Part shown: one piece after another, positions 1-64,000 of the stretch | Layout: each line of letters begins with the position of its first letter | Position numbering within the stretch: the stretch's first letter is position 1 | From: Flavobacterium xanthum | GTDB taxonomy: Bacteria; Bacteroidota; Bacteroidia; Flavobacteriales; Flavobacteriaceae | DNA: 64,000 nucleotides | Direction: 5' to 3' | Assembly: GCF_900142695.1 (NCBI RefSeq) | Contig: NZ_FRBU01000016.1 | Location: 1-64,000 of the forward strand | Notes under the pieces: generated by a model | Database searches by the model: none | Seen by the model: the letters and a program-made list of their open reading frames with translations, nothing else | Told to the model about the DNA's origin: nothing | Made by a program: the position numbers and the translations under genes

Positions 1-1
1 A

Positions 2-88
2 CCTCGGAAAAGGCATCAATTTGATTCTCCAAATGAAGTATATTTACAATTATTAAACAATAATCAGGAATTCGCATTAATTAATTGA
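2..88 (+). CDS. IS30-family transposase, C-terminal end only (window edge)
   Basis: An open frame runs in from the left edge and stops at TGA 86-88, giving 28 residues that begin PRKRHQFDSPNEVYLQLL. Known IS30 transposases end with a RPRKRLGF.TPNEVF-like signature after the DDE catalytic core, and this matches it closely. Only the tail is visible, so I cannot say whether the element is intact. A hairpin with a T-run follows at once. The family call rests on this motif alone. Confidence 0.7.
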   Translation, partial: PRKRHQFDSPNEVYLQLLNNNQEFALIN

Positions 89-102
89 ATCCACCTAGTA
101 TT

Positions 103-140
103 AAAAGGAGTATAGCAAAAGTTTATACTCCTTTTTTTTT
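103..140 (+). terminator. Rho-independent terminator after the transposase
   Basis: AAAAGGAGTATA (103-114) pairs with TATACTCCTTTT (124-135) across a 9-nt loop and is followed by a run of T. It could also form part of the IS right end, since I cannot see the left terminal repeat to compare. Confidence 0.7.
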
Positions 141-223
141 GGTTAATAAGTACACAATCAATATCATTCAAACGCAAATGATATTAAACTTCGTCGACAA
201 AAGTTAAATATCGCATATATGTT

Positions 224-263
224 ATTTTTAATTTGTCTAAATAAGATTTGTGCCTTACTTTTG
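224..263 (+). promoter_or_regulatory. Promoter of the FecA-like receptor with a DtxR-type box over the -33 element
   Basis: TTTG (232-235), 20 bp of spacer and TACTTTTG (256-263) match the Bacteroidota -33/-7 consensus. The -33 element lies inside ATTTTTAATTTGTCTAAAT (224-242). This is an imperfect copy of the palindromes at 4795-4813 and 7009-7026, sharing the half-site TTTGTCTAAA with the latter. Metal-dependent repression is an inference from position and similarity. Confidence 0.55.
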
Positions 264-288
264 CACCGTAGAATCAATCTAAATAGAA

Positions 289-2517
289 ATGAAAAATAAT
301 TTACTTGTAGCTTCTTTATTAGTTACATCCGTTATGTTTGCGCAAGAAAAAGAACTTTCAAAAACTCAAAAAGACAGTATTGAAAGTTTGAAAGAAGTTA
401 TCGTTACCACTGATGCTATTATAGGAAGTAAGTTCAAAGCTAAAAACAAAGCAGGCTCTACTTATTTTATTTCTCCAAAAGAATTAAAAACGTTCAACTA
501 CGATGACGTTTCCCGAATTCTAAGAACAGTGCCCGGAATAACGATTCAGGAAGAAGACGGTTTTGGATTGCGACCCAACATAGGTATGCGAGGAACTAGC
601 CCTAATAGGAGCGAGAAAATCACTTTAATGGAAGATGGAATTCTTATTGCTCCAGCACCTTATGCTGCTCCAGCAGCGTATTATTTCCCAACTGTAAGCA
701 GAATGCAATCCTTTGAGATATTAAAAGGGGGCAGCCAGATTCAATACGGCCCTTATACTACAGGTGGTGCTATTAATATGGTTTCAACCCAAATCCCAAA
801 CCGTTTTTCTGGACGTGTCATCGCCAGCATAGGAAGCTTTAACACTAAAAAGACCTACGTAAATATTGGAGATGAACATAAAAATTTTGGTTACGTATTA
901 GAATACAACAATCGAAATTCAGATGGATTCAAAAAAATTGATAATAGTTCAAAAAGCACTGGTTTTCAAACAAATGATTACGTGGCAAAATTTAGAATTA
1001 ATACGGATGCTGATGCTAAAGTATATCAGTCTTTGACCGCTAAAGTTCAATACAGTGAAGACTTGGCAAACGAAACCTACCTTGGTTTGACCGATGAAGA
1101 TTATGCTAAAAATGCCTACAGAAGATATGTAGGTTCAAATGAAGATTTTATCGATACAGAACACCGTCAAATCATGCTGACGCACTTCATAAGACCTACT
1201 AAAAACTTTAGCATAACCACAAAAGCGTATCAAAACGAATTCGCAAGAAACTGGTATAAATTAGACGCTTTAAAACTAGGGTCATCAAAGGTGAGCATCA
1301 ATAATATCCTGACCAATCCTGCAAAATACAATGCGGAATATCAAGCCGTAACTGGAGCTGACAATACCATTGACAACGCCTTGTTAGTGAAGGCAAACAA
1401 CCGTAAGTATGAAGCTAAAGGGATTCAAACCGTTGGGAACTACACTTTTGAAACTGGAAAAGCAAAACATGATATTGATTTTGGTATTCGCTACCATGAG
1501 GATTACGAAGATCGTTTTCAATGGGTAGATGGGTACGCCATCCAAAACGGAGTAATGAACAGAACTAGTACCGGAACTCCAGGAACTGATGCAAATAGAA
1601 TTACAAAGGCAGAAGCTATTGCAGCACATGTACTTTATAATTTGAACATTGATCGATTTACTTTTACTCCAGGAATTCGTTATGAAGATATCAAATTAAA
1701 TTCACTGAATTTTGGTACAAATGACATTAATAGAGTTGGGACTACCTTGGCAAAAGCCAATAACAACATCAATGTATGGATTCCAGGAATGGGAATTTTG
1801 TACAAAATAAATGATGATTACAACTTATTTACTAGTGTTCACAAAGGTTTTTCGCCACCTGGTGTATCTGCAGGAGAAGATGCCGAAAACAGTTTAAATA
1901 CAGAATTGGGTTTCCGTTTCCACAAGAATGCATTAAAAGGAGAGATCATAGGATACTATAATAATTTTTCAAATCTGCAAGGATCTGATTCGATGTCAGG
2001 AGGAGGCGCTGGAACTGGTGATTTATTTAATGCGGGTGCAGCAATTGTAAAAGGAATTGAATTACTAGCAACCTATAATATTATAGACAACCTAGAAAAA
2101 GGATTTAAATTACCAGTGACTGTTTCCTACACTTTAACGGATACAGAGTTGAAAAACAATTTCAACAGCACAATTTGGGGAAATGTAGAAAGTGGAGATG
2201 AAATCCCATACATTGCTAAAAATCAATTGGCTATCACAACAGCATTTGAAACGGAGAAATTTAATTTTGCCCTTAGCGGAAAATACGTAGATGCTTTCAG
2301 AACAGAAGCTGGTACTGGAACTATTCCAGCAAATAACAGAGTGGCTTCGAATTTCATTATAGATTTCTCGGCAAAATATAATCTTAACGAGCACATTAGC
2401 TTAATGGGAAATATAATCAATTTGTTAGATAAGGAATATGCAGTTTCTAGAGTTCCTGCGGGCTTAAGACCAGGGCAACCTTTTGGAATCAACTTTGGAA
2501 TTATGGCACAATTGTAA
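289..2517 (+). CDS. TonB-dependent outer membrane receptor, FecA-like
   Basis: Outer-membrane receptor that would take up an iron chelate using TonB-ExbBD energy. Residues 1-18 form a signal peptide ending MFA before QEKE. A plug domain follows at about 55-170, with SRILRTVPGI, then NIGMRGTSPNRSEKITLMED and ILKGGSQIQYGP. The rest is beta-barrel, and the length of 742 aa is normal. The plug resembles ferric-dicitrate (FecA) receptors, but there is no N-terminal FecR-signalling domain, and no fecIR pair is adjacent. The promoter carries a DtxR-type box and a strong terminator follows, so the gene is probably monocistronic and iron-responsive. The exact substrate is not determined. Confidence 0.88.
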   Translation: MKNNLLVASLLVTSVMFAQEKELSKTQKDSIESLKEVIVTTDAIIGSKFKAKNKAGSTYFISPKELKTFNYDDVSRILRTVPGITIQEEDGFGLRPNIGMRGTSPNRSEKITLMEDGILIAPAPYAAPAAYYFPTVSRMQSFEILKGGSQIQYGPYTTGGAINMVSTQIPNRFSGRVIASIGSFNTKKTYVNIGDEHKNFGYVLEYNNRNSDGFKKIDNSSKSTGFQTNDYVAKFRINTDADAKVYQSLTAKVQYSEDLANETYLGLTDEDYAKNAYRRYVGSNEDFIDTEHRQIMLTHFIRPTKNFSITTKAYQNEFARNWYKLDALKLGSSKVSINNILTNPAKYNAEYQAVTGADNTIDNALLVKANNRKYEAKGIQTVGNYTFETGKAKHDIDFGIRYHEDYEDRFQWVDGYAIQNGVMNRTSTGTPGTDANRITKAEAIAAHVLYNLNIDRFTFTPGIRYEDIKLNSLNFGTNDINRVGTTLAKANNNINVWIPGMGILYKINDDYNLFTSVHKGFSPPGVSAGEDAENSLNTELGFRFHKNALKGEIIGYYNNFSNLQGSDSMSGGGAGTGDLFNAGAAIVKGIELLATYNIIDNLEKGFKLPVTVSYTLTDTELKNNFNSTIWGNVESGDEIPYIAKNQLAITTAFETEKFNFALSGKYVDAFRTEAGTGTIPANNRVASNFIIDFSAKYNLNEHISLMGNIINLLDKEYAVSRVPAGLRPGQPFGINFGIMAQL

Positions 2518-2540
2518 AAAATTGTCATTAGTTTAACTCA

Positions 2541-2570
2541 AAAAAGCAACCGGTATCGGTTGCTTTTTCT
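2541..2570 (+). terminator. Rho-independent terminator of the FecA-like gene
   Basis: A perfect 12-bp stem, AAAAAGCAACCG (2541-2552) and CGGTTGCTTTTT (2557-2568), with a GTAT loop. The T-rich arm serves as the tail on the plus strand. Confidence 0.85.
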
Positions 2571-2582
2571 TATTTTTACATT

Positions 2583-2711
2583 ATGGATATTCAAGAAATT
2601 TTAGCCTTTGCCGCACTAGCCGTCGCACTCGCTTTTCTAATTAAAAAATTCTTTTTCAAAAAGAAAAAGTCGGACAAAAATTGTGGAAGTGGCGATTGTG
2701 GTTGCAGTTAA
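2583..2711 (+). CDS. FeoB-associated Cys-rich membrane peptide
   Basis: A 42-residue ORF starting MDIQEILAFAALAVALAFLI: one transmembrane helix, then a lysine-rich cytoplasmic stretch (FFFKKKKSDK) and the tail NCGSGDCGCS. This matches the small FeoB-associated Cys-rich proteins normally encoded beside feoAB and thought to help ferrous-iron transport. No feoA or feoB lies here, so the gene is orphaned, or feoAB is elsewhere. Its stop overlaps the convergent gene's stop by 4 nt. No promoter is obvious in the 12 nt after the preceding terminator, so expression may depend on read-through. Confidence 0.75.
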   Translation: MDIQEILAFAALAVALAFLIKKFFFKKKKSDKNCGSGDCGCS

Positions 2712-3130
2712 TCCTGTTTATAATAGCCAATTTTTAGGCAATAGTCATTGGAATCAATTTTCTTTCCTTCTTTTGGATACGGCAACACCTGCATGGTTTT
2801 TATCTTCTTCTGCTTTCTTGGTAAGTACTTAGCAAACCACTCTTTATTTTCTTTTTCATTTTTCATTGCGAATAGCAACGTTGCATCTTCAATTAATTTT
2901 GAATCTTTATACACCGAAACGACAGCGGTTACTTCTCCGGCCCAAATGCAAGTTACGCCTTCAGGACAGCGGGAATCAGCAACAATCGATTTTAAAACTA
3001 ATTGAAAACCCTTTAGATTGGAACATACTTTTTGATCTATAGTTACATATTTTATCTTTTGATCTTTTGGGCTTTGCGCCAAAGCAAAAGTACCGATGAG
3101 GATAAAAAAGAATAGTATTGACTTTTTCAT
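2708..3130 (-). CDS. Secreted protein of unknown function with CPEGVTCIWAGE motif
   Basis: 140 aa with a clear signal peptide (MKKSILFFFILIGTFALA, then QSPKD). The mature part contains DSRCPEGVTCIWAGEVTAVV at about residues 52-71, plus two further cysteines (VCSNLKG near 36 and DYCLKIGYY near 130), giving four periplasmic cysteines that could form two disulfides. The RCP..V.C.WAGE signature recurs in small secreted proteins of Bacteroidota and Proteobacteria, but I know of no assigned function. It lies convergent with the FeoB-associated peptide and downstream of the ZIP gene on the same strand. Confidence 0.7.
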   Translation of the reverse strand: MKKSILFFFILIGTFALAQSPKDQKIKYVTIDQKVCSNLKGFQLVLKSIVADSRCPEGVTCIWAGEVTAVVSVYKDSKLIEDATLLFAMKNEKENKEWFAKYLPRKQKKIKTMQVLPYPKEGKKIDSNDYCLKIGYYKQD

Positions 3131-3191
3131 AGGCTGTTTTTGAAATATAAAACTACGCTTTCTTTTCCTGAGAATCTCAAAAAAAAGATTC

Positions 3192-4010
3192 CTAGCCTAA
3201 AGCCACATCCAACACCATCATCACAATGAACCCGCCAACGAATCCAAGCGTGGCAATATCTGTGTTTTTATCTTGTTGTGTTTCTGGTATTACTTCTTCA
3301 ACTACTACAAAAATCATGGCTCCTGCAGCAAAAGCTAAAGCGTAGGGTAAAATTGGCGTAAAAAAAGTGACTGCAAAAGCCCCTAACACCGCCGCAACTG
3401 GTTCTACCAATGCGGAAGATTGTCCGTACATAAAGCTTTTCCACCTACTCATTCCCATGCGTCGCAACGGCATAGCAACTGCAATCCCTTCGGGAAAATT
3501 CTGAATTCCTATTCCAATCGCTAAAGTGACGGCTCCTGCGATAGAAGCTTCAGGAATTCCAGCAGCGACACCTCCAAAAAGAACTCCAACAGCCAAACCT
3601 TCTGGAATATTGTGTAGTGTAATAGCCGAAACCAATAATGTGGTGCGTTGCCAAGGAGATTTAACACCTTCTGAAACTTTAAAATTGATATGAAGGTGCG
3701 GCAATACTTTGTCTATTCCAAAAATGAACAGCGCACCAAGGAAAAATCCAAAAGCTGCGGGAATAACTTTTTCAAAACCTTCACCGCCAGTCATTTCAAT
3801 GGCTGGAGCCAATAAACTCCAGAAACTTGCGGCAACCATTACGCCTCCGGTAAAACCGAGCATTCCATCGAGAACGGTTCTATTCATGGTTTTAAACATA
3901 AAAACAAAAGAAGCCCCTAAAGCGGTAAGAAACCAAGTGAATAAACTCGCATACAAAGCGGCTAAAATTGGGTCGATACTCGTGAAATAATCAACTATTG
4001 ATTGATACAT
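3192..4010 (-). CDS. ZIP-family metal transporter
   Basis: 272-aa inner-membrane protein with about eight transmembrane segments. The two ZIP signature helices are visible: ITLHNIPEGLAVGVLFGG and IGIGIQNFPEGIAVAMPL, whose His, Asn and Glu residues bind the transported divalent metal in known ZIPs. A GufA/ZupT-like subfamily fits. The ATG lies 2 bp after the stop of the DtxR-type regulator, so the two form one operon and the regulator presumably controls this importer. Import of Zn, Mn or Fe is possible; the operon partner favours Mn or Fe, while the nearby Zur cluster favours Zn. Confidence 0.85.
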   Translation of the reverse strand: MYQSIVDYFTSIDPILAALYASLFTWFLTALGASFVFMFKTMNRTVLDGMLGFTGGVMVAASFWSLLAPAIEMTGGEGFEKVIPAAFGFFLGALFIFGIDKVLPHLHINFKVSEGVKSPWQRTTLLVSAITLHNIPEGLAVGVLFGGVAAGIPEASIAGAVTLAIGIGIQNFPEGIAVAMPLRRMGMSRWKSFMYGQSSALVEPVAAVLGAFAVTFFTPILPYALAFAAGAMIFVVVEEVIPETQQDKNTDIATLGFVGGFIVMMVLDVALG

Positions 4011-4012
4011 AA

Positions 4013-4660
4013 TTACTTGATATATAAATTACTGGCTATTTTATGTGAAATCGTTATCTCTTTGGTTTCCACCCGAATTCTAAAAGAGGAATCAAAACTT
4101 TCCTTTTCTATAATTTCAATTTGGGAACCCAAAGCGATTTCTTGCTTGTCTAAATATTTTAGAAAATCAGAAGAAGTGTCTTTGACTCCCACACAAATTC
4201 CTACTCGGTTTTTCTCCATTTCCGAAAGTAGCTGTTTTTCTATTTTTATGATTCTTCCACTAGCATCGGGAATAGCATCTCCATGAGGATCCTCCGTAGG
4301 ATTTCCCAAAAAATCATCTAATTTATTGATTAGTTTTTCTGATTTAATATGCTCCAGTTGTTCCGCAAGATCGTGTACTTCATCCCATGAAAAATCTAGT
4401 TTTTCGACTAAAAAAGTTTCCCAAAGACGGTGCTTTCTAACAATCATTTTGGCTGCTAGTTGTCCTTTTTCGGTAAGAGATACCCCTTGGTATTTTATGT
4501 AGTTAACCAACTCTTTTTCGGCAAGTTTCTTAAGCATATCGGTGACAGATGATGCTTTTGTTTCCATTTTTTCAGCAATGGCGTTGGTGCTAATATCAGC
4601 ATCCGACACTGCCATAAGGTGGTATATGGTCTTGAGATAATTTTCTTCTGAAAAGGTCAT
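4013..4660 (-). CDS. DtxR/MntR-family metal-dependent transcriptional regulator
   Basis: 215 aa from ATG 4660, where family homology begins (MTFSEENYLKTIYHL). A longer frame to 4735 lacks homology and includes the leader. Residues 1-65 form the winged helix (AIAEKMETKASSVTDMLKKL). Residues 70-140 form the dimerisation/metal domain with the usual ligand region (RKHRLWETFLVEKL, HDLAEQLEHIKS, DPHGDAIP). The C-terminal third is a FeoA/SH3-like domain. Its promoter contains a perfect DtxR-type palindrome between -33 and -7, implying autoregulation. It is co-transcribed with the ZIP transporter. Confidence 0.87.
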   Translation of the reverse strand: MTFSEENYLKTIYHLMAVSDADISTNAIAEKMETKASSVTDMLKKLAEKELVNYIKYQGVSLTEKGQLAAKMIVRKHRLWETFLVEKLDFSWDEVHDLAEQLEHIKSEKLINKLDDFLGNPTEDPHGDAIPDASGRIIKIEKQLLSEMEKNRVGICVGVKDTSSDFLKYLDKQEIALGSQIEIIEKESFDSSFRIRVETKEITISHKIASNLYIK

Positions 4661-4682
4661 AGTATTATTTTGGATATTTTCC

Positions 4683-4703
4683 CTACATCTTATAACGATG
4701 TAG
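4683..4703 (-). promoter_or_regulatory. Inverted repeat in the leader of the dtxR-ZIP operon
   Basis: CTACATC (4683-4689) and GATGTAG (4697-4703) are perfect 7-bp arms around a 7-nt spacer, 23 nt upstream of the dtxR start. It could be an mRNA hairpin or a second operator. Further upstream, TTGCAACAT (4742-4750) repeats the half-site of the Zur-like palindromes at 5230-5280. Confidence 0.4.
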
Positions 4704-4784
4704 AAATAGAATGTGTTGCTAAAATTATTTAACAATTAAAATTGCAACATAACTTCAGCGACAAATATAAACAAAAAAGAACAC

Positions 4785-4816
4785 CAAAAATATTTTTTTA
4801 GTCTAGTCTAAAACAA
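4785..4816 (-). promoter_or_regulatory. Promoter of dtxR-ZIP operon with DtxR-type operator filling the spacer
   Basis: On the minus strand, TTG (4816-4814), 21 bp and TATTTTTG (4792-4785) fit the Bacteroidota consensus. The spacer is occupied by TTTTTAGTCTAGTCTAAAA (plus-strand 4795-4813), with arms TTTTAG and CTAAAA. It shares TTTTTAG-n4-GTCTAAAA with the site before the receptor at 7042. Bound repressor here would block RNA polymerase. Confidence 0.6.
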
Positions 4817-4825
4817 TTTTACTTT

Positions 4826-5209
4826 CTATAAACAGTTCGGGCACAAACCAGAAAGCGTAAAATTGACTTCATTAACTTGATAATTGGGTGGTAAATCAAA
4901 AGTAGGCTCAACATGCTCTAAGCACGTTACTAAGTGACATTTCTCACAACTAAAATGAATGTGATTGTGGGTATGTTTTATTTCATTATGAGCGTGATGG
5001 CAACTCGCATATTTTATAGTTCCGTCTAAATTTACAATTTTATGAATTATATCTTCTCTTACTAAACGATCTAAAACCCTGTAAATAGTAACACGATCAC
5101 AAATAGTATGGCTTAAAGTCTGAATTTCAGTATGCGACAAAGCGACTGCTGAATTTTTTATAATTTCTAAAATAGTGGTTTTAGCAGTGGTATTTCGAGT
5201 GGCTTTCAT
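4826..5209 (-). CDS. Fur-family regulator, probably the zinc regulator Zur
   Basis: 127 aa, short for Fur but complete. The N-terminal winged helix contains SHTEIQTLSHTICDRVTIYRVL. The C-terminal domain has a histidine-rich metal region (SCHHAHNEIKHTHNHIHFSC) and two CxxC pairs (CEKC, CPNC) for a structural zinc. It is divergent from a MerC-CobW operon and shares a promoter region with two palindromes. Since CobW-family (YciC/ZagA) and MerC genes are typical Zur targets, zinc sensing is the best inference. Peroxide or iron sensing is less likely. Confidence 0.8.
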   Translation of the reverse strand: MKATRNTTAKTTILEIIKNSAVALSHTEIQTLSHTICDRVTIYRVLDRLVREDIIHKIVNLDGTIKYASCHHAHNEIKHTHNHIHFSCEKCHLVTCLEHVEPTFDLPPNYQVNEVNFTLSGLCPNCL

Positions 5210-5229
5210 CTTTGCTTAAATTATTAACG

Positions 5230-5280
5230 CAACATTGTTGCATTATAAAATATATTTATATATTTGCAACACAATTGCAT
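5230..5280. promoter_or_regulatory. Divergent promoter region with two Zur-like palindromes
   Basis: Two palindromes are visible: GCAAC-att-GTTGC (5230-5242) and TGCAA-cacaa-TTGCA (5266-5280). The plus-strand promoter for merC is TTG (5239-5241), 18 bp, TATATTTG (5260-5267), so one palindrome covers each promoter element. The fur-type gene reads the other way from the same interval. A single protein could therefore repress both directions. Which protein binds is an inference from gene context. Confidence 0.6.
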
Positions 5281-5298
5281 TAAGCAAATATACGAGAA

Positions 5299-5652
5299 AT
5301 GAAGAAAACAACATCGTTTAACATGGATATTTTAGGGATTTCAACTGCCAGTTTGTGCCTAGTTCATTGTTTACTTTTCCCTTTACTGACTATACTGCCT
5401 ATAGGATTGATTCACAATCCCTACATCGATTTACTATTTGTTCTTATAGGGCTTTGGGCTGTCATACGGATTATCAAAACGGCTAAATTAGGTGTTATTA
5501 TGTTGCTTTTAGTTTCTATAACACTGATCCTTTTGGGCGTAGTGATCGAAATCTTTTTGGACTACCACACTAGTTTAATTCTGCTGGGAGGTATCGGGAT
5601 GATAATGGGTCATCTTATGAATTATAAAAATCATAAAAAAAAGCACTTATGA
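5299..5652 (+). CDS. MerC-domain inner membrane protein
   Basis: 117 aa with four predicted transmembrane segments. The MerC signature lies at the start ([16 protein letters not shown], cysteines at 20 and 24), and the C-terminus is histidine/lysine-rich ([14 protein letters not shown]). MerC was described as a mercury importer, but in Bacteroidota it commonly sits in zinc-regulated operons and may move Zn or a related metal. It overlaps the CobW start by 4 nt and follows the Zur-like promoter. Confidence 0.8.
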
Positions 5653-6893
5653 AAAAATTACCAGTAACTGTATTATCTGGTTTCCTTGGAGCGGGAAAAA
5701 CCACTTTACTCAATCACATTCTTCACAATAAAGAAGGCTTGAAAGTAGCTGTAATTGTCAATGATATGAGCGAAGTAAATATTGATGCCAATTTAGTAAA
5801 AGCTGAAAACACCTTGTCACGTACCGAAGAACGGTTGGTTGAAATGAGTAACGGCTGTATTTGTTGTACGCTGCGCGAAGATTTGATGCTTGAGGTTGAA
5901 AAATTAGCCAAAGAAAATCGCTTTGATTATCTGTTAATTGAGAGCTCAGGCATAAGTGAACCTATTCCCGTGGCACAAACATTTTCGTTTGTTAATGAAG
6001 AGGAAAATATTGATTTGTCTCAATTTAGCTACATCGATACTATGGTGACTGTAGTAGATGCGTTCAACTTCTTCAAAGACTTTGGTTCAGCACAAACCTT
6101 ACAAGATAGAAAAGCATCCGATATTGAAAATGATAATCGGACCATTGTTAACCTGCTCGTAGATCAAATTGAATTTGCCAATGTTATTATTTTAAATAAA
6201 ACCGACTTAGTTACTGCAAACGAATTAACATTATTAAAAGCCTCAATCACAAAACTGAATCCTGTGGCTAAAATAATCACTTCAATTCTTGGAAAAGTAC
6301 CGGCAAGTGAGCTACTAAATACGCATTTATTCAACTACGAAGAAGCGGAATCTTCTGCGGGTTGGATGCGGGAATTGGAAGGAATTCATACGCCTGAAAC
6401 CGAAGAATATGGAATTTCATCTTTTGTTTTCAGAGACGAGCGCCCGTTTCATCCACAACGTTTTTGGCACTACCTCACCGTCAATTTTCCGCAGAACATT
6501 ATTAGAAGCAAAGGTCTTTGCTGGATTGCTTCTAGACCCGAACAAGCAATTAACTGGAGTCAAGCCGGCGGATCCATGAAAGCTGAAGGTGCCGGCGTAT
6601 GGTGGGCAAGTATGCCTCTTGGTGAACGGATGACTTTCAATAATTTTGTCGAATACCAAGACATTATTGAGGAACGATGGACCGCTAATTTTGGTGACCG
6701 ACTGAACGAAATCGTATTTATAGGCATGGCATTAAATGAAACAGAAGTTCGAAGCCAACTCGATAATTGCCTGTGCACAGCCGATGAAATTATGGATTTA
6801 CAAGATGGATTTTTCTCAAGCAAAGATGATTTTCCTATTCCAAGAGCAGCCGTTACCAATGCCGTAACGGCTCAATTAAATGAATTAAATTAG
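5649..6893 (+). CDS. CobW/COG0523-family GTP-binding metallochaperone (YciC/ZagA-like)
   Basis: 414 aa cytoplasmic G3E GTPase. It has the P-loop GFLGAGKTT at residues 11-19, the metal-binding GCICCT (CxCC) at about 74-79, ESSGISEP (Walker B/switch) and NKTD for guanine specificity. A C-terminal CobW_C domain begins near [17 protein letters not shown]. Family members deliver zinc to client enzymes when zinc is scarce. Translational coupling with merC and the divergent Zur-like gene support a zinc role. A terminator follows at 6933. Confidence 0.87.
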
Positions 6894-6932
6894 TTATAAA
6901 TCCCGATTGTTTTGGTTAATTATTGGGTGCTT

Positions 6933-6966
6933 AAACGGTTCATCTTCAAGGTGAGCCGTTTTTATT
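6933..6966 (+). terminator. Rho-independent terminator of merC-cobW
   Basis: AAACGGTTCA (6933-6942) pairs with TGAGCCGTTT (6952-6961, one G-T pair) across a short loop, followed by TTTATTTTA. Confidence 0.75.
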
Positions 6967-7008
6967 TTATGGATAAATTGCTACTATTTTAAAAATGTCA
7001 AATATATT

Positions 7009-7026
7009 TTTTAGATTTGTCTAAAA
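7009..7026 (+). promoter_or_regulatory. DtxR-type palindrome containing the -7 box of the second TonB receptor
   Basis: TTTTAGA-TTTG-TCTAAAA is a perfect palindrome with 7-bp arms. Its middle, TAGATTTG (7012-7019), also fits the TAnnTTTG -7 consensus 22 nt before the start codon. Thus the probable operator and promoter coincide. No clear -33 TTG is seen. Confidence 0.55.
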
Positions 7027-7041
7027 TTTAATTTAAATTGA

Positions 7042-9303
7042 ATGAAAAAAATACATTTATTGTTGCTTTTTTTGACTTTAAACTTTGGCTACAGCCAAGA
7101 AAAAGGGAGTATTTCAGGCTTTGTTTCTTCTAACGAAAGTAAAATTAAAGCGGCACGACTTCTTTTAATCAAAACTGATTATACTGCACAAACGGATAGT
7201 TTAGGACATTATAGCATAGAAAATATTGTTGAGGGAAAATATAAACTTACCATTTCGGCTGAAGATTACCTATCTCAGAGTATAACCATCATCATTAAAA
7301 AAAATGAGAATCTAACTATTGACATTGAACTTTCAACGGTTCAAAATCAACTCAATGAAGTGGTAATTTCAGGAACGCTAAAACCTGTAAAACGTTTGGA
7401 AAACCCCGTTCCTGTTGAGATCATAACGGCAACGTTTTTAAAACAAAATCCAACCAGTACTGTTTTTGATGCATTGCAAAATGTAAATGGTTTACGACCA
7501 CAAAACAATTGTAATGTTTGCAATACCGGCGACATACGCATCAATGGATTAGATGGCCCGTACACCATGGTTACCATTGATGGCATGCCCATAGTCAGCG
7601 CCCTTGGGACAGTATATGGGTTGTCAGGAATACCCACTTCGATGATCGATAGAATTGAAGTGGTCAAGGGCGCGGCTTCTACTTTATACGGCAGCGAAGC
7701 AGTGGGAGGACTAATCAACATCATAACTAAAAGACCCCAAGCTGTTCCTGTTTTTACAGCTGATATTTTCTCCACTTCGTGGCTAGAGACCAACATTGAT
7801 TTGGGTTATCGAACTACCATCGGCAAAAAGACCGACGCCCTGATTGGGGTAAATTATTTTACCTATAACAACCCTATTGATAACAACAACGATAATTTTA
7901 CAGATTTATCGCTACAAAACCGAGTTTCTATTTTCAGTAAATTGAACTTCAATAGAGAATCAAAAAAAGAATTTAGTTTGGTTTCAAGGTATTTGTATGA
8001 AGATCGATGGGGCGGCGAAATGCAGTGGAACAAAAGTTTTAGAGGCGGAAGTGCCGTTTATGGTGAAAGTATTTATACTTCCCGTTATGAAGTTTTGGGC
8101 AAATATGAACTTCCCATTAAAGAAAAAATGTATTTGCAATTTTCATTAATTGGTCACGACCAAAACTCTGTTTACGGTAATTCCACTTTTCTGGCCAGTC
8201 AAAAAATCGCTTTTGGACAACTGCTTTGGGATAAAAACTGGAACAAGCATTCGGTACTTTTGGGTACAGCATTTCGATATCAATATTATAATGATAACAC
8301 GGCAGCAACTATAAACGCTGATCATTCTAAAATTTATAGTGCTTTTTTACAAGACGAAATTAAATTCAGTGACAAAACAAGTGCACTACTTGGTTTGCGC
8401 TATGATTATAATGCGGCTCATGGCTCTATCGTAACGCCTCGTTTCGCTTTTAAATACAAGCCATCCACAACTGATATTTTGCGGCTTAATTTTGGAACTG
8501 GATTTAGAGTTGTTAATCTTTTTACTGAAGATCATCAAGCCTTATCAGGAGCAAGAACCGTTATTTTACTAACAGACCTAAAGCCTGAAACCTCCTATAA
8601 TTTAAATTTGAATTATTTAAAAAAATACAATCTTACCAACGCCGGGGTAATTAACTTAGAACTCTCTTCTTGGTACACGTATTTTACAAACAAGATTTTT
8701 GCGAATTATGATATAAATCCTAATCAGATTATTTATGACAATTTAAATGGTTATTCTAGAATTTTCGGACTCAGTTCTAATGTGGATTGGATTACGCCAT
8801 TTGGACTAAAAGCAACCGTTGGCGTAAGTTATTATGATCCAATAACGAAGCAAAACAAACAGAAGTTCGTACCCTTATTCACGGAAAAATTTTCAATCAA
8901 TTGGGCTATTAATTATGAAATTCCTTCTTGGTTTTTAGCTATTGATTACACGGGAAATACCACAGGATCGATGCGCTTACCACTTCTTGGTGCTCTGGAC
9001 CCAAGACGTGAAAAGTCTCTGCCATTTAGTATTCAAAACATTCAATTTACATTCAAAAAAATTCATAATTTAGAAATTTATAGTGGTGTTAAAAACCTAT
9101 TGAATTGGACGCCCAATCGTGGCAATCCTTTTATAATTGCCAGAGCAAATGATCCCTTTGACAAAAATGTGCAGTTCGACAACACTGGAAATGTTGTACC
9201 CACTGCTGACAACCCTTATGCCTTGACATTTGACCCAACCTACGCCTACGGTCCCAATCAAGGCAGGCGAATGTTCCTTGGACTGCGGTATCATATTGAT
9301 TAG
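7042..9303 (+). CDS. TonB-dependent receptor with carboxypeptidase-regulatory-like domain
   Basis: 753 aa outer-membrane receptor. A signal peptide occupies residues 1-18 (LNFGYS before QEKG). A CarboxypepD_reg-like beta-sandwich lies at about 22-100 (GSISGFVSSNESKIKAARLL). The plug spans about 105-230, including NNCNVCNTGDIRINGLDG, whose CxxC could touch metal, then the typical IEVVKGAASTLYGSEAVGG. The barrel completes it. Location after merC-cobW suggests uptake of a metal or metallophore, but its promoter box is of the DtxR type, not the Zur type, so iron or manganese remains possible. Confidence 0.85.
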   Translation: MKKIHLLLLFLTLNFGYSQEKGSISGFVSSNESKIKAARLLLIKTDYTAQTDSLGHYSIENIVEGKYKLTISAEDYLSQSITIIIKKNENLTIDIELSTVQNQLNEVVISGTLKPVKRLENPVPVEIITATFLKQNPTSTVFDALQNVNGLRPQNNCNVCNTGDIRINGLDGPYTMVTIDGMPIVSALGTVYGLSGIPTSMIDRIEVVKGAASTLYGSEAVGGLINIITKRPQAVPVFTADIFSTSWLETNIDLGYRTTIGKKTDALIGVNYFTYNNPIDNNNDNFTDLSLQNRVSIFSKLNFNRESKKEFSLVSRYLYEDRWGGEMQWNKSFRGGSAVYGESIYTSRYEVLGKYELPIKEKMYLQFSLIGHDQNSVYGNSTFLASQKIAFGQLLWDKNWNKHSVLLGTAFRYQYYNDNTAATINADHSKIYSAFLQDEIKFSDKTSALLGLRYDYNAAHGSIVTPRFAFKYKPSTTDILRLNFGTGFRVVNLFTEDHQALSGARTVILLTDLKPETSYNLNLNYLKKYNLTNAGVINLELSSWYTYFTNKIFANYDINPNQIIYDNLNGYSRIFGLSSNVDWITPFGLKATVGVSYYDPITKQNKQKFVPLFTEKFSINWAINYEIPSWFLAIDYTGNTTGSMRLPLLGALDPRREKSLPFSIQNIQFTFKKIHNLEIYSGVKNLLNWTPNRGNPFIIARANDPFDKNVQFDNTGNVVPTADNPYALTFDPTYAYGPNQGRRMFLGLRYHID

Positions 9304-9613
9304 ATAATATCGTTTCCTAAATTAATTTAGCGCTGAGAAGCTTGTGTTTTACTTTTACCTCCATCAAATTGAAAACCATTTTCGAGTAATTATCTATCAA
9401 AACCGTTTTGTTTCATTATATTTTGTTTTCATAAAACGATACCATAAAATTTAAAATTTGGCAAGGAGTCGAAATTACTTGCTGTAACCTTATAAATCAC
9501 TAGTTTTCAATATATAATTTTAAACTATTGAGAGTAAACGGAAGTTAAACTTATACAAACTTTCATTAGTACGTTTTAGAAACTCCGTAATTTTATTGAA
9601 AACAACTGTCACT
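9304..9613. other. Intergenic stretch without a recognised gene
   Basis: About 310 bp, very AT-rich, between the receptor and the FAS1 gene. I see no conserved ORF, no convincing terminator hairpin and no strong TAnnTTTG box, though the FAS1 promoter must lie at its right end. Confidence 0.5.
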
Positions 9614-10129
9614 ATGAAAACAAAGAAAATTATTTCGTCAGCAATTCTAGCATTTGCACTTTTTACTGGTATTAGCTCTTTTGCACAAAACGTTGTAGAA
9701 GTAGCCGTAGGTTCTGAAAACCATACGACATTAATAGCGGCTGTGAAAGCAGCAGGCTTAGTCGACACTTTAACAGAAGCAGGACCATTTACTGTTTTTG
9801 CACCTACAAACGCTGCTTTTGACAAATTACCTAAAGGCACAGTCGCAAGTTTATTAGAACCAGCAAACTTAAAAACACTACAAGGCATTCTAACCTACCA
9901 CGTTGTTGCTGGTAAAATCGATAGCAAAGCAGTTGTTGCAGCTATTAAAGCAGGAAAAGGTAAAGCTGTTTTGACGACCGTTCAGGGTGGAACATTAACA
10001 GCATCTTTAAAGGGTGAAAATGTAATGGTTACGCATGAAAAAGGTGGAGTTGCAACAATTACCGCTGTAGATTTAGATGCGTCAAATGGTATAGTTCATG
10101 TAATTGACACTGTTTTAATGCACAAATAA
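9614..10129 (+). CDS. Secreted fasciclin (FAS1) domain protein
   Basis: 171 aa from ATG 9614 (MKTKKIISSAILAFALF); an ATG 18 nt upstream only adds MKTTVT before the signal peptide. After cleavage near SSFAQ there is one FAS1 domain with its two hallmark boxes, LTEAGPFTVFAPTNAAFDKL (H1) and ATITAVDLDASNGIVHVIDTVL (H2) joined by an LKTLQGILTYHVV core. FAS1 domains mediate adhesion or ligand binding outside the cell; a specific role is unknown. Monocistronic, closed by a strong terminator. Confidence 0.88.
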   Translation: MKTKKIISSAILAFALFTGISSFAQNVVEVAVGSENHTTLIAAVKAAGLVDTLTEAGPFTVFAPTNAAFDKLPKGTVASLLEPANLKTLQGILTYHVVAGKIDSKAVVAAIKAGKGKAVLTTVQGGTLTASLKGENVMVTHEKGGVATITAVDLDASNGIVHVIDTVLMHK

Positions 10130-10153
10130 TATTTACTTATTTTACGATTGATC

Positions 10154-10186
10154 AATAAACCACGCTTTGGCGTGGTTTATTCTTTT
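10154..10186 (+). terminator. Rho-independent terminator of the FAS1 gene
   Basis: Perfect 11-bp stem AATAAACCACG (10154-10164) and CGTGGTTTATT (10171-10181), loop CTTTGG, then TCTTTT. Confidence 0.85.
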
Positions 10187-10205
10187 AATACTGCCTCTAA
10201 AAAAT

Positions 10206-10213
10206 TATATTTG
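10206..10213 (+). promoter_or_regulatory. -7 box directly before the crtY start
   Basis: TATATTTG matches TAnnTTTG exactly. Its G is only 5 nt before GTG 10218, so transcription would begin at or beside the start codon and the mRNA would be leaderless. No good -33 TTG is seen. Confidence 0.5.
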
Positions 10214-10217
10214 CAAA

Positions 10218-11372
10218 GTGAAACAGTATGATTATATTTTTACAGGCGCAGGACTATCGGCTTTGATGACCGTATATAAAATGGTGCAATCCGGTTCATT
10301 TGCCGGTAGCAGTATTTTGATATTGGACGAAAACACCAAAAAAACGAATGATAGAACCTGGTGCTTTTGGAAAACGCAGGACTCCGCTTGGGAACCATCG
10401 ATTTCTAAAAAATGGGATTTAGCTTTGTTTGCCAATGAAAATTTTCGCCGCGATTTACACTTGAAACCGTATCAATACAATATGGCAAAAGGGCTCGATT
10501 TTTACAACCAAGTATTTGACTTGCTTTCAAAACAAGACAACATTACTTTCCTTCATCAGAAGGTATTGGCCATTGAAGAATCAGAGACCATTGTTCTAGT
10601 ACAAACTGAAAAAGATAGTTTTTCGTGTTCCAAATTATTCAATAGCATTTACAACTACCAAAAAGCTGTAAGTCAGACAAAATATCCTTTGCTTCAGCAG
10701 CATTTTATTGGCTGGTTTATAAAAAGCGAGCAGCCCGTTTTTAATCCAGAGCAAGCTACTTTCATGGATTTTTCGGTGGAGCAAAAAGGGAATACCCGTT
10801 TTATGTACGTATTGCCAACATCTAAAACAGAAGCGTTATTAGAATACACCTTGTTTTCTCACCAGCATTTAAAAAAGGAAGAATACGAAAACGAGATCCA
10901 GCACTACATCGAAAAACTGGGTATCACAAATTATGAAATCTTAGAGAAAGAACAGGGTAGCATTCCTATGACGTGTTTCCCTTTTTGGAAGGCGAATACA
11001 AAAAACGTACTGAATATAGGAACTTCTGGCGGATGGACCAAAGCAAGTACGGGCTATACTTTTAAAAATTCTGATAAAAAATCAACTGAACTCGTGGCCT
11101 TTTTACAAAGAGAAACTGACTTTAGAAAATTTCATAAAAGAAGTAAATTCTGGTTTTATGATCTCCTATTATTGGATATTTTAGACCGAAAAAATGAATT
11201 GGGTTCTCACATCTTTTCTTCTATGTTCAAAAAAGGCAATCCCAGCTTAATTTTTAAGTTTTTAGATGAAGAAACCTCTTTGATAGAAGACATAAAAGTG
11301 ATTTTGAAATGTCCCAAAACACTATTTATCAAAGCAATTTTTCATGTCGTTTTCAAATCAATCAAACTATAA
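10218..11372 (+). CDS. crtY: Lycopene beta-cyclase
   Basis: 384 aa from GTG 10218. The open frame extends upstream to a TTG inside the preceding terminator stem, so that longer start is rejected. The N-terminus is a dinucleotide-binding fold (YDYIFTGAGLSALMTV), followed by NDRTWCFWK and ATFMDFSV, and later IPMTCFPFWK and IGTSGGWTKASTGYTF, all typical of bacterial CrtY-type cyclases. The enzyme cyclises both ends of lycopene to beta-carotene at the membrane. No other carotenoid gene lies nearby. A -7 box sits immediately before the start. Confidence 0.85.
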   Translation: MKQYDYIFTGAGLSALMTVYKMVQSGSFAGSSILILDENTKKTNDRTWCFWKTQDSAWEPSISKKWDLALFANENFRRDLHLKPYQYNMAKGLDFYNQVFDLLSKQDNITFLHQKVLAIEESETIVLVQTEKDSFSCSKLFNSIYNYQKAVSQTKYPLLQQHFIGWFIKSEQPVFNPEQATFMDFSVEQKGNTRFMYVLPTSKTEALLEYTLFSHQHLKKEEYENEIQHYIEKLGITNYEILEKEQGSIPMTCFPFWKANTKNVLNIGTSGGWTKASTGYTFKNSDKKSTELVAFLQRETDFRKFHKRSKFWFYDLLLLDILDRKNELGSHIFSSMFKKGNPSLIFKFLDEETSLIEDIKVILKCPKTLFIKAIFHVVFKSIKL

Positions 11373-11415
11373 CAAAACTTTATAATTCATCTCTAAATCT
11401 TGAAGGTAAACTTTG

Positions 11416-11423
11416 TAACTTTG
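11416..11423 (+). promoter_or_regulatory. -7 box of the bacilliredoxin gene
   Basis: TAACTTTG fits TAnnTTTG, 37 nt upstream of the start. No -33 TTG at normal spacing is visible. Confidence 0.4.
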
Positions 11424-11459
11424 CAACTCAAAATAGTATTTATTTAAAATAAAAAAGAT

Positions 11460-11870
11460 ATGTATCCAGAAGAAATGGTAAAACCAATGCAAGCGGAACT
11501 AACGACTGCCGGTTTTCAAGATTTACATAGTGCTGAGGCAGTAGAAAATGCAATGAAATTAGAAGGAACAACCCTTGTGGTAGTGAATTCGGTTTGTGGT
11601 TGTGCTGCAAGAAATGCACGTCCAGGAGCAAAAATGAGTTTAGAAGGTGGTAAAAAACCAGATCATTTAATCACGGTTTTTGCAGGAGTTGACAAAGATG
11701 CTGTTGATGCAGCCAGACAACACATGTTCCCTTTTCCTCCATCATCGCCCGCTATGGCTTTGTTCAAAAACGGAGAATTAGTCCACATGCTAGAGCGTCA
11801 CCACATTGAAGGTCGCCCAGCAGAACTAATTGCTGAAAACTTAAAAGATGCTTTCAACGAGTACTGCTAA
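11460..11870 (+). CDS. BrxA/BrxB-family bacilliredoxin
   Basis: 136 aa, the usual length for the YphP/YqiW (BrxA/BrxB) family. The thioredoxin-like fold carries the CGC redox centre in [15 protein letters not shown] (residues about 45-49), and the C-terminus has [14 protein letters not shown]. The family removes bacillithiol or similar low-molecular-weight thiols from oxidised proteins. The thiol used by this organism cannot be read from the window. Monocistronic, with its own -7 box and terminator. Confidence 0.87.
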
Positions 11871-11889
11871 TTCATTAAAGAGTCAAACT

Positions 11890-11917
11890 AAAACCACGTT
11901 CATTCGTGGTTTTTTTA
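11890..11917 (+). terminator. Rho-independent terminator of the bacilliredoxin gene
   Basis: AAAACCACG (11890-11898) pairs with CGTGGTTTT (11905-11913), loop TTCATT, followed by a T-run. Confidence 0.85.
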
Positions 11918-11920
11918 TTT

Positions 11921-12004
11921 GGAGCTGTTTCCTGCTTTCCGTTGCAATCTTTTTTCCCGCTAAAGAAGCGGATAAAAAAGGATTTTCACTACAATCAGGG
12001 CTAG
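11921..12004 (+). repeat. Structured interspersed repeat, copy 1
   Basis: Starts GGAGCTGTTTCC and ends CAATCAGGGCTAG, with a central hairpin (CTTTTTTCCCGCT against AGCGGATAAAAAAG). Related copies in the opposite orientation lie at 16269-16348 and 27134-27198. The ends are conserved, whereas the stem sequence differs but still pairs, as expected for a structured RNA or a mobile palindrome. It directly follows the bacilliredoxin terminator. Confidence 0.6.
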
Positions 12005-12161
12005 AAATGGTCTGGATTTAAATTACAATCCTTAATAATTCCTGCAATCCCTTGCTATAACTCCGTTTTACTAATCAACTTACCAAATAACAATTAGTGT
12101 CAAAAAGAAGTCTCTATTTGGTGGTATCTATACTTTATGCGCCACTTCGAACCGTATAATT

Positions 12162-12284
12162 ATGAAAATTCTTTTTGTTATTACCCTATTTTTCCTTGGA
12201 ATTGATGTAATAAACGACCAAAAGTCTATTTCACTTGAAACAAACGGAAACTGAGTAGCTCCTAAACCTGATACAGTTTGTATG
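12162..12284 (+). pseudogene. Possible decayed short secreted-peptide gene
   Basis: ATG 12162 opens MKILFVITLFFLGIDVINDQ, which looks like a signal peptide, but the frame hits TGA after 30 codons. Reading through gives VAPKPDTVCM and then a second TGA. A single TGG to TGA change would explain the first stop. No homologue is recognised and it may be chance. Confidence 0.2.
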
Positions 12285-12400
12285 TGATTTTTTGAGAAAA
12301 GGTTAAGGTTCTCCCGCAAGACTTAGCCACAAAAAAACAAATAATTTTAAAAAGCACACTTCCATATCTAGATACTAAATAAAACACTGTTCAATCTTTA

Positions 12401-12468
12401 CGGGCGTCAATTAAAAATCCGCGTTATCTTTGCGGTAAGCAACTGGATAAAATATATCCAGCCCGCGG
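12401..12468 (+). repeat. 68-bp segment repeated at 13838-13905 (copy 1)
   Basis: Begins CGGGCG and contains ATTAAAAATCC; by eye about 46 of 68 positions match the second copy. It includes TATCTTTG (12425-12432), a good -7 box for psd, and a CTGGATA/TATCCAG hairpin (12443-12461). A further hairpin, TGGCAG/CTGCCA (12488-12510), follows in the roughly 100-nt psd leader. The rest of 12005-12400 holds nothing I recognise apart from the decayed ORF. Confidence 0.4.
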
Positions 12469-12540
12469 AAGAAAGAAAGCGAAACGATGGCAGAAAAGTT
12501 TTGACTGCCAAACGACCAGAAATAAAAAAGAAAGTCAAGC

Positions 12541-13521
12541 ATGAAAATTACAAAAACTAAAAAAAGCTGGGGTATCATTCTGTTATTATTGGTAATCATT
12601 GCATTATTTGCTATTTATCCAGTGCCGCCACAAGCTCCCATCCAGTATTATGATAGGGAAACTGGGGTATTAAATACAGAAAAAGTGGCTGCCGAAAAAT
12701 GGCTGGTTTGGTTGTATAATAATCCGGTTGGCGAAGCAACATTGTGGGCATTGGTGAAAAGAAAGTTGGTTTCTTCTCTTTACGGTACTATGATGGATCG
12801 TCCTTCATCGACTAAAAAAATACAACCCTTTATTGCCGAATTTGATATTGACAGGAGGTCCTTCCAGAAACAAGAGTTCCACTCTTTCAACGATTTCTTT
12901 ACCCGGAAACTAAAAAATAATGCCAGACCAGTAGATAGTACGGCAACTAGTACAGTCTCACCGGCTGATGGAAAAATATTGGTCTATACCGATATCAGCA
13001 ATAGTGATTTTATCATCAAAGGGTACCGCTTCGACATTTTATCGTTTTTAAATAATGCTAAACTTGCTAAAAAATACATTGATGGTGCCTTGGTGATTAT
13101 CCGGCTCGCCCCTGCTGATTACCATCGTTTTCATTTTCCCATTAGCGGAAACGTATCATCAAACACTCGGATTGAGGGTGAATATTATTCAGTTAACCCA
13201 CTTGCTTTGCGCAAAATGACTGAAATATTCTGTTTAAACAAAAGGGAATATACAATCGTTACCAACCCTTTGTTTGGAGATGTTGTCATAGCCGAAGTAG
13301 GCGCGACCATGGTAGGAAGCATAGTCCAGACTCATAAAGGAGATTTTGTAAATAAAGGGGACGAGAAAGGATATTTCAAATTCGGGGGATCCACGGTAGT
13401 GCTGCTGTTTGAAAAAAATAAAATTAATATCGATGCCGATCTATTGCTTAATACTTTAAAAGGACATGAAACTTCCGTCAAAGTAGGAGAAAAAATTGGT
13501 GTTTCGATGATTAGACACTAA
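12541..13521 (+). CDS. Phosphatidylserine decarboxylase family protein
   Basis: 326 aa. An N-terminal membrane helix (about residues 10-26, WGIILLLLVIIALFAIYPV) precedes a full decarboxylase domain. Catalytic features are present: SPADGKI (Asp), DYHRFHFPISG (His), and the C-terminal processing site YFKFGGSTVVLLF, where self-cleavage before the serine of GST creates the pyruvoyl group. The product would be phosphatidylethanolamine at the inner membrane. The domain is of the longer PSD type with HSFNDFFTRKLK, and the organism may have a second, shorter Psd elsewhere. A long leader with hairpins precedes it. Confidence 0.85.
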   Translation: MKITKTKKSWGIILLLLVIIALFAIYPVPPQAPIQYYDRETGVLNTEKVAAEKWLVWLYNNPVGEATLWALVKRKLVSSLYGTMMDRPSSTKKIQPFIAEFDIDRRSFQKQEFHSFNDFFTRKLKNNARPVDSTATSTVSPADGKILVYTDISNSDFIIKGYRFDILSFLNNAKLAKKYIDGALVIIRLAPADYHRFHFPISGNVSSNTRIEGEYYSVNPLALRKMTEIFCLNKREYTIVTNPLFGDVVIAEVGATMVGSIVQTHKGDFVNKGDEKGYFKFGGSTVVLLFEKNKINIDADLLLNTLKGHETSVKVGEKIGVSMIRH

Positions 13522-14028
13522 TTTCCAGATTTGGGTTGTAATGGGCACCCACTGCGCGAATAGTGGCAAAACGGTAGCGAATAAATTTTTTCGTTGCTTT
13601 CACTAGTTCTCCACAAAAAAAGGTTTTAAAAAGTATTATTTTATATTTTAGAACTGCCCGCTTTGAGGACTAACTTTCTTTTTTTGCCACAGAATTAAGA
13701 GATTTTCACGAATTTATCCAGTAATTCTAATTCCCCTTTTCTTTAATCTATGCAATCTCTGGCAAAAAATAGTATTGGACCTACTTACGGATAGTCATAT
13801 TATAGTCAGACATCACTTAAATAATTAGCAGTCGCTCCGGGCGCTGATTAAAAATCCATACTCTCTTTGGAGTGAGCAATTAGAACGAAAAAATCCAAGC
13901 CGTCGTGTATTAAAATCGGTATCTTTACTTTTGTATGAAGTAACCAAAGATAGCAACTTCCTTTTATCGCGACGATTCTAAAAACGACTAGGAGTGACAA
14001 ACCGCTTTTGAAAATTAAAAAAACTAGC
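13522..14028. other. Intergenic region between psd and an unknown gene
   Basis: About 507 bp. It contains fragments of the flavobacterial GCCACAGAATTAAGAGATTT-like and CACGAATTT repeats near 13685-13760, the second copy of the 68-bp segment (13838-13905), and a TACTTTTG -7 box (13926-13933) within a GGTATCTTT...AAAGATAGC hairpin (13919-13952). No coding sequence is supported. Confidence 0.5.
13838..13905 (+). repeat. 68-bp segment repeated at 12401-12468 (copy 2)
   Basis: Shares CGGGCG, ATTAAAAATCC, TCTTTG, GAGCAA and AATCCA-like blocks in the same order with the segment before psd. Both copies precede genes on the plus strand at 120-190 nt. A regulatory role is unproven. Confidence 0.4.
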
Positions 14029-14541
14029 ATGGACAAATACTTACGGCAATTAATTACAATAGAGTTTGACGACAAAAAAGAAATTTTTAGTGGCTTTCTA
14101 ATTGATTGGACTGAAGATTGGATCTTACTTAAAAATAACCCTGTCGATTTTATAATTGATGGTTATACCATATTGAAAAACAAAAATGTAAAGGCTATTA
14201 TCCAAGATAAGGATCACGAATTTACCGAACGAGTAATTAAACTAAAAGGTTTAAAAACAAGCGCTTCCGAAATAATTCCGCTTAAAGACGTATTTTCCAT
14301 TCTCTATTTTGTAGCAAGCAAATATGAGATTTTTCAAATTGCAACGAAGTCTGAAAAAGCACTATATCTTGGTAAACTCATAGAAATGAATGAGGAAGAG
14401 GTCGTAATAGACTTTTTAGGAACCGAAGGAAAATTTGAAGGCGAAATGAGTTTTAAGCCCAGCAAAATAAGAGTCATAGAATTTGATACCGATTATATCA
14501 ATTCTTTGAAACTAATTGTTGAAGAAGAAAAGAAAAAGTAA
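14029..14541 (+). CDS. Conserved-looking protein of unknown function
   Basis: 170 aa from ATG 14029; a TTG 21 nt upstream is possible but weaker. There is no signal peptide or membrane segment, so it is cytoplasmic. The first 60 residues (LITIEFDDKKEIFSGFLIDW, then EDWILLKNNPVDFIIDGYTI) alternate like a small Sm/SH3-type beta-barrel, and a similar pattern recurs near 115-160 (KALYLGKLIEMNEEEVVIDF). This suggests two related barrels. That reading is structural guesswork; I do not recognise the family. Confidence 0.65.
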   Translation: MDKYLRQLITIEFDDKKEIFSGFLIDWTEDWILLKNNPVDFIIDGYTILKNKNVKAIIQDKDHEFTERVIKLKGLKTSASEIIPLKDVFSILYFVASKYEIFQIATKSEKALYLGKLIEMNEEEVVIDFLGTEGKFEGEMSFKPSKIRVIEFDTDYINSLKLIVEEEKKK

Positions 14542-14720
14542 AGACCAAATCTCCTCGCTAAACAGACAGTCCCAAGAATCAGAATACGTAACTGCAACCA
14601 GCGAAAAATTCATTTCTAAGTCATTTTATTAAGATCAGAAAAGAATAATGGTTAAGTTAAAATTTTTATAAAAAGAGCACTTGTTTCAACGTTCGTTACT
14701 AAATATGATACTTTTAAAAA

Positions 14721-15512
14721 ATGAAAAAAAATCTAATATTGCTTTGCGTTTTGGCGACACTTTTATTCTCCTGTAACAAGAAAAAGGAAAGTAATGGAGC
14801 AACCGTCAACAACGACACCCTTGCAACCGAAAAAAAATTCTCAAAAGCAGATTCTATAATTAATAAAGCCATTGAAGCACACGGCGGAAAATTATATACT
14901 ACTGCCAACTACTCCTTTATTTTTAGAGGTAAAGAGTACCGTTTTAAGAATAATGGAGCTTCCTATATATATTCTTCTGAAATTCAAAAGGGAGATTCTC
15001 TTATCAAAGACCTACTGACTCCAGAAAAGTTTGAACGTTCTATAAATAGCAAGTTACAATCTTTATCCAAAGAAGATTCTGCGAAGTATTCAGAGGCAAT
15101 AAATTCGGTTATTTATTTTGCCACACTTCCCTACAAACTTCAAGATGCTTCCGTAAATAAAAAATTCATTGAAGAAATCACAATCAAAGGACAGCAATAC
15201 GATGCAATAGGTGTAACTTTTGGTCAAGACGGTGGCGGCAAAGATTTTGATGATGAGTATCACTACTGGATCAATACAACCACGCATAAAATGGATTACT
15301 TGGCCTATAATTACCGCGTGAATGATGGTGGTGTGCGCTTTAGAGTGGCCTTTAACACCCGCGTAATTGACGGTATAACTTTTCAGGATTACATTAATTA
15401 TGAAGCCCCTTTGAAAACTCCTTTGAAAGACTTACCAAAATTATACGAACAAGGAAAACTAAAAGAAGTATCTCAAATACTGACGGAGAATGTGGTCAAT
15501 AATCACAAGTAA
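14721..15512 (+). CDS. Lipoprotein, DUF6503-like
   Basis: 263 aa with a lipobox (LATLLFSC, Cys18) and a lysine-rich start to the mature part. The body resembles the flavobacterial DUF6503 family, with DSIINKAIEAHGGKLYTTAN, then FIFRGKEYRFKNNGASY and DDEYHYWINTTTHKMDYLAY. The fold is LolA-like beta-sheet in general terms. Relatives are sometimes mislabelled deoxyribose-phosphate aldolase. No enzymatic motif is seen. It is probably anchored in the outer or inner membrane facing the periplasm. Confidence 0.7.
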   Translation: MKKNLILLCVLATLLFSCNKKKESNGATVNNDTLATEKKFSKADSIINKAIEAHGGKLYTTANYSFIFRGKEYRFKNNGASYIYSSEIQKGDSLIKDLLTPEKFERSINSKLQSLSKEDSAKYSEAINSVIYFATLPYKLQDASVNKKFIEEITIKGQQYDAIGVTFGQDGGGKDFDDEYHYWINTTTHKMDYLAYNYRVNDGGVRFRVAFNTRVIDGITFQDYINYEAPLKTPLKDLPKLYEQGKLKEVSQILTENVVNNHK

Positions 15513-15684
15513 GCAACTGGATTGCAAAATCTACGACCTTTAAAAATTTAAACCATAAGCGGGCGAATCTCTGTAAGATTCCTAACTCTTTTGCATCGCA
15601 TTAGCATGAGTATTCTGCTTGTGAACACTTACTATTGCATCAATTTTTTTACCCCAATCTATCATTCAGAAAAAGGAAGGGTCT

Positions 15685-16242
15685 CCACATCTGCTCCGCA
15701 AAGTTTCCAACTTTGAGGTGGCGTCAAAAGGTCTCCTGACCTTTCTGAAAACTCTCATGCCAGCTGATGTTACTCACCATACAGAGATTCTTCGTTCCTC
15801 AGAATCACAAAATAAACACAGACCACCACATCTGCTCCGTAAAGTTTCCAACTTTGAGGTGGCGTTAAAAGGTCTCCTGACCTTTCTGAAAACTCTCATG
15901 CCAGCTGATGCTACTCACCATACAGAGATTCTTTTTTCCTCAGAATGACAAAATAAACACAGACCACCACATCTGCTCCGCAAAGTTTCCAACTTTGAGG
16001 TGGCGTTAAAAGGTCTCCTGACCTTTCTGAAAACTCTCATGCCAGCAGATGTTGCTCACCATATAGAGATTCTTCGTTCCTCAGAATGACAAAATAAACA
16101 CAGACCACCACATCTGCTCCGCAAAGTTTCCAACTTTGAGGTGGCGCTAAAAGGTCTCCTGACCTTTCTGAAAACTCTCATGCCAGCAGATGTTGCTCAC
16201 CATATAGCGATTCTTCGTTCCTCAGAATGACAAAATAACCAC
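15685..16242. repeat. Four tandem copies of a 141-bp unit
   Basis: Copies begin at 15685, 15826, 15967 and 16108, and are nearly identical. Each holds two hairpins, CAAAGT-ttcca-ACTTTG and AAAGGTC-tcct-GACCTTT, and ends in TTCCTCAGAATGACAAAAT. The complement of that end is the GTCATTCTGAGGAA-type repeat common in Bacteroidota. Since 141 is a multiple of three, one frame stays open through two units, but this is not a credible protein. The flanks 15513-15684 and 16349-16492 contain only the trhO promoter. Confidence 0.9.
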
Positions 16243-16268
16243 AAAATATTCCTTTAATACCAACTCCC

Positions 16269-16348
16269 CTAGCCCAGATTGAAGCGGCATACTCTTGTTG
16301 AAGCGCTAGCGAAAACAAGAGATAAAGCGAAAAGCTGGAAGTAGCTCC
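16269..16348 (-). repeat. Structured interspersed repeat, copy 2
   Basis: Read on the minus strand it starts GGAGCTACTTCCAGC and ends CAATCTGGGCTAG, like the copy at 11921. Its stem is different (CTCTTGTT with AACAAGAG), yet paired at the equivalent place. Confidence 0.6.
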
Positions 16349-16448
16349 AAGAAAAATAAATCACTAAGACATTAAGAAAAATTAAGTGTCTATTATTCAT
16401 GGCGAACCTTAGTTCCTATAATACTTTGCTCCTCTGAACCTTTTTACC

Positions 16449-16456
16449 TACTTTTG
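16449..16456 (+). promoter_or_regulatory. -7 box of trhO
   Basis: TACTTTTG matches TAnnTTTG, 37 nt upstream of the start. Confidence 0.5.
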
Positions 16457-16492
16457 CAAAAAATATATTTCTCAACTTAAACTGTTTATAGC

Positions 16493-17860
16493 ATGCAACT
16501 GTACAACACCTTAAGCGCAGAAGAAAGAGCCATCATGATTGATGATGCCGGAAAACAACGTCTTACGTTGTCTTTCTATGCTTATGCGCAAATTTCAAAT
16601 CCAACACAATTTCGTAACGAATTATTCCTAGCGTGGAACTCTCTTGAAGTTCTAGGGCGAATTTATGTAGCCCCTGAGGGAATTAACGCCCAACTATCGC
16701 TTCCTGCAGATAATTTCTACGCGTTTAAAGACACTATCGAAGTGTATGATTTCATGAAAGGAATCCGTTTGAATATTGCCGTAGAACAAGACGACCACTC
16801 TTTTTTGAAACTGACGGTAAAAGTGCGAGACAAAATTGTTGCTGATGGTTTGGTTGATGAAACTTTTGATGTGACGAATATTGGAATTCACCTTAAAGCA
16901 AAAGAATTCAACGACTTGCTAGAAGATCCCAATACCATTGTGGTGGATATGCGCAATCATTATGAAAGTGAAATTGGACATTTTACCAAAGCTATAAAAC
17001 CAGATGTGGATACTTTTCGTGAAAGTTTACCCATCATCGAAGAACAACTTTCTGAACACAAGCAAGATAAAAAACTATTGATGTATTGCACCGGAGGAAT
17101 CCGTTGTGAAAAAGCTAGTGCTTATTTCAAGCACAAAGGTTTTGAAAACGTGTACCAACTGGAAGGCGGGATTATAGAATACACACGCCAAGTAAAAGCC
17201 GAAGGTTTAGAAAGCAAATTCATTGGTAAAAACTTTGTTTTTGATCACCGCTTAGGCGAAAGAATTACAAATGATATTGTTTCGCAATGCCATCAATGTG
17301 GCGAAGCTTGTGATGTGCATACGAATTGCGTGAACGAAGGCTGCCATTTGCTTTTCATTCAATGCGATTCCTGTAAAGAGAAAATGGAAGGCTGCTGTTC
17401 TGCAGAATGTGTGCGTGTCATTCACTTGCCGGAAGAGGAACAAAAAGCCATCAGACGTGGTATTAAAAACGGGAATAAGATTTTCAAAAAAGGAAAATCA
17501 GACGTTTTGACTTTTAAAAACAACGAAGAAACGCATGGTATTTTTGTGGCTGAAAAACCATCCCGAAGCGTTGGGACTACCATTAAAAAAGAAGTAAAAG
17601 TTAAAAAACAATATATTGGAAAAGGGACGCATTTTTTTCCAAAACCAAGTATTGGTCAATTTCTAATTGAAGAAAACGAAATCAAAATTGGCGACACCAT
17701 TTTGATAAAAGGAACTACAACCGGCGAACAAAAACTAGTAATTAGCGAAATGCTAGTAAATGATTTAGCGCAAGAAAATGCAATTGCTGGAGATACATGT
17801 ACGTTTAAATTACCATTTAGAATTCGATTATCTGATAAATTATATAAGATTTTAGACTAA
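16493..17860 (+). CDS. trhO: tRNA uridine(34) hydroxylase with an extra C-terminal barrel
   Basis: 455 aa. The N-terminal ferredoxin-like domain has the family signature ([19 protein letters not shown]). The rhodanese domain carries [11 protein letters not shown] with active cysteine 199. A Cys-rich linker (about 264-309, CHQCGEAC ... CSAEC) may bind zinc. Known TrhO (YceA) uses oxygen to make 5-hydroxyuridine at the tRNA wobble position. Residues about 376-455 ([20 protein letters not shown] ... [16 protein letters not shown]) look like the beta-barrel that ends U32-peptidase-type TrhP proteins, and extend beyond the 350-aa E. coli type. Confidence 0.85.
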
Positions 17861-17887
17861 AAAAACCACTTTAAATCACTTCAAATT

Positions 17888-17924
17888 AACCCATTACAAA
17901 TCAAATTGTAATGGGTTTTTTTAT
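17888..17924 (+). terminator. Rho-independent terminator of trhO
   Basis: AACCCATTACAA (17888-17899) pairs perfectly with TTGTAATGGGTT (17906-17917), then a T-run. Confidence 0.88.
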
Positions 17925-18046
17925 AAAAACTTTATGATTTATTGGCTCAGATAGGCGTTGTTCCGTAAAATTAAAAAATACTATCTTTACAAATTAAACG
18001 TTTTAAGAACTTAAGTTGTGCTCGTCGCAACACTACATATAAGATT

Positions 18047-19303
18047 ATGGCATGTACAAGTTGTTCAACTTCTGATGGTGGCGCACCAAAGGGTTGTAAA
18101 AATAATGGGACTTGCGGCACCGATAGCTGCAATAAATTAACGGTTTTTGATTGGCTTTCTAATATGAGTTTACCTAATGGCGAAGCTCCTTTTGACTGTG
18201 TTGAAGTTCGCTTTAAAAACGGCAGAAAAGAGTTTTATCGCAATACCGAGAAGCTGACTTTAAGCATGGGAGACATTGTAGCTACAGTTGCCTCACCTGG
18301 TCACGACATAGGAATTGTTACTCTCACAGGTGAATTAGTAAAAATTCAAATGAAGAAAAAAGGAGTAAATCATTTGAGTAATGAAGTTCCAAAAATCTAT
18401 AGAAAAGCATCTCAAAAAGACATTGACATTTGGTCTACTGCTCGCGATAAAGAAGAGCCAATGAAAGTTAGAGCGCGGGAATTAGCCATTGCGCAAAAAC
18501 TAGAAATGAAAATTTCGGATATCGAATTTCAAGGGGATGGATCAAAAGCTACTTTTTATTATACAGCAAATGACCGAATTGATTTTCGTGCTTTAATTAA
18601 AGATTTTGCAAAGGAATTCAGCACCAGAATTGAGATGAAACAAGTAGGTTTCCGTCAGGAAGCAGCTCGTTTAGGCGGAATAGGCTCTTGCGGTAGAGAA
18701 TTATGCTGTTCTACTTGGTTAACGGATTTTAGAAGTGTAAATACTTCGGCAGCACGTTACCAACAACTCTCTTTGAACCCGCAAAAACTGGCTGGACAGT
18801 GTGGGAAATTAAAATGTTGTTTAAACTATGAGCTAGACACTTACATGGATGCGTTGAAAGATTTTCCAGATTTTGAAACCAAATTGGTCACGGAAAAAGG
18901 AGATGCCATTTGCCAAAAGCAAGACATATTCAAAGGATTAATGTGGTTTGCTTACACCAATAATTTTGCCAATTGGCACGTCTTGAAAATTGACCAAGTC
19001 AAAGAAATTGTTGCAGAAAATAAGCTAAAAAACAAAGTTTCTTCATTAGAAGATTTTGCAATAGAAATTCTTGTAGAGCCAGAGAAAAACTTCAATAATG
19101 CCATGGGACAAGAAAGCCTAACACGTTTTGACCAACCTAAAGCAAAAAAGAAACCAAATAAAAAACGCAAACCCGCTGGCGAAAATACTATTGTAGCTAA
19201 TAACAACAAACCGGCAAACAATAACCGTCAGACTCCCAATGACAAAAAGCCCACGGAGCCAAGAAAACCAATAATTATTACTAAAAATGTGGATAAAAAA
19301 TAG
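18047..19303 (+). CDS. ricT: PSP1-domain protein RicT (YaaT)
   Basis: 418 aa. A Cys-rich N-terminus (CTSCSTSDGGAPKGCKNNGT) typical of Bacteroidota homologues precedes the PSP1 domain (DFRALIKDFAKEFSTRIEMK, RQEAARLGGIGSCGRELCCS, LAGQCGKLKCCLNYE). In Bacillus the RicAFT complex binds Fe-S clusters and affects RNase Y maturation; only RicT is visible here. The C-terminus is a lysine/asparagine-rich disordered tail (about 365-418). It overlaps gldH by 17 nt, so the two are coupled. Confidence 0.88.
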   Translation: MACTSCSTSDGGAPKGCKNNGTCGTDSCNKLTVFDWLSNMSLPNGEAPFDCVEVRFKNGRKEFYRNTEKLTLSMGDIVATVASPGHDIGIVTLTGELVKIQMKKKGVNHLSNEVPKIYRKASQKDIDIWSTARDKEEPMKVRARELAIAQKLEMKISDIEFQGDGSKATFYYTANDRIDFRALIKDFAKEFSTRIEMKQVGFRQEAARLGGIGSCGRELCCSTWLTDFRSVNTSAARYQQLSLNPQKLAGQCGKLKCCLNYELDTYMDALKDFPDFETKLVTEKGDAICQKQDIFKGLMWFAYTNNFANWHVLKIDQVKEIVAENKLKNKVSSLEDFAIEILVEPEKNFNNAMGQESLTRFDQPKAKKKPNKKRKPAGENTIVANNNKPANNNRQTPNDKKPTEPRKPIIITKNVDKK

Positions 19304-19766
19304 CGCTTTACTTCTTTTGCTCGTAATCCTCTTTTCTTCCTGTGATAAAAAAAGAGTTTTTGATCAATATAAGTCTGTTGGAACTACTTGGCACAAAGAC
19401 AGTATTGTAACCTTCAATTTGCCTGAACTGGACTCGACAAAGCGATATGATTTATTTGTCAATTTAAGAGCAAACAATGATTATCAATACAATAATTTGT
19501 TTTTAATTGTGGCTTTGGAATTACCAAATGGTTATACTAAAGTGGACACACTAGAGTACCAAATGGCCGATCCGCAAGGAACATTATTAGGAGAAGGATT
19601 TTCAGATATTAAAGAAAGTAAACTTTTTTACAAAGAAAATGTTAGGTTCCGCTCCAATTACAAGGTTCACATCAAGCAAGCGGTTAGAGAAAACGGGAAA
19701 GTTCCTGGCGTAAAAGCGCTAGATGGAATTACCGAGGTTGGTTTTAGAATAGAAAAAAAAGAATAA
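19287..19766 (+). CDS. gldH: Gliding motility lipoprotein GldH
   Basis: 159 aa with a lipobox ending LFSSC (Cys19). The mature part matches GldH: QYKSVGTTWHKDSIVTFNLP, YDLFVNLRANNDYQYNNLFL and VGFRIEKKE. In Flavobacterium johnsoniae gldH is needed for gliding; the protein sits in the cell envelope and works with the Gld/Spr machinery. Lying between ricT and a PBP1A gene is a familiar arrangement for this genus. No other gld genes are in the window. Confidence 0.92.
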   Translation: MWIKNSALLLLLVILFSSCDKKRVFDQYKSVGTTWHKDSIVTFNLPELDSTKRYDLFVNLRANNDYQYNNLFLIVALELPNGYTKVDTLEYQMADPQGTLLGEGFSDIKESKLFYKENVRFRSNYKVHIKQAVRENGKVPGVKALDGITEVGFRIEKKE

Positions 19767-19775
19767 AATAGTATT

Positions 19776-22085
19776 ATGGCTATCAAAAAAAATAATAACC
19801 CAGCAAGAGGTAATGGAAAAGACATTACACACTATCAAAAGAAATTTTGGAAAATATTCTTTATAGGCTTAGGAAGCGTCGGTTTGTTTTTCTTATTTGC
19901 TTCTTGGGGAATCTTTGGCTCCATGCCTTCCTTTGAAGATTTAGAAAATCCCGATTCCAATTTAGCAACTGAAGTTATTTCCGCTGACGGAGTCGTGATT
20001 GGTAAATATTTCGAAAAAAACAGGTCGCAGCTAAAGTATTCAGACTTGCCAAAAAACTTAGTACAAGCATTAATTGCTACGGAGGATGCTCGTTTTTACG
20101 AACATTCTGGCATTGATGGAAGAGGTACTTTAAGAGCCATTTCGAGTTTAGGAACTAGCGGTGGTGCGAGTACATTGACACAGCAATTAGCCAAACAATT
20201 ATTCCACGGAGAAGGGTCAAAGTTTTTACCTTTTAGAATCGTGCAAAAGATTAAAGAATGGATCATTGCTATCCGATTAGAAAGACAATATACTAAAAAT
20301 GAAATTATTGCCATGTATTGTAATGTCTATGATTTTGGAAATAATTCGGTTGGAGTAAGTTCCGCAGCAAAAACTTATTTTTCAAAAGAACCAAAAGACC
20401 TTACAATAAGTGAGTCGGCTATATTGGTAGGAATGTTTAAAAACTCAGGTTTATACAATCCGATACGAAATCCAGAAGGAGTGAAAAACCGCAGAAATGT
20501 CGTGCTTTTACAAATGGAAAAAGGAAAAATAATTTCGAATGAGGAAAAAGAACGACTACAAAGTTTACCTATCAAATTAAACTTCAAATTAGAAACACAT
20601 AAAGACGGAACGGCAACCTATTTTAGAGAATACCTTCGTGATTACATGAAAAAATGGGCAGAGGAGAATAAAAAATCAGATGGCTCAGATTATGATATCT
20701 ACAAAGATGGTTTGAAAATCTACACCACTATAGATTCTAGGATGCAGTTACATGCCGAAGAAGCCGTTACAGCACACATGGCGAACCTTCAGGAGGAGTT
20801 TTTCAAGCAATCTAAAGGCAACAAAAATGCTCCTTTTGTGAATATTTCTGCGGTAGAAACACAACGAATTTTAAATCAAGCGATGAAATCATCTAATCGC
20901 TGGGCGGTTATGAAATCAATGGATAAAAGCGAGGAAGATATTGTAAAATCGTTTAGCGAAAAAACAAAAATGACTGTTTTTTCCTGGAAAGGAGAGAAAG
21001 ATACCATAATGACACCCTTAGATTCTATACGCTATTACAAGCACTTTTTACAGTCTGGATTAATGGCCATGGAACCACAAACGGGAAATGTAAAAGCATG
21101 GGTAGGCGGAATTAATTATAAATATTTCCAATACGATCACGTAGGACAAGGAGCAAGACAAGTAGGCTCTACATTCAAACCATTTGTATACGCAACGGCC
21201 ATCGAGCAACTCAATATGTCCCCTTGTGACTCGATTATTGATGGCCCGTTTATGATTCGCAAAGGACGTCATCACGTCACCGAAGATTGGGAACCAAAAA
21301 ATTCAGATAACAGGTACCGCGGAATGGTCACCTTGAAGAGAGGTTTAGCCAACTCTATTAACACTATATCTGCCAAATTGATGGATAAGGTAGGCCCAGA
21401 GGCGGTGGTTGATCTAGCGCATAAATTGGGGGTAAAATCTGAAATTCCTTTGCAACCATCCATCGCTTTAGGAGCAGTAGAAATAACGGTTGAAGACATG
21501 GTTGCTGCTTACAGCACCTTCGCTAATCAAGGGGTTTACATGAAACCGCAATTCATATCTAAAATTGAAGATAAAAGTGGTGTAATCATCTACGAACCAA
21601 TCCCTGAGTCGCATGATGTTTTAAATAAAGATATTGCTTATGCAGTTGTCAAATTGCTTGAAGGTGTAACCGAGGGTGGATCGGGAGATCGTTTGCGAAC
21701 TACTGGTGGCGGAAGCGGAGACAACCGCTGGACTGGTTATCCATACCAATTTAAGAACCCTATTGCAGGAAAAACAGGTACTACACAAAATCAATCCGAT
21801 GGTTGGTTTATGGGAATGGTTCCTAATCTTGTCACGGGAGTTTGGGTAGGATGCGAGGATCGTTCCGCTCGTTTTAAAAGCATTACTTACGGTCAGGGAG
21901 CTACAGCAGCACTACCGGTTTGGGGTTATTTTATGAAATTATGTTATGCTGATCCCGCTCTTAAAGTTTCTAAAGGAAACTTTGAAAGACCAGCAAATCT
22001 CTCTATAAAAGTAGACTGCTACGTTCCTAAAAAAGTAATAGATACAACTGCTGTAGAGCAGAACACTGATGAATTTGAATTATAA
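19776..22085 (+). CDS. Class A penicillin-binding protein 1A
   Basis: 769 aa bifunctional peptidoglycan synthase. A short cytoplasmic tail and one transmembrane helix (about 28-50) come first. The glycosyltransferase domain follows with ATEDARFYEHSGIDGRGTLR, GGASTLTQQLAKQLF and IAIRLERQYTKNEI. The transpeptidase domain has GSTFKPFVYA (nucleophile Ser465), SINT (SxN) and GKTGTTQNQSDGWFMG (KTG). Nine bp after gldH, so it belongs to the ricT-gldH operon. Confidence 0.93.
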   Translation: MAIKKNNNPARGNGKDITHYQKKFWKIFFIGLGSVGLFFLFASWGIFGSMPSFEDLENPDSNLATEVISADGVVIGKYFEKNRSQLKYSDLPKNLVQALIATEDARFYEHSGIDGRGTLRAISSLGTSGGASTLTQQLAKQLFHGEGSKFLPFRIVQKIKEWIIAIRLERQYTKNEIIAMYCNVYDFGNNSVGVSSAAKTYFSKEPKDLTISESAILVGMFKNSGLYNPIRNPEGVKNRRNVVLLQMEKGKIISNEEKERLQSLPIKLNFKLETHKDGTATYFREYLRDYMKKWAEENKKSDGSDYDIYKDGLKIYTTIDSRMQLHAEEAVTAHMANLQEEFFKQSKGNKNAPFVNISAVETQRILNQAMKSSNRWAVMKSMDKSEEDIVKSFSEKTKMTVFSWKGEKDTIMTPLDSIRYYKHFLQSGLMAMEPQTGNVKAWVGGINYKYFQYDHVGQGARQVGSTFKPFVYATAIEQLNMSPCDSIIDGPFMIRKGRHHVTEDWEPKNSDNRYRGMVTLKRGLANSINTISAKLMDKVGPEAVVDLAHKLGVKSEIPLQPSIALGAVEITVEDMVAAYSTFANQGVYMKPQFISKIEDKSGVIIYEPIPESHDVLNKDIAYAVVKLLEGVTEGGSGDRLRTTGGGSGDNRWTGYPYQFKNPIAGKTGTTQNQSDGWFMGMVPNLVTGVWVGCEDRSARFKSITYGQGATAALPVWGYFMKLCYADPALKVSKGNFERPANLSIKVDCYVPKKVIDTTAVEQNTDEFEL

Positions 22086-22175
22086 ACTCCCATTTCTCGT
22101 AGTCAAAACAAGGAGAAATTTCAACAAATAATTTGATCCTTTTAAAATAAAATTGGACCATAGCAACTCATTTTT

Positions 22176-22877
22176 ATGATTAACAAAAAAGTAAACAACG
22201 TTCAAGACGCCCTTCAAGGAATTGAAAACGGGATGACTATTATGCTTGGTGGCTTTGGATTATGTGGTATTCCAGAAAATTCCATCGCTGAATTGGTAAA
22301 AAAAGAAACTAAGGATTTAACGTGTATTTCAAACAATGCAGGTGTTGATGATTTTGGTCTTGGATTGCTTTTGCAAAAACGACAAATTAAGAAGATGATC
22401 TCTTCCTACGTGGGCGAAAATGCCGAATTTGAACGCCAAATGCTCTCTGGAGAATTAGAAGTAGATCTTATTCCTCAAGGAACCTTAGCAGAACGTTGCC
22501 GTGCTGCACAAGCTGGAATCCCTGCTTTTTTTACACCCGCCGGTTACGGAACTGAAGTAGCTGAAGGGAAAGAAGTTCGCGAATTCAATGGAAAAATGCA
22601 TGTTATGGAACACGCTTTCAAAGCTGACTTTGCCATTGTAAAAGCATGGAAAGGGGACGAAGCTGGAAATCTAATTTTCAAAGGAACAGCCAGAAATTTC
22701 AACCCAAGTATGGCGGGAGCTGCAAAAATCACTATTGCCGAAGTCGAAGAATTATTGCCTGCAGGAAGTTTAGATCCTAATGAAATTCATATTCCAGGAA
22801 TACTTGTAAATAGAATATTTCAAGGTGAGAAATACGAGAAAAGAATTGAACAACGAACGGTTCGCGCAAAAAATTAA
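22176..22877 (+). CDS. scoA: 3-oxoacid CoA-transferase subunit A
   Basis: 233 aa alpha subunit of succinyl-CoA:3-ketoacid CoA-transferase. It shows the family's [35 protein letters not shown] and [20 protein letters not shown]. With subunit B it moves CoA between succinyl-CoA and acetoacetate in ketone-body and branched-chain breakdown. The B gene is 438 bp downstream, separated by an unrelated four-helix-bundle gene. Confidence 0.92.
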
Positions 22878-22915
22878 ACAATTTAGCAATTTTTCAATAT
22901 AACAATTAATAAAAA

Positions 22916-23263
22916 ATGGATAAAGAGAATGTTGTTGTTTCTAAATCCATTGATTTTGCATTAGGTATTATAGCTTTTTGTGAAATATTAGAAAGTAAAC
23001 GCAAATTTATTATTGCCAATCAACTATTAAAATCAGGAACAAGTATAGGCGCTAATATTCATGAAGCACAAAATGCCGAAAGCAGAGCAGATTTTATCCA
23101 TAAAATTAAAATTGCAGCCAAGGAACTAGAGGAAACAAAATACTGGCTTTTGCTTTGTGAAAAAGCATCCTCATACCCTTTTGATGAAAGCCTGAAAATT
23201 CAAATTAATGAATTAGGATTAATAGTTTACAAAATCCTAAGCACTAGTAAAAATAATAAGTAA
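22916..23263 (+). CDS. Four-helix-bundle protein (S23 / rRNA intervening-sequence type)
   Basis: 115 aa, entirely helical, matching the family first found in 23S rRNA intervening sequences: RKFIIANQLLKSGTSIGANI, HEAQNAESRADFIHKIKIAA, KELEETKYWLLLC. Family members form pentamers of unknown function and occur at scattered genomic sites as isolated genes. Here one sits between scoA and scoB in the same orientation, with 38 and 51 nt AT-rich gaps. This looks like an insertion into a pre-existing operon. It should be co-transcribed. Confidence 0.85.
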   Translation: MDKENVVVSKSIDFALGIIAFCEILESKRKFIIANQLLKSGTSIGANIHEAQNAESRADFIHKIKIAAKELEETKYWLLLCEKASSYPFDESLKIQINELGLIVYKILSTSKNNK

Positions 23264-23314
23264 TAATTCTCAAAATTGATATATTGTTACATTCATAAAT
23301 TGATACATTAAGAA

Positions 23315-23974
23315 ATGGCTTTAGATAAAAATCAAATTGCAAAACGCATTGCAAAAGAATTAAAACACAACTACTATGTGAATCTAGGAATTGGAATTCC
23401 GACACTGGTTGCTAATTATGTTCCTGAAGGAATTGACGTTGAATTTCAAAGTGAGAACGGCGTTCTTGGTATGGGTCCATTTCCCTTTGAGGGCGATGAA
23501 GACGCTGATCTAATCAACGCAGGAAAACAAACCATAACAACACTTCCAGGAGCTTCTTTTTTTGACTCAGCAATGAGTTTTGGAATGATACGCTCCCAAA
23601 AAGTAGATTTAACCATTCTTGGCGCTATGGAAGTAGCCGAAAACGGAGATATTGCCAACTGGAAAATCCCAGGTAAAATGGTCAAAGGAATGGGTGGTGC
23701 AATGGATTTAGTCGCTTCTGCCGAAAATATTATCGTTGCGATGATGCACGTGAATAAAGCAGGAGAATCCAAAATTCTAAAAAAGTGTAGTTTGCCATTA
23801 ACTGGCGTCGGATGCGTTAAAAAAGTCGTTACAGAACTTGCCGTCATGGAAGTGACGTCAAAAGGTTTTAAGCTATTAGAACGCGCCCCAGGCGTTTCGG
23901 TGGAACACATCATCGCTTCTACAGCAGCAGATTTAATCATTGAAGGAGAAATTCCAGAGATGGTTATCGATTAA
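23315..23974 (+). CDS. scoB: 3-oxoacid CoA-transferase subunit B
   Basis: 219 aa beta subunit. The catalytic glutamate lies in the SENGVLGMGPFP motif (near residue 50); NLGIGIPTLVANYVP and ALGAME-like ILGAMEVAENGDIANWKIPG are typical. It completes the heterodimer with the product of the gene at 22176. A strong terminator follows 20 nt after the stop. Confidence 0.92.
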   Translation: MALDKNQIAKRIAKELKHNYYVNLGIGIPTLVANYVPEGIDVEFQSENGVLGMGPFPFEGDEDADLINAGKQTITTLPGASFFDSAMSFGMIRSQKVDLTILGAMEVAENGDIANWKIPGKMVKGMGGAMDLVASAENIIVAMMHVNKAGESKILKKCSLPLTGVGCVKKVVTELAVMEVTSKGFKLLERAPGVSVEHIIASTAADLIIEGEIPEMVID

Positions 23975-23995
23975 AAGCGTACTATAAAATACAAG

Positions 23996-24038
23996 AGAGT
24001 CGGAATTTCTACTATTGAAATTCCGACTCTTTTTTTTT
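23996..24038 (+). terminator. Rho-independent terminator of the sco operon
   Basis: A perfect 14-bp stem, AGAGTCGGAATTTC (23996-24009) and GAAATTCCGACTCT (24017-24030), followed by eight T. Confidence 0.92.
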
Positions 24039-24222
24039 AAATTACAATTGTGGACTTGCTCTTTGAAGATAAGTTGAAAGGACATTATTATTCGATCCTG
24101 CGTTAGCGCAAACTGATTCAATAAAATTGCCTACAGATTTTGTTTCGTGAGCAATCACTCCAGTTATAAATTATGCGAAACAAAGGCGTACTTAGACTAC
24201 ACAATTGATTCTTATGCTGCTA

Positions 24223-25662
24223 CTAAAAAAACCACGTGGCAACAAAAATTGCTGTAATGACACAAATCAAATCAACTAGAAGCATTGTTCCTAATGCATA
24301 ACGGGTGTTTTTGATATTAACCGAACCAAAGTAAACTGCAATTACATAAAAAGTGCTTTCGGCACTGCATTGAAAAATACTACTCAATCTTGCCGTTAAA
24401 GAGTCGGCTCCAAAAGTATTCATTGAATCAATCAAAAACCCTCTAGATCCCGCAGAACTAAAAGGACGTAGTAAAGCTACTGGCAAAGCATCCGTAATTT
24501 GTTTATTTACTCCCATATTAGAAAAAATGAAAGCAATCCAATTGCTAATAATTTCAAATAATCCACTGTTTCTAAATAACGAAATAGCCACCAACATTCC
24601 CAAGACATAAGGAAAAATAGTCACGCCGGTTTTTACCCCATTGTTGGCTCCTACCACAAAAGAATCAAACACCGTTGTACTAGCAGCAGTAAATTTCTTT
24701 TCGTTTAAGAATGAAAAAATCAAAGTAAAAGCAATAATTCCTATCAAAATTAAAGCCGAAAGATTAGACGTAAAATAGTTTTTCCCAATCAAATCAAGAT
24801 GATTCACGTACATCAACAATCCAATTATTCCTGCTATTAATGTAATCAATACGAGTACCAAAGAAGCACTTTTGAAATTAATTTTCTGTTTGATCCCAAC
24901 AATTAGAAAAGCGGCAATCGTACCAATAAAAGAAGTGATGATGCAAGGCAACATGACATCCGCTGGATTGCTGGCATTTGCGGCAGCGCGATACCCAATA
25001 ATAGAAGTAGCAATCAAAGTAAGACCCGAGGCATGCAAACACATAAACATAATTTGGGCATCACTGGCTTTGTCTTTATCTGGGTTTATCTCTTGTAAAC
25101 TTTCCATAGCTTTTAGACCAAAAGGAGTCGCAGCTGAATCCAATCCTAAGAAATTAGCAGCGAAGTTTAACGTCATATAAGAGATGGATGGATGGTCTTT
25201 AGGAATACTCGGAAACACTTTAACAAAAACAGGACTCAATCCTTTAGCTAGCTTTCCAGAAGCCCCAGAAATGATCAAAAGTTCCATCAAACCACAGAAA
25301 AACGCCAAATAAGCAATAAGCGGAATGATTAAATCCAACAAAGTACTTTTACAGGTTGGCAACAAGCCATCTGATTTTTGAACGCCACTATAAATTTTTA
25401 CCGTTTTGTTTTTATAAACATAAGTCGTGTCCGCATTTAGCGTATCGCGATTGATAATCATGGTTTGTTCTGGAGCTGTTCTGATGCTGTCTTTAATAAA
25501 GGCAGGAAGTTCTTCTGCGAATTTTTCGGAAATTAGTATAGGATCATCTTTCTTTCCGTTCAAAACGTGGTCAATAGTATAACTCTCTCCAGAAAACAAA
25601 CTAAACATTACAAATACAATTGCTGAAATAAAAATGACCAACCAAAATCTACTCAATACCAT
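24223..25662 (-). CDS. Fused SpmA/SpmB-like nucleoside-recognition (Gate) membrane protein
   Basis: 479-aa polytopic inner-membrane protein with two Gate domains. The first half (about 115-270) has LNFAANFLGLDSAATPFGLK, the SpmA signature. The second (about 330-479) has VGANNGVKTGVTIFPYVLGM and LLRPFSSAGSRGFLIDSMNT, the SpmB signature. In Bacillus these two proteins act in spore-core dehydration, but fused homologues are common in non-sporulating Bacteroidota, where the substrate is unknown. A periplasmic insert of about 75 residues follows the first helix. Confidence 0.85.
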   Translation of the reverse strand: MVLSRFWLVIFISAIVFVMFSLFSGESYTIDHVLNGKKDDPILISEKFAEELPAFIKDSIRTAPEQTMIINRDTLNADTTYVYKNKTVKIYSGVQKSDGLLPTCKSTLLDLIIPLIAYLAFFCGLMELLIISGASGKLAKGLSPVFVKVFPSIPKDHPSISYMTLNFAANFLGLDSAATPFGLKAMESLQEINPDKDKASDAQIMFMCLHASGLTLIATSIIGYRAAANASNPADVMLPCIITSFIGTIAAFLIVGIKQKINFKSASLVLVLITLIAGIIGLLMYVNHLDLIGKNYFTSNLSALILIGIIAFTLIFSFLNEKKFTAASTTVFDSFVVGANNGVKTGVTIFPYVLGMLVAISLFRNSGLFEIISNWIAFIFSNMGVNKQITDALPVALLRPFSSAGSRGFLIDSMNTFGADSLTARLSSIFQCSAESTFYVIAVYFGSVNIKNTRYALGTMLLVDLICVITAIFVATWFF

Positions 25663-25771
25663 AACTTATAATTTTTGTAAATGTAAAAAAATAACCGCAA
25701 AGTCCGCAAAGGGATTCGCAAAGTATGCTACACTTTTATAACTTAAAAAGTTGCTGTGATTGAAAATGTTC

Positions 25772-26485
25772 TTACACATGAATAATCTCTTCCTCAATCA
25801 GCAAATCTTCTCTGCGCAGCCGAAGGAAAATTTGTGCCACAGCGATCGTATCTTTTTCACAATAATTTACGATTCGATCAATATCTTTATCTACATAAAA
25901 AACATGGCCCACTTGACTGCCATCGATATCGCCTTTTGAAGAGGGAATACCGAGCACTTTACACATTAATTTTAAGGAAGTATAATGTTTATAATCGCCA
26001 AATTTCCATAATTCCAATGTATCGAGATGTGGGATTTCCCATGGTTTTTTTCCAAATAAATTCAGTTTGTTTGGAATGGCAATTTGGTTGATAATCATAC
26101 GTCGTGCGAGGAAAGGAATATCGAATTCCTTAGCATTGTGACCACACAAGACATGTTGCGGCTGGTTGAAATGATTATTTAGTAGATTATTAAAGTCAAG
26201 CAGCAATTTCTTTTCTTCTCCAAAAAAAGAAGTCACTCGAAAATTTCGAATATCGCCTTTAATCGTAAAATAACCCACCGAAATACAAACAATTTTTCCA
26301 AACTCAGCCCAAATTCCCGCACGATCGTAAAAATCTTCAGGTGTGTATTCATCCTTCCGCTGGTATTGGGTTTTATGCTCCCAAAGGTCTTTCATTTCAG
26401 AATCTAATGCATTAAAATCTTCGGCTTCTGGAACGGTTTCTATATCAAGAAACAGAATATTATTAAGGTTTATTTTTTCGATCAT
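25772..26485 (-). CDS. Predicted PolB-like 3'-5' exonuclease
   Basis: 237 aa from ATG 26485 (MIEKINLNNILFLDIET), where family similarity begins. The DEDD exonuclease motifs are visible: LFLDIETVP (ExoI, D and E), CGHNAKEFDIPFLARR (ExoII, with the conserved N..EFD) and VNYCEKDTIAVAQIFLRL (ExoIII, D). This is the stand-alone PolB-like 3'-5' exonuclease family, probably acting on DNA ends. Flanked upstream by a short run of CACAAATT-type intergenic repeat. Confidence 0.85.
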   Translation of the reverse strand: MIEKINLNNILFLDIETVPEAEDFNALDSEMKDLWEHKTQYQRKDEYTPEDFYDRAGIWAEFGKIVCISVGYFTIKGDIRNFRVTSFFGEEKKLLLDFNNLLNNHFNQPQHVLCGHNAKEFDIPFLARRMIINQIAIPNKLNLFGKKPWEIPHLDTLELWKFGDYKHYTSLKLMCKVLGIPSSKGDIDGSQVGHVFYVDKDIDRIVNYCEKDTIAVAQIFLRLRREDLLIEEEIIHV

Positions 26486-26580
26486 CTTGGCATATTTGAC
26501 CACAAATTACACAAATTTTCACAAATTAAAATAGCTAAAACTTTATTTAGTGATAATTCGTGCAATTCGTATTTATTTTA

Positions 26581-27051
26581 TTAAAACAAACTTTGTTGAG
26601 TAGTTGGGTTTTCATGTTCCAATAACCATTTCTTACGCCATATACCACCAGCGTAACCAGTAAGCGAACCATCTGATCCAATGACTCGATGGCAAGGAAC
26701 AACAATCCAAAGCGGGTTTTTACCATTGGCTGAAGCCACAGCCCGTATGGCTTTCACATCGCCTAACCCTTTGGATTGCTCCAGATAAGTTTTTGTTTTT
26801 CCAAACGGAATGTTTACTAATGACTTCCAAACTTTTTGTTGGAATTCAGTTCCTTTGGGGTTAAGTAAAAAAGTAAAATCGGTTCTTTTAGAATCGAAAT
26901 ATTCTTGGAGTTGCTGCACCGCAATTTGTAGAAAAAGAGGGATTTCAGTGGAAGCAATTCCTTCATCTGAAACTGAGATTATGGCTACTCCAGTTTCATC
27001 ACCAGTAATTGCGGCTATTCCTAGAGGTGTTTTGATGTAGGCTGTTTCCAT
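26581..27051 (-). CDS. ogt: Methylated-DNA-protein-cysteine methyltransferase
   Basis: 156 aa, standard length. The active-site VPCHRVIGSDGSLTGYAGG carries the methyl-accepting cysteine, and FQQKVWKSLVNIPFGKT is the helix-turn-helix region before it. The protein repairs O6-alkylguanine by suicide transfer. No fused AdaA domain is present. Confidence 0.92.
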   Translation of the reverse strand: METAYIKTPLGIAAITGDETGVAIISVSDEGIASTEIPLFLQIAVQQLQEYFDSKRTDFTFLLNPKGTEFQQKVWKSLVNIPFGKTKTYLEQSKGLGDVKAIRAVASANGKNPLWIVVPCHRVIGSDGSLTGYAGGIWRKKWLLEHENPTTQQSLF

Positions 27052-27096
27052 TTTTTAAAGGTAAAAAATTAATCTGCATCAGCTGAATTTGAGCAT

Positions 27097-27128
27097 AAAA
27101 AAACCATTCGCAATGACGAACGGTTTTT
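27097..27128. terminator. Hairpin between the cytochrome c and ogt genes
   Basis: AAAAAACCATTCG and CGAACGGTTTTT flank CAATGA. T-runs on both strands would let it act either way; both neighbours are on the minus strand, and it lies upstream of ogt's end product and before the cytochrome c promoter region, so its role is uncertain. Confidence 0.5.
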
Positions 27129-27133
27129 CTATT

Positions 27134-27198
27134 TAGCCCCGATAAAGGCATGATTCTTTTGTGTCATTCCCTAAATTTTGGGAATGGGAAATAGCTCC
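27134..27198 (-). repeat. Structured interspersed repeat, copy 3 (degenerate)
   Basis: On the minus strand it reads GGAGCTATTTCCCATTCCC, then a CATTCCC/GGGAATG hairpin, and ends ATCGGGGCTAAAT. It has the same end motifs as the copies at 11921 and 16269 but a third, unrelated stem sequence. Confidence 0.5.
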
Positions 27199-27210
27199 TA
27201 AAAAAGTAAT

Positions 27211-27609
27211 CTATTTTAAATGAGAATAGACGTAGGCTTCTAAAGCTTGTAGTTCTTCATCAGACATGGCTTTTGTAATCACGAAATTTGCTCGCATGAC
27301 TTCGTATTGACTTGGATCGACAATGGGTTCACCTTCTCCTTTTAAAAACGCGACCATATTTGCATTTTTATCTTTGTAAATCTTGGCAATATCCTGCAAA
27401 CTTGGGCCTATTAACTTTTCAGCACCTTTATGACAGGATACGCATTTTCCTTTACCTTTAAAAATTTCTTCTCCTAATTGGACAGGAGTTTGAACCGGAG
27501 TTTGCACTATTTCTTCAGATGTGGTTGGGTACAAGGGTTCTTCTTTGACTTCTTCTTTTTTACAAGAAGCGAACGCTAAAAACGCAAATAAAAACAAAGT
27601 CTTTTTCAT
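27211..27609 (-). CDS. Monoheme cytochrome c lipoprotein
   Basis: 132 aa. Signal with lipobox (LFAFLAFASC, Cys16), then a proline/valine-rich linker with a repeated TPVQ (about 36-47). A single cytochrome c domain follows: heme attachment GKCVSCH at about 58-62 and the distal methionine probably in VMRANFVITKAMSDEELQAL. It is a membrane-anchored periplasmic electron carrier. It lies downstream of the heme gene cluster on the same strand, but no oxidase genes are near. Confidence 0.87.
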   Translation of the reverse strand: MKKTLFLFAFLAFASCKKEEVKEEPLYPTTSEEIVQTPVQTPVQLGEEIFKGKGKCVSCHKGAEKLIGPSLQDIAKIYKDKNANMVAFLKGEGEPIVDPSQYEVMRANFVITKAMSDEELQALEAYVYSHLK

Positions 27610-27649
27610 GATATTTTCTATTGATGTTATGCTGTAAGTTACAAAATAA

Positions 27650-28159
27650 TTACCAACCTACATACTCTGGAGGTTGAATTTGATTGAGATTCAAATAAAT
27701 TAAAATTTGCGCACGATGGTGCGTGACATGATCTTGCATGAGATTGAGTATTTGCAATTTTGACTTTGGACCAGCAAAAAAGTCTACTTTTTGAGAAAGT
27801 TCAGCCTCTTTTATGTTTTGGATCCGAGCTTTTGCAGCATCAAATGAAGCTATAATATTTAGAATTATTTGCGCTTTTGAAAGCCCATTATCCACCTCTT
27901 TACTAATGTATTTTATTCCAGAAAAATGCGTGATACTTAACCAATTTACATTATCCTGAATATGAAACAATTGCTCTCTAAACGACATTTCGCGTGGTGT
28001 GGGCTTGTAATCGTATTTATCTTCAGGCATGGCTTGAGCTACCGCTACAAGATAACCCTTAGAATTATCCCATTTTTCAACAAAAGTGGAAACTACCTCA
28101 ACTTGAGCAAAAATGAAGTTTGAAACCAATAAAATCAATAATAATATTGGCTTTTTCAT
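27650..28159 (-). CDS. Secreted DinB-like metalloprotein
   Basis: 169 aa. The four-helix DinB/YfiT fold is indicated by FREQLFHIQDNVNWLSITHF and MQDHVTHHRAQILIYLNLN, whose histidines usually bind a divalent metal. Unlike most DinB proteins it starts with a signal peptide (MKKPILLLILLVSNFIFAQ), so it should act in the periplasm. In known cases DinB-fold enzymes are thiol-transferases using small thiols. Two bp separate it from hemB upstream, so it is in that operon. Confidence 0.82.
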   Translation of the reverse strand: MKKPILLLILLVSNFIFAQVEVVSTFVEKWDNSKGYLVAVAQAMPEDKYDYKPTPREMSFREQLFHIQDNVNWLSITHFSGIKYISKEVDNGLSKAQIILNIIASFDAAKARIQNIKEAELSQKVDFFAGPKSKLQILNLMQDHVTHHRAQILIYLNLNQIQPPEYVGW

Positions 28160-28161
28160 GT

Positions 28162-29154
28162 TTATTTATTTAAAAGTACTGCGGCTTCCTTGGCAAAATA
28201 AGTTGAAATTAAACTAGCCCCGGCGCGCTTGATACACATTAATTGTTCCATCATAATCTGATCGTGATCCAACCAACCTCTTTCGGCAGCGGCTTTGATC
28301 ATCGCATATTCACCCGAAACATGGAAAACGGTCACAGGCACATTTACCGCATTTTTAACTTCGCGTACAATGTCTAGATAAGCAATTCCTGGTTTCACCA
28401 TGACCATATCAGCACCTTCCTCGACATCCATTAAGGCTTCTTTTATGGCTTCGATACGATTGGCATAATCCATTTGGTACGTTTTCTTGTCTTTGGGAAT
28501 ATCTGTAGAATCTACTGGCGCGCTATCTAAAGCGTCTCGAAACGGTCCGTAAAACGCCGAAGCATATTTAGCGGAGTAACTCATGATGCCTACGTGATGA
28601 AAACCAGCAGCGTCTAATCCTTGGCGCAAACGCAACACACGACCGTCCATCATATCACTTGGCGCCACAAAGTCGGCTCCTGCTTGTGCATGCGAAACCG
28701 CCATTTTCACTAAAGCTTCATTGGTGGAATCATTCTCTACATCTCCGTGCGTTATAATGCCGTCATGACCATATATAGAATACGGATCTAGAGCTACATC
28801 TGGCATAACGATCATTTCTGGACAAGCGGCTTTGATAGCACGAATGGAGGTTTGCATTAATCCTTGCGGATTCCATGCTTCTTTACCAGTGTTGTCTTTT
28901 AAACTTTCATCAACTTTAACATAGATATTCACCGCACGAATGCCTAAAGCATAAATTTCTTTGACTTCTTTAACCGTTAAATCAATTGAACGACGAAAAA
29001 TTCCAGGCATGGAAGGGATTTCTACTTGATAGTTTTCGCCTTCAGCAATAAACATAGGAAACATGAAATCACTTGGACTTAAAGTCGTTTCACGAACTAT
29101 GGAACGAATGGATTCGTTAACACGTAATCTTCTACCTCTTTGTAATGGGAACAT
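28162..29154 (-). CDS. hemB: Porphobilinogen synthase
   Basis: 330 aa, complete. It joins two 5-aminolevulinates into porphobilinogen. The active-site lysine is in MVMVKPGIAYLDIV, and FAEGEN-type FIAEGENYQVEIPSMPGI is present. The metal loop reads MPDVALDPYSIYGHDGI. Here Ala and Asp replace the cysteines of zinc-dependent enzymes (DVCLCxYxxHGHCG), so this is the Mg-type. First gene of hemB-dinB on the minus strand, 91 bp after hemF. Confidence 0.93.
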   Translation of the reverse strand: MFPLQRGRRLRVNESIRSIVRETTLSPSDFMFPMFIAEGENYQVEIPSMPGIFRRSIDLTVKEVKEIYALGIRAVNIYVKVDESLKDNTGKEAWNPQGLMQTSIRAIKAACPEMIVMPDVALDPYSIYGHDGIITHGDVENDSTNEALVKMAVSHAQAGADFVAPSDMMDGRVLRLRQGLDAAGFHHVGIMSYSAKYASAFYGPFRDALDSAPVDSTDIPKDKKTYQMDYANRIEAIKEALMDVEEGADMVMVKPGIAYLDIVREVKNAVNVPVTVFHVSGEYAMIKAAAERGWLDHDQIMMEQLMCIKRAGASLISTYFAKEAAVLLNK

Positions 29155-29245
29155 ATGATTTATGATTTTAGATTAGCGATTGCTGATTTATGATTTAAAA
29201 CGAATTGGTGACAACAGAAAATCTGAAATCAAAAATCGTTAATCA

Positions 29246-30154
29246 TCAATCTGCAATCCAATTTTTCGGATTTTCTAATACGTTTACTAATTTTTCTTCT
29301 TCGCTTCCGGCTTCTGGGTGATGATCATAAACCCACTGCACTTTTGGCGGTAAACTCATTAGGATACTCTCGATTCTTCCATTGGTTTTTAAACCAAATA
29401 AAGTGCCTTTGTCATGAACTAAATTAAACTCCACATAACGACCACGACGGATTTCCTGCCAAGTTCTTTGTTCTGGTGTATACGGTAACTGTTTTCTTTT
29501 CTCAACAATGGGAACGTAAGCTTCAAGGAAACTATTACCCACTTCGGATACGAAATCAAACCAATTTTCCATGGTCATATCGTCAGTCGCTTTGCGATAA
29601 TCGAAAAATAATCCTCCTATTCCGCGTGCTTCATTTCTGTGAGCGTTCCAAAAATAGGCATCACATTGTTTTTTATATTTTGGATAAAACTCCGGATTAT
29701 GTTTTTCGCAAGCAGTTTTACACGTTTGATGAAAATGAACCGCATCTTCTTCAAACAAATAATACGGTGTTAAATCTTGTCCGCCACCAAACCATTGTTG
29801 GATCACGTTTCCATTATCATCGTACATTTCGAAATAACGCCAATTGGCATGAACGGTTGGCACCATTGGATTTTTTGGGTGCAAAACCAAACTTAATCCG
29901 CAAGCAAAAAAATCAGCTTCGCCTACATTGAACATTTTTTGCATGGCTTCCGGTAATTTACCATGAACTGCCGAAATATTCACACCGCCTTTTTCGAAAA
30001 CTTTGCCATTCTCAATAACACGTGTTCTTCCACCGCCACCTTCTGGACGATCCCAAAGGTCTTCACGGAATTTGGCTTTGCCTTCGACAGCTTCTAATCC
30101 TGCGACGATTTGGTCTTGTAGGTTTTGTATATATGCGTAAAATTGTTCTTTCAT
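29246..30154 (-). CDS. hemF: Oxygen-dependent coproporphyrinogen III oxidase
   Basis: 302 aa. HemF motifs are clear: RPEGGGGRTRVIENGKVFEK, VHANWRYFEMYD, WFGGGQDLTPYYLFEEDAVH, and RGIGGLFFDYR, with RRGRYVEFNLVHDKGTLFGL near the end. The enzyme converts coproporphyrinogen III to protoporphyrinogen IX using O2, so the organism can make heme aerobically. It overlaps the GNAT gene by 4 nt. Confidence 0.94.
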   Translation of the reverse strand: MKEQFYAYIQNLQDQIVAGLEAVEGKAKFREDLWDRPEGGGGRTRVIENGKVFEKGGVNISAVHGKLPEAMQKMFNVGEADFFACGLSLVLHPKNPMVPTVHANWRYFEMYDDNGNVIQQWFGGGQDLTPYYLFEEDAVHFHQTCKTACEKHNPEFYPKYKKQCDAYFWNAHRNEARGIGGLFFDYRKATDDMTMENWFDFVSEVGNSFLEAYVPIVEKRKQLPYTPEQRTWQEIRRGRYVEFNLVHDKGTLFGLKTNGRIESILMSLPPKVQWVYDHHPEAGSEEEKLVNVLENPKNWIAD

Positions 30155-30690
30155 CTTGTTAATTCATAAAGTTCCATATCTAATGGCGCTTGATTCGTTG
30201 GTGTAAATTCGTTTACCATTGTTTTTTGCCAAATAAAACCATTATTTTTAGCCACCTTTACACTTCCTAAATTCGATTTATGAGCAATGATTTGAAGTGT
30301 TTTTAATTCTAATTCACTAAAAGCAAATGTAATCCTTTCCTTTACTGCATAAGATGTCAATCCTTTTCCTTCCTCATGTAAACCAATACAGTTGGCAAAT
30401 TCCCCTTGCTTATTTGCCCAATCTATTTTTTTTATAATGATTAACCCCGCAATTTCATTTGTTATTCTATTTCTAATTGCAAAAGTGAAATTTATCTTTT
30501 CTTCAATCTCTTTATTCTTTGTGGCAATATATGCTATAGTTTTTTCTAGTGTTGCATTATTTGCTAGTGTAACTGGCAAATAATACTTTAAACGATCCGT
30601 ATTATCAACCATAAATTGATACAACTGATTGGCATCGGCTGGTATCAGTGGATCAATCATAAAATTTTCTGTATACCAATCTTTTTCCAC
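30151..30690 (-). CDS. GNAT-family N-acetyltransferase (RimJ/RimL type)
   Basis: 179 aa. It follows the RimL layout: a start such as MIDPLIPADANQLYQFMVDN, a central GLIIIKKIDWANKQGEFANC, and the acetyl-CoA loop GLHEEGKGLTSYAVKERITF followed by KSNLGSVKVAKNNGFIWQ. The target could be a protein N-terminus or a small molecule; nothing specifies it. Translationally coupled to hemF. Confidence 0.85.
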   Translation of the reverse strand: MEKDWYTENFMIDPLIPADANQLYQFMVDNTDRLKYYLPVTLANNATLEKTIAYIATKNKEIEEKINFTFAIRNRITNEIAGLIIIKKIDWANKQGEFANCIGLHEEGKGLTSYAVKERITFAFSELELKTLQIIAHKSNLGSVKVAKNNGFIWQKTMVNEFTPTNQAPLDMELYELTR

Positions 30691-30772
30691 TACAAAATTA
30701 TAAGGAGTTTGTATTCATTATTGGCTTCCGCTAAAGCTATCCTATTATTATAGTTTACCCTCTATTTAAATC

Positions 30773-30856
30773 TCCTGCAAGGTTTTCAACAAATTGTAGG
30801 TATCAATTTTAAGTAAAAAGGCCAACCTACCACAAAGTTAAAAAAACCTTGTAGGA
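30773..30856. repeat. Inverted repeat between the GNAT gene and hemE
   Basis: TCCTGCAAGGTTTT (30773-30786) and AAAACCTTGTAGGA (30843-30856) pair with one mismatch; an inner TTGTAGGT/ACCTACCACAA pair also exists. It is similar in style to AAGGTTTT palindromes scattered in flavobacterial genomes and may terminate the hemE transcript. Confidence 0.6.
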
Positions 30857-30865
30857 TTGAACAAT

Positions 30866-31936
30866 TTACTGATTATACTCCTTCACCGCATCGATAAATG
30901 CTTTCGCGTGATCCACAGGAATATTAGGTAAAATTCCGTGACCTAAATTCACGATGTATTTGTCTTTTCCGAATTCGTCAATCATTTCGTGTACCATTTT
31001 CTTGATCACCGGAATTGGAGACAACAATCTTGACGGATCAAAATTCCCTTGCAACGTGATGTTTCCACCTGACAAGTATCGTGCATTTCTTGGAGAACAG
31101 GTCCAATCTACTCCAAGTGCAGCGGCTCTACTTTTTCCCATTTCGCCTAAGGCGAACCAACATCCTTTTCCGAAAACAATTACCGGTGTCTCATCGGCCA
31201 AAGCTTCTATAATCTGGTTGATGTATTTCCAAGAGAATTCCTGATAATCCACTGGAGATAACATTCCGCCCCAAGAGTCAAAAATTTGAACTGCATTTAC
31301 GCCTGCTTTTACTTTTTCTTTTAGGTACGCAATAGTAGTATCTGTGATTTTTTGTAATAAAACGTGTGCTGCTTCTGGATGTTGAAAACAAAATCCTTTA
31401 GCCATATCAAAACTTTTAGACCCTTTTCCTTCCACTGCATAGCACATAATTGTCCATGGTGAACCTGCGAAACCAATTAATGGCACCTCATCATTCAACA
31501 TTTCTTTGGTCAATTTGATCGCGTCAAAAACGTATCCTAAAGTTTCATTCACATCTGGAACGATTACTCTTTCAACGTCTTGAATCGTACGAATAGGATT
31601 GGGTAAATAGGGACCAAAATTAGGTTTCATCTCAACCTCAATTCCCATCGCTTGCGGAATTACCAAGATATCTGAAAATAAAATCGCTGCATCGGGAGCA
31701 ATTCTTCTTATCGGTTGCACAGTGATTTCAGCAGCTAATTCCGGTGTTTGACAACGCGTAAAAAAATCATATTTATCGCGCAATGCGATGAATTCAGGTA
31801 AATATCGTCCTGCCTGACGCATCATCCAAACGGGTGGACGTTGCACGGTTTCTCCTTTTAATGCTCTTAAAAATAAATCATTCTTAAGTCCCTTACCCCC
31901 CGAAAGGGGAATTTGCAAATCTTTATCGTTCATCAT
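30866..31936 (-). CDS. hemE: Uroporphyrinogen decarboxylase
   Basis: 356 aa. The family N-terminus is [20 protein letters not shown], followed by [13 protein letters not shown]. Here no start codon exists at LKND; the first ATGs lie about 16 codons upstream, so the protein gains [16 protein letters not shown]. That segment is encoded by the right arm of an inverted-repeat element spanning hemD-hemE. The enzyme removes four carboxyls to give coproporphyrinogen III. The gene follows hemD after 39 bp. Confidence 0.93.
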
Positions 31937-32024
31937 ATAGTTTTTTTAAACTTGATCTAAGTTTTTAATTTTTATTTATACGGTTACCCTTTCCTCAGTT
32001 CCCCCTTCAGGGGCTTTGGGACTT
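31886..32024. mobile_element. MITE/REPIN-like element across the hemD-hemE junction
   Basis: The 139-bp segment begins AAGTCCC and ends GGGACTT. Its terminal inverted repeats match at 22 of the first 28 positions, and each arm contains a CCCC..GAA.GGGG palindrome. GC content of the arms is far above the surroundings. It contains the hemD stop, the intergenic gap and the hemE start. There is no transposase and no clear target duplication. Insertion is inferred. Confidence 0.65.
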
Positions 32025-32692
32025 CTATAATAGTCTATAACTTCCACAATAACCTCTTCAATTGTAGGTGTCTCGGCAATTATGATGTTCTTAATTTTAT
32101 TTGATTCTAATGTTTTTGCAGTGGTAGTACCCACACAAAAACAAACTTCGTTTTTGATTTTGTTGTTTGTCAAATAACTCTCAACAGCAGATGGACTAAA
32201 AAAAAGAATTCCATCAAATTTTTCTTGATCGGATATTTTAAAAGGCGCTAATGTAGTTTGATAGACTTCGATTTCATTAAAAGTAATCCCTTCATTTTTC
32301 AAGGCTTGTGGTAACGTTTCTTTGCGTAAGTTTCCGCTTAAAAAAGTGTAACTTTCCTTATTGTAAATTAAGGTGATAATTTCTGCTAGTTCTGAAGCGT
32401 AGTCCATATAAACATCCACTTTAAAACCGTTAAGCTCGAGCAATTCTTTAGTTTTAATGCCCACACAAAACACACTTTTGTTTTTAAGAACTTCCCATCC
32501 ATTTTGCTCTATTAAACTTAAAACAGCATTTTGACTACTGAAAATCAAATTAGCATTGATCGTATTTAATTCAAAAAGATTGTTTTTAATTTCGATAAAA
32601 TCTTGTTCTAAAAGATCGAAATCTGCGTCAAGAAATACTTGTCTTTGTTCATCAGACAAGGTTTTGGTTGATAAAATGCTTATTTGATCCAT
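31976..32692 (-). CDS. hemD: Uroporphyrinogen-III synthase
   Basis: 238 aa. The family is divergent, but FSSQNAVLSLIEQNGW, FCVGIKTKELLELNGFKVDV, FLSGNLRKETLP and FFSPSAVESYL fit HemD. It closes hydroxymethylbilane to uroporphyrinogen III. Its last 14 or so residues (SPKAPEGGTEERVTV) come from the inverted-repeat element at 31886-32024, replacing the natural end after IDYYR. It overlaps hemC by 1 nt. Confidence 0.88.
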   Translation of the reverse strand: MDQISILSTKTLSDEQRQVFLDADFDLLEQDFIEIKNNLFELNTINANLIFSSQNAVLSLIEQNGWEVLKNKSVFCVGIKTKELLELNGFKVDVYMDYASELAEIITLIYNKESYTFLSGNLRKETLPQALKNEGITFNEIEVYQTTLAPFKISDQEKFDGILFFSPSAVESYLTNNKIKNEVCFCVGTTTAKTLESNKIKNIIIAETPTIEEVIVEVIDYYRSPKAPEGGTEERVTV

Positions 32693-33618
32693 TATTTCTT
32701 TAAATTATTTTTAATTTCCATCATTAATTTCGTTCCACCATTATTCAAAACTTCCTGAGCAGAATAGAAACCTAATTTTTTCCATTCTTCTATAGGAACC
32801 ACTTTATCCACTTCTATTTTTTCTTTTCCGTCAAGCGAAAATAGAACTCCTTGAAAATGGAGGGTGTCTTCCTTTTCATCATAACGTGCCAAAGCTCCAA
32901 TAGGTGCCGTACAACCGCCTTCTAGAGTTTTCAAAAACTGACGTTCTATGTACGTTACGATTTCGGTTTCAATATTATTTAGCTGCGATACAGCATCTAA
33001 GGTAAACGCATCGTTTTGCATGGCAACAACTAGCATAGCGCCTTGTGCTGGAGCGGGAATCATCCAGTCTAAATCAATGTAATTCTCCGGTTTTAAGTTG
33101 ATTCTTTCTAAACCAGCCGCAGCAAAAATAGCTCCGTTCCAGTCTCCTTCGTTTAACTTTTTCATACGCAAATTTACATTTCCGCGTAAGTCAACTACTT
33201 TGTGTGTTGGGTATTTATTTAACCATTGTGCTTGACGACGCAAACTTCCTGTAGCAATAGTTCCTGATTCATTAAGAAAATCAAGATTGCCTTTATGCAC
33301 TAAAATATCTAAGGTATTGGCTCTCTCTAAAACTGCTGCTTGAACAATCCCTTTAGGCAAAGCCGTAGGAACATCTTTCATGGAATGCACTGCAATATCA
33401 ACATCGCCATTTATCATAGCCACATCGAGTGTTTTAGTAAAAATTCCTGTGATTCCTAATTCGTAAAGTGGTTTGTCAAGAATGATATCTCCTGTAGATT
33501 TAACCGATATAATTTGAGTTTTATACCCTAAATCGTTTAGTTTTTTTTCTACTGTATGTGCTTGCCAAAGTGCGAGTTCACTGTCTCTGGTACCAATTCG
33601 TATTGTTTTTTCAGCCAT
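32692..33618 (-). CDS. hemC: Hydroxymethylbilane synthase
   Basis: 308 aa. It contains RIGTRDSELALWQAHTVEKK, VHSMKDVPTALPKG, GSLRRQAQWLNKYP and the dipyrromethane-attachment loop LEGGCTAPIGALAR with its cysteine. It links four porphobilinogens into a linear tetrapyrrole. It lies 79 bp downstream of hemA. Confidence 0.94.
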   Translation of the reverse strand: MAEKTIRIGTRDSELALWQAHTVEKKLNDLGYKTQIISVKSTGDIILDKPLYELGITGIFTKTLDVAMINGDVDIAVHSMKDVPTALPKGIVQAAVLERANTLDILVHKGNLDFLNESGTIATGSLRRQAQWLNKYPTHKVVDLRGNVNLRMKKLNEGDWNGAIFAAAGLERINLKPENYIDLDWMIPAPAQGAMLVVAMQNDAFTLDAVSQLNNIETEIVTYIERQFLKTLEGGCTAPIGALARYDEKEDTLHFQGVLFSLDGKEKIEVDKVVPIEEWKKLGFYSAQEVLNNGGTKLMMEIKNNLKK

Positions 33619-33697
33619 TTTTATATTTTGATTTCTTAATGGTTATAAAAAATTAAAAACCATTACGAAATTAAGATTCATTATGTTTTATATAAAT

Positions 33698-34954
33698 TTA
33701 TTTTGCTGCAAGTCCTATTTTGAAAACTTTCTCGATCCATTCGATACTTTCATCCACCATGGTATCATCGTCTTTTAAATGATTGGCAAAATGAGTGGTT
33801 ATTTTTTGGATAATTCTATTACTGATTATTTCAGCTTGTTCTTCATTGAAGTTTGAAATTTTCCTACTTTGGAAATCCAATTCAGAGATTTTTATCGCAT
33901 TTAACTTCGCTTTTAATGCATGGATTGTTGGAGCAAATTTACGCCCTTTGGTCCAGGTCATAAATTCTTCTTTTATTTCTTCTATGATGGCTTCGGCAGC
34001 AGGAATGTGTTTTTTCCTGTTTTCTAAAGTTTCGTCCGTTAATTGAGACAAGTAATCCATGTGAACAAGTGTGACACCTTCAATTTCTTCCACATTTTCA
34101 TTTACATTTTTCGGAATAGATAAATCCAAAATCAATAGTGGTTTTTTCAGATTCAGAATGGCTTTGTCTATCGTTGGATTTTGAGCGCCAGTAGCAACTA
34201 CCACAACATCTGCTTTTTGAAGTTCCAAATGCAATTCCGAATAATCTTTTACAATTAAATTCAATTTTCCGGCTAATTTCTCTGCTTTTTCTTTGGTTCG
34301 GTTAATTAGCGTGATGTGTTCGTTTTTAGTGTGTTTTACTAAATTTTCACAGGTATTTCTACCAATTTTTCCTGTACCAAACAATAAAATATTTTTGTTT
34401 CCGATGTCTTCTACATTTTTGAAAATGTATTGCACTGCTGCAAAAGAAACCGAAGTAGCACCAGAGCTAATCTCCGTATCGGTTTTTATTTTTTTACTGG
34501 CTTGAATCACAGCATTCACCAATCGTTCCATGAAAGCATTGGCTAAACCCAAAGATTTGGACTGAGAAAAAGAATTTCTTATTTGTGAAATAATTTCAAA
34601 ATCACCTAGAATCTGACTATCTAAACCAGTTCCTACACGAAACAAGTGATTGATCGCTTCTTGATTTTTATAGACAAAACCAACCTTTTGAAATGCTTCA
34701 ACGGAGCCTTGACTATTCTCACAAATTAATTTGATTAATTGAAATGGATGTTCTGCATAACCATAAATTTCAGTACGGTTGCAGGTTGAAGTAACTATTA
34801 AACTCTCTATTCCTTCATTCTTAGCTTGTTCCAGTAAACGCGTTTTTGCAGCGGCATCTAAACTAAACTTACCTCTAATCTCAGCATCTGCTTTTTTATA
34901 ACTCAATCCTACTGCGTAAAAATAGTGATGCTTTAATGTGTTCTTGTTTTCCAT
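33698..34954 (-). CDS. hemA: Glutamyl-tRNA reductase
   Basis: 418 aa. The catalytic cysteine is in VTSTCNRTEIYGYAEHPF; GLDSQILGDFEIISQIRNSF and the NADPH fold LLFGTGKIGRNTCENLVKHT are typical. It starts the C5 pathway from glutamyl-tRNA to aminolevulinate, so a hemL must exist outside the window. It is the first gene of the minus-strand hem set. A likely -7 box (TAATTTTG on the minus strand, 34987-34980) precedes it. The divergent AraC-type regulator may control it. Confidence 0.94.
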   Translation of the reverse strand: MENKNTLKHHYFYAVGLSYKKADAEIRGKFSLDAAAKTRLLEQAKNEGIESLIVTSTCNRTEIYGYAEHPFQLIKLICENSQGSVEAFQKVGFVYKNQEAINHLFRVGTGLDSQILGDFEIISQIRNSFSQSKSLGLANAFMERLVNAVIQASKKIKTDTEISSGATSVSFAAVQYIFKNVEDIGNKNILLFGTGKIGRNTCENLVKHTKNEHITLINRTKEKAEKLAGKLNLIVKDYSELHLELQKADVVVVATGAQNPTIDKAILNLKKPLLILDLSIPKNVNENVEEIEGVTLVHMDYLSQLTDETLENRKKHIPAAEAIIEEIKEEFMTWTKGRKFAPTIHALKAKLNAIKISELDFQSRKISNFNEEQAEIISNRIIQKITTHFANHLKDDDTMVDESIEWIEKVFKIGLAAK

Positions 34955-35056
34955 ATTTGCACTTTTCCAGAAAGTGGAACAAAATTATCACTATAGTATT
35001 TATAAAAGTAACGCTAGAAGTTCTTTTTGTATCGCTACGTGATTTTTTAGTTCTAA

Positions 35057-35137
35057 TTGCGTATTTTATGGTAAAAAATTCTATTTTTGTAGTGAAATCA
35101 AGTTGTTTGAATCAATCTATTTAGAGTTGTTCTAAAT
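35057..35137 (+). promoter_or_regulatory. Promoter and operator-like palindrome before the AraC-type gene
   Basis: TTG (35057-35059), 22 bp and TATTTTTG (35082-35089) fit the consensus. Downstream, ATTTAGA-gttgt-TCTAAAT (35119-35137) is a perfect palindrome whose half-sites match the DtxR-type boxes but with 5 instead of 4 central bases. It lies in the transcribed leader and between hemA and the regulator. Confidence 0.5.
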
Positions 35138-35182
35138 AAAAAGGTTTGATAAAGATCATTTTTATATTAAAAAAATATCGCT

Positions 35183-36058
35183 ATGGGTTCTCAGGAAATT
35201 ATAAAAATTGAGGATGACTTTACGCTCATTCGCTTTCAAAATGATGGAATTAATGCCTTTATTGCCCAACGCGAAGTAGGCAGCGGATTAATTCAGTTTC
35301 ACTTTGGCTTAAAAGGTAGCGCCAAATTCATCTTTAATCAAGGCAATTACGCTTTAGAACTGAAAGAGGAGAAATCACTGCTGTTATACAATCCACAAAA
35401 AGAATTACCCTTAAATCTAGAATTGGCACCAAATTCATGGGTGATTTCTGTGATTATTTCCATCAAAAAATTCCATGCTTTATTTTCGACCGAAGCAGAT
35501 TACATCACGTTTTTAAGCGCCGATAATAAAGATAAAAAATACTATAATGAGGGAAATATAAGTCCATCAATGGCTATTGTATTGTCTCAATTGTTTCATT
35601 ATAGCTTGCATCCTTCCATAAAAAACCTGTATTACAAGGGAAAAGGATACGAGTTATTAAGCCTATACTTCAATAGAACCGAAGATCCCAACGCAGAACA
35701 ATGTCCGTTTTTAATTGATGAAGATAATGTCATCAAAATTAAGAAAGCCAAAGAAATCATTATTGCTAACATGGCAGAACCTCCTGGATTGCAGGAACTA
35801 GCTGATCAAATTGGTTTGAATTTAAAGAAACTAAAAATGGGTTTCAAACAAATTTATGGCGATACAGTCTATGGATTTCTATTTGACTATAAAATGGATT
35901 TTGCTCGAAAGTTACTCGATAGTGGTTCCTACAACGTAAACGAAGTAGGACTCAAAATTGGCTACAGTACCGGAAGCCATTTTATAGCCGCATTCAAAAA
36001 GAAATTTGCTACCACGCCAAAGAAATACTTGATGTCCATCAACCCAAATATGACGTAA
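35183..36058 (+). CDS. AraC-family regulator, PchR-like
   Basis: 291 aa. The N-terminal half (about 1-180) is a beta-rich sensor domain without a recognised ligand. The C-terminal AraC DNA-binding domain contains LQELADQIGLNLKKLKMGFK, QIYGDTVYGFLFDYKMDFAR and VGLKIGYSTGSHFIAAFKKK. The spacing and KLK.GFK..YG wording resemble PchR, a siderophore-responsive activator. Set between hemA and hemH, it probably regulates heme synthesis or responds to iron or porphyrin. That is inference from context. Confidence 0.85.
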   Translation: MGSQEIIKIEDDFTLIRFQNDGINAFIAQREVGSGLIQFHFGLKGSAKFIFNQGNYALELKEEKSLLLYNPQKELPLNLELAPNSWVISVIISIKKFHALFSTEADYITFLSADNKDKKYYNEGNISPSMAIVLSQLFHYSLHPSIKNLYYKGKGYELLSLYFNRTEDPNAEQCPFLIDEDNVIKIKKAKEIIIANMAEPPGLQELADQIGLNLKKLKMGFKQIYGDTVYGFLFDYKMDFARKLLDSGSYNVNEVGLKIGYSTGSHFIAAFKKKFATTPKKYLMSINPNMT

Positions 36059-36129
36059 TCCATTGATTTCTTATATTAAACAATAAATAAAAAATAGTTA
36101 ATCGGAATTTATAAAAAAGTAAGTTTAAG

Positions 36130-36137
36130 TACTTTTG
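36130..36137 (+). promoter_or_regulatory. -7 box before hemH
   Basis: TACTTTTG fits TAnnTTTG. The leader that follows (36140-36195) is a repeat-like sequence, AAGATTCCTCATTCTTCGGA to GCGAAGCAATGACA, with a GGGTTTACCC palindrome. Confidence 0.5.
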
Positions 36138-36217
36138 TACCAAGATTCCTCATTCTTCGGACACGAGGGTTTACCCGAACTGGCGAAGCAATGACAATAA
36201 TGAAAAAAATAGCAAAT

Positions 36218-37273
36218 ATGAAAGGTGTATTATTAGTAAATTTAGGTTCCCCAGAAAGTCCAACAGCAAAAGACGTAAAACCGTATTTAGATGAATTTTT
36301 AATGGACAAGTACGTAATTGACGTTCCGTTTTTGTTGCGAGCCTTATTAGTGCGTGGAATCATTTTGCAAACAAGACCTAAAAAATCAGCCGCAGCTTAC
36401 GCCAAGATATGGTGGGATGAAGGGTCTCCACTTGTCGTTATTTCTAAAAGAATGCACGAGAAAGTACAAAAACTAGTTGATGTTCCTGTATCACTAGCCA
36501 TGCGCTATGGAAATCCATCTTTGCTATCTGGTTTACAAGAATTACATGATAAAGGAGTAACTGAAGTGTTGCTTTTCCCCTTGTATCCACAACACGCCAT
36601 GGCTTCGACAACTACCATTTTAGAACTAGCTGAAGAGCACCGTAAAAAATATTTCCCAGAAATGAAATTTACAATTGTGCCTGCTTTTTACAACAAACCC
36701 GATTATTTACAAAACCTTGCCGACTCTATAAAAGGACATTTAGAAGGATATGATTACGACCATCTTTTATTCTCCTACCATGGAATTCCAGAGCGTCACA
36801 TTCGCAAAACAGATATTACAAAATCACATTGTAAAATAGACGGTTCTTGCTGCAACACGCCCTCACCAGCGCATGAATTTTGCTACCGACACCAATGTTA
36901 TGAAACCACCAAACAAGTGGTAAAGTTACTTGGAATCCCAGAAGGAAAATACAGCCAGACTTTTCAATCGCGTTTAGCGGGTGACAAATGGTTAACCCCT
37001 TATACTGATGTGGAAGTAAACAAAATGCCAGAAAAAGGAATTAAAAATTTGGCTGTTGTAACACCTGCTTTTGTTTCTGATTGTTTAGAAACATTAGAAG
37101 AAATTGCGATGGAAGCCAATCATGAATTTAAAGTTCATGGAGGAGAAAACTTCAAAGCAATTCCTTGTTTAAATGACGGTGACGATTGGTGTAAAACAGT
37201 AAGCAATTGGATTTCAAATTGGTCGAATGCCTCTTCATCCATTAAAGTTGATGTTGAAAAAACAATCGCTTAA
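36218..37273 (+). CDS. hemH: Ferrochelatase
   Basis: 351 aa from ATG 36218 (MKGVLLVNLGSPESP), where homologues begin; ATG 36191 lies within an interspersed-repeat end and is less likely. Conserved features include YGNPSLLSGLQELHDKGVTE, LLFSYHGIPERHIRKTD (catalytic His) and PAFVSDCLETLEEI (Glu). An internal cysteine group (C205, C211, C212, C222, C227) could hold a [2Fe-2S] cluster. It inserts Fe2+ into protoporphyrin IX. Its stop abuts the MATE gene directly. Confidence 0.93.
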   Translation: MKGVLLVNLGSPESPTAKDVKPYLDEFLMDKYVIDVPFLLRALLVRGIILQTRPKKSAAAYAKIWWDEGSPLVVISKRMHEKVQKLVDVPVSLAMRYGNPSLLSGLQELHDKGVTEVLLFPLYPQHAMASTTTILELAEEHRKKYFPEMKFTIVPAFYNKPDYLQNLADSIKGHLEGYDYDHLLFSYHGIPERHIRKTDITKSHCKIDGSCCNTPSPAHEFCYRHQCYETTKQVVKLLGIPEGKYSQTFQSRLAGDKWLTPYTDVEVNKMPEKGIKNLAVVTPAFVSDCLETLEEIAMEANHEFKVHGGENFKAIPCLNDGDDWCKTVSNWISNWSNASSSIKVDVEKTIA

Positions 37274-38629
37274 ATGGCTGTTACCGCCGATGAGTTAGGC
37301 ACTCAGGACATCAAAAAACTCTTGATCAAGCAAGCCGTTCCATCCTCCATTGGAATTTTATTCATGTCGGTTAATATTTTAATCGACACCATTTTTGTGG
37401 GACAATGGATCGGTTCATTAGCTATAGCTGCGGTAACCGTAGTTTTGCCTATCACCTTTTTGATTTCTTCACTAGGGATGGCGATTGGTGTGGGCGGAGG
37501 TTCTGTACTTTCCAGAGCATTGGGAGCAAATCACAAGGAAAAAGCATTACACACTTTTGGCAATCAAATCATGATGACTTTTTTATTGGCGTCTGTTTTC
37601 GTGCTGTTTGGTCTTTTTTTCAGTGATGAAATGCTAATGCTTTTTGGTGCAAAAGGCGCCATTATGGAACCCGCAAAAGAATTTTTTACTCCCATAATCA
37701 TTAGTGTTCCGTTTCTAGCTCTTTGTATGATGGGCAACAATGTGATTCGGGCAGAAGGCAAAGCCAAGTTTGCAATGGTCGCCATGATTATCCCTGCTTT
37801 TGTAAATATCGCCTTGGACATTCTCTTCATCAAATACTTAAATTTAGGAATGTTTGGCGCTGCTATGGCAACAGCCATTTCTTATTTCACCTGTTTCCTG
37901 TTTGTGCTTTGGTTTTTTGTTTTCAAAAGCGAACTAAAGCTAAAAATGAAGCATTTTAAGTTCAAAATGCCAATTGTAAAGGAAATTTCGGAGTTGAGTT
38001 TTGTAACATTCTCAAGACAAGGCGTAGTGAGTGTTTTAGCCATAATTCTAAATCACACTTTGTACACCTATGGCGGTGAGCACTCCGTTGCTATTTATGG
38101 AATTATCAGCCGGATGCTGATGTTTGCTTTATTTCCCATTTTGGGCATAACTCAGGGTTTTTTGCCTATCGCAGGTTTTAATTATGGCGCAGGAAATTAT
38201 GAGAGAGTCAAGGAAAGTGTGTTGCTTTCCATAAAATATGCTGCTGTTTTAGCTTCATTAATTTTTGTGGTTATATTAATTTTTGCCAAACCTATTGTTG
38301 CTGTTTTCACTACAGATGCACTCGTGATTGACCAAACTCCAGAAGCGTTGCGCTGGGTTTTCGCAGCTTCGCCAATTATTGCCATTCAACTCATTGGTGC
38401 CGCTTATTTTCAAGCAGCCGGAAAAGCAAAAAAAGCACTATTATTAACCTTAAGCAAACAGGGCTTTTTCCTCATTCCATTAGTACTGATACTACCAAAT
38501 TTTTTAGGTATTTTTGGAGTGTGGATTGCATTCCCAATTGCAGATATCTTATCAACGCTATTGACTGGCTATTTTCTAAAAAAAGAAATGAACACAAAAC
38601 TGATTCAAACTAACGATGGAATACTATAA
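37274..38629 (+). CDS. MATE-family efflux transporter
   Basis: 451 aa inner-membrane protein with about twelve helices. MATE features are PSSIGILFMSVNILIDTIFV, GMAIGVGGGSVLSRALGANH and ITQGFLPIAGFNYGAGNYER. It should export a cationic compound using Na+ or H+. It starts immediately after hemH and overlaps hemJ by 14 nt, so it is part of a heme operon; export of porphyrin is conceivable but unsupported. Confidence 0.9.
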   Translation: MAVTADELGTQDIKKLLIKQAVPSSIGILFMSVNILIDTIFVGQWIGSLAIAAVTVVLPITFLISSLGMAIGVGGGSVLSRALGANHKEKALHTFGNQIMMTFLLASVFVLFGLFFSDEMLMLFGAKGAIMEPAKEFFTPIIISVPFLALCMMGNNVIRAEGKAKFAMVAMIIPAFVNIALDILFIKYLNLGMFGAAMATAISYFTCFLFVLWFFVFKSELKLKMKHFKFKMPIVKEISELSFVTFSRQGVVSVLAIILNHTLYTYGGEHSVAIYGIISRMLMFALFPILGITQGFLPIAGFNYGAGNYERVKESVLLSIKYAAVLASLIFVVILIFAKPIVAVFTTDALVIDQTPEALRWVFAASPIIAIQLIGAAYFQAAGKAKKALLLTLSKQGFFLIPLVLILPNFLGIFGVWIAFPIADILSTLLTGYFLKKEMNTKLIQTNDGIL

Positions 38630-39170
38630 TTATTTAAAATCCTTACACCTCATCTTTGTCATCACCTGGTTTGCTGGGCTCTTTTATATTGTGCGCTTGT
38701 TTGTTTACCAAATTGAGGCCGCTCAAAAACCTTCGCCAGAAAAAGAAATTTTACAAAAACAGTACAAAATAATGACCTATCGCTTGTGGTACATCATCAC
38801 TTGGCCATCAGCCGTTTTAGCCAGTATTTTTGCTTTTTGGATGTTGTTCTTTACTGATTTAGGCCAAGCGTGGTTAAAAATGCCTTGGATGCATGTAAAA
38901 CTTGGCTTCGTATTTGCCCTGTATTTGTACCATGCAAAATGCCAACAAATATTCAAGCAATTGCAAAATGACGAAGTAAAATATACCACAACTTTCATGC
39001 GCTTATGGAACGAAGGCGCGACAATTATCCTTTTTGCTGTCGTATTTTTAGTAATTTTAAAAAATGCTGTTAATTGGATCTATGGTGTGCTTGGCATCTT
39101 CTTGTTTTCCATTTTGATTATGCTTGGGTTCAAATTTTACAAAAGAATTAGAGAAAGAAATCAATCTTAA
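38616..39170 (+). CDS. hemJ: Protoporphyrinogen IX oxidase HemJ (CopD/UPF0093 type)
   Basis: 184 aa, four or five membrane helices. The start is typical (YYNYLKSLHLIFVITWFAGL, with the conserved His in helix one), then KQYKIMTYRLWYIITWPSAV and PWMHVKLGFVFALYLYHAKC, which carries the second conserved His and the Lys. HemJ oxidises protoporphyrinogen IX to protoporphyrin IX, the step between HemF and HemH in this cluster. Hence the window encodes a protoporphyrin-dependent pathway. Confidence 0.88.
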   Translation: MEYYNYLKSLHLIFVITWFAGLFYIVRLFVYQIEAAQKPSPEKEILQKQYKIMTYRLWYIITWPSAVLASIFAFWMLFFTDLGQAWLKMPWMHVKLGFVFALYLYHAKCQQIFKQLQNDEVKYTTTFMRLWNEGATIILFAVVFLVILKNAVNWIYGVLGIFLFSILIMLGFKFYKRIRERNQS

Positions 39171-39171
39171 T

Positions 39172-40644
39172 ATGTTTAAAAGCTTCAAAATAGCAACGCT
39201 CTCGTTACGAATCAGGATTTTCCTTTCGATGATTGTATTGATATTAATGGCTTCTGTGATTCTTGCTTCCATTTCGATTTTCCAATTTAAAAATGAAGCC
39301 AAAGAATACCACCAAGAGCGCTTGGAACGAAATGAAAATGCCGTAAAGCAACACATTAACTTCATCTTATCCACCACGACTTATCCGTTGACCTCTGGAA
39401 ATCTAGACCTTATTTTTAAAGATAAAATTCACGAATTAGCTCACATTCATAACATTGAAATCAACATTTATAGCTTGGAGGGACAATTGTTAAAATCCTC
39501 TAAGGAGTCCTTCTCTGTTGATAAAGTAGCACCCCCGATTCCAAAATACATTTTGAAGCTCGTCCGTTCTTCAATTGAAAAAAGATACGTAGACATCAAA
39601 ACAATTGATGGTAAAAAAAATCGTTCCGCTTTTAGCCAAATCAAAGACGATAAATTTAAACCCTTAGGAATTTTAAATTTACCCTATGTAGAAGATGACG
39701 GCTACTATGAAAATGAATTGAAAAGTTTTCTAATTCGTCTGGGTCAAGTTTATACCTTCATGCTTATTATAGCTTTCGCGTTTGCTTATTTTCTATCGTC
39801 CTATATCACCAAGTCTTTAAAAACAATCTCAGACAAGTTGAGTGAAACAAGCTTGAATCAAAAAAATGAAAAAATTGTTTTGGAAGCTAGTAGCAAAGAG
39901 ATCAATCTTTTGATCAACTCTTATAATGGAATGGTGGACAAGTTGGAAAAAAGTGCCATAAAACTGGCCCAAAGTGAACGAGAAGAAGCCTGGCGCGAAA
40001 TGGCGAAACAAGTGGCGCATGAAATCAAGAATCCGCTTACACCAATGCGACTAACGGTACAAAGTTTCCAGCGAAAATTTGATCCAATGGATCCCAATGT
40101 GAAACAGAAAATGAACGACTACTCCGAAACTCTAATACAGCAAATTGATACGATGAGTGCGGTGGCTTCGGCTTTTTCAAATTTTGCCTCAATGCCTGCA
40201 CAGCAAAATGAAACCTTAAATGTGGTAGAAGTGGTAGAGCTGGCAATGGATATTTTCAACGAGGAATATATTGAATTTAAAAGTGATTCTCCCGAAATTA
40301 TTTCGAAAATTGACCGAACCCAACTCATTCGAATTATTACTAATTTGGCAAAAAATGCCATTCAATCGATTCCAGAGCAACAAGAAGAAAAATCCGTTGT
40401 GGTACGCATTCGTAAAGACACGAACAATGTACTAATAACGGTTTCAGACAATGGAATTGGTATTCAACCTAAAGACATCAGCCGTATATTTGAACCAAAA
40501 TTCACCACAAAAAGTAGCGGAATGGGACTTGGTCTTGGAATTATAAAAAACATTATCGAAAATTATAAAGGAACGATTACCTTTGAAACTGAATTTGGAA
40601 AAGGAACCAATTTTATTGTTTCACTTCCCATAATTAACACCTAA
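39172..40644 (+). CDS. Sensor histidine kinase, NtrY-like
   Basis: 490 aa from ATG 39172 (MFKSFKIATLSLRIRIFL), 1 nt after hemJ; an upstream start would overlap hemJ. Two membrane helices (about 14-36 and 193-215) flank a periplasmic sensor. A HAMP segment follows, then HisKA with QVAHEIKNPLTPMRLTVQSF (phospho-acceptor His283), and HATPase motifs NLAKNAIQSIP, DNGIGIQP and GMGLGLGIIKNIIE. No response regulator is adjacent. The NPLTP wording is typical of the NtrY/nitrogen-type kinases. Confidence 0.88.
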   Translation: MFKSFKIATLSLRIRIFLSMIVLILMASVILASISIFQFKNEAKEYHQERLERNENAVKQHINFILSTTTYPLTSGNLDLIFKDKIHELAHIHNIEINIYSLEGQLLKSSKESFSVDKVAPPIPKYILKLVRSSIEKRYVDIKTIDGKKNRSAFSQIKDDKFKPLGILNLPYVEDDGYYENELKSFLIRLGQVYTFMLIIAFAFAYFLSSYITKSLKTISDKLSETSLNQKNEKIVLEASSKEINLLINSYNGMVDKLEKSAIKLAQSEREEAWREMAKQVAHEIKNPLTPMRLTVQSFQRKFDPMDPNVKQKMNDYSETLIQQIDTMSAVASAFSNFASMPAQQNETLNVVEVVELAMDIFNEEYIEFKSDSPEIISKIDRTQLIRIITNLAKNAIQSIPEQQEEKSVVVRIRKDTNNVLITVSDNGIGIQPKDISRIFEPKFTTKSSGMGLGLGIIKNIIENYKGTITFETEFGKGTNFIVSLPIINT

Positions 40645-40654
40645 AAATACACTT

Positions 40655-41437
40655 ATGAACTACGAAAATATTTTAATTGCAACTGAAAATAACATTGCAA
40701 CGATTACCATCAATCGTCCTTCGAAATTGAATGCTTTGAATGTTGCTACCATTTCTGATTTGAATAAAGCATTCAAAACATTAGGAAAAAACAATGAAAT
40801 TCAAGTTATTATTTTAACAGGAAGCGGCGAAAAAGCGTTTGTAGCCGGAGCTGATATCTCTGAATTTGCTCATTTTTCGATTGAAGAAGGAACACAATTA
40901 GCGGCAGAAGGACAAGAAAAATTATTCGATTTTATTGAGAATTTAAAAACGCCTGTTATTGCAGCTGTCAATGGTTTTGCATTGGGTGGCGGATTAGAAT
41001 TAGCGATGGCGTGTCATTTCAGAGTTGCCTCAGAAAATGCAAAAATGGGATTGCCAGAAGTTTCCTTAGGTGTAATTCCAGGTTATGGAGGAACACAACG
41101 CTTGCCTCAATTGGTAGGAAAAGGCCGTGCGATGGAAATGATTATGACCGCTGGAATGATAAGTGCGCAAGATGCATACCGAACCGGTTTAGTAAATCAC
41201 GTTGTTCCTGAAGGGGAACTTCTTGATTATTGTGTGAGTGTAGCCAATAAAATAATCAAGAACTCTCCGTATGCTATTGGCAAAGCTATAAAAGCAGTGA
41301 ATGCAAATTTCAAAGAAGGAAAAAACGGCTTTGAAACCGAAATAAAGGCCTTTGGAAAATGTTTTGGGACAGAAGATTTTAAAGAAGGAACGACGGCTTT
41401 CTTAGAGAAAAGAAAAGCGGTGTTTAGTGGGAAATAA
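40655..41437 (+). CDS. Enoyl-CoA hydratase
   Basis: 260 aa crotonase-fold protein. The oxyanion-hole segments are KAFVAGADISEFAHF and VNGFALGGGLELAMACHFRV. The two catalytic glutamates are present (in GGGLELA-following LPEVSLGVIPGYGGTQRLPQ and the ELA helix region). It hydrates trans-2-enoyl-CoA in fatty-acid oxidation. Ten bp after the kinase gene; a terminator follows at 41441. Confidence 0.92.
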   Translation: MNYENILIATENNIATITINRPSKLNALNVATISDLNKAFKTLGKNNEIQVIILTGSGEKAFVAGADISEFAHFSIEEGTQLAAEGQEKLFDFIENLKTPVIAAVNGFALGGGLELAMACHFRVASENAKMGLPEVSLGVIPGYGGTQRLPQLVGKGRAMEMIMTAGMISAQDAYRTGLVNHVVPEGELLDYCVSVANKIIKNSPYAIGKAIKAVNANFKEGKNGFETEIKAFGKCFGTEDFKEGTTAFLEKRKAVFSGK

Positions 41438-41440
41438 ACA

Positions 41441-41470
41441 AAAAAGGGAGTCAATTGACTCTCTTTTTTG
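41441..41470 (+). terminator. Rho-independent terminator of enoyl-CoA hydratase gene
   Basis: AAAAAGGGAGTC (41441-41452) and GACTCTCTTTTT (41457-41468) pair around AATT, with one G-T pair. Confidence 0.85.
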
Positions 41471-41581
41471 TTTAAAGTATTTTGATTTAAAATAATTTTT
41501 CTTCAAAAAGAGATTGTTTGAATTACAACACTTAATTTTGCAATCCGGTTTCGGAATAGAAGATCTCTTAAAAATAAACTT

Positions 41582-41986
41582 ATGTCATATCAACCTGTAT
41601 TTGCACTTTTCTGGGAAAATGTAAAAAAAAGCATTCAAAATGGCACTTACGCCAAATTAACACTTGCCAAAACGATAGGTGACACCGAGTTGAAAAACAT
41701 CTATGTTCGTCCCGTTTTATTAGAAAATGATGTTTTTAGTCTTTCCCTTACTGCAAAGTACAAAACGGAAGAAATAGAGTCATTTCATACCTTAGACGAA
41801 GCTTTCATGATATTGGCTCCTTTTATGAATAATCCTTTTTTAACGGCCCTTTTATTTACCACAGAAAATGACATCACCTTTAAACTCAATAAAAAAAGAG
41901 TAGCGAGTATTATTGAACAAGCGCCAACTTTTAAAAACGCATCAGATGTGATTATGGAAATGCAATCGAAAGGGATTTCAATTTAA
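41582..41986 (+). CDS. Small cytoplasmic protein of unknown function
   Basis: 134 aa, no signal peptide. It starts MSYQPVFALFWENVKKSIQN and contains KNIYVRPVLLENDVFSLSLT and EIESFHTLDEAFMILAPFMN; it ends in QSKGISI. Alternating beta and helical segments suggest a compact domain. I do not recognise a family or catalytic motif. It is isolated between a terminator and the REPIN-like array. Confidence 0.7.
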   Translation: MSYQPVFALFWENVKKSIQNGTYAKLTLAKTIGDTELKNIYVRPVLLENDVFSLSLTAKYKTEEIESFHTLDEAFMILAPFMNNPFLTALLFTTENDITFKLNKKRVASIIEQAPTFKNASDVIMEMQSKGISI

Positions 41987-42010
41987 GATTTTTGATCATC
42001 TTTTCACTCT

Positions 42011-42320
42011 GTCATTCCGGAGGAATCCGGACATAAGTGTGATTATTCTTTATTACCAAACGATGGGACGCTTCCAGCGTGACAAATTGGACTGGGAAAA
42101 CTGGATTGAGAAAATTATACTAAACTAAGTACTAAAACTATCTATTTAATTTGTCATTCCGGAAGAATCCCTACAATAGTGTGATTTTACTTTATTAGCA
42201 AGTGATGAGACGCTTCCAGCGTGACAAACTGGATTGGAAAAACTGGACTAAAAAAATCGGGTGTTAAATTATCTACTAACTTCGTCATTCCGGAGGAATC
42301 ACTACACTACTATGATTTTG
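42011..42320 (+). repeat. REPIN-like repeat array, left part (three units)
   Basis: Units start at 42011, 42153 and 42284. A full unit is about 75 bp, opening GTCATTCCGGAGGAATCC and closing GACGCTTCCAGCGTGACAAA. The two ends are imperfect inverted repeats (GTCA..C.GGA.G..TC). The third unit is cut off near 42320 before the GIY-YIG gene. Confidence 0.88.
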
Positions 42321-42335
42321 AGATTACATTAAAAA

Positions 42336-42647
42336 CTACTCAAAATGAGAATTCAAGAATTTCATTTCTGGATTAAGTTCTTGAATTAGATTTAATTTCA
42401 ATTCTCTCCGCATGTCTTTGATTTCCTTTTCTCTAGCAATGGCAAGCTGAATCCATCCGAAATGTTCATAATAAATCAAAAACTCGACATTGTAACGAGC
42501 AGTAAAACTACTAGCATTAATGTGGTTCTTATGCTCATTTAGCCTTCGTTTTAAATTATTGGTAACACCAGTATATAAAACAGTTCTGTTTTTATTTGTT
42601 ATCATGTAAACATAAAAGTTGTAGATTCCTTCTGTATATTCAATCAT
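42336..42647 (-). CDS. GIY-YIG nuclease family protein
   Basis: 103 aa, a single URI/GIY-YIG domain: NFYVYMITNKNRTVLYTGVT (catalytic Tyr region) and NNLKRRLNEHKN with the conserved Arg and His, then SFTARYNVEFLIYYEHFGWI. Such short stand-alone domains are frequent in Bacteroidota and unassigned in function. It lies within the REPIN-like array, with a broken unit at its 3' side and a full unit 58 bp from its start. Confidence 0.88.
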   Translation of the reverse strand: MIEYTEGIYNFYVYMITNKNRTVLYTGVTNNLKRRLNEHKNHINASSFTARYNVEFLIYYEHFGWIQLAIAREKEIKDMRRELKLNLIQELNPEMKFLNSHFE

Positions 42648-42704
42648 TTTTTTAAGATAAAACTAATAAATATTTTGAGAAAGGCAAGTGCTTTATCCTA
42701 ATTT

Positions 42705-43740
42705 GTCATTCCGGAGAAATCCCTACAATAGTCTGATTATTCTTTAGTACCCGGCACTGAGACGCTTCCAGCGTGACAAACTAAACTGGATAATTGGACT
42801 GGGAAAACTGGACTAGGATAAGTGGACTAGGAAAACTGGATTGGGAAAACCAAGTCATAAAACTACCTACTTACATTGTCATTTCTGAGGAATCCCTATA
42901 ATTGTGTGATTTTACTTTAGCTGCAAGTGATGAGACGCTTCCAGCGTGACAAACTGGAGTGGAAAAACTGTGTTGGAAAAATTAGCCCGAAAAAACAGGT
43001 AATAAAAATTATTAATTTGTCATTTCTGAGGAATCCCGACAATAATATGATTTTGCTTCGGCAGCAACCGATGAGACGCTTCCAGCGTGACAAACTAAAC
43101 TGGATAATTGGACTGGGAAAACTAGACTAGGAAAACTGGATTAGGAAAACCAAGTCATAAAACTACCTACTTGCATTGTCATTTCTGAGAAATCCCTACA
43201 ATAATATGATTTTACTTTAGCTGCAAGTGATGAGACGCTTCCAGCGTGACAAACTAAACTGGACAATTGGACTGGGATAATTGGACTGGGAAAACTGGAC
43301 TAGGAAAATTGGATTAGGAAAACCCAGTCATAAAACTATCTACTTACAGTGTCATTTCTGAGGAATCCCTACAATAGTGTGATTTTACTTTAGCTGCAAG
43401 TGATGAGACGCTTCCAGCGTGACAAACTAAACTGGATAATTGGACTGGGATAATTGGACTGGGAAAACTGGACTAGGAAAATTGGATTAGGAAAACCCAG
43501 TCATAAAACTATCTGCTTACAGTGTCATTTCTGAGGAATCCCTACAATAGTGTGATTTTACTTTAGCTGCAAGTGATGAGACGCTTCCAGCGTGACAAAC
43601 TGGAGTGGAAAAACTGTGTTGGAAAAATTAGCCCGAAAAAACAGGTAATAAAAATTATTAATTTATCATTCCGAAGGAATCCCGACAATAATATGATTTT
43701 ACTGTAACAACAAACTGTGAAACGCTTCCAGTGAGATAAA
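42705..43740 (+). repeat. REPIN-like repeat array, right part (seven units)
   Basis: Units start at 42705, 42878, 43019, 43178, 43351, 43524 and 43665, all in the same orientation; the last is degenerate. Spacing is 173 bp four times (counting 42705 to 42878), 141 bp twice and 159 bp once, because the spacers are themselves repeats. One spacer type contains a 14-bp tandem (AAACTGGACTAGGA and variants, 3 to 5 copies); the other contains TAGCCCGAAAAAACAGG. Confidence 0.9.
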
Positions 43741-43806
43741 TAGGATACCAAATCACTGCTAAGCGGAAAACAGATAACCGATAACTAAAAAACTGAACGC
43801 GAACTA

Positions 43807-44460
43807 CTACTTCTCCCCTTCCCATTCCGCATAAAACTGCGCTAGAAATCCTTCCATGTAACGGTGTCGTTCTTGTGCGATTTGTTTTCCGGTCTCGGTA
43901 TTCATCTTGTCTTTTAAGAGTAATAATTTTTCGTAGAAGTGATTGAGCGTTGGCGAATCATTTTTTTTATATTCTTCCTTGGTCATACTTGAATTTGGCG
44001 CTATTTCGGGATCATACAGCGTTCTATTTTTAAAACCGCCATAATTGAATGTTCTGGCGATTCCGATGGCTCCTATGGCGTCTAAACGGTCCGCATCCTG
44101 AACCACATTCAATTCTATCGAAGTAAATTTTTTCTCAAAATTCCCACCTTTGTAGGAGATGTTTTCAATAATATTTACCACATGTTCGATTATTTCTTCA
44201 TCAACATTTTCAGATTCTAAAAATTCTCGAGCTACTCTTGGACCAACGGTTTCGTCACCATTGTGAAACTTACTATCGGCAATATCGTGCAGCAAAGCGC
44301 CAAGTTGCACTATTATAGTATTACAAGCTTCATTTTTAGCAATCAACAACGTGTTTTTGTACACGCGCTCTATATGAAACCAGTCGTGTCCTCCTTCGGC
44401 ATTTTCTAATTTTTCTTTTACAAAAAGAATTGTTCTAGGTATTAAATCTGGATTAATCAT
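43807..44460 (-). CDS. HD-domain phosphohydrolase (YpgQ/YedJ-like)
   Basis: 217 aa. The HD motif is LLHDIADSKFHNGD, with upstream histidines in GGHDWFHIERVYKNT and a downstream Asp in VVQDADRLDAIGAIGIARTF. YpgQ-type HD proteins hydrolyse nucleoside triphosphates with Mn2+. The substrate here is not known. Downstream of the desaturase but separated from it by a terminator. Confidence 0.88.
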   Translation of the reverse strand: MINPDLIPRTILFVKEKLENAEGGHDWFHIERVYKNTLLIAKNEACNTIIVQLGALLHDIADSKFHNGDETVGPRVAREFLESENVDEEIIEHVVNIIENISYKGGNFEKKFTSIELNVVQDADRLDAIGAIGIARTFNYGGFKNRTLYDPEIAPNSSMTKEEYKKNDSPTLNHFYEKLLLLKDKMNTETGKQIAQERHRYMEGFLAQFYAEWEGEK

Positions 44461-44475
44461 TATATATTTATTTAA

Positions 44476-44526
44476 AAAAAATGTTGAATTTCAAAGTTCT
44501 TCAACTTCAAAATCCAACATTTTTAT
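44476..44526 (-). terminator. Hairpin terminator after the desaturase gene
   Basis: AAAAATGTTGAATTT and AAAATCCAACATTTTT form the outer stem, with AAGTT/AACTT inside. On the minus strand it closes the transcript coming from 45538. Confidence 0.75.
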
Positions 44527-44548
44527 TCTTTATTTAGAATTCAGAAAT

Positions 44549-45538
44549 CTATCTTATTAAAGCTGGCTCCACCCATTTGAAAATATGGGATTCTTGTGGA
44601 ATTACCAATCGTTCTGAAATTCTGGCCATTCTAGCTGGTAATTTCATCAGGTAATCACGTGCTTTTTCTGCTTCATCCGTCAACCCTATAATTTTGTCAA
44701 TTTCCCATTTCTCGATTAGTTTTTGCATGATATCTACATAATCGGCTGCAGTATAAACCCCAATTCGTTGAGCTGAATCAGAAAACTGCTCAAAAGCAGT
44801 ACTTATTTTTTCACCAGATTCTCTCAAGAAATGCGCTGGCATCACAATTTTTGCTTTCATCATGTATTGAAAAGCAAGCATCATTTCGCTTGGATCCACC
44901 TGAAAAATACGAGTTACAAATTCGCTGTACGCATGATGATGACGCATTTCGTCACCAGCAATCATTTTGCACATTTTTGACAATTTGTTGTCTCCATATT
45001 TCTTAGCCATTTGCGCCACTCTGTTATGAGAAACATACGTTGCTAATTCTTGAAAACTAGTGTAAACAAAGTTTTTGTAAGGATCTCTTCCGGTTCCAAT
45101 ATCAAAACCATCGTTGATCAAGTGCTGTGTTGTCATTTCAACTTCACGCATGTTCACACGACCTGACAAATACAAATACTTGTTCAACAAATCACCATGA
45201 CGATTTTCCTCACCAGTCCATTGTCTAATCCATTTAGACCAACCATTTCTCTCCACGTTATCAATTCCTTCGACATCCATTAACCAGGATTCGTAAGTTG
45301 GCAACGCTTCCTCAGTAATAGTATCTCCCACTAATGTTACCCAGAAATCGTATGGTAATTCTTTTGCAATTTCACGTAATTCTTTGACCTCATCAAAAAA
45401 AGTATCACTTTGAGAATTAGGCAAAAAATCAGTTGGTTGCCATATTTTTTCTACTGGAATTAGATACTGATCGACAAAGCTGTCTACGTTTTTTTCCAAA
45501 AACTGCATTACTTCTAATCGAATGTTTTTTATTGACAT
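44549..45538 (-). CDS. Acyl-ACP desaturase
   Basis: 329 aa soluble di-iron desaturase (FAB2 family). The two iron-binding clusters are WTGEENRHGDLLNKYLYLSG and MIAGDEMRHHHAYSEFVTRI. It would introduce a double bond into acyl-ACP using O2 and ferredoxin. The plsC-type gene is 10 bp upstream on the same strand, so unsaturated acyl production and lipid acylation are coupled in an operon. Confidence 0.92.
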   Translation of the reverse strand: MSIKNIRLEVMQFLEKNVDSFVDQYLIPVEKIWQPTDFLPNSQSDTFFDEVKELREIAKELPYDFWVTLVGDTITEEALPTYESWLMDVEGIDNVERNGWSKWIRQWTGEENRHGDLLNKYLYLSGRVNMREVEMTTQHLINDGFDIGTGRDPYKNFVYTSFQELATYVSHNRVAQMAKKYGDNKLSKMCKMIAGDEMRHHHAYSEFVTRIFQVDPSEMMLAFQYMMKAKIVMPAHFLRESGEKISTAFEQFSDSAQRIGVYTAADYVDIMQKLIEKWEIDKIIGLTDEAEKARDYLMKLPARMARISERLVIPQESHIFKWVEPALIR

Positions 45539-45548
45539 TATATATAAA

Positions 45549-46283
45549 TTAAATTTTTATTCCTTGAACTACTGCTGCTTCTGTCTTTTCCATTAACTCC
45601 GCAAAATCATACGCTGCAACCGCTAACGGTTTATGTACTACAAAGGTAAGGCGATTTCCTAGACCTAAGGGGAAAAACCCGTATTTAACTATTTTCCAAG
45701 AATTGTTTATGCTTATTGGAACCACGAAAGCTGAAGGAGCATTTTTGCATAATATTTTCAATCCCGTTTGAGAAAACTCTTTTGGCTTTCCGGTCTTGCT
45801 TCGTGTTCCTTCTGGAAAGATAACGGCTGAACGGTTGTGTTTTTCAATATATTCTGCCAATCCTTTAATGGCAGGAATAGCTTGTTTGGGATCTTTACGA
45901 TCGATAAGCACTGAACCCCCATGACGCAAATTAAACGATACACTTGGAATACCACTTCCTAATTCTTTCTTACTAACAAATTTACAATGAAAACGGCGAA
46001 AAAACCAAATCATAGCAATAATATCGTACATGCTTTGATGATTAGAGACAAAAATCAAGGGTACATTCTTTGGAATATTCTCAATATTTTCAAACTTGTA
46101 TGTTGTTCCTAGCAGATTTGTACATTTCACTAAGAAAAAGTTCAGATAATCAACACTTTTTTTATGGGCTTGATAGCCAAAGCCATGGAAACAAACCCAC
46201 TGTATCGGATGAAAAATAACCAAAGTTAGACCGAAACATAAATAATAAATAACGGAAATGGGATACGAAATCAGTTTTTGCAT
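45549..46283 (-). CDS. plsC: 1-acyl-sn-glycerol-3-phosphate acyltransferase
   Basis: 244 aa. An N-terminal membrane segment (ISVIYYLCFGLTLVIFHPIQ) is followed by the acyltransferase block NHQSMYDIIAMIW (H-x4-D) and FPEGTRSKTGKPKEF. It makes phosphatidic acid at the inner membrane. It heads the plsC-desaturase operon and is divergent from rnpA. Confidence 0.88.
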   Translation of the reverse strand: MQKLISYPISVIYYLCFGLTLVIFHPIQWVCFHGFGYQAHKKSVDYLNFFLVKCTNLLGTTYKFENIENIPKNVPLIFVSNHQSMYDIIAMIWFFRRFHCKFVSKKELGSGIPSVSFNLRHGGSVLIDRKDPKQAIPAIKGLAEYIEKHNRSAVIFPEGTRSKTGKPKEFSQTGLKILCKNAPSAFVVPISINNSWKIVKYGFFPLGLGNRLTFVVHKPLAVAAYDFAELMEKTEAAVVQGIKI

Positions 46284-46367
46284 GCTTAAAAATTTAAGGC
46301 AAAAGTAAGAAATATATTTTTAGCGTTATTTAAATCGGAAACAATATCCCGACTCAACGTTTAATCG

Positions 46368-46375
46368 TAACTTTG
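46368..46375 (+). promoter_or_regulatory. -7 box of rnpA
   Basis: TAACTTTG matches TAnnTTTG, 33 nt before the start. Confidence 0.5.
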
Positions 46376-46407
46376 CGAGTCAAAAACTACGAATTTTTTC
46401 TATTAAA

Positions 46408-46818
46408 ATGAATTTCACTTACCCGAAAACCGAAAAGCTGAAAAGCAAAATTACGATTGGATTATTGTTTACCGAAGGGAAATCAGTATCTAAATATCCG
46501 TTGCGATTGGTATATAAAGCTGGTTCTTTTGACAAAAGTGAAAAAATAAAAATGGGCGTTTCAGTTTCCAAAAAGAATTTCAAGAAAGCCGTAGATCGCA
46601 ATTATTTCAAACGTGTACTGCGCGAAACTTATCGCTTGAACAAACACTTATTGATTGACAATCTGGATCAACCGTATTCCTTTATGTTTTTTTACCAAAC
46701 GAAGGACCGATTGTCCTATCAGGAAATCAACACCAAAACCATTCAATTATTTGAGAAGTTTATTGCTCAAAACATTAAAAAACCAGCATCAGAAATCGAT
46801 TCTATTTCTGAAATTTAA
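46408..46818 (+). CDS. rnpA: Ribonuclease P protein component
   Basis: 136 aa. The RNR-type motif reads KKAVDRNYFKRVLRETYRLN, where NYFKR replaces the usual NRxKR, as in other Flavobacteriia. Preceded by MGVSVSKKNF. It is the basic protein subunit that helps the RNA enzyme mature tRNA 5' ends. No rpmH is directly upstream, unlike the classical arrangement. Confidence 0.88.
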   Translation: MNFTYPKTEKLKSKITIGLLFTEGKSVSKYPLRLVYKAGSFDKSEKIKMGVSVSKKNFKKAVDRNYFKRVLRETYRLNKHLLIDNLDQPYSFMFFYQTKDRLSYQEINTKTIQLFEKFIAQNIKKPASEIDSISEI

Positions 46819-46925
46819 ACATTTGACCTTTTTTAATTAAACAAAGTTGCCTTTAGATTCCGTCCGAACAATTATTTGGTGATTTATTCTTATTTTAGTG
46901 GACTCAAATTTAGCTATTTAGGCCT

Positions 46926-48560
46926 ATGAACTTCTTCAAAAAAAAATTAATAATTCCCGTTGTCGCTTCGGCATTTCTGTTTATTGGAACCAGTTTCAAA
47001 GATGATTTTTTCGAAATTGCCAAGCAAATCGAGATATTCACCACACTTTTCAAAGAATTGAACAGGAACTATGTCGATGAGACAAATCCCGGTGAATTAA
47101 TGGACAAAGCCATCAAAGGAATGCTGGCTAACTTAGATCCGTACACCGTCTATTTCAACGAGCAGGATGTGGTGCGATTCAAGATCAACAATACCGGAGA
47201 ATATACTGGAATTGGCGCTTTATTGACTCGGAAAGAAGATAAGTTAATCGTGAAGGAACCTTATAAAGATTTTCCTGCCGACAAAGCAGGATTGAAAGCC
47301 GGCGATGAAATTATTCAAGTGGGAGACGTACTTTTATCTGATTTCAAAGACGAGGCTTCTCAACTTTTCAAAGGTGCTAAAAACACGAAAATTGATGTCA
47401 AGTACATGCGTCAGGGAAAAGTAAATACTACACAGATTATTTTGGACGAAGTCGAAATCAAATCAGTTCCGTTCTTTGGAAAAGTAGACGATAAAACAGG
47501 CTACATTGTGTTGTCGCATTTCAATAAAAAAGCATCGGTAGAAACTAAAGAGGCATTGGAACAACTCAAAAAAGAAGGTGCGGAACGTATTATACTGGAT
47601 GTACGAGACAATCCGGGCGGACTTTTGAATGAAGCCGTTAATATCTGTAATTTATTTGTTCCAAAAAACGAAATTATTGTTACAACAAAATCCAAGATAG
47701 AAAAACACAACAGCACCTACAAAACGACTAAAGATCCTGTAGATACTGAAATTCCTTTGATCATTCTGGTAAATGGCCGTAGTGCTTCGGCATCTGAAAT
47801 TGTCGCTGGCGCACTACAGGATTTAGATCGCGCTGTGGTGGTAGGAAGCCGCAGTTTTGGAAAAGGACTGGTACAAAGACCTGTAGATTTGACGTTTGGA
47901 ACACAGCTAAAAGTGACTATTTCTCGCTACTACACGCCGTCCGGAAGGTGTATTCAAGCTTTGGATTACTCTCGAAAAGACAAAAATGGAATGGCAATTA
48001 AAACAGAAGAGAAGAACTTCAATGCTTTTAAAACCAGAAAAGGCAGAACCGTTTATGACGGTGGCGGAATACAACCTGACGTGGAAATGGAAGAAACAAA
48101 ATCGAGTCCCATCACAAATGCTTTGTTGCGTAACGACGGAATTTTCAACTATGCCACAACTTATTACTATAAAAATCCGAGTTTAGGGAATCAGATTCCG
48201 GTCCTCTCTGATGCTGATTATGAAGATTTCAAACAATTCTTGAAAGCGCAAAAATTTTCTTTTGACACCGAAACGGAATTGGCTTTGAAAAACACTTTGG
48301 CTGTAGCCAAAAAAGAAAAACTGGACGAATCTATTCAGGCCGAATACCAACAATTATTAACCGCATTGCAGAAAAGTGAAAATGCATTATTGGATAAAAA
48401 TCAAAAAGAAATCAAAAAATTAATGGTTGATGAAATCATTAAGAGATACCAATACCAAGAAGGATTGTATCAATATTACACCAAAAACAATTCAGAAATC
48501 AAAAAAGCTACTTCTATTTTGAGTACTAATGCGGCGTATCGCTCTATTTTAAAAATGTAA
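46926..48560 (+). CDS. S41-family C-terminal processing protease
   Basis: 544 aa. Signal/anchor helix at about 8-22, a PDZ domain at about 92-165 (EYTGIGALLTRKEDKLIVKE), then the S41 protease core. Catalytic Ser288 lies in VNGRSASASEIVAGALQ and Lys313 in SFGKGLVQRP, 25 residues apart as in Prc/CtpA. A roughly 140-residue C-terminal tail is helical. The enzyme trims periplasmic proteins from the C-terminus. Its stop overlaps the OmpA-like start by 1 nt. Confidence 0.92.
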   Translation: MNFFKKKLIIPVVASAFLFIGTSFKDDFFEIAKQIEIFTTLFKELNRNYVDETNPGELMDKAIKGMLANLDPYTVYFNEQDVVRFKINNTGEYTGIGALLTRKEDKLIVKEPYKDFPADKAGLKAGDEIIQVGDVLLSDFKDEASQLFKGAKNTKIDVKYMRQGKVNTTQIILDEVEIKSVPFFGKVDDKTGYIVLSHFNKKASVETKEALEQLKKEGAERIILDVRDNPGGLLNEAVNICNLFVPKNEIIVTTKSKIEKHNSTYKTTKDPVDTEIPLIILVNGRSASASEIVAGALQDLDRAVVVGSRSFGKGLVQRPVDLTFGTQLKVTISRYYTPSGRCIQALDYSRKDKNGMAIKTEEKNFNAFKTRKGRTVYDGGGIQPDVEMEETKSSPITNALLRNDGIFNYATTYYYKNPSLGNQIPVLSDADYEDFKQFLKAQKFSFDTETELALKNTLAVAKKEKLDESIQAEYQQLLTALQKSENALLDKNQKEIKKLMVDEIIKRYQYQEGLYQYYTKNNSEIKKATSILSTNAAYRSILKM

Positions 48561-49366
48561 TGAAACAAGCATTTTCCATAGCATTACTTCTTTTTTCGAG
48601 CTATTTTTTCGCTCAAGCAAGACCTGTGGAAACAGTTTATTTTGAATTTGACAAATTCACTCTGTACGATGAGCAAGTACAAACGATAATTGATTTTATA
48701 AAAAAAGCTGATACAACCAAAATCGAATCGATACAAATTTATGGCTACTGCGATGATCGAGGCGCCAACGATTATAATTTTGAATTATCAAAAAACAGGG
48801 TAATTACGGTTCAAAATATTCTTACGGAAAATGGTTTTAACAAAAATAAGATTGTCATTATTGAAGGCAGAGGTCGTATAATTGTACAAAAAGATAGGGT
48901 GGAAAACCTGTCTGAAACCCGATCTAAAAACAGGCGCGTTGATTTATTTATTGTCAAGAAAAACAGTTTTGGGAAGGGTATTTATACTTCATTTCAGGAA
49001 AGCCATAAAGTGGGAGATCGTATTTATCTAGACAATATTCTTTTTGCCCTTGGCAGCAGTAAATTAACGGAACAGTCCAAGAAAGAATTGGATGCCATTG
49101 CACTACTTTTGCAACAGCAAAAAACAATGGAATTCGAAATCAGAGGACATGTATGCTGCACGCCTAGTCATTACCAAGATGCCATAGATAAAGACACACA
49201 GGAACGAAAACTATCTTTAAATAGGGCCAAAAACGTCTATCGCTATCTCATAAATAAGGGAATAAACAGCCTTAGAATGCACTATGTGGGAAGCGGAAAC
49301 AAGTTTCCTTTAGGCCAAGGTGAAGCACTGGATCGCAGAGTTGAATTTATAATTCTGAAAATCTGA
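48560..49366 (+). CDS. Secreted protein with two OmpA-like domains
   Basis: 268 aa. A signal peptide (MKQAFSIALLLFSSYFFAQ) precedes two OmpA/MotB domains: residues about 25-132 (VYFEFDKFTLYDEQVQTIID, then SKNRRVDLFIV) and about 155-268 (DNILFALGSSKLTEQSKKEL, then LDRRVEFIIL). OmpA domains bind diaminopimelate in peptidoglycan. Neither copy has a barrel or lipid anchor, so the protein is a soluble periplasmic tandem. Coupled to the CtpA-type protease. Confidence 0.85.
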   Translation: MKQAFSIALLLFSSYFFAQARPVETVYFEFDKFTLYDEQVQTIIDFIKKADTTKIESIQIYGYCDDRGANDYNFELSKNRVITVQNILTENGFNKNKIVIIEGRGRIIVQKDRVENLSETRSKNRRVDLFIVKKNSFGKGIYTSFQESHKVGDRIYLDNILFALGSSKLTEQSKKELDAIALLLQQQKTMEFEIRGHVCCTPSHYQDAIDKDTQERKLSLNRAKNVYRYLINKGINSLRMHYVGSGNKFPLGQGEALDRRVEFIILKI

Positions 49367-49813
49367 TTATTCTCGTTTCATTTCAATATGTGGAATATCA
49401 TCTTCCAGATACATTTCGCTGGTTTGCACAAAACCATGGCTTTCATAGAATTTTTTCAGGTACAATTGTGCTCCAATAGTAATTTTGCTTTCGCCAAAAT
49501 GATGCGCAATTCCAGCAATTGATTCCCGCATAAGATCATGTCCCCATTTTCTGTCGCGGTAATTTGCATCAACAGTTACCCTTCCGATAGAAGCATAATC
49601 AAAACTGATTCCCGGTTTAAACAATCTGGAATGAGCGACAATTTTGCCTTCAAACGAACCAATAAGATGCAATGCTACTTTATCTTTTCCGTCGAGATCT
49701 AGGTAAACACAGTTCTGCTCTATCACAAAAATTTCGCTTCTTAAGCGTAATAAATCATAAAGCTCGTGTACAGTCAGGGCATCAAATGCCTTAATTTCCC
49801 ATTGTATTGTCAT
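49367..49813 (-). CDS. ElaA-type GNAT acetyltransferase
   Basis: 148 aa from ATG 49813 (MTIQWEIKAFDALTVHELYD), matching the ElaA start; the frame open to 49870 overlaps the upstream gene. LRLRSEIFVIEQNCVYLDLD, IGRVTVDANYRDRKWGHDLM and FYESHGFVQTSEMYLEDDIP are the family's marks. Substrate unknown. Last gene of the minus-strand mltD-DUF4837-elaA set; it ends 1 nt from the convergent OmpA-like gene. Confidence 0.87.
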   Translation of the reverse strand: MTIQWEIKAFDALTVHELYDLLRLRSEIFVIEQNCVYLDLDGKDKVALHLIGSFEGKIVAHSRLFKPGISFDYASIGRVTVDANYRDRKWGHDLMRESIAGIAHHFGESKITIGAQLYLKKFYESHGFVQTSEMYLEDDIPHIEMKRE

Positions 49814-49850
49814 GCCTAGATATTTTTTATAAAATGCAAATAAAAGAAAT

Positions 49851-50834
49851 TTAAGGCACTCTTTTAACAACTACCACTGATTTTATAATGGATTCGAGTT
49901 CATGCATTAAATCCCTTTTATCTTTTGAAGGCGCGTAACAAAACCCTTCTAAAACCAAAACTCGGTTATAATCGGCATCAATAATAGCATAATTAATAAA
50001 AGGTCCGGACATAAAATCATTGTTTAATTGCCAAGTTCCTTTAGTTTCATAAGTAACTTTTCCGTCAAGATTGATCTTAAATAGATAAGGCGCGTAGGCC
50101 TCTTCCGTCATCATGTTAGTATCTGGTTCTTTTCCGCTTATGTACAGATGACCTATGGAATCCCGCATTTTTATAATACTGGTAATTAAATCAGTGTCTT
50201 TATTAATGGTATTCAAAGGAACTTGATAGAGCAATAAACTGGTATTCCCGCCTATGATTTCCTTTTTTAGCCACATAAAATTACTTTTTTGAAGCACATA
50301 AGCATATCCAGAGGGAACCTGTAGACCAATGTGAAACTTGTTCTCTATAATTTTAGGATCTATTAGGGACAGGCTGTTTATTCGTTGGCTCTCGGCAATT
50401 TCAGCTTGTTTGATCATCTGAACCATTTGCAGCGCATTTTTTTCAATGCAAGCGAGAATATCGGCATTGGTTTTTCCAGAAATATGGAATACATTTTGAG
50501 GGGAAGCGTATTGATTTTTTCGAATTTCAAACTTATTTTCTTCCGCTTTTTTGACCACTATAATCGCTCGCGTATCCGTCATAAATCCTTCTAAAAGCTT
50601 GACTGGATATTGATTGATATTGAATAAAGGTTCTTCTTGTGGTAATCCAATCACCGGAGATGCAAACTTGTTCCGAATGCTATCACCAATATCCCCGTTC
50701 CATAGCTGATCATCGATAATTACAGAAATCGTGTTGATTTTACCGGTAGTTTTACGTGCTACTAGATTATTCTCTTTTTTACAAGAAAATAAAAGCAGAG
50801 AAACAAAAAGAAATAGAAAATGGGCTTTATTCAT
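49851..50834 (-). CDS. DUF4837-family lipoprotein
   Basis: 327 aa with lipobox LLLFSC (Cys18) and a lysine-rich mature start. The body fits DUF4837 of Bacteroidota: INTISVIIDDQLWNGDIGDS, LPQEEPLFNINQYP and KGTWQLNNDFMSGPFINYAI. Function unknown; it sits between a lytic transglycosylase and elaA, which hints at an envelope role. It lies 48 bp downstream of mltD. Confidence 0.8.
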   Translation of the reverse strand: MNKAHFLFLFVSLLLFSCKKENNLVARKTTGKINTISVIIDDQLWNGDIGDSIRNKFASPVIGLPQEEPLFNINQYPVKLLEGFMTDTRAIIVVKKAEENKFEIRKNQYASPQNVFHISGKTNADILACIEKNALQMVQMIKQAEIAESQRINSLSLIDPKIIENKFHIGLQVPSGYAYVLQKSNFMWLKKEIIGGNTSLLLYQVPLNTINKDTDLITSIIKMRDSIGHLYISGKEPDTNMMTEEAYAPYLFKINLDGKVTYETKGTWQLNNDFMSGPFINYAIIDADYNRVLVLEGFCYAPSKDKRDLMHELESIIKSVVVVKRVP

Positions 50835-50882
50835 TACGGTTCGATTATAAAGTAAAACCCAAATTTATCGAAGTTAATTGAT

Positions 50883-52925
50883 TTATCCGTTAATTTTTAA
50901 CTTCATTCCAGGCTTGATTTCTTCACCGCTAATACCGTTCCATTTTTTTAAATCCGAAGTGGTAACGCCAGGATATTTTTTGGCTATGCTAAATAAAGAG
51001 TCTCCTTTTTTGACATAATAATTAGAAGGTACTTTTTTAGAGGAGGCCGTTATACTTGATTTACTCTTGAAGGAATTGACAGTGGCCTTGTCAGTAACAA
51101 TGGCGATTTCATCTTTGGCAACGATTAATGTTTTTCCAATAGTAATCGTATTGTCTGGCAACTTATTCCAGTGTCTTAAATCCACGACGGAAGCTCCAAA
51201 TTTACCGGCAATAGCTCCTAAATTATCTCCTTTCAAAACTATATATTCAACATCTTTTCGTTCTGGGATCGAAGCTAATGCTGGTTTTTCCTCCAGTTCG
51301 TTATTCGCTATTTGCAAGGAAGCCCCTACTTGAACTGCATCGCTCGTAAGCCCATTCCAGGTTTGAAGATCTGCTACTGTAACATCATATTTAGTAGCAA
51401 TGCTCCCTAGATTATCTCCTTTTTGTACCAAATAAAGTTTTGCTTCCTCCGTTGCAGAAATGCTTGAAGCACTATTTACTTTTTCTTCTTTATTATTTTT
51501 TGTTTCGGCGACCAAGATCATTTGGCTTTTTAAGATGCTATTATTTTCTTTAGGTTCTACTGTTGTTGATTTAATTAAAGGCTGTCCTGTACTAATCTTC
51601 AAGTTCTTGCCATAAGCAAGCGCATTACTATTAAGGTTATTCCATTTCTTTAGTTCGGTAATAGAAACACCATATTTAAAAGCAATGCTAGTTAGATTAT
51701 CTCCTCGTTTTACTTTATAGTACGCTATTTTACCAGCTGTACTACTTTGACTAAAGGTATTTGGAGTGTTTTTGACAACTGCTTTTGAAGTTTGGTACGG
51801 TCTTTCGCGTTGGTCTAATTCATATTGCGTGTACGCATAAATCTGATCCTCATTAGACGCAAAAACAGCAATTTTTTCTTGAGGTAATCTTAAATAATGA
51901 TTTTGGTCGTGATAAAACGGAATCACATTGAGTTTATACGATGGGTTTAGTACTTGCAACTGAACTACAGGAACATCCAACAAATCAGATATTTGCTTGA
52001 AAGTCATTTGCTTTTTAATCAGTATGGTATCTGTAGCAAAATGTTGCACAGTGGCTCTGTTAGGAACAATTCCGTGTTCTTTATGGTATTCATAAATATA
52101 CATCGTTGCCAGGAAAGCCGGAACATATCCCTGTGTTTCTTTAGGCAGATTTTTTCTGATGTTCCAATAGTTTTGCTGACCGCCGGAACGTCTGATTGCT
52201 TTTGAAACATTTCCAGGACCTGAATTATAGGACGCCAAAACCAAATCCCAGTCACCAAATATTCGGTACATATTAGTCATATATTGGGCCGCGGCTGCAC
52301 TGGCTTTCAAAGGATCGCTGCGTTCATCTATATAAGAATCAATTTTTAAACCATATTGTTTTCCCGTTTGATACATAAATTGCCACAATCCGGTTGCTCC
52401 CATTTTAGAAACTGCTTTAGGATTTAAAGCGGATTCCACAACGGCTAAATATTTTATTTCTAAAGGGACATTTTGTTTGGCTAAAGCTTCTTCAAACACA
52501 GGAAAATAATACTCAGAAACCGCCATTAAACGTTCAAAGGATTTTTTTCGATTCTTCAAAAATGATTTGATGATGTTTTCTAATCCTTGATTGTATTCAA
52601 TGTTGAAAGGCGATTTCGCATCCATTGCAGCCAATCTTTCTTTGAGAAGTTCCGTTGACAATTCATACTCAATTTTCTCATCGACATTGACATTCTTAAT
52701 ATCATCCGAAATGGAGTTGTACAAATCTAAATTAGTCAATTCCTTCATCCACAAGCTATCTACGCAGGCGGCTAAATCATCTTTTACGAATGTTTTTTTG
52801 ATGGAATCTAAATAGGATAATTTTGTTTCGAATCTAGAAATTTCTTTATTTTCGGAACTTTCTTGAGCAAACAATTGCGACGATAGCAGCAGCAAAAGTG
52901 ATAATGTGGTATTTTTTATATTCAT
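50883..52925 (-). CDS. MltD-type lytic transglycosylase with four LysM domains
   Basis: 680 aa. Signal peptide (LSLLLLLSSQLFA) then a helical linker to about 145. The SLT domain is at about 150-300: VVESALNPKAVSKMGATGLW with catalytic Glu164, and LASYNSGPGNVSKAIRRSGG. Four LysM repeats start near 403, 500, 562 and 637 (KVKRGDNLTSIAFKYGV, VQKGDNLGSIATKYDV, VLKGDNLGAIAGKFGA, VKKGDSLFSIAKKY). It cleaves peptidoglycan to anhydromuropeptides. First gene of its operon. Confidence 0.92.
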   Translation of the reverse strand: MNIKNTTLSLLLLLSSQLFAQESSENKEISRFETKLSYLDSIKKTFVKDDLAACVDSLWMKELTNLDLYNSISDDIKNVNVDEKIEYELSTELLKERLAAMDAKSPFNIEYNQGLENIIKSFLKNRKKSFERLMAVSEYYFPVFEEALAKQNVPLEIKYLAVVESALNPKAVSKMGATGLWQFMYQTGKQYGLKIDSYIDERSDPLKASAAAAQYMTNMYRIFGDWDLVLASYNSGPGNVSKAIRRSGGQQNYWNIRKNLPKETQGYVPAFLATMYIYEYHKEHGIVPNRATVQHFATDTILIKKQMTFKQISDLLDVPVVQLQVLNPSYKLNVIPFYHDQNHYLRLPQEKIAVFASNEDQIYAYTQYELDQRERPYQTSKAVVKNTPNTFSQSSTAGKIAYYKVKRGDNLTSIAFKYGVSITELKKWNNLNSNALAYGKNLKISTGQPLIKSTTVEPKENNSILKSQMILVAETKNNKEEKVNSASSISATEEAKLYLVQKGDNLGSIATKYDVTVADLQTWNGLTSDAVQVGASLQIANNELEEKPALASIPERKDVEYIVLKGDNLGAIAGKFGASVVDLRHWNKLPDNTITIGKTLIVAKDEIAIVTDKATVNSFKSKSSITASSKKVPSNYYVKKGDSLFSIAKKYPGVTTSDLKKWNGISGEEIKPGMKLKING

Positions 52926-53143
52926 ATTTTTACGATCAAAGACCTATATTACAAATGATTACAAAGCTTGTTTTTACAAACTTAATAGGTTTAAACTAAA
53001 AATTTCTTTAAATATTGTTAAAAATGCAATCTTAGATGCATTTACAAAGAATTTTCACCTGAATTGACAATAAAAATAATTATAAATCCAGATTCATAAT
53101 TATTAGTCTATCCATTGGGTATGAATCAATTCGTTAAATTTTT

Positions 53144-53265
53144 TAACCACATAGAAACATAGATTTAAAATTCTGGAAGGCGTTTCACTATATTAGAGGA
53201 AATCATAGTTATGAGAATCCAAGAATTGGGCTATCTGATTCTATTTTCTATGTTTCTATATGGTT
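53144..53265. repeat. MITE-like inverted repeat, 122 bp
   Basis: AACCACATAGAAACATAGA (53144-53162) and TCTATGTTTCTATATGGTT (53247-53265) are inverted and match at 18 of 19 positions. It fills much of the roughly 510-bp gap between mltD and pgk; the remainder is AT-rich with a weak pgk-side hairpin (AAAAACCTTAGC ... GCTAAGGTTT, 53320-53357). Confidence 0.75.
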
Positions 53266-53434
53266 AATTTTTTTAATATTAATTGAAGTTTTTAATAATT
53301 CTAATTAACAGTTTAAATTAAAAAACCTTAGCAATAAATAGTTTATCGCTAAGGTTTCATTGTATTATGAGAGTGTTTTTTTAATTTAAAATAATTAAAA
53401 TCTAACCGTTAGTATTTGTTTTTCAACAACTGCA

Positions 53435-54622
53435 TTAGTCTAAAATAGCTGCAATTCCAGGCAAAGTTCTACCTTCCAGCATTTCAAGCATCGCTCCTCC
53501 ACCGGTGGAAACGTAGCTCACTTTATCTTCCAATCCAAATTGTTTTACTGCCGCCACAGAATCTCCTCCTCCTACTAGTGAAAAGGCTCCTTTTGCAGTA
53601 GCTTCTGCAATAAAATTACCCAAAGCGATTGTTCCGTTTGCAAAATTCTCCATTTCAAAAACGCCTAATGGTCCGTTCCAAAGGATCGTTTTAGACTCCA
53701 TGATCACTTTTTTGAAGTTTTCCAATGATTTTGGACCTGCATCCAAACCTTGCCATCCATCTGGAATTTCTTTTACATCAACAATTTGCGTTTCGGCATC
53801 ATTTGAAAATGCGTTGGCAGCAACAACATCAACCGGAATGTGAATTTGAACTCCCTTTTCCTTAGCCAATCGCAAGATTTCCAATGCCAATTCTTGTTTG
53901 TCATCTTCACAAATAGAATCTCCAATTTTACCGCCTAATGCTTTTACGAAAGTAAAGGTCATTCCACCACCAATAATCATGTGGTCTACTTTATCAAGAA
54001 TATTTTCAATCACCGTAATTTTCGAAGACACTTTAGAGCCACCAAGAACAGCTGTTACTGGTTTTTCACTGTTTTTCAATACTTTGTTCAAGCTTTCGAT
54101 TTCCTTAGCCAATAACAATCCGAAACATTTTTCTGTTGGAAAAAACTGAGCAATAATGGTAGTCGAAGCATGCGCTCTGTGTGCCGTACCAAAAGCATCG
54201 TTTACATAAATATCTCCAAGTGACGCTAATTCTTTTGCAAAAGCAACATCACCCGCTTCTTCTTCGCTATGAAAACGTAAATTTTCCAATAATAAAACTT
54301 CTCCAGCCTGCACTTTTTCAGCTGCTGCTTTAGCTTCAGCTCCAATGCAGTTTGATGCAAATTGAACTGGAACTCCAAGCACTTCTGAAGTTGTTTTTAG
54401 GATGTGTTTCAATGAATAGTTGCCTTCAACACCTTTTGGTCTGCCTAAATGCGACATCAAAATCACGCTTCCGCCTTGAGCAAGAATCGCATCAATAGTA
54501 GGTTTTGCTGCTTCGATACGAGTGGCGTCTGTTACATTGAAATTTTCGTCCAATGGCACATTAAAATCAACACGGATTATGGCTTTTTTATCTGCAAAAT
54601 TGAAATCACTTAACGTTTTCAT
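53435..54622 (-). CDS. pgk: Phosphoglycerate kinase
   Basis: 395 aa, standard length. The N-terminal substrate signature is [20 protein letters not shown], followed by [26 protein letters not shown] and the nucleotide loop [15 protein letters not shown]. It makes ATP from 1,3-bisphosphoglycerate in glycolysis. A likely -7 box (TATATTTG on the minus strand, 54667-54660) precedes it. Monocistronic; a hairpin at 53320-53357 follows. Confidence 0.95.
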
Positions 54623-54893
54623 CAGTATGTTTTTTAGTTTATTTTTTTTGAAAGAGTAACAAATATAGAACTTTTAAATTATTAATAAATTAGAGAAAAC
54701 CATATAAAATAAATTTTAAGCAACGAAATCGTTGTAAATTAATAAATAATGTTTCTTTTTAATACTTTATGTGTTTTTTGTTCGAAATAAACACAAATTA
54801 AATTTCAAAAATAAATGCGTTAATTACCACTTCACGACACTTGCTGGTACTGAAACTTTGCTTGCTAAAATTTTAGACTAAACCATTTTCTAC

Positions 54894-54901
54894 TATCTTT
54901 G
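54894..54901 (+). promoter_or_regulatory. -7 box directly before holB
   Basis: TATCTTTG fits TAnnTTTG, with its G 5 nt before ATG 54906, exactly as at crtY. The transcript would be leaderless. Confidence 0.5.
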
Positions 54902-54905
54902 CTTC

Positions 54906-56054
54906 ATGCAATTTTCAGAAATTTTAGGACAAGAACACATCAAAAGTCATTTGACAAAAAGTGCTGATTTGGGTAGAATTCCACATGCACAATTGTTTGT
55001 TGGCCCTGAAGGAAGCGGAACCTTGCCTATGGCGATTGCGTATGCGCAGTACATTATTTGCAGCAATCAAAACTCGGAAAACTCGGGATCAAATGAAGCC
55101 TGTAACCTCAAATTCCAGAAAACTTCACATCCGGACTTGCATTTTATATACCCAACGGTAAGTACGGAAGAGGTAAAGACGAAACCCAAAAGCATTGATT
55201 TTATCACAGAATGGCGACAGTTTTTAGAACATAATCCGTACGGAAGTTTGTTTGATTGGTATCAAATGTTGGGTGTTAAAAACAAACAAGGAGAAATTAG
55301 GGTTGATGATGCGCAGGAGATTTTGAAATCGCTAGCGTTGAAATCCTACGAAGGCGGTTACAAAATAATGATTATTTGGATGGCTGATAAACTAAACATC
55401 GCTGCATCTAATAAACTGCTAAAATTACTGGAAGAACCTACGGACAGAACAGTTTTTATATTGATTTCAGAAAACGAAGAAGATATTATTCAAACCATTC
55501 GTTCTAGATGCCAAGTCCTACATTTTAATGGATTAAGCGAAAAAGTAATCGCTGAAGCTTTGGTTTCAAAAGAAAATATAGAATCAAAAACCGCCATAAA
55601 AATAGCGCATCAGGCACAAGGAAATTTCAATAAAGCATTACAATTACTGCAACCGGATAGCGAATCCGTTTTTTTTGAAAAATGGTTTGTCGATTGGGTT
55701 CGAGCTGCTTTTAGAGCCAAAGGAAACGCAGCAGCAATTCAGGATTTGATTCAATGGAGCGAGCAAATTGCTGGTTTAGGAAGAGAAACCCAAAAGAAAT
55801 TTTTACATTTTTGTATTGAGATGTTTCGTCAGGCGTTGTTGTTAAATTACCAAACAACAAGCTTGGTTTACATGGAACCGCAAGTAGAGAAATTCAAACT
55901 CGAAAATTTTGCGCCTTTTGTAAATGGAAATAATATCAATGCTATTTTTAAAGAACTGTCAGACGCCATGTATCACATTGAGCGCAACGGAAATCCTAAA
56001 ATTATTTTAACCGATTTATCAATAAAACTAACCCGTTTAATTCACCAAAAATAA
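54906..56054 (+). CDS. holB: DNA polymerase III delta' subunit
   Basis: 382 aa AAA+ clamp-loader subunit. It begins MQFSEILGQEHIKSHLTKSA and has HAQLFVGPEGSGTLPMA, a Walker A lacking the lysine, as expected for delta', which does not hydrolyse ATP. KIMIIWMADKLNIAASNKLL, KLLEEPTDRTVFILISEN and IRSRCQVLHF are the family's other marks. Downstream DoxX and thioesterase genes follow closely. Confidence 0.9.
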   Translation: MQFSEILGQEHIKSHLTKSADLGRIPHAQLFVGPEGSGTLPMAIAYAQYIICSNQNSENSGSNEACNLKFQKTSHPDLHFIYPTVSTEEVKTKPKSIDFITEWRQFLEHNPYGSLFDWYQMLGVKNKQGEIRVDDAQEILKSLALKSYEGGYKIMIIWMADKLNIAASNKLLKLLEEPTDRTVFILISENEEDIIQTIRSRCQVLHFNGLSEKVIAEALVSKENIESKTAIKIAHQAQGNFNKALQLLQPDSESVFFEKWFVDWVRAAFRAKGNAAAIQDLIQWSEQIAGLGRETQKKFLHFCIEMFRQALLLNYQTTSLVYMEPQVEKFKLENFAPFVNGNNINAIFKELSDAMYHIERNGNPKIILTDLSIKLTRLIHQK

Positions 56055-56058
56055 AAAA

Positions 56059-56442
56059 ATGAACAACATTACTTCAATTTTGATTTTAATCTTCCTAGCC
56101 ATTACTTTTCTACAATCCGGATATGACAAACTGTTTTATTGGAAAGACAATGTAGATTGGTTAAAAGGACACTTCGCTAAAACACCATTAAAAAATCAAG
56201 TCCCACTGGCTTTACTAAACATTTTAATTTTAGAATTAATTTCCGGAATTTTATGCGTAGTGGGTTGCATCGAATTACTGGTAAACAACGGAAGAATTTT
56301 TGGTTTCTACGGAGCTGTTTTCTCTTGTATCACGCTATTAATGTTGCTATTTGGTCAACGATTGGCTAAGGATTATGATGGCGCAAGAACCATTGTCATC
56401 TATTTTATCCCTGCGATATTAGCCGTATATTGGTTGAATTAA
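56059..56442 (+). CDS. DoxX-like membrane protein
   Basis: 127 aa with four membrane helices. It has LQSGYDKLFYWKDNVDWLKG at the first loop, and LELISGILCVVGCIELLVNN and YDGARTIVIYFIPAILAVYW later, as in DoxX/MauE-type proteins. Function unassigned. It starts 4 bp after holB. Confidence 0.8.
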   Translation: MNNITSILILIFLAITFLQSGYDKLFYWKDNVDWLKGHFAKTPLKNQVPLALLNILILELISGILCVVGCIELLVNNGRIFGFYGAVFSCITLLMLLFGQRLAKDYDGARTIVIYFIPAILAVYWLN

Positions 56443-56492
56443 AAATAAAAAGCTTCCGCATACAAAATAATACTATCCTCTTACATAAAAAT

Positions 56493-57002
56493 ATGACTCC
56501 AAAACATCCTTCTGAATCCTTAACGACACTAACTGATTTGGTTTTACCAAGTGAGACTAATCCTTTGAATAATCTTTTTGGTGGCGAATTATTGGCCCGT
56601 ATGGATCGTGCAGCCAGCATTGCGGCAAGAAGACATTCCCGAAGAATTGTGGTTACAGCATCTGTAAACCACGTCGCCTTTAACAGAGCCATTCCACTAG
56701 GAAGTGTGGTTACGGTCGAAGCCAAAGTTTCGCGCGCTTTCAAAAGTTCGATGGAAATATACATTGATATTTGGGTGGAAGACCGCGAATCTGGTAATAA
56801 AACCAAAGCCAATGAAGCGATTTACACTTTTGTAGCCGTGGATGATACTGGGAGACCCGTTGAAGTGCCCCAAATTGTTCCAGAAACCGAACTGGAAAAA
56901 CAACGTTTTGAAGCCGCACTGCGACGCAAACAATTAAGTTTAGTTTTGGCTGGAAAAATGAATCCGCATGACGCAACCGAATTAAAAGCGTTGTTCATGT
57001 AG
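56493..57002 (+). CDS. Acyl-CoA thioesterase, YciA-like hotdog
   Basis: 169 aa from ATG 56493 (MTPKHPSESLTTLTDLVLPS); the frame upstream overlaps the DoxX gene and lacks family similarity. The hotdog signature NPLNNLFGGELLARMDRAAS includes the conserved catalytic region, and VVTASVNHVAFNRAIPLGSV follows. It hydrolyses acyl-CoA esters in the cytoplasm. Confidence 0.9.
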   Translation: MTPKHPSESLTTLTDLVLPSETNPLNNLFGGELLARMDRAASIAARRHSRRIVVTASVNHVAFNRAIPLGSVVTVEAKVSRAFKSSMEIYIDIWVEDRESGNKTKANEAIYTFVAVDDTGRPVEVPQIVPETELEKQRFEAALRRKQLSLVLAGKMNPHDATELKALFM

Positions 57003-57190
57003 CAACATTTTAGCTTGTTATTTTTATTTTAAAATATTCTTGAAAGAGAAAATTTACATTAAAAAAAGAAGTATTTTTACGAAAAAAAATATTCTCACAT
57101 AATTGGAATTTTCAGGATAATTAGTCATCCTGTCAGTTTCTTACAGTTATAAAATAATACAAATAGATGAAAGAAAAGGTAAAAGAGAAG

Positions 57191-58198
57191 ATGAGTACAG
57201 AAAAAGAATCTAAATTAAAAGCGCTACAACTTACGCTGGATAAACTAGACAAAACTTACGGTAAAGGTACCGTAATGAAAATGGGCGATAAAGCCATTGA
57301 AGAAGTGGAAACGATTTCTTCAGGTTCATTAGGAATCGATTTAGCCTTAGGAGTAGGTGGCTATCCAAGAGGGCGAATCATAGAAATATATGGTCCAGAA
57401 TCCTCTGGAAAAACAACCCTTACATTGCACGCCATTGCCGAAGCTCAAAAAGCAGGAGGAATCGCTGCTTTTATTGATGCAGAACACGCTTTCGATAGAA
57501 ATTATGCAGAGAAATTAGGTGTAGATATCGAAAACTTGATCATCTCACAACCAGACAATGGAGAACAAGCATTAGAAATTGCGGAGAACTTGATTCGTTC
57601 CGGAGCAATTGACATTGTTGTAATTGACTCGGTTGCGGCTTTGACTCCAAAAAGTGAGATTGAAGGTGAAATGGGAGATTCTAAAATGGGTCTTCATGCC
57701 CGTTTGATGTCTCAAGCATTACGTAAATTAACTGGAACAATAAGCAAAACACATTGTACGGTTTTCTTTATCAATCAATTAAGAGAAAAAATTGGTGTTA
57801 TGTTTGGTAATCCAGAAACAACAACTGGAGGAAATGCATTAAAGTTTTACGCTTCGGTTCGTTTAGATATCCGTCGTTCTACTCAAATTAAAGATGGTGA
57901 TAACGTACTTGGAAACAGAACCAAAGTAAAAGTGGTAAAAAATAAGGTGGCTCCACCATTTAAAATCGCTGAATTTGACATCATGTACGGAGAAGGGATT
58001 TCAAAAACTGGAGAGATTTTAGATCTAGCTGTCGAATTTGAAATCATCAAAAAAGCAGGATCATGGTTCAGTTATGGTGAAACCAAATTAGGTCAAGGTC
58101 GTGATGCGGTTAAGTCTTTAATCAAAGATAATCCAGAATTAGCAGATGAATTAGAAGGGAAAATTAAAGCACATATCAAAGAATTAGCTGCTTTGTAA
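57191..58198 (+). CDS. recA: Recombinase RecA
   Basis: 335 aa from ATG 57191 ([20 protein letters not shown]), the usual length; an ATG 24 nt upstream adds MKEKVKEK. Walker A is [10 protein letters not shown], Walker [15 protein letters not shown], and the L2 loop region is [18 protein letters not shown]. It forms filaments on single-stranded DNA for recombination and SOS induction. No LexA-like site is evident, as expected for Bacteroidota. A terminator follows. Confidence 0.96.
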
Positions 58199-58222
58199 AT
58201 CCAATTTACTTGTAAAAAAACG

Positions 58223-58254
58223 ATGCCGAAATAAATTATTTCGGCATTTTTTAT
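58223..58254 (+). terminator. Rho-independent terminator of recA
   Basis: ATGCCGAAATAA (58223-58234) and TTATTTCGGCAT (58236-58247), then TTTTTTA. Confidence 0.9.
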
Positions 58255-58493
58255 AGCCTAAAATTAAGCCTTGCTTTAGCTATATTCTTAAAAATAAATT
58301 AGAATTATTTACGCTTTTTGATTCTAAATCAAATCATTAAAAAAAATGATTCCCAAATATAACGAGCAACTTTAATAACTCTAAGTTCTCCCTTACTTTC
58401 ATTTTTTACTCTAAAATTAACCTACGGCAAGCAACCTTTCTAATTTTAAATCATCTTTTATAAAATAAATATAAATCAATAAATTTTAAAAAA

Positions 58494-58904
58494 ATGAAAA
58501 AAATGAAATTAAAGGTGATTGCTTTGGCATTAGTAGTGGCATCAGGATTTGCTTCGTGCAGTAATGATAATGACCAACCCCAAATGGCAACTAAAAAAGC
58601 GTTTATTAGCGCCGTTACCGGACCAACGGCAGGAGTAGTAAATCAGGAACTGACTTTGATAGTTGCTTATGATGTCGAAAACAAGTGTGGTGTTTTTAAT
58701 AAATTTTCAGAAACAACTACAGAAAACACAAAAGAAATTGAAGTAGAAACTAACCTTGAAGGTACGGATTGCGGTATAGCAGCGGTCACTAAAACGACAA
58801 CTTATAAATTTAAATCTTCGGTTGCAGGAACGTATATCTTTAAATTTAAAAAATCAGCTACAGAATTTATCACACAAACAATTGTTATAAGTTCAGCAAC
58901 TTAA
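58494..58904 (+). CDS. Small lipoprotein, member 1 of a local pair
   Basis: 136 aa. Signal with lipobox ASGFASC (Cys21) followed by SNDNDQP. The mature part is beta-rich with two cysteines (ENKCGVFNKF and GTDCGIAAVT) and ends in AGTYIFKFKKSATEFITQTI. It is similar in length, cysteine layout and end (GSYIFKFYKGE) to the next gene, so the pair are diverged paralogues. Family unknown; a small beta-sandwich is likely. They lie just upstream of an ECF sigma gene. Confidence 0.7.
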   Translation: MKKMKLKVIALALVVASGFASCSNDNDQPQMATKKAFISAVTGPTAGVVNQELTLIVAYDVENKCGVFNKFSETTTENTKEIEVETNLEGTDCGIAAVTKTTTYKFKSSVAGTYIFKFKKSATEFITQTIVISSAT

Positions 58905-58913
58905 AAAATAAGT

Positions 58914-58948
58914 AGAAGCTGTCCTCTTTGACAGCTTCTTTAAAAAAA
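58914..58948 (+). terminator. Rho-independent terminator of lipoprotein gene 1
   Basis: AGAAGCTGTC (58914-58923) and GACAGCTTCT (58930-58939) around CTCTTT, followed by a mixed T/A run. Confidence 0.75.
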
Positions 58949-59127
58949 AAGGACATAATGTAGCTTTTTTTGCAAAATCAAACCCTTAAAAAACACTAAT
59001 TTAGTATTTTAATACTGCTGCATTTAACTAAAAATTAATTGTTGACGCAACCTTTTAAAAAAATTGTATCTCAATAATAAATCTTACTACCCCCTTTTTT
59101 GTAAAATGGGTTTTATTAACTTAAAAA

Positions 59128-59547
59128 ATGAAAACAATGAAAAAATTTATCGCACTCACCCTATTTTTATTGACACTTATATCTTGCAGTACGGACAATG
59201 ATCTTCCTAACTACACTTACGAAGTACTTCCTGTAGCAAGTTATACATTGCCTCAAAGTTTCAAATTAGGAGAAACCTATGAAATAAAATTGAAGTACCA
59301 GAGACCTTCAGATTGTTATTCTTTTCAGGGAATCTATTACGATAAGAATTTAAATATCCGAACTATTGCCATTCAGTCAGCTGTAAACAAGGACCAAGTG
59401 TGCACGCAAGTCCTTCCAGCAGAATCAGAAGTATCTTTTAATTTTTTCGTAACCAACACTGGTTCCTATATTTTCAAGTTTTACAAAGGAGAAGACGCTA
59501 ATGGTGTTACTATTTTTGAGGAAGTGGAAGTTCCTGTTACTAACTAA
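59128..59547 (+). CDS. Small lipoprotein, member 2 of a local pair
   Basis: 139 aa (or 136 from the in-frame MKKFIA). Lipobox LTLISC (about Cys21) followed by STDNDLP. Two cysteines (PSDCYSFQG and DQVCTQVLP) and the end TGSYIFKFYKGEDANGVTIF repeat the pattern of the preceding gene. Its stop is 3 nt before the sigma factor start, so it is co-transcribed with the sigma/anti-sigma pair and may be part of that envelope response. Confidence 0.7.
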   Translation: MKTMKKFIALTLFLLTLISCSTDNDLPNYTYEVLPVASYTLPQSFKLGETYEIKLKYQRPSDCYSFQGIYYDKNLNIRTIAIQSAVNKDQVCTQVLPAESEVSFNFFVTNTGSYIFKFYKGEDANGVTIFEEVEVPVTN

Positions 59548-59550
59548 TTC

Positions 59551-60105
59551 TTGACTAAAATTGTGGGGTTAGACCAATTGATTACTGACTGTAAAAAAAA
59601 CTGCCCTAAAGCACAAGAGCAACTATACCAGCTATTTTCTAAAAAACTATTTGGCGTTTGCCTAAAATACTCCATTAATTATGCCGACGCAGAAGACAAT
59701 TTACAAGATGGTTTTTTAATTATTTATGACAAAATAAAACAATTCAATTTTAAAGGCTCTTTCGAAGGTTGGGCAAAGAGAATAATAATTAACAATGCCC
59801 TTCAAAAATTTAGAGACGTTCGGTTTATGGAGATTGTAGATGACACTGTTGCTGACGAAGAAGTTGAAATCGATGATGAGAACATCTCTATTGATTATTT
59901 AATGCAGATTATTCAGGAATTGCCAGATCAATACCGCCTGGTTTTCAATCTTTACGTCTTGGATGGATATTCCCATAAAGAGGTCGCAGAAATGCTTAAA
60001 ATAACCACTGGAACAACTAAATCTAATCTGGCCAGAGCTCGGATGATTTTAAAAGAAAAAATTGAAAATTATTCCCGAATTAAAACAAAGTCAGCAACAA
60101 AATGA
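59551..60105 (+). CDS. ECF-type RNA polymerase sigma factor
   Basis: 184 aa if it starts at TTG 59551; a GTG 12 nt later is also possible. Region 2 is KYSINYADAEDNLQDGFLII, where the core-binding DAED..QD motif is clear; region 4 is LPDQYRLVFNLYVLDGYSHK followed by EVAEMLKITTGTTKSNLARA. The linker is acidic (VADEEVEIDDENISIDY). It directs transcription of a small regulon. It overlaps the downstream regulator by 4 nt. Confidence 0.9.
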   Translation: MTKIVGLDQLITDCKKNCPKAQEQLYQLFSKKLFGVCLKYSINYADAEDNLQDGFLIIYDKIKQFNFKGSFEGWAKRIIINNALQKFRDVRFMEIVDDTVADEEVEIDDENISIDYLMQIIQELPDQYRLVFNLYVLDGYSHKEVAEMLKITTGTTKSNLARARMILKEKIENYSRIKTKSATK

Positions 60106-61529
60106 ACGATAAAAAAAATATAGACCGGTTTTTTCAGGAGCAATTTAAAGATTTTGAATCCCATCCGAATGAGCAAGTTTGGAATAACATCCAAACAGCT
60201 TTGAATGAAAAGAAGAACCGAAAAGTACTGCCAGCCTGGATAAAATTCTCCGGAACTGCAGCGGCTTTTCTTGTGGGGATATTTGCCTTGCATACTGTTA
60301 TAAACGACAAAGTTAAAACTAATAATCCTGTGGTTATCGAATCAAAAGTTCCAAAAACCAACGTAAATGAAAAGGAATCTATCCCTAATGAATCCATAAA
60401 AGAGCGACCTTCATTAGAAATTAAAACAGGTCCTCAAGTAGTCGAAAATAGTGGTAAAACAAAGCAATCTGAACAAAAAGAGAGTATAAATTCTACTGGA
60501 TTTAAAATTAATTCGAACAAAGAAAAGAATCAAAAGGAAGCTGTTGTTTATTTGCAAACAAATAATTTGTCGCTAAAACATCCCGCAACAGCGCTTGAAA
60601 ACAAAAAAGCTACAGCTGTTACCGAGGCAAAAACAGACGACCTATTTGAGAAAATCCAACAACTACCTCTAGAAAAAACAAGTATAAATCCCCTTGAAAA
60701 CACTAGAATTGCTTTACAAGACACTAAAAAAGAACCCTCAACTGCTAGTGCAATTCCAAACGAATTAGATGAAATTCTTAAAAAGAAAACAGATCAAAAA
60801 AAAGAAGTTGTTAAGATACATCAGCAAGACAAATGGCAGATTACACCTAACATCGCAGCTGTTTATCTGAACTCAAATTCAGGCGGTTCCGCTATTGATG
60901 CACAATTTTCAGAAAATCAAAAAACAGCAGAAAATAGCTTAAGTTTTGGCGTAGGAATCCATTATGCCGTTTCTAAGAAAATAGCCTTGCGTTCTGGGAT
61001 AAACAAACTGTCATTGGGATATAACACAAATAACGTTATCTACTCAACAGGCTTGGCTAACAACAATCTGGCGAATATTGCTTACACTTCAACTGCTTTA
61101 ATAGAAATTAATAATGAAGCTACTTTAAGCATGTTATCTGCATTCGAAAAAGATATACAAAAAACAAATACAGGTGCATTAAACCAGAAAATGGGCTATT
61201 ATGAAGTTCCTTTGGAACTTTCCTATTCCGTTTTAGATAAGAAGTTTGGAATTACTATTATTGGAGGAGTAAGCACCTTGTTTCTTAACCAAAATAAAAT
61301 ATCGCTCGTATCAGAGGAAACGAATCTAAAATTAGGTGAGGCCACTAATTTAAATCAAATTCATTTTAGCACTAATGTTGGTTTAGGATTTAAATACAAA
61401 ATTATAAAATCGTTCCAAATCAATTTTGAACCCATGCTTAAGTACCAAGTTAATACGTTTTCAAATGATTCTGGCAACTTCAAGCCACTATTCATTGGTT
61501 TGTACTCTGGAATCAGCTATAGCTTTTAA
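60102..61529 (+). CDS. Anti-sigma-like transmembrane protein fused to an outer-membrane beta-barrel domain
   Basis: 475 aa. The cytoplasmic N-terminus (IDRFFQEQFKDFESHPNEQV, then WNNIQTALNEKK) resembles the short sigma-binding segments of Bacteroidota anti-sigma factors. One membrane helix follows at about 46-66 (FSGTAAAFLVGIFALHTV). A long Lys/Glu/Asn-rich periplasmic linker (about 70-245) leads to a C-terminal barrel-like domain (VGIHYAVSKKIALRSGINKL to LFIGLYSGISYSF). This could span the whole envelope. Function as anti-sigma is inferred from the overlap with the sigma gene. Confidence 0.8.
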   Translation: MNDKKNIDRFFQEQFKDFESHPNEQVWNNIQTALNEKKNRKVLPAWIKFSGTAAAFLVGIFALHTVINDKVKTNNPVVIESKVPKTNVNEKESIPNESIKERPSLEIKTGPQVVENSGKTKQSEQKESINSTGFKINSNKEKNQKEAVVYLQTNNLSLKHPATALENKKATAVTEAKTDDLFEKIQQLPLEKTSINPLENTRIALQDTKKEPSTASAIPNELDEILKKKTDQKKEVVKIHQQDKWQITPNIAAVYLNSNSGGSAIDAQFSENQKTAENSLSFGVGIHYAVSKKIALRSGINKLSLGYNTNNVIYSTGLANNNLANIAYTSTALIEINNEATLSMLSAFEKDIQKTNTGALNQKMGYYEVPLELSYSVLDKKFGITIIGGVSTLFLNQNKISLVSEETNLKLGEATNLNQIHFSTNVGLGFKYKIIKSFQINFEPMLKYQVNTFSNDSGNFKPLFIGLYSGISYSF

Positions 61530-62274
61530 TTGGATCTAAATCGAAATCTATCAGTTGATTGTATATTATTTCGCGCACTTCTTCGCGAATTTCTTTGCGG
61601 TCAACGCCAGTTTTTCCCAAAGTCTCTACGTGTGAATGCATTTTTACACGCATAATTCCTGGGCTTCCGCTGAAGAAAGTATAGGAAAATCTCTTTTTAT
61701 TATCGGCAAAAGTAATGGGAACAATAGGGATTTCGTGTTCTATCGCCAAGCGAAAAGCACCGTCTTTGAAAGTATCTAACAAAACCGATTCATCATCAGG
61801 AACGCCACCTTCGGGGAAAATACAAATGCTTAATCCTTGATTGATTCTTTTTTGAGCACGATTAAACACTTCCATTTTACTTTTTGAAGAACTTCTGTCT
61901 ACCAAAATACAGGTTCTTTTATAGAAAAATCCAAACAAAGGAATTTTTGACAATTCTTTTTTACCCACAAAAACAAACGGATTTCTAGTTAGGGCAAGCA
62001 TCAACATAATATCGGCCATAGAAGTATGATTGGCAACAATCATGTAACTTTTTTGGTATTCCATCTCTTGGTTTTTGTCTATTTTATAATAAAAACCCAT
62101 CCCGAAAAGAATGAATTTTGCCCAAATACGAGCCATCTTAAAAAAATAAGGATAGCCGCTTTCCGTTAAAATGGACAATACCAGAAAGGGAAACATCACC
62201 AATATGGGAATGGTCATTAAAATATAAAACCACACCCGCCACAGTACCCAAAAAACAATTTTTAATCCTCTCAT
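61513..62274 (-). CDS. 1-acyl-sn-glycerol-3-phosphate acyltransferase, second copy
   Basis: 253 aa. An N-terminal hydrophobic segment (FYILMTIPILVMFPFLVLSI), then NHTSMADIMLMLAL (H-x4-D) and FPEGGVPDDESVLLD. The FPEGG rather than FPEGTR form distinguishes it from the gene at 45549, so it may acylate another lysophospholipid or aminolipid precursor. It ends 17 nt inside the convergent barrel-protein gene. Confidence 0.85.
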   Translation of the reverse strand: MRGLKIVFWVLWRVWFYILMTIPILVMFPFLVLSILTESGYPYFFKMARIWAKFILFGMGFYYKIDKNQEMEYQKSYMIVANHTSMADIMLMLALTRNPFVFVGKKELSKIPLFGFFYKRTCILVDRSSSKSKMEVFNRAQKRINQGLSICIFPEGGVPDDESVLLDTFKDGAFRLAIEHEIPIVPITFADNKKRFSYTFFSGSPGIMRVKMHSHVETLGKTGVDRKEIREEVREIIYNQLIDFDLDPIKSYS

Positions 62275-62332
62275 AGGTTCAAAAGTAAGAAATCAGAAGT
62301 TATCATGAGTATAAATTTTCGATGTTTTTTTC

Positions 62333-62430
62333 AACCATATAAGTCATATAAGTTTTTAAATTGTCTGTCAATTTTAATTCCGTTATTTAAATTCATTAAA
62401 GTTTTATCGACTTAAATGACTTATGTGTAA
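62333..62430. repeat. MITE-like inverted repeat, 98 bp
   Basis: AACCATATAAGTCATATAAGT (one base beyond the exact pair; 62333-62353) faces ACTTAAATGACTTATGTG (62410-62427), matching at about 15 of 17 core positions. It is in the divergent gap between plsC-2 and trpS. Related in style to the element at 53144. Confidence 0.6.
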
Positions 62431-62537
62431 AAGAAAATTTTGCGAATGCTAGTTGGAATACGTAGATTTTTAAAATTTACGAATTTGCGGTAAAAAATGA
62501 AAAACTTTACGAACTTTGCGTGGAAGAAAAAAATACA

Positions 62538-63515
62538 ATGGCAAAAATACTTACAGGCGTTCAAAGTACTGGAACACCACATTTAGGAAACTTACTTGGC
62601 GCAATCATTCCCGCAATAGCATTATCAAATAAACCTGAAAATGAATCGTTTCTTTTCATTGCTGATTTGCACTCCATCACACAAATAAAAAACGGTGAAA
62701 CCTTACGAAACAATACGTACAGTACCGCCGCTGCATGGCTTGCTTGTGGTTTAGATGTGAACAAAGTAGTTTTCTACCGACAATCGGATGTGCCACAAAC
62801 GGCGGAATTATCGTGGTATTTAAGTTGTTTTTTTCCGTTTCAACGCTTGACATTAGCGCATTCATTCAAAGACAAAGCAGACCGTTTAGAGGACGTTAAT
62901 GCCGGATTGTTTTCCTATCCAATGCTGATGGCTGCTGATATTTTATTATATGATGCTGAATTTGTACCCGTAGGAAAAGACCAACTGCAACATTTAGAAA
63001 TCACTCGCGATGTCGCTTCCCGTTTCAACCACCAAATGGGAGAAACTTTTGTAATTCCAGAAGCGATTGTACAACAAGACGGCTTACTAATTCCAGGAAC
63101 CAATGGTGGAAAAATGAGTAAATCAGCCAATAATATAATCAATATTTTTCTAGACGATAAAGCTTTGCGCAAACAAGTGATGAGCATCGAAACGGATAGT
63201 ACGCCACTTGAAGATCCTAAAAATCCAAATACGTGCAATGCTTTTGCTATTTATTCTTTGTTGGCAAATGAAGAACAAATCGCAGCCATGAGAGCACTTT
63301 ATGAAGGTGGAAATTATGGTTACGGTCACGCCAAACAAGCCTTATTTGAACTAATTTGTGAAACTTTCAAAACCGAAAGAGAAAAATATAACTATTACAT
63401 CAATAACCTCCCTGAAGTAGATTCACTTTTGAAAATTGGTGCTGAGAAAGCTTCGGCTGTTGCCAATGGTGTACTGGCTAGAGTAAGAGAAAAACTAGGA
63501 TTTGAGGTTGTATAG
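62538..63515 (+). CDS. trpS: Tryptophan-tRNA ligase
   Basis: 325 aa from ATG 62538 (MAKILTGVQSTGTPHLGNLL); a GTG at 62520 would add MEEKNT and is less likely. The class I signatures are TPHLGN (HIGH) and GGKMSKSANN (KMSKS). LHSITQIKNGETLRNNTY and YPMLMAADILLYDAEFVPVG are typical TrpRS. It charges tRNA-Trp. Monocistronic. Confidence 0.95.
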   Translation: MAKILTGVQSTGTPHLGNLLGAIIPAIALSNKPENESFLFIADLHSITQIKNGETLRNNTYSTAAAWLACGLDVNKVVFYRQSDVPQTAELSWYLSCFFPFQRLTLAHSFKDKADRLEDVNAGLFSYPMLMAADILLYDAEFVPVGKDQLQHLEITRDVASRFNHQMGETFVIPEAIVQQDGLLIPGTNGGKMSKSANNIINIFLDDKALRKQVMSIETDSTPLEDPKNPNTCNAFAIYSLLANEEQIAAMRALYEGGNYGYGHAKQALFELICETFKTEREKYNYYINNLPEVDSLLKIGAEKASAVANGVLARVREKLGFEVV

Positions 63516-63559
63516 TCTTACTATTTATAGCAATATTTTAGTTATTAATTCCCACTAAA

Positions 63560-63625
63560 TTTGTCACGCTGGAAGCGTCTCAACATTTGAGAGCAACTCA
63601 AACGAGACGCTTCCAGCGTGACAAA
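63560..63625. repeat. Perfect REP palindrome pair after trpS
   Basis: TTTGTCACGCTGGAAGCGTC plus TC (63560-63581) and its exact complement ending in GCTTCCAGCGTGACAAA (63604-63625) form 22-bp arms around 22 nt. The arm is the same as the closing end of the units at 42011-43740. A third, decayed copy (AGTCATGCTAGAAGTGTCTC) lies at about 63681-63700. It may double as the trpS/dprA terminator. Confidence 0.88.
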
Positions 63626-63722
63626 CTAAATAGAAAGTGTTTGTGCTCAATTTATTACTAAAAAATTTATTTTTACTATTAGTCATGCTAGAAGTGTCTC
63701 ATTGTTTGGTTTTTTGTAAACG

Positions 63723-64000
63723 CTATATCGCCTCAAACAATTTTCCCGGCAACGGTCGTATCACACCTTTCAATTCCATATTTAACAGCATTCCTGAGAT
63801 TTTATAAATAGGAAAATCACAGCGCAACGCAATAATATCCATCAATTCTTTTCCTGTTTTAAGGAGATAATCGTATACTTTTTGTTCGTCTTCTTCTAAA
63901 GTAACAAACAGCTGTTTCTGCACTGGTTTTGCGTCTTTTTGTATATCCCAATTTAAGATATATACTAAATCAGCGGCACTGGTTAGCACATTCGCTTTTT
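63723..64000 (-). CDS. dprA: DNA-processing protein DprA, C-terminal part (window edge)
   Basis: The frame runs out through the right edge (preceding codons read KANVL). The visible 92 residues comprise the end of the Rossmann-like core (LTSAADLVYILNWD) and the winged-helix DML1-like domain (LFVTLEEDEQKVYDYLLKTG to GVIRPLPGKLFEA). DprA loads RecA on incoming single-stranded DNA during natural transformation. The rest lies outside the window. Confidence 0.85.
   Translation of the reverse strand, partial: KANVLTSAADLVYILNWDIQKDAKPVQKQLFVTLEEDEQKVYDYLLKTGKELMDIIALRCDFPIYKISGMLLNMELKGVIRPLPGKLFEAI

Follow-up and report, generated by a model that had tools for sequence, protein, structure and literature searches.

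The closest described relative of the elements analysed here is the Flavo-1 motif (RF01705), which was tabulated in 2010 in Genome Biol. as probably RNA and not cis-regulatory, and which has since been kept on file as a probable RNA to which no function is assigned (PMC2864571). In the section that treats it, a further account ranks Flavo-1 with the most abundant sRNA families (PMC9029176). A sequence-only reading of the window (the whole stretch of 64,000 nucleotides that was analysed) had raised the possibility that three of its stretches belong to this family, and comparison with Rfam bears this out for two of them, copies 1 and 2, which lie over the gathering score and share the core and the strand of RF01705. 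The elements are longer than the 76-position model: type A copies have an outer AGC/GCT, and type B copies a second hairpin in addition to an outer helix. They also differ from RF01705 in their several end types, in the presence of copies on phage contigs and in an orientation-fixed, DNA-like behaviour.

Two other systems invite comparison. A GGAG-type tag at the hairpin foot is the rule for REP elements, and a GGAG tag stands at the foot of the Flavo-1 hairpin on the antisense strand; the numerous short intergenic palindromic copies and their vertical persistence are also shared with REP elements and REPINs. These are described, in the part of the source that defines them, as short palindromes of 20-40 bp (PMC3733652), whereas type A and type B copies of Flavo-1 are ~70-145 nt long and have purine internal loops and, in type B, a three-way junction. 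Unlike REPs, Flavo-1 is without RAYT linkage, and the RAYT-like genes of the same genome have other flanking repeats (by eye). The packaging RNA of phage phi29 has a three-way junction and is linked to the packaging ATPase gene. The likeness would lie in the three-way junction of type B and in its presence in phages near a packaging ATPase gene; in contrast, Flavo-1 is antisense at the terminase stop, is mainly a host repeat, and is without a match at 75 of 80 terminase relatives. In the published passages on Flavo-1/RF01705 covered here we found no position conservation, phage copies or three-way junction. What is known is thus the family; what would be new, and we give this an even chance, is evidence for a strand-specific DNA hairpin that is conserved in position and orientation and has a three-way-junction subclass shared with phages.

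Results

Three copies in the window

Copy 1 is of type A and occupies positions 11921..12003 on the minus strand (RF01705, 78.1 bits), where it reads TAGCCC..core..GGAAACAGCTCC. Copy 2, also of type A and with a GCGGCAT core variant, occupies 16270..16348 on the plus strand (RF01705, 52.0 bits), and copy 3, a decayed remnant on the plus strand (27134..27198), gave no match with the Rfam model. With our own type A model, R1, trained on 47 of this genome's type A copies, the scores of copies 1, 2 and 3 were 83.1, 69.3 and 22.5 bits (rough E values of 1.1e-21, 1.2e-17 and 5.1e-4), copies 1 and 2 being among the training rows and copy 3 outside them. The three stretches, with the ends that had been given for them, are present where the sequence-only reading placed them; its strand signs are opposite to those of Rfam.

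Copy 3 has both ends, and its inner right arm is gone. Because this arm is lost, its CATTCCC/GGGAATG hairpin is not homologous to the stem of the other copies and is no compensatory change, so that the changed but still paired stems described earlier hold for copies 1 and 2 and not for copy 3. At the same place in one relative (L434, genome G004) a copy of 49.4 bits lies between both neighbouring genes, and in another (L422, G003) a copy of 85.7 bits adjoins the MGMT-like gene, the second neighbouring gene not being found in that locus. Four further loci (L424, L426, L429 and L438) have both neighbouring genes with gaps of 97-198 bp and no Flavo-1 match there. Since the right inner arm is missing and relatives have copies at the same place, copy 3 is a decayed copy and does not add a third variant of the structure.

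Copies 1 and 2 are inverted with respect to each other, and the gene content of the stretch between them (12004..16269) varies by species. The left border of the copy 1 site is an ORF at 11460..11870 (+), which is presumably BrxA/BrxB-like, and for which 80 related loci were retrieved; the right border of the copy 2 site is an ORF at 16493..17860 (+), presumably TrhO/rhodanese-like. Copy 1 lies directly behind a terminator-like hairpin with a T run (11893..11917, +; by eye), which is itself 3′ of the BrxB-like ORF, and this order of hairpin and then copy recurs at the BrxB-like gene in several relatives. At the BrxB-TrhO site, relatives have zero, one, or two inverted elements around differing genes. 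Flavobacterium species hold here from no gene, with BrxB adjoining TrhO, to ~4 kb, and in one species the variable slot is a three-gene block (L185, 8654-11561), whose largest protein presumably resembles the SMC-like/DUF2326 protein of defence islands. An integron attC-like exact exchange of cassettes at this site was rejected, as species have part of the DNA past the element in common before it diverges (by eye).

Beside copy 2, at 16000-16240 of the window, there are repeats of the CTCCGCAAAGT..ACTTTGAGG kind, which are also found around a RAYT-like Y1 gene elsewhere in this genome (L033, contig C57); they are a REP-RAYT-like system separate from Flavo-1. A 115-aa ORF at 22916-23263, located between two CoA-transferase-like subunit genes, is by our assumption similar to the four-helix-bundle (23S intervening-sequence) protein.

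Family size and distribution

The whole genome that carries the window (3.76 Mb, 101 contigs), which its closest named relatives place in Flavobacterium, gave 96 Flavo-1 matches at E<=1e-3, 90 of them over the gathering cut-off of RF01705 (42 bits), and 14 control genomes gave none, so that chance is excluded for the Flavo-1 family. Matches were present in 186 of 199 Flavobacterium genomes, this one included, and seven relatives searched genome by genome had 15 to 128 each; outside the genus, within the same order, Flavo-1 was found in 5 of 23 genomes. As to a confinement of Flavo-1 to Bacteroidetes, the genome searches covered the genus, its order and the 14 controls; one named locus, L254, which is labelled as a Rhizobium MAG, has a match and is probably a mislabelled record. 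The 13 Flavobacterium genomes with no match would be a natural set for tracing a partner protein. In the genus search these were G018, G020, G033, G081, G099, G107, G108, G110, G146, G153, G181, G193 and G216; G033 gave one weak match in another search.

All 90 copies over the cut-off were read together with their flanks. A script called 52 of them type A, 20 type B and 18 other, and inspection put the A-like copies at 54, type B at 23 and type C at 13. Type A follows the pattern TAGCCC-core-GGAAATAGCTCC, and type C has an insert of 28-32 nt ahead of GCTCC. A three-way junction in type C was considered and dropped, the insert hairpin reaching p<0.05 in just 1 of 13 copies. Five pairs of matches less than 3 kb apart, picked in this genome, were all inverted (C59:2428/3371, C28:36474/38134, C28:48895/51635, C47:72628/74837 and C90:130831/132524), and in four of these five one core-type gene lies between the two matches (by look, truA, ahcY, nrdA and rpsA).

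Fold and covariation

The Rfam-sense strand can form a long hairpin with covarying pairs, among which stand purine mismatches (A.G, G.A, A.G and G.A) that vary hardly or not at all. Among the 52 type A copies, position 7 is T-A in 25, C-G in 13, A-T in 10, G-C in 3 and unpaired in 1, and position 11 is A-T in 28, T-A in 12, G-C in 8, C-G in 1 and unpaired in 3. The A.G mismatch at position 9 is constant in 52/52, and those at positions 12 (G.A), 14 (A.G) and 17 (G.A) are found in 47, 49 and 49 of the 52 copies. The ends of the element are unpaired in the Rfam structure line. In six loci (L029, L035, L038, L047, L068 and L072) other palindromes were seen in the apical loop, the hairpin being longer yet unbroken (by eye).

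Type B copies have an extra outer helix, GCGTGA/TCACGC and compensated forms of it. An exact complement of at least 5 bp to its 5′ strand was present in the next 80 nt in 20 of 23 type B copies, and in 11.9% of 413 swapped combinations. The outer helix and the second hairpin together give a three-way junction, which is missing from the Rfam model.

Compensatory change, which had been claimed from the window's own copies, holds in larger alignments. In the type A alignment used for R1 (47 of the 52 script-called copies, i.e., those shorter than 100 nt), 95.1% of the cells in 24 pairs were paired, compared with 75.9% in shuffled alignments, and there were 220 double-change cells vs 62 in the shuffled ones. 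The orthologs of a single site, ddl/PASTA, taken alone (25 of 27 copies, own copy included, two with odd apical parts being left out), gave 97.1% of paired cells and 42 vs 9.5 double-change cells. For the type B three-way junction (19 of 23 copies, those with long or unclear ends being left out) the values were 92.2% and 66 vs 21.3. Further pair types stood above the shuffles in the 47-copy type A alignment (2/500), with no excess over shuffles at ddl/PASTA (369/500) or in type B (90/500).

Position and orientation in other species

The position and the orientation of Flavo-1 are often inherited. Of the 57 loci fetched for copies in relatives, five were too short and 52 were used. Eighteen of these 52 copies share both flanking genes with a copy of our genome, at 15 sites, and the orientation is kept in 18/18; six further copies have one flank in common, on the same side. 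By our own estimate, based on ~90 copies and some thousands of intergenic regions, chance alone would give ~1-2 shared sites. A recount with the nearest ORFs gave 16 copies at shared sites, none of them in the opposite orientation.

In the 18 pairs the mean identity was 0.83 for the core, 0.79 for the genes and 0.65 for the apical part, and 0.56 for the rest of the intergenic DNA (23 flanks), a value taken over the longer of the two lengths and lowered by unequal lengths. Orthologous cores were closer than other pairs (0.827 vs 0.781; 3 of 5000 permutations), a slight difference, and in the same comparison orthologous apical parts were no closer than other pairs. As the orthologous cores are just slightly closer, gene conversion may mimic site-wise selection.

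At the ddl/PASTA site the element was present in 27 of the best 30 loci (26/29 without our genome) and had the same orientation in 27/27, but 27/30 is not a frequency, because the loci, our genome among them, were chosen as best matching a query with Flavo-1 in it. In eight genomes the intergenic gap at this site is just 45-77 bp and the element is absent; L462 and L474 have longer gaps and still no match. Twelve more loci, hand-picked for small or odd gaps, comprised eight without the element (one of them, L482, from the same genome as L478), two with it, one with a degenerate copy (by eye) and one in which the second gene is missing.

At another site, followed in seven species, the inner hairpin has been swapped as a block and the ends and flanks have been retained. 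In one pair of loci (L189/L190) the identity is 0.93 in the flank and 0.63 in the inner part, and in another (L187/L192) it is 0.85 and 0.96, respectively. Such a replacement at a fixed site requires that copies exchange sequence with one another or are re-inserted, and this makes the inference that each site was selected separately a weaker one.

The strand and the molecule

According to simple ORF calls, the 90 copies of our genome fall into the gene contexts ++ (23), -- (28), divergent (20), convergent (10) and unresolved (9). At tandem sites 28 are antisense and 23 sense, i.e., there is no gene-direction bias. On the Rfam strand of 166 elements, wobble appears as 22 G.T vs 3 A.C in the core and as 39 vs 8 in the apical stem. 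When wobble was counted by context (135 of 142 sites were parsed and 7 left out), G.T:A.C was 7:0 for --, 10:6 for ++, 17:3 for divergent, 6:0 for convergent and 4:4 for unresolved sites, giving 44:13 in all contexts (p 4.7e-5), with the caveats that the counts are small, that the copies are related and that they were detected by sense-strand covariance models tolerating G-U. The predicted energies were better for the sense strand in 59/72 elements with DNA parameters and in 46/72 with RNA parameters. If a co-transcribed RNA were at work, the reverse of the 7:0 ratio would be expected in operon-antisense copies, and hence the strand matters independently of the operon transcript; the remaining options are single-stranded DNA or a transcript of its own.

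The second of these options corresponds to a small RNA or a cis RNA element, the sense strand of which would be transcribed, often from its own promoter. Sense-strand covariation with G-U tolerance agrees with it, as does the entry of the motif as probably RNA in the 2010 table (PMC2864571), and in the part of the F. psychrophilum transcriptome report that deals with the family several 5′ transcribed regions coincide with Flavo-1 matches (PMC9723704). The same part states that matches are sense or antisense indistinctly and that many are located outside transcribed regions (PMC9723704). No shared promoter-like motif was seen by eye in the 25-nt flanks of the copies, the orientation of Flavo-1 follows neither neighbouring gene, and the G.T excess on the Rfam strand extends to copies antisense to an operon. 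The last two results run against the RNA function that had been implied from the window, and we regard an RNA as unlikely.

The same place and direction across species, together with a hairpin on one strand whatever the gene direction, bring Flavo-1 closer to structured DNA sites than to an RNA gene. We therefore read the three stretches as Flavo-1 copies and the family as a REP-like, strand-specific hairpin repeat that would act at the DNA level, rather than as a small-RNA gene, and we see the chances for and against this as balanced. In such a DNA repeat, the Rfam strand would matter while it is single-stranded, in replication, repair or transfer, and a putative structure-specific protein would bind the single-stranded form. 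New copies would be rare, and old ones would be retained or refreshed by swapping the inner hairpin with other copies. If Flavo-1 is a DNA element, the sRNA counts in Bacteroidetes are inflated, and the genus as a whole has a hairpin system that is fixed in orientation and has its counterpart in phages.

A bias of the copies with respect to the replication strand was also considered. It was seen first in a hand count and then in 29/41 copies (>=71 bits) of two exploratory genomes, G010 and G036, and was dropped with 28/51 in G173, the one additional genome with a contig beginning at dnaA; all six genomes pooled gave 96/165 (p 0.043). G203, G074 and G191 were unusable for this count because there is no dnaA in the first 3 kb of their contigs.

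Transposase genes and mobility

If Flavo-1 were selfish or mobile, as a MITE or a REPIN is, its structure would be kept only through self-copying of the family, and the conserved sites would then be old insertions refreshed by gene conversion. The range of 0 to 128 matches per genome within the genus, the presence or absence of the element at orthologous sites, the inner hairpins exchanged at fixed sites and the slight excess in closeness of orthologous cores, absent from the apical parts, are all consistent with this. On the other hand, position and orientation are retained across species, no target duplication is visible by eye in the flanks (a closely related clean empty site was not found either), and no association with a transposase was found. 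We give this alternative a small chance.

The transposase comparison was made with Y1 genes, of which our genome has three. The fetched flanks of these three genes contained no Flavo-1 match, and a match was present at 1 of 29 Y1 loci of relatives (L129). Furthermore, three genomes (G004, G029 and G030) have at least 64 Flavo-1 matches each and no Y1 gene, and the presence of Y1 transposases does not track the Flavo-1 copy number. Mobilisation by a RAYT/Y1 transposase as a present partner was therefore rejected. By eye, two of the three Y1 genes of our genome are bordered by other repeats. Two Flavo-1 copies in L129 (~1233 and ~2576), one truncated and one full, enclose a Y1 transposase region and are alike in their left flanks.

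Neighbouring genes, which were unannotated and judged by eye, included no recurrent transposase-like gene, and the neighbours that recur outside the shared syntenic sites are merely distant members of common families (likewise unannotated). A blastn search of copy 1 against plasmid and phage records gave no match.

Copies on phage contigs

The type A pattern, in its AAATCC variant only, matched no IMG/VR contig. Type B core patterns matched 9 and 20 IMG/VR stretches, some of them plainly by chance, inside genes, and with model R2 there were 22 matches in 21/72 viral loci, several of which are near-identical contigs. The stop of a terminase-large-like gene of 530-580 aa is followed, 0-75 bp further on, by the element in ~11 contig groups, always in antisense; in L336 the gene was assigned from its size and place alone, and in L331 and L334 the distance was estimated by eye. 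PHROG identified a terminase in 3 of 8 scanned genes and Pfam in none, the rest being linked by alignment. One element is on a 5.7 kb contig that encodes a replication-initiation protein and is microvirus-like in size and gene. When the terminase family was taken as the starting point, 5 of 80 loci had the element, four of which were already known from the element search, and a partnership with terminase as a general rule was rejected on this count.

That type B came from phages or is shared with them, serving at the terminase gene end in roles for which packaging, transcription end or replication were proposed, while the hosts carry domesticated copies, agrees with the viral matches of the type B patterns and of R2, with the antisense placement at the terminase-like stop and with the element on the replication-initiation contig, but given the 5/80 terminase relatives we hold both the origin and the proposed roles to be very improbable.

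Returning to Flavo-1 as a strand-specific DNA hairpin, it may tentatively be extended to a single-stranded-DNA signal common to Flavobacterium chromosomes and phages, which a putative conserved protein would read in replication, repair or packaging; we think this rather doubtful. A signal of this kind would, with the same low probability, cover both the hairpin or three-way-junction fold, whose sites and orientations close to core genes are inherited, and the phage placement at the terminase gene end. In three of the phage loci (L331, ~2395-2620; L334, ~2138-2350; and L328, 3539-3845) the type B element has an apical domain of ~150-260 nt.
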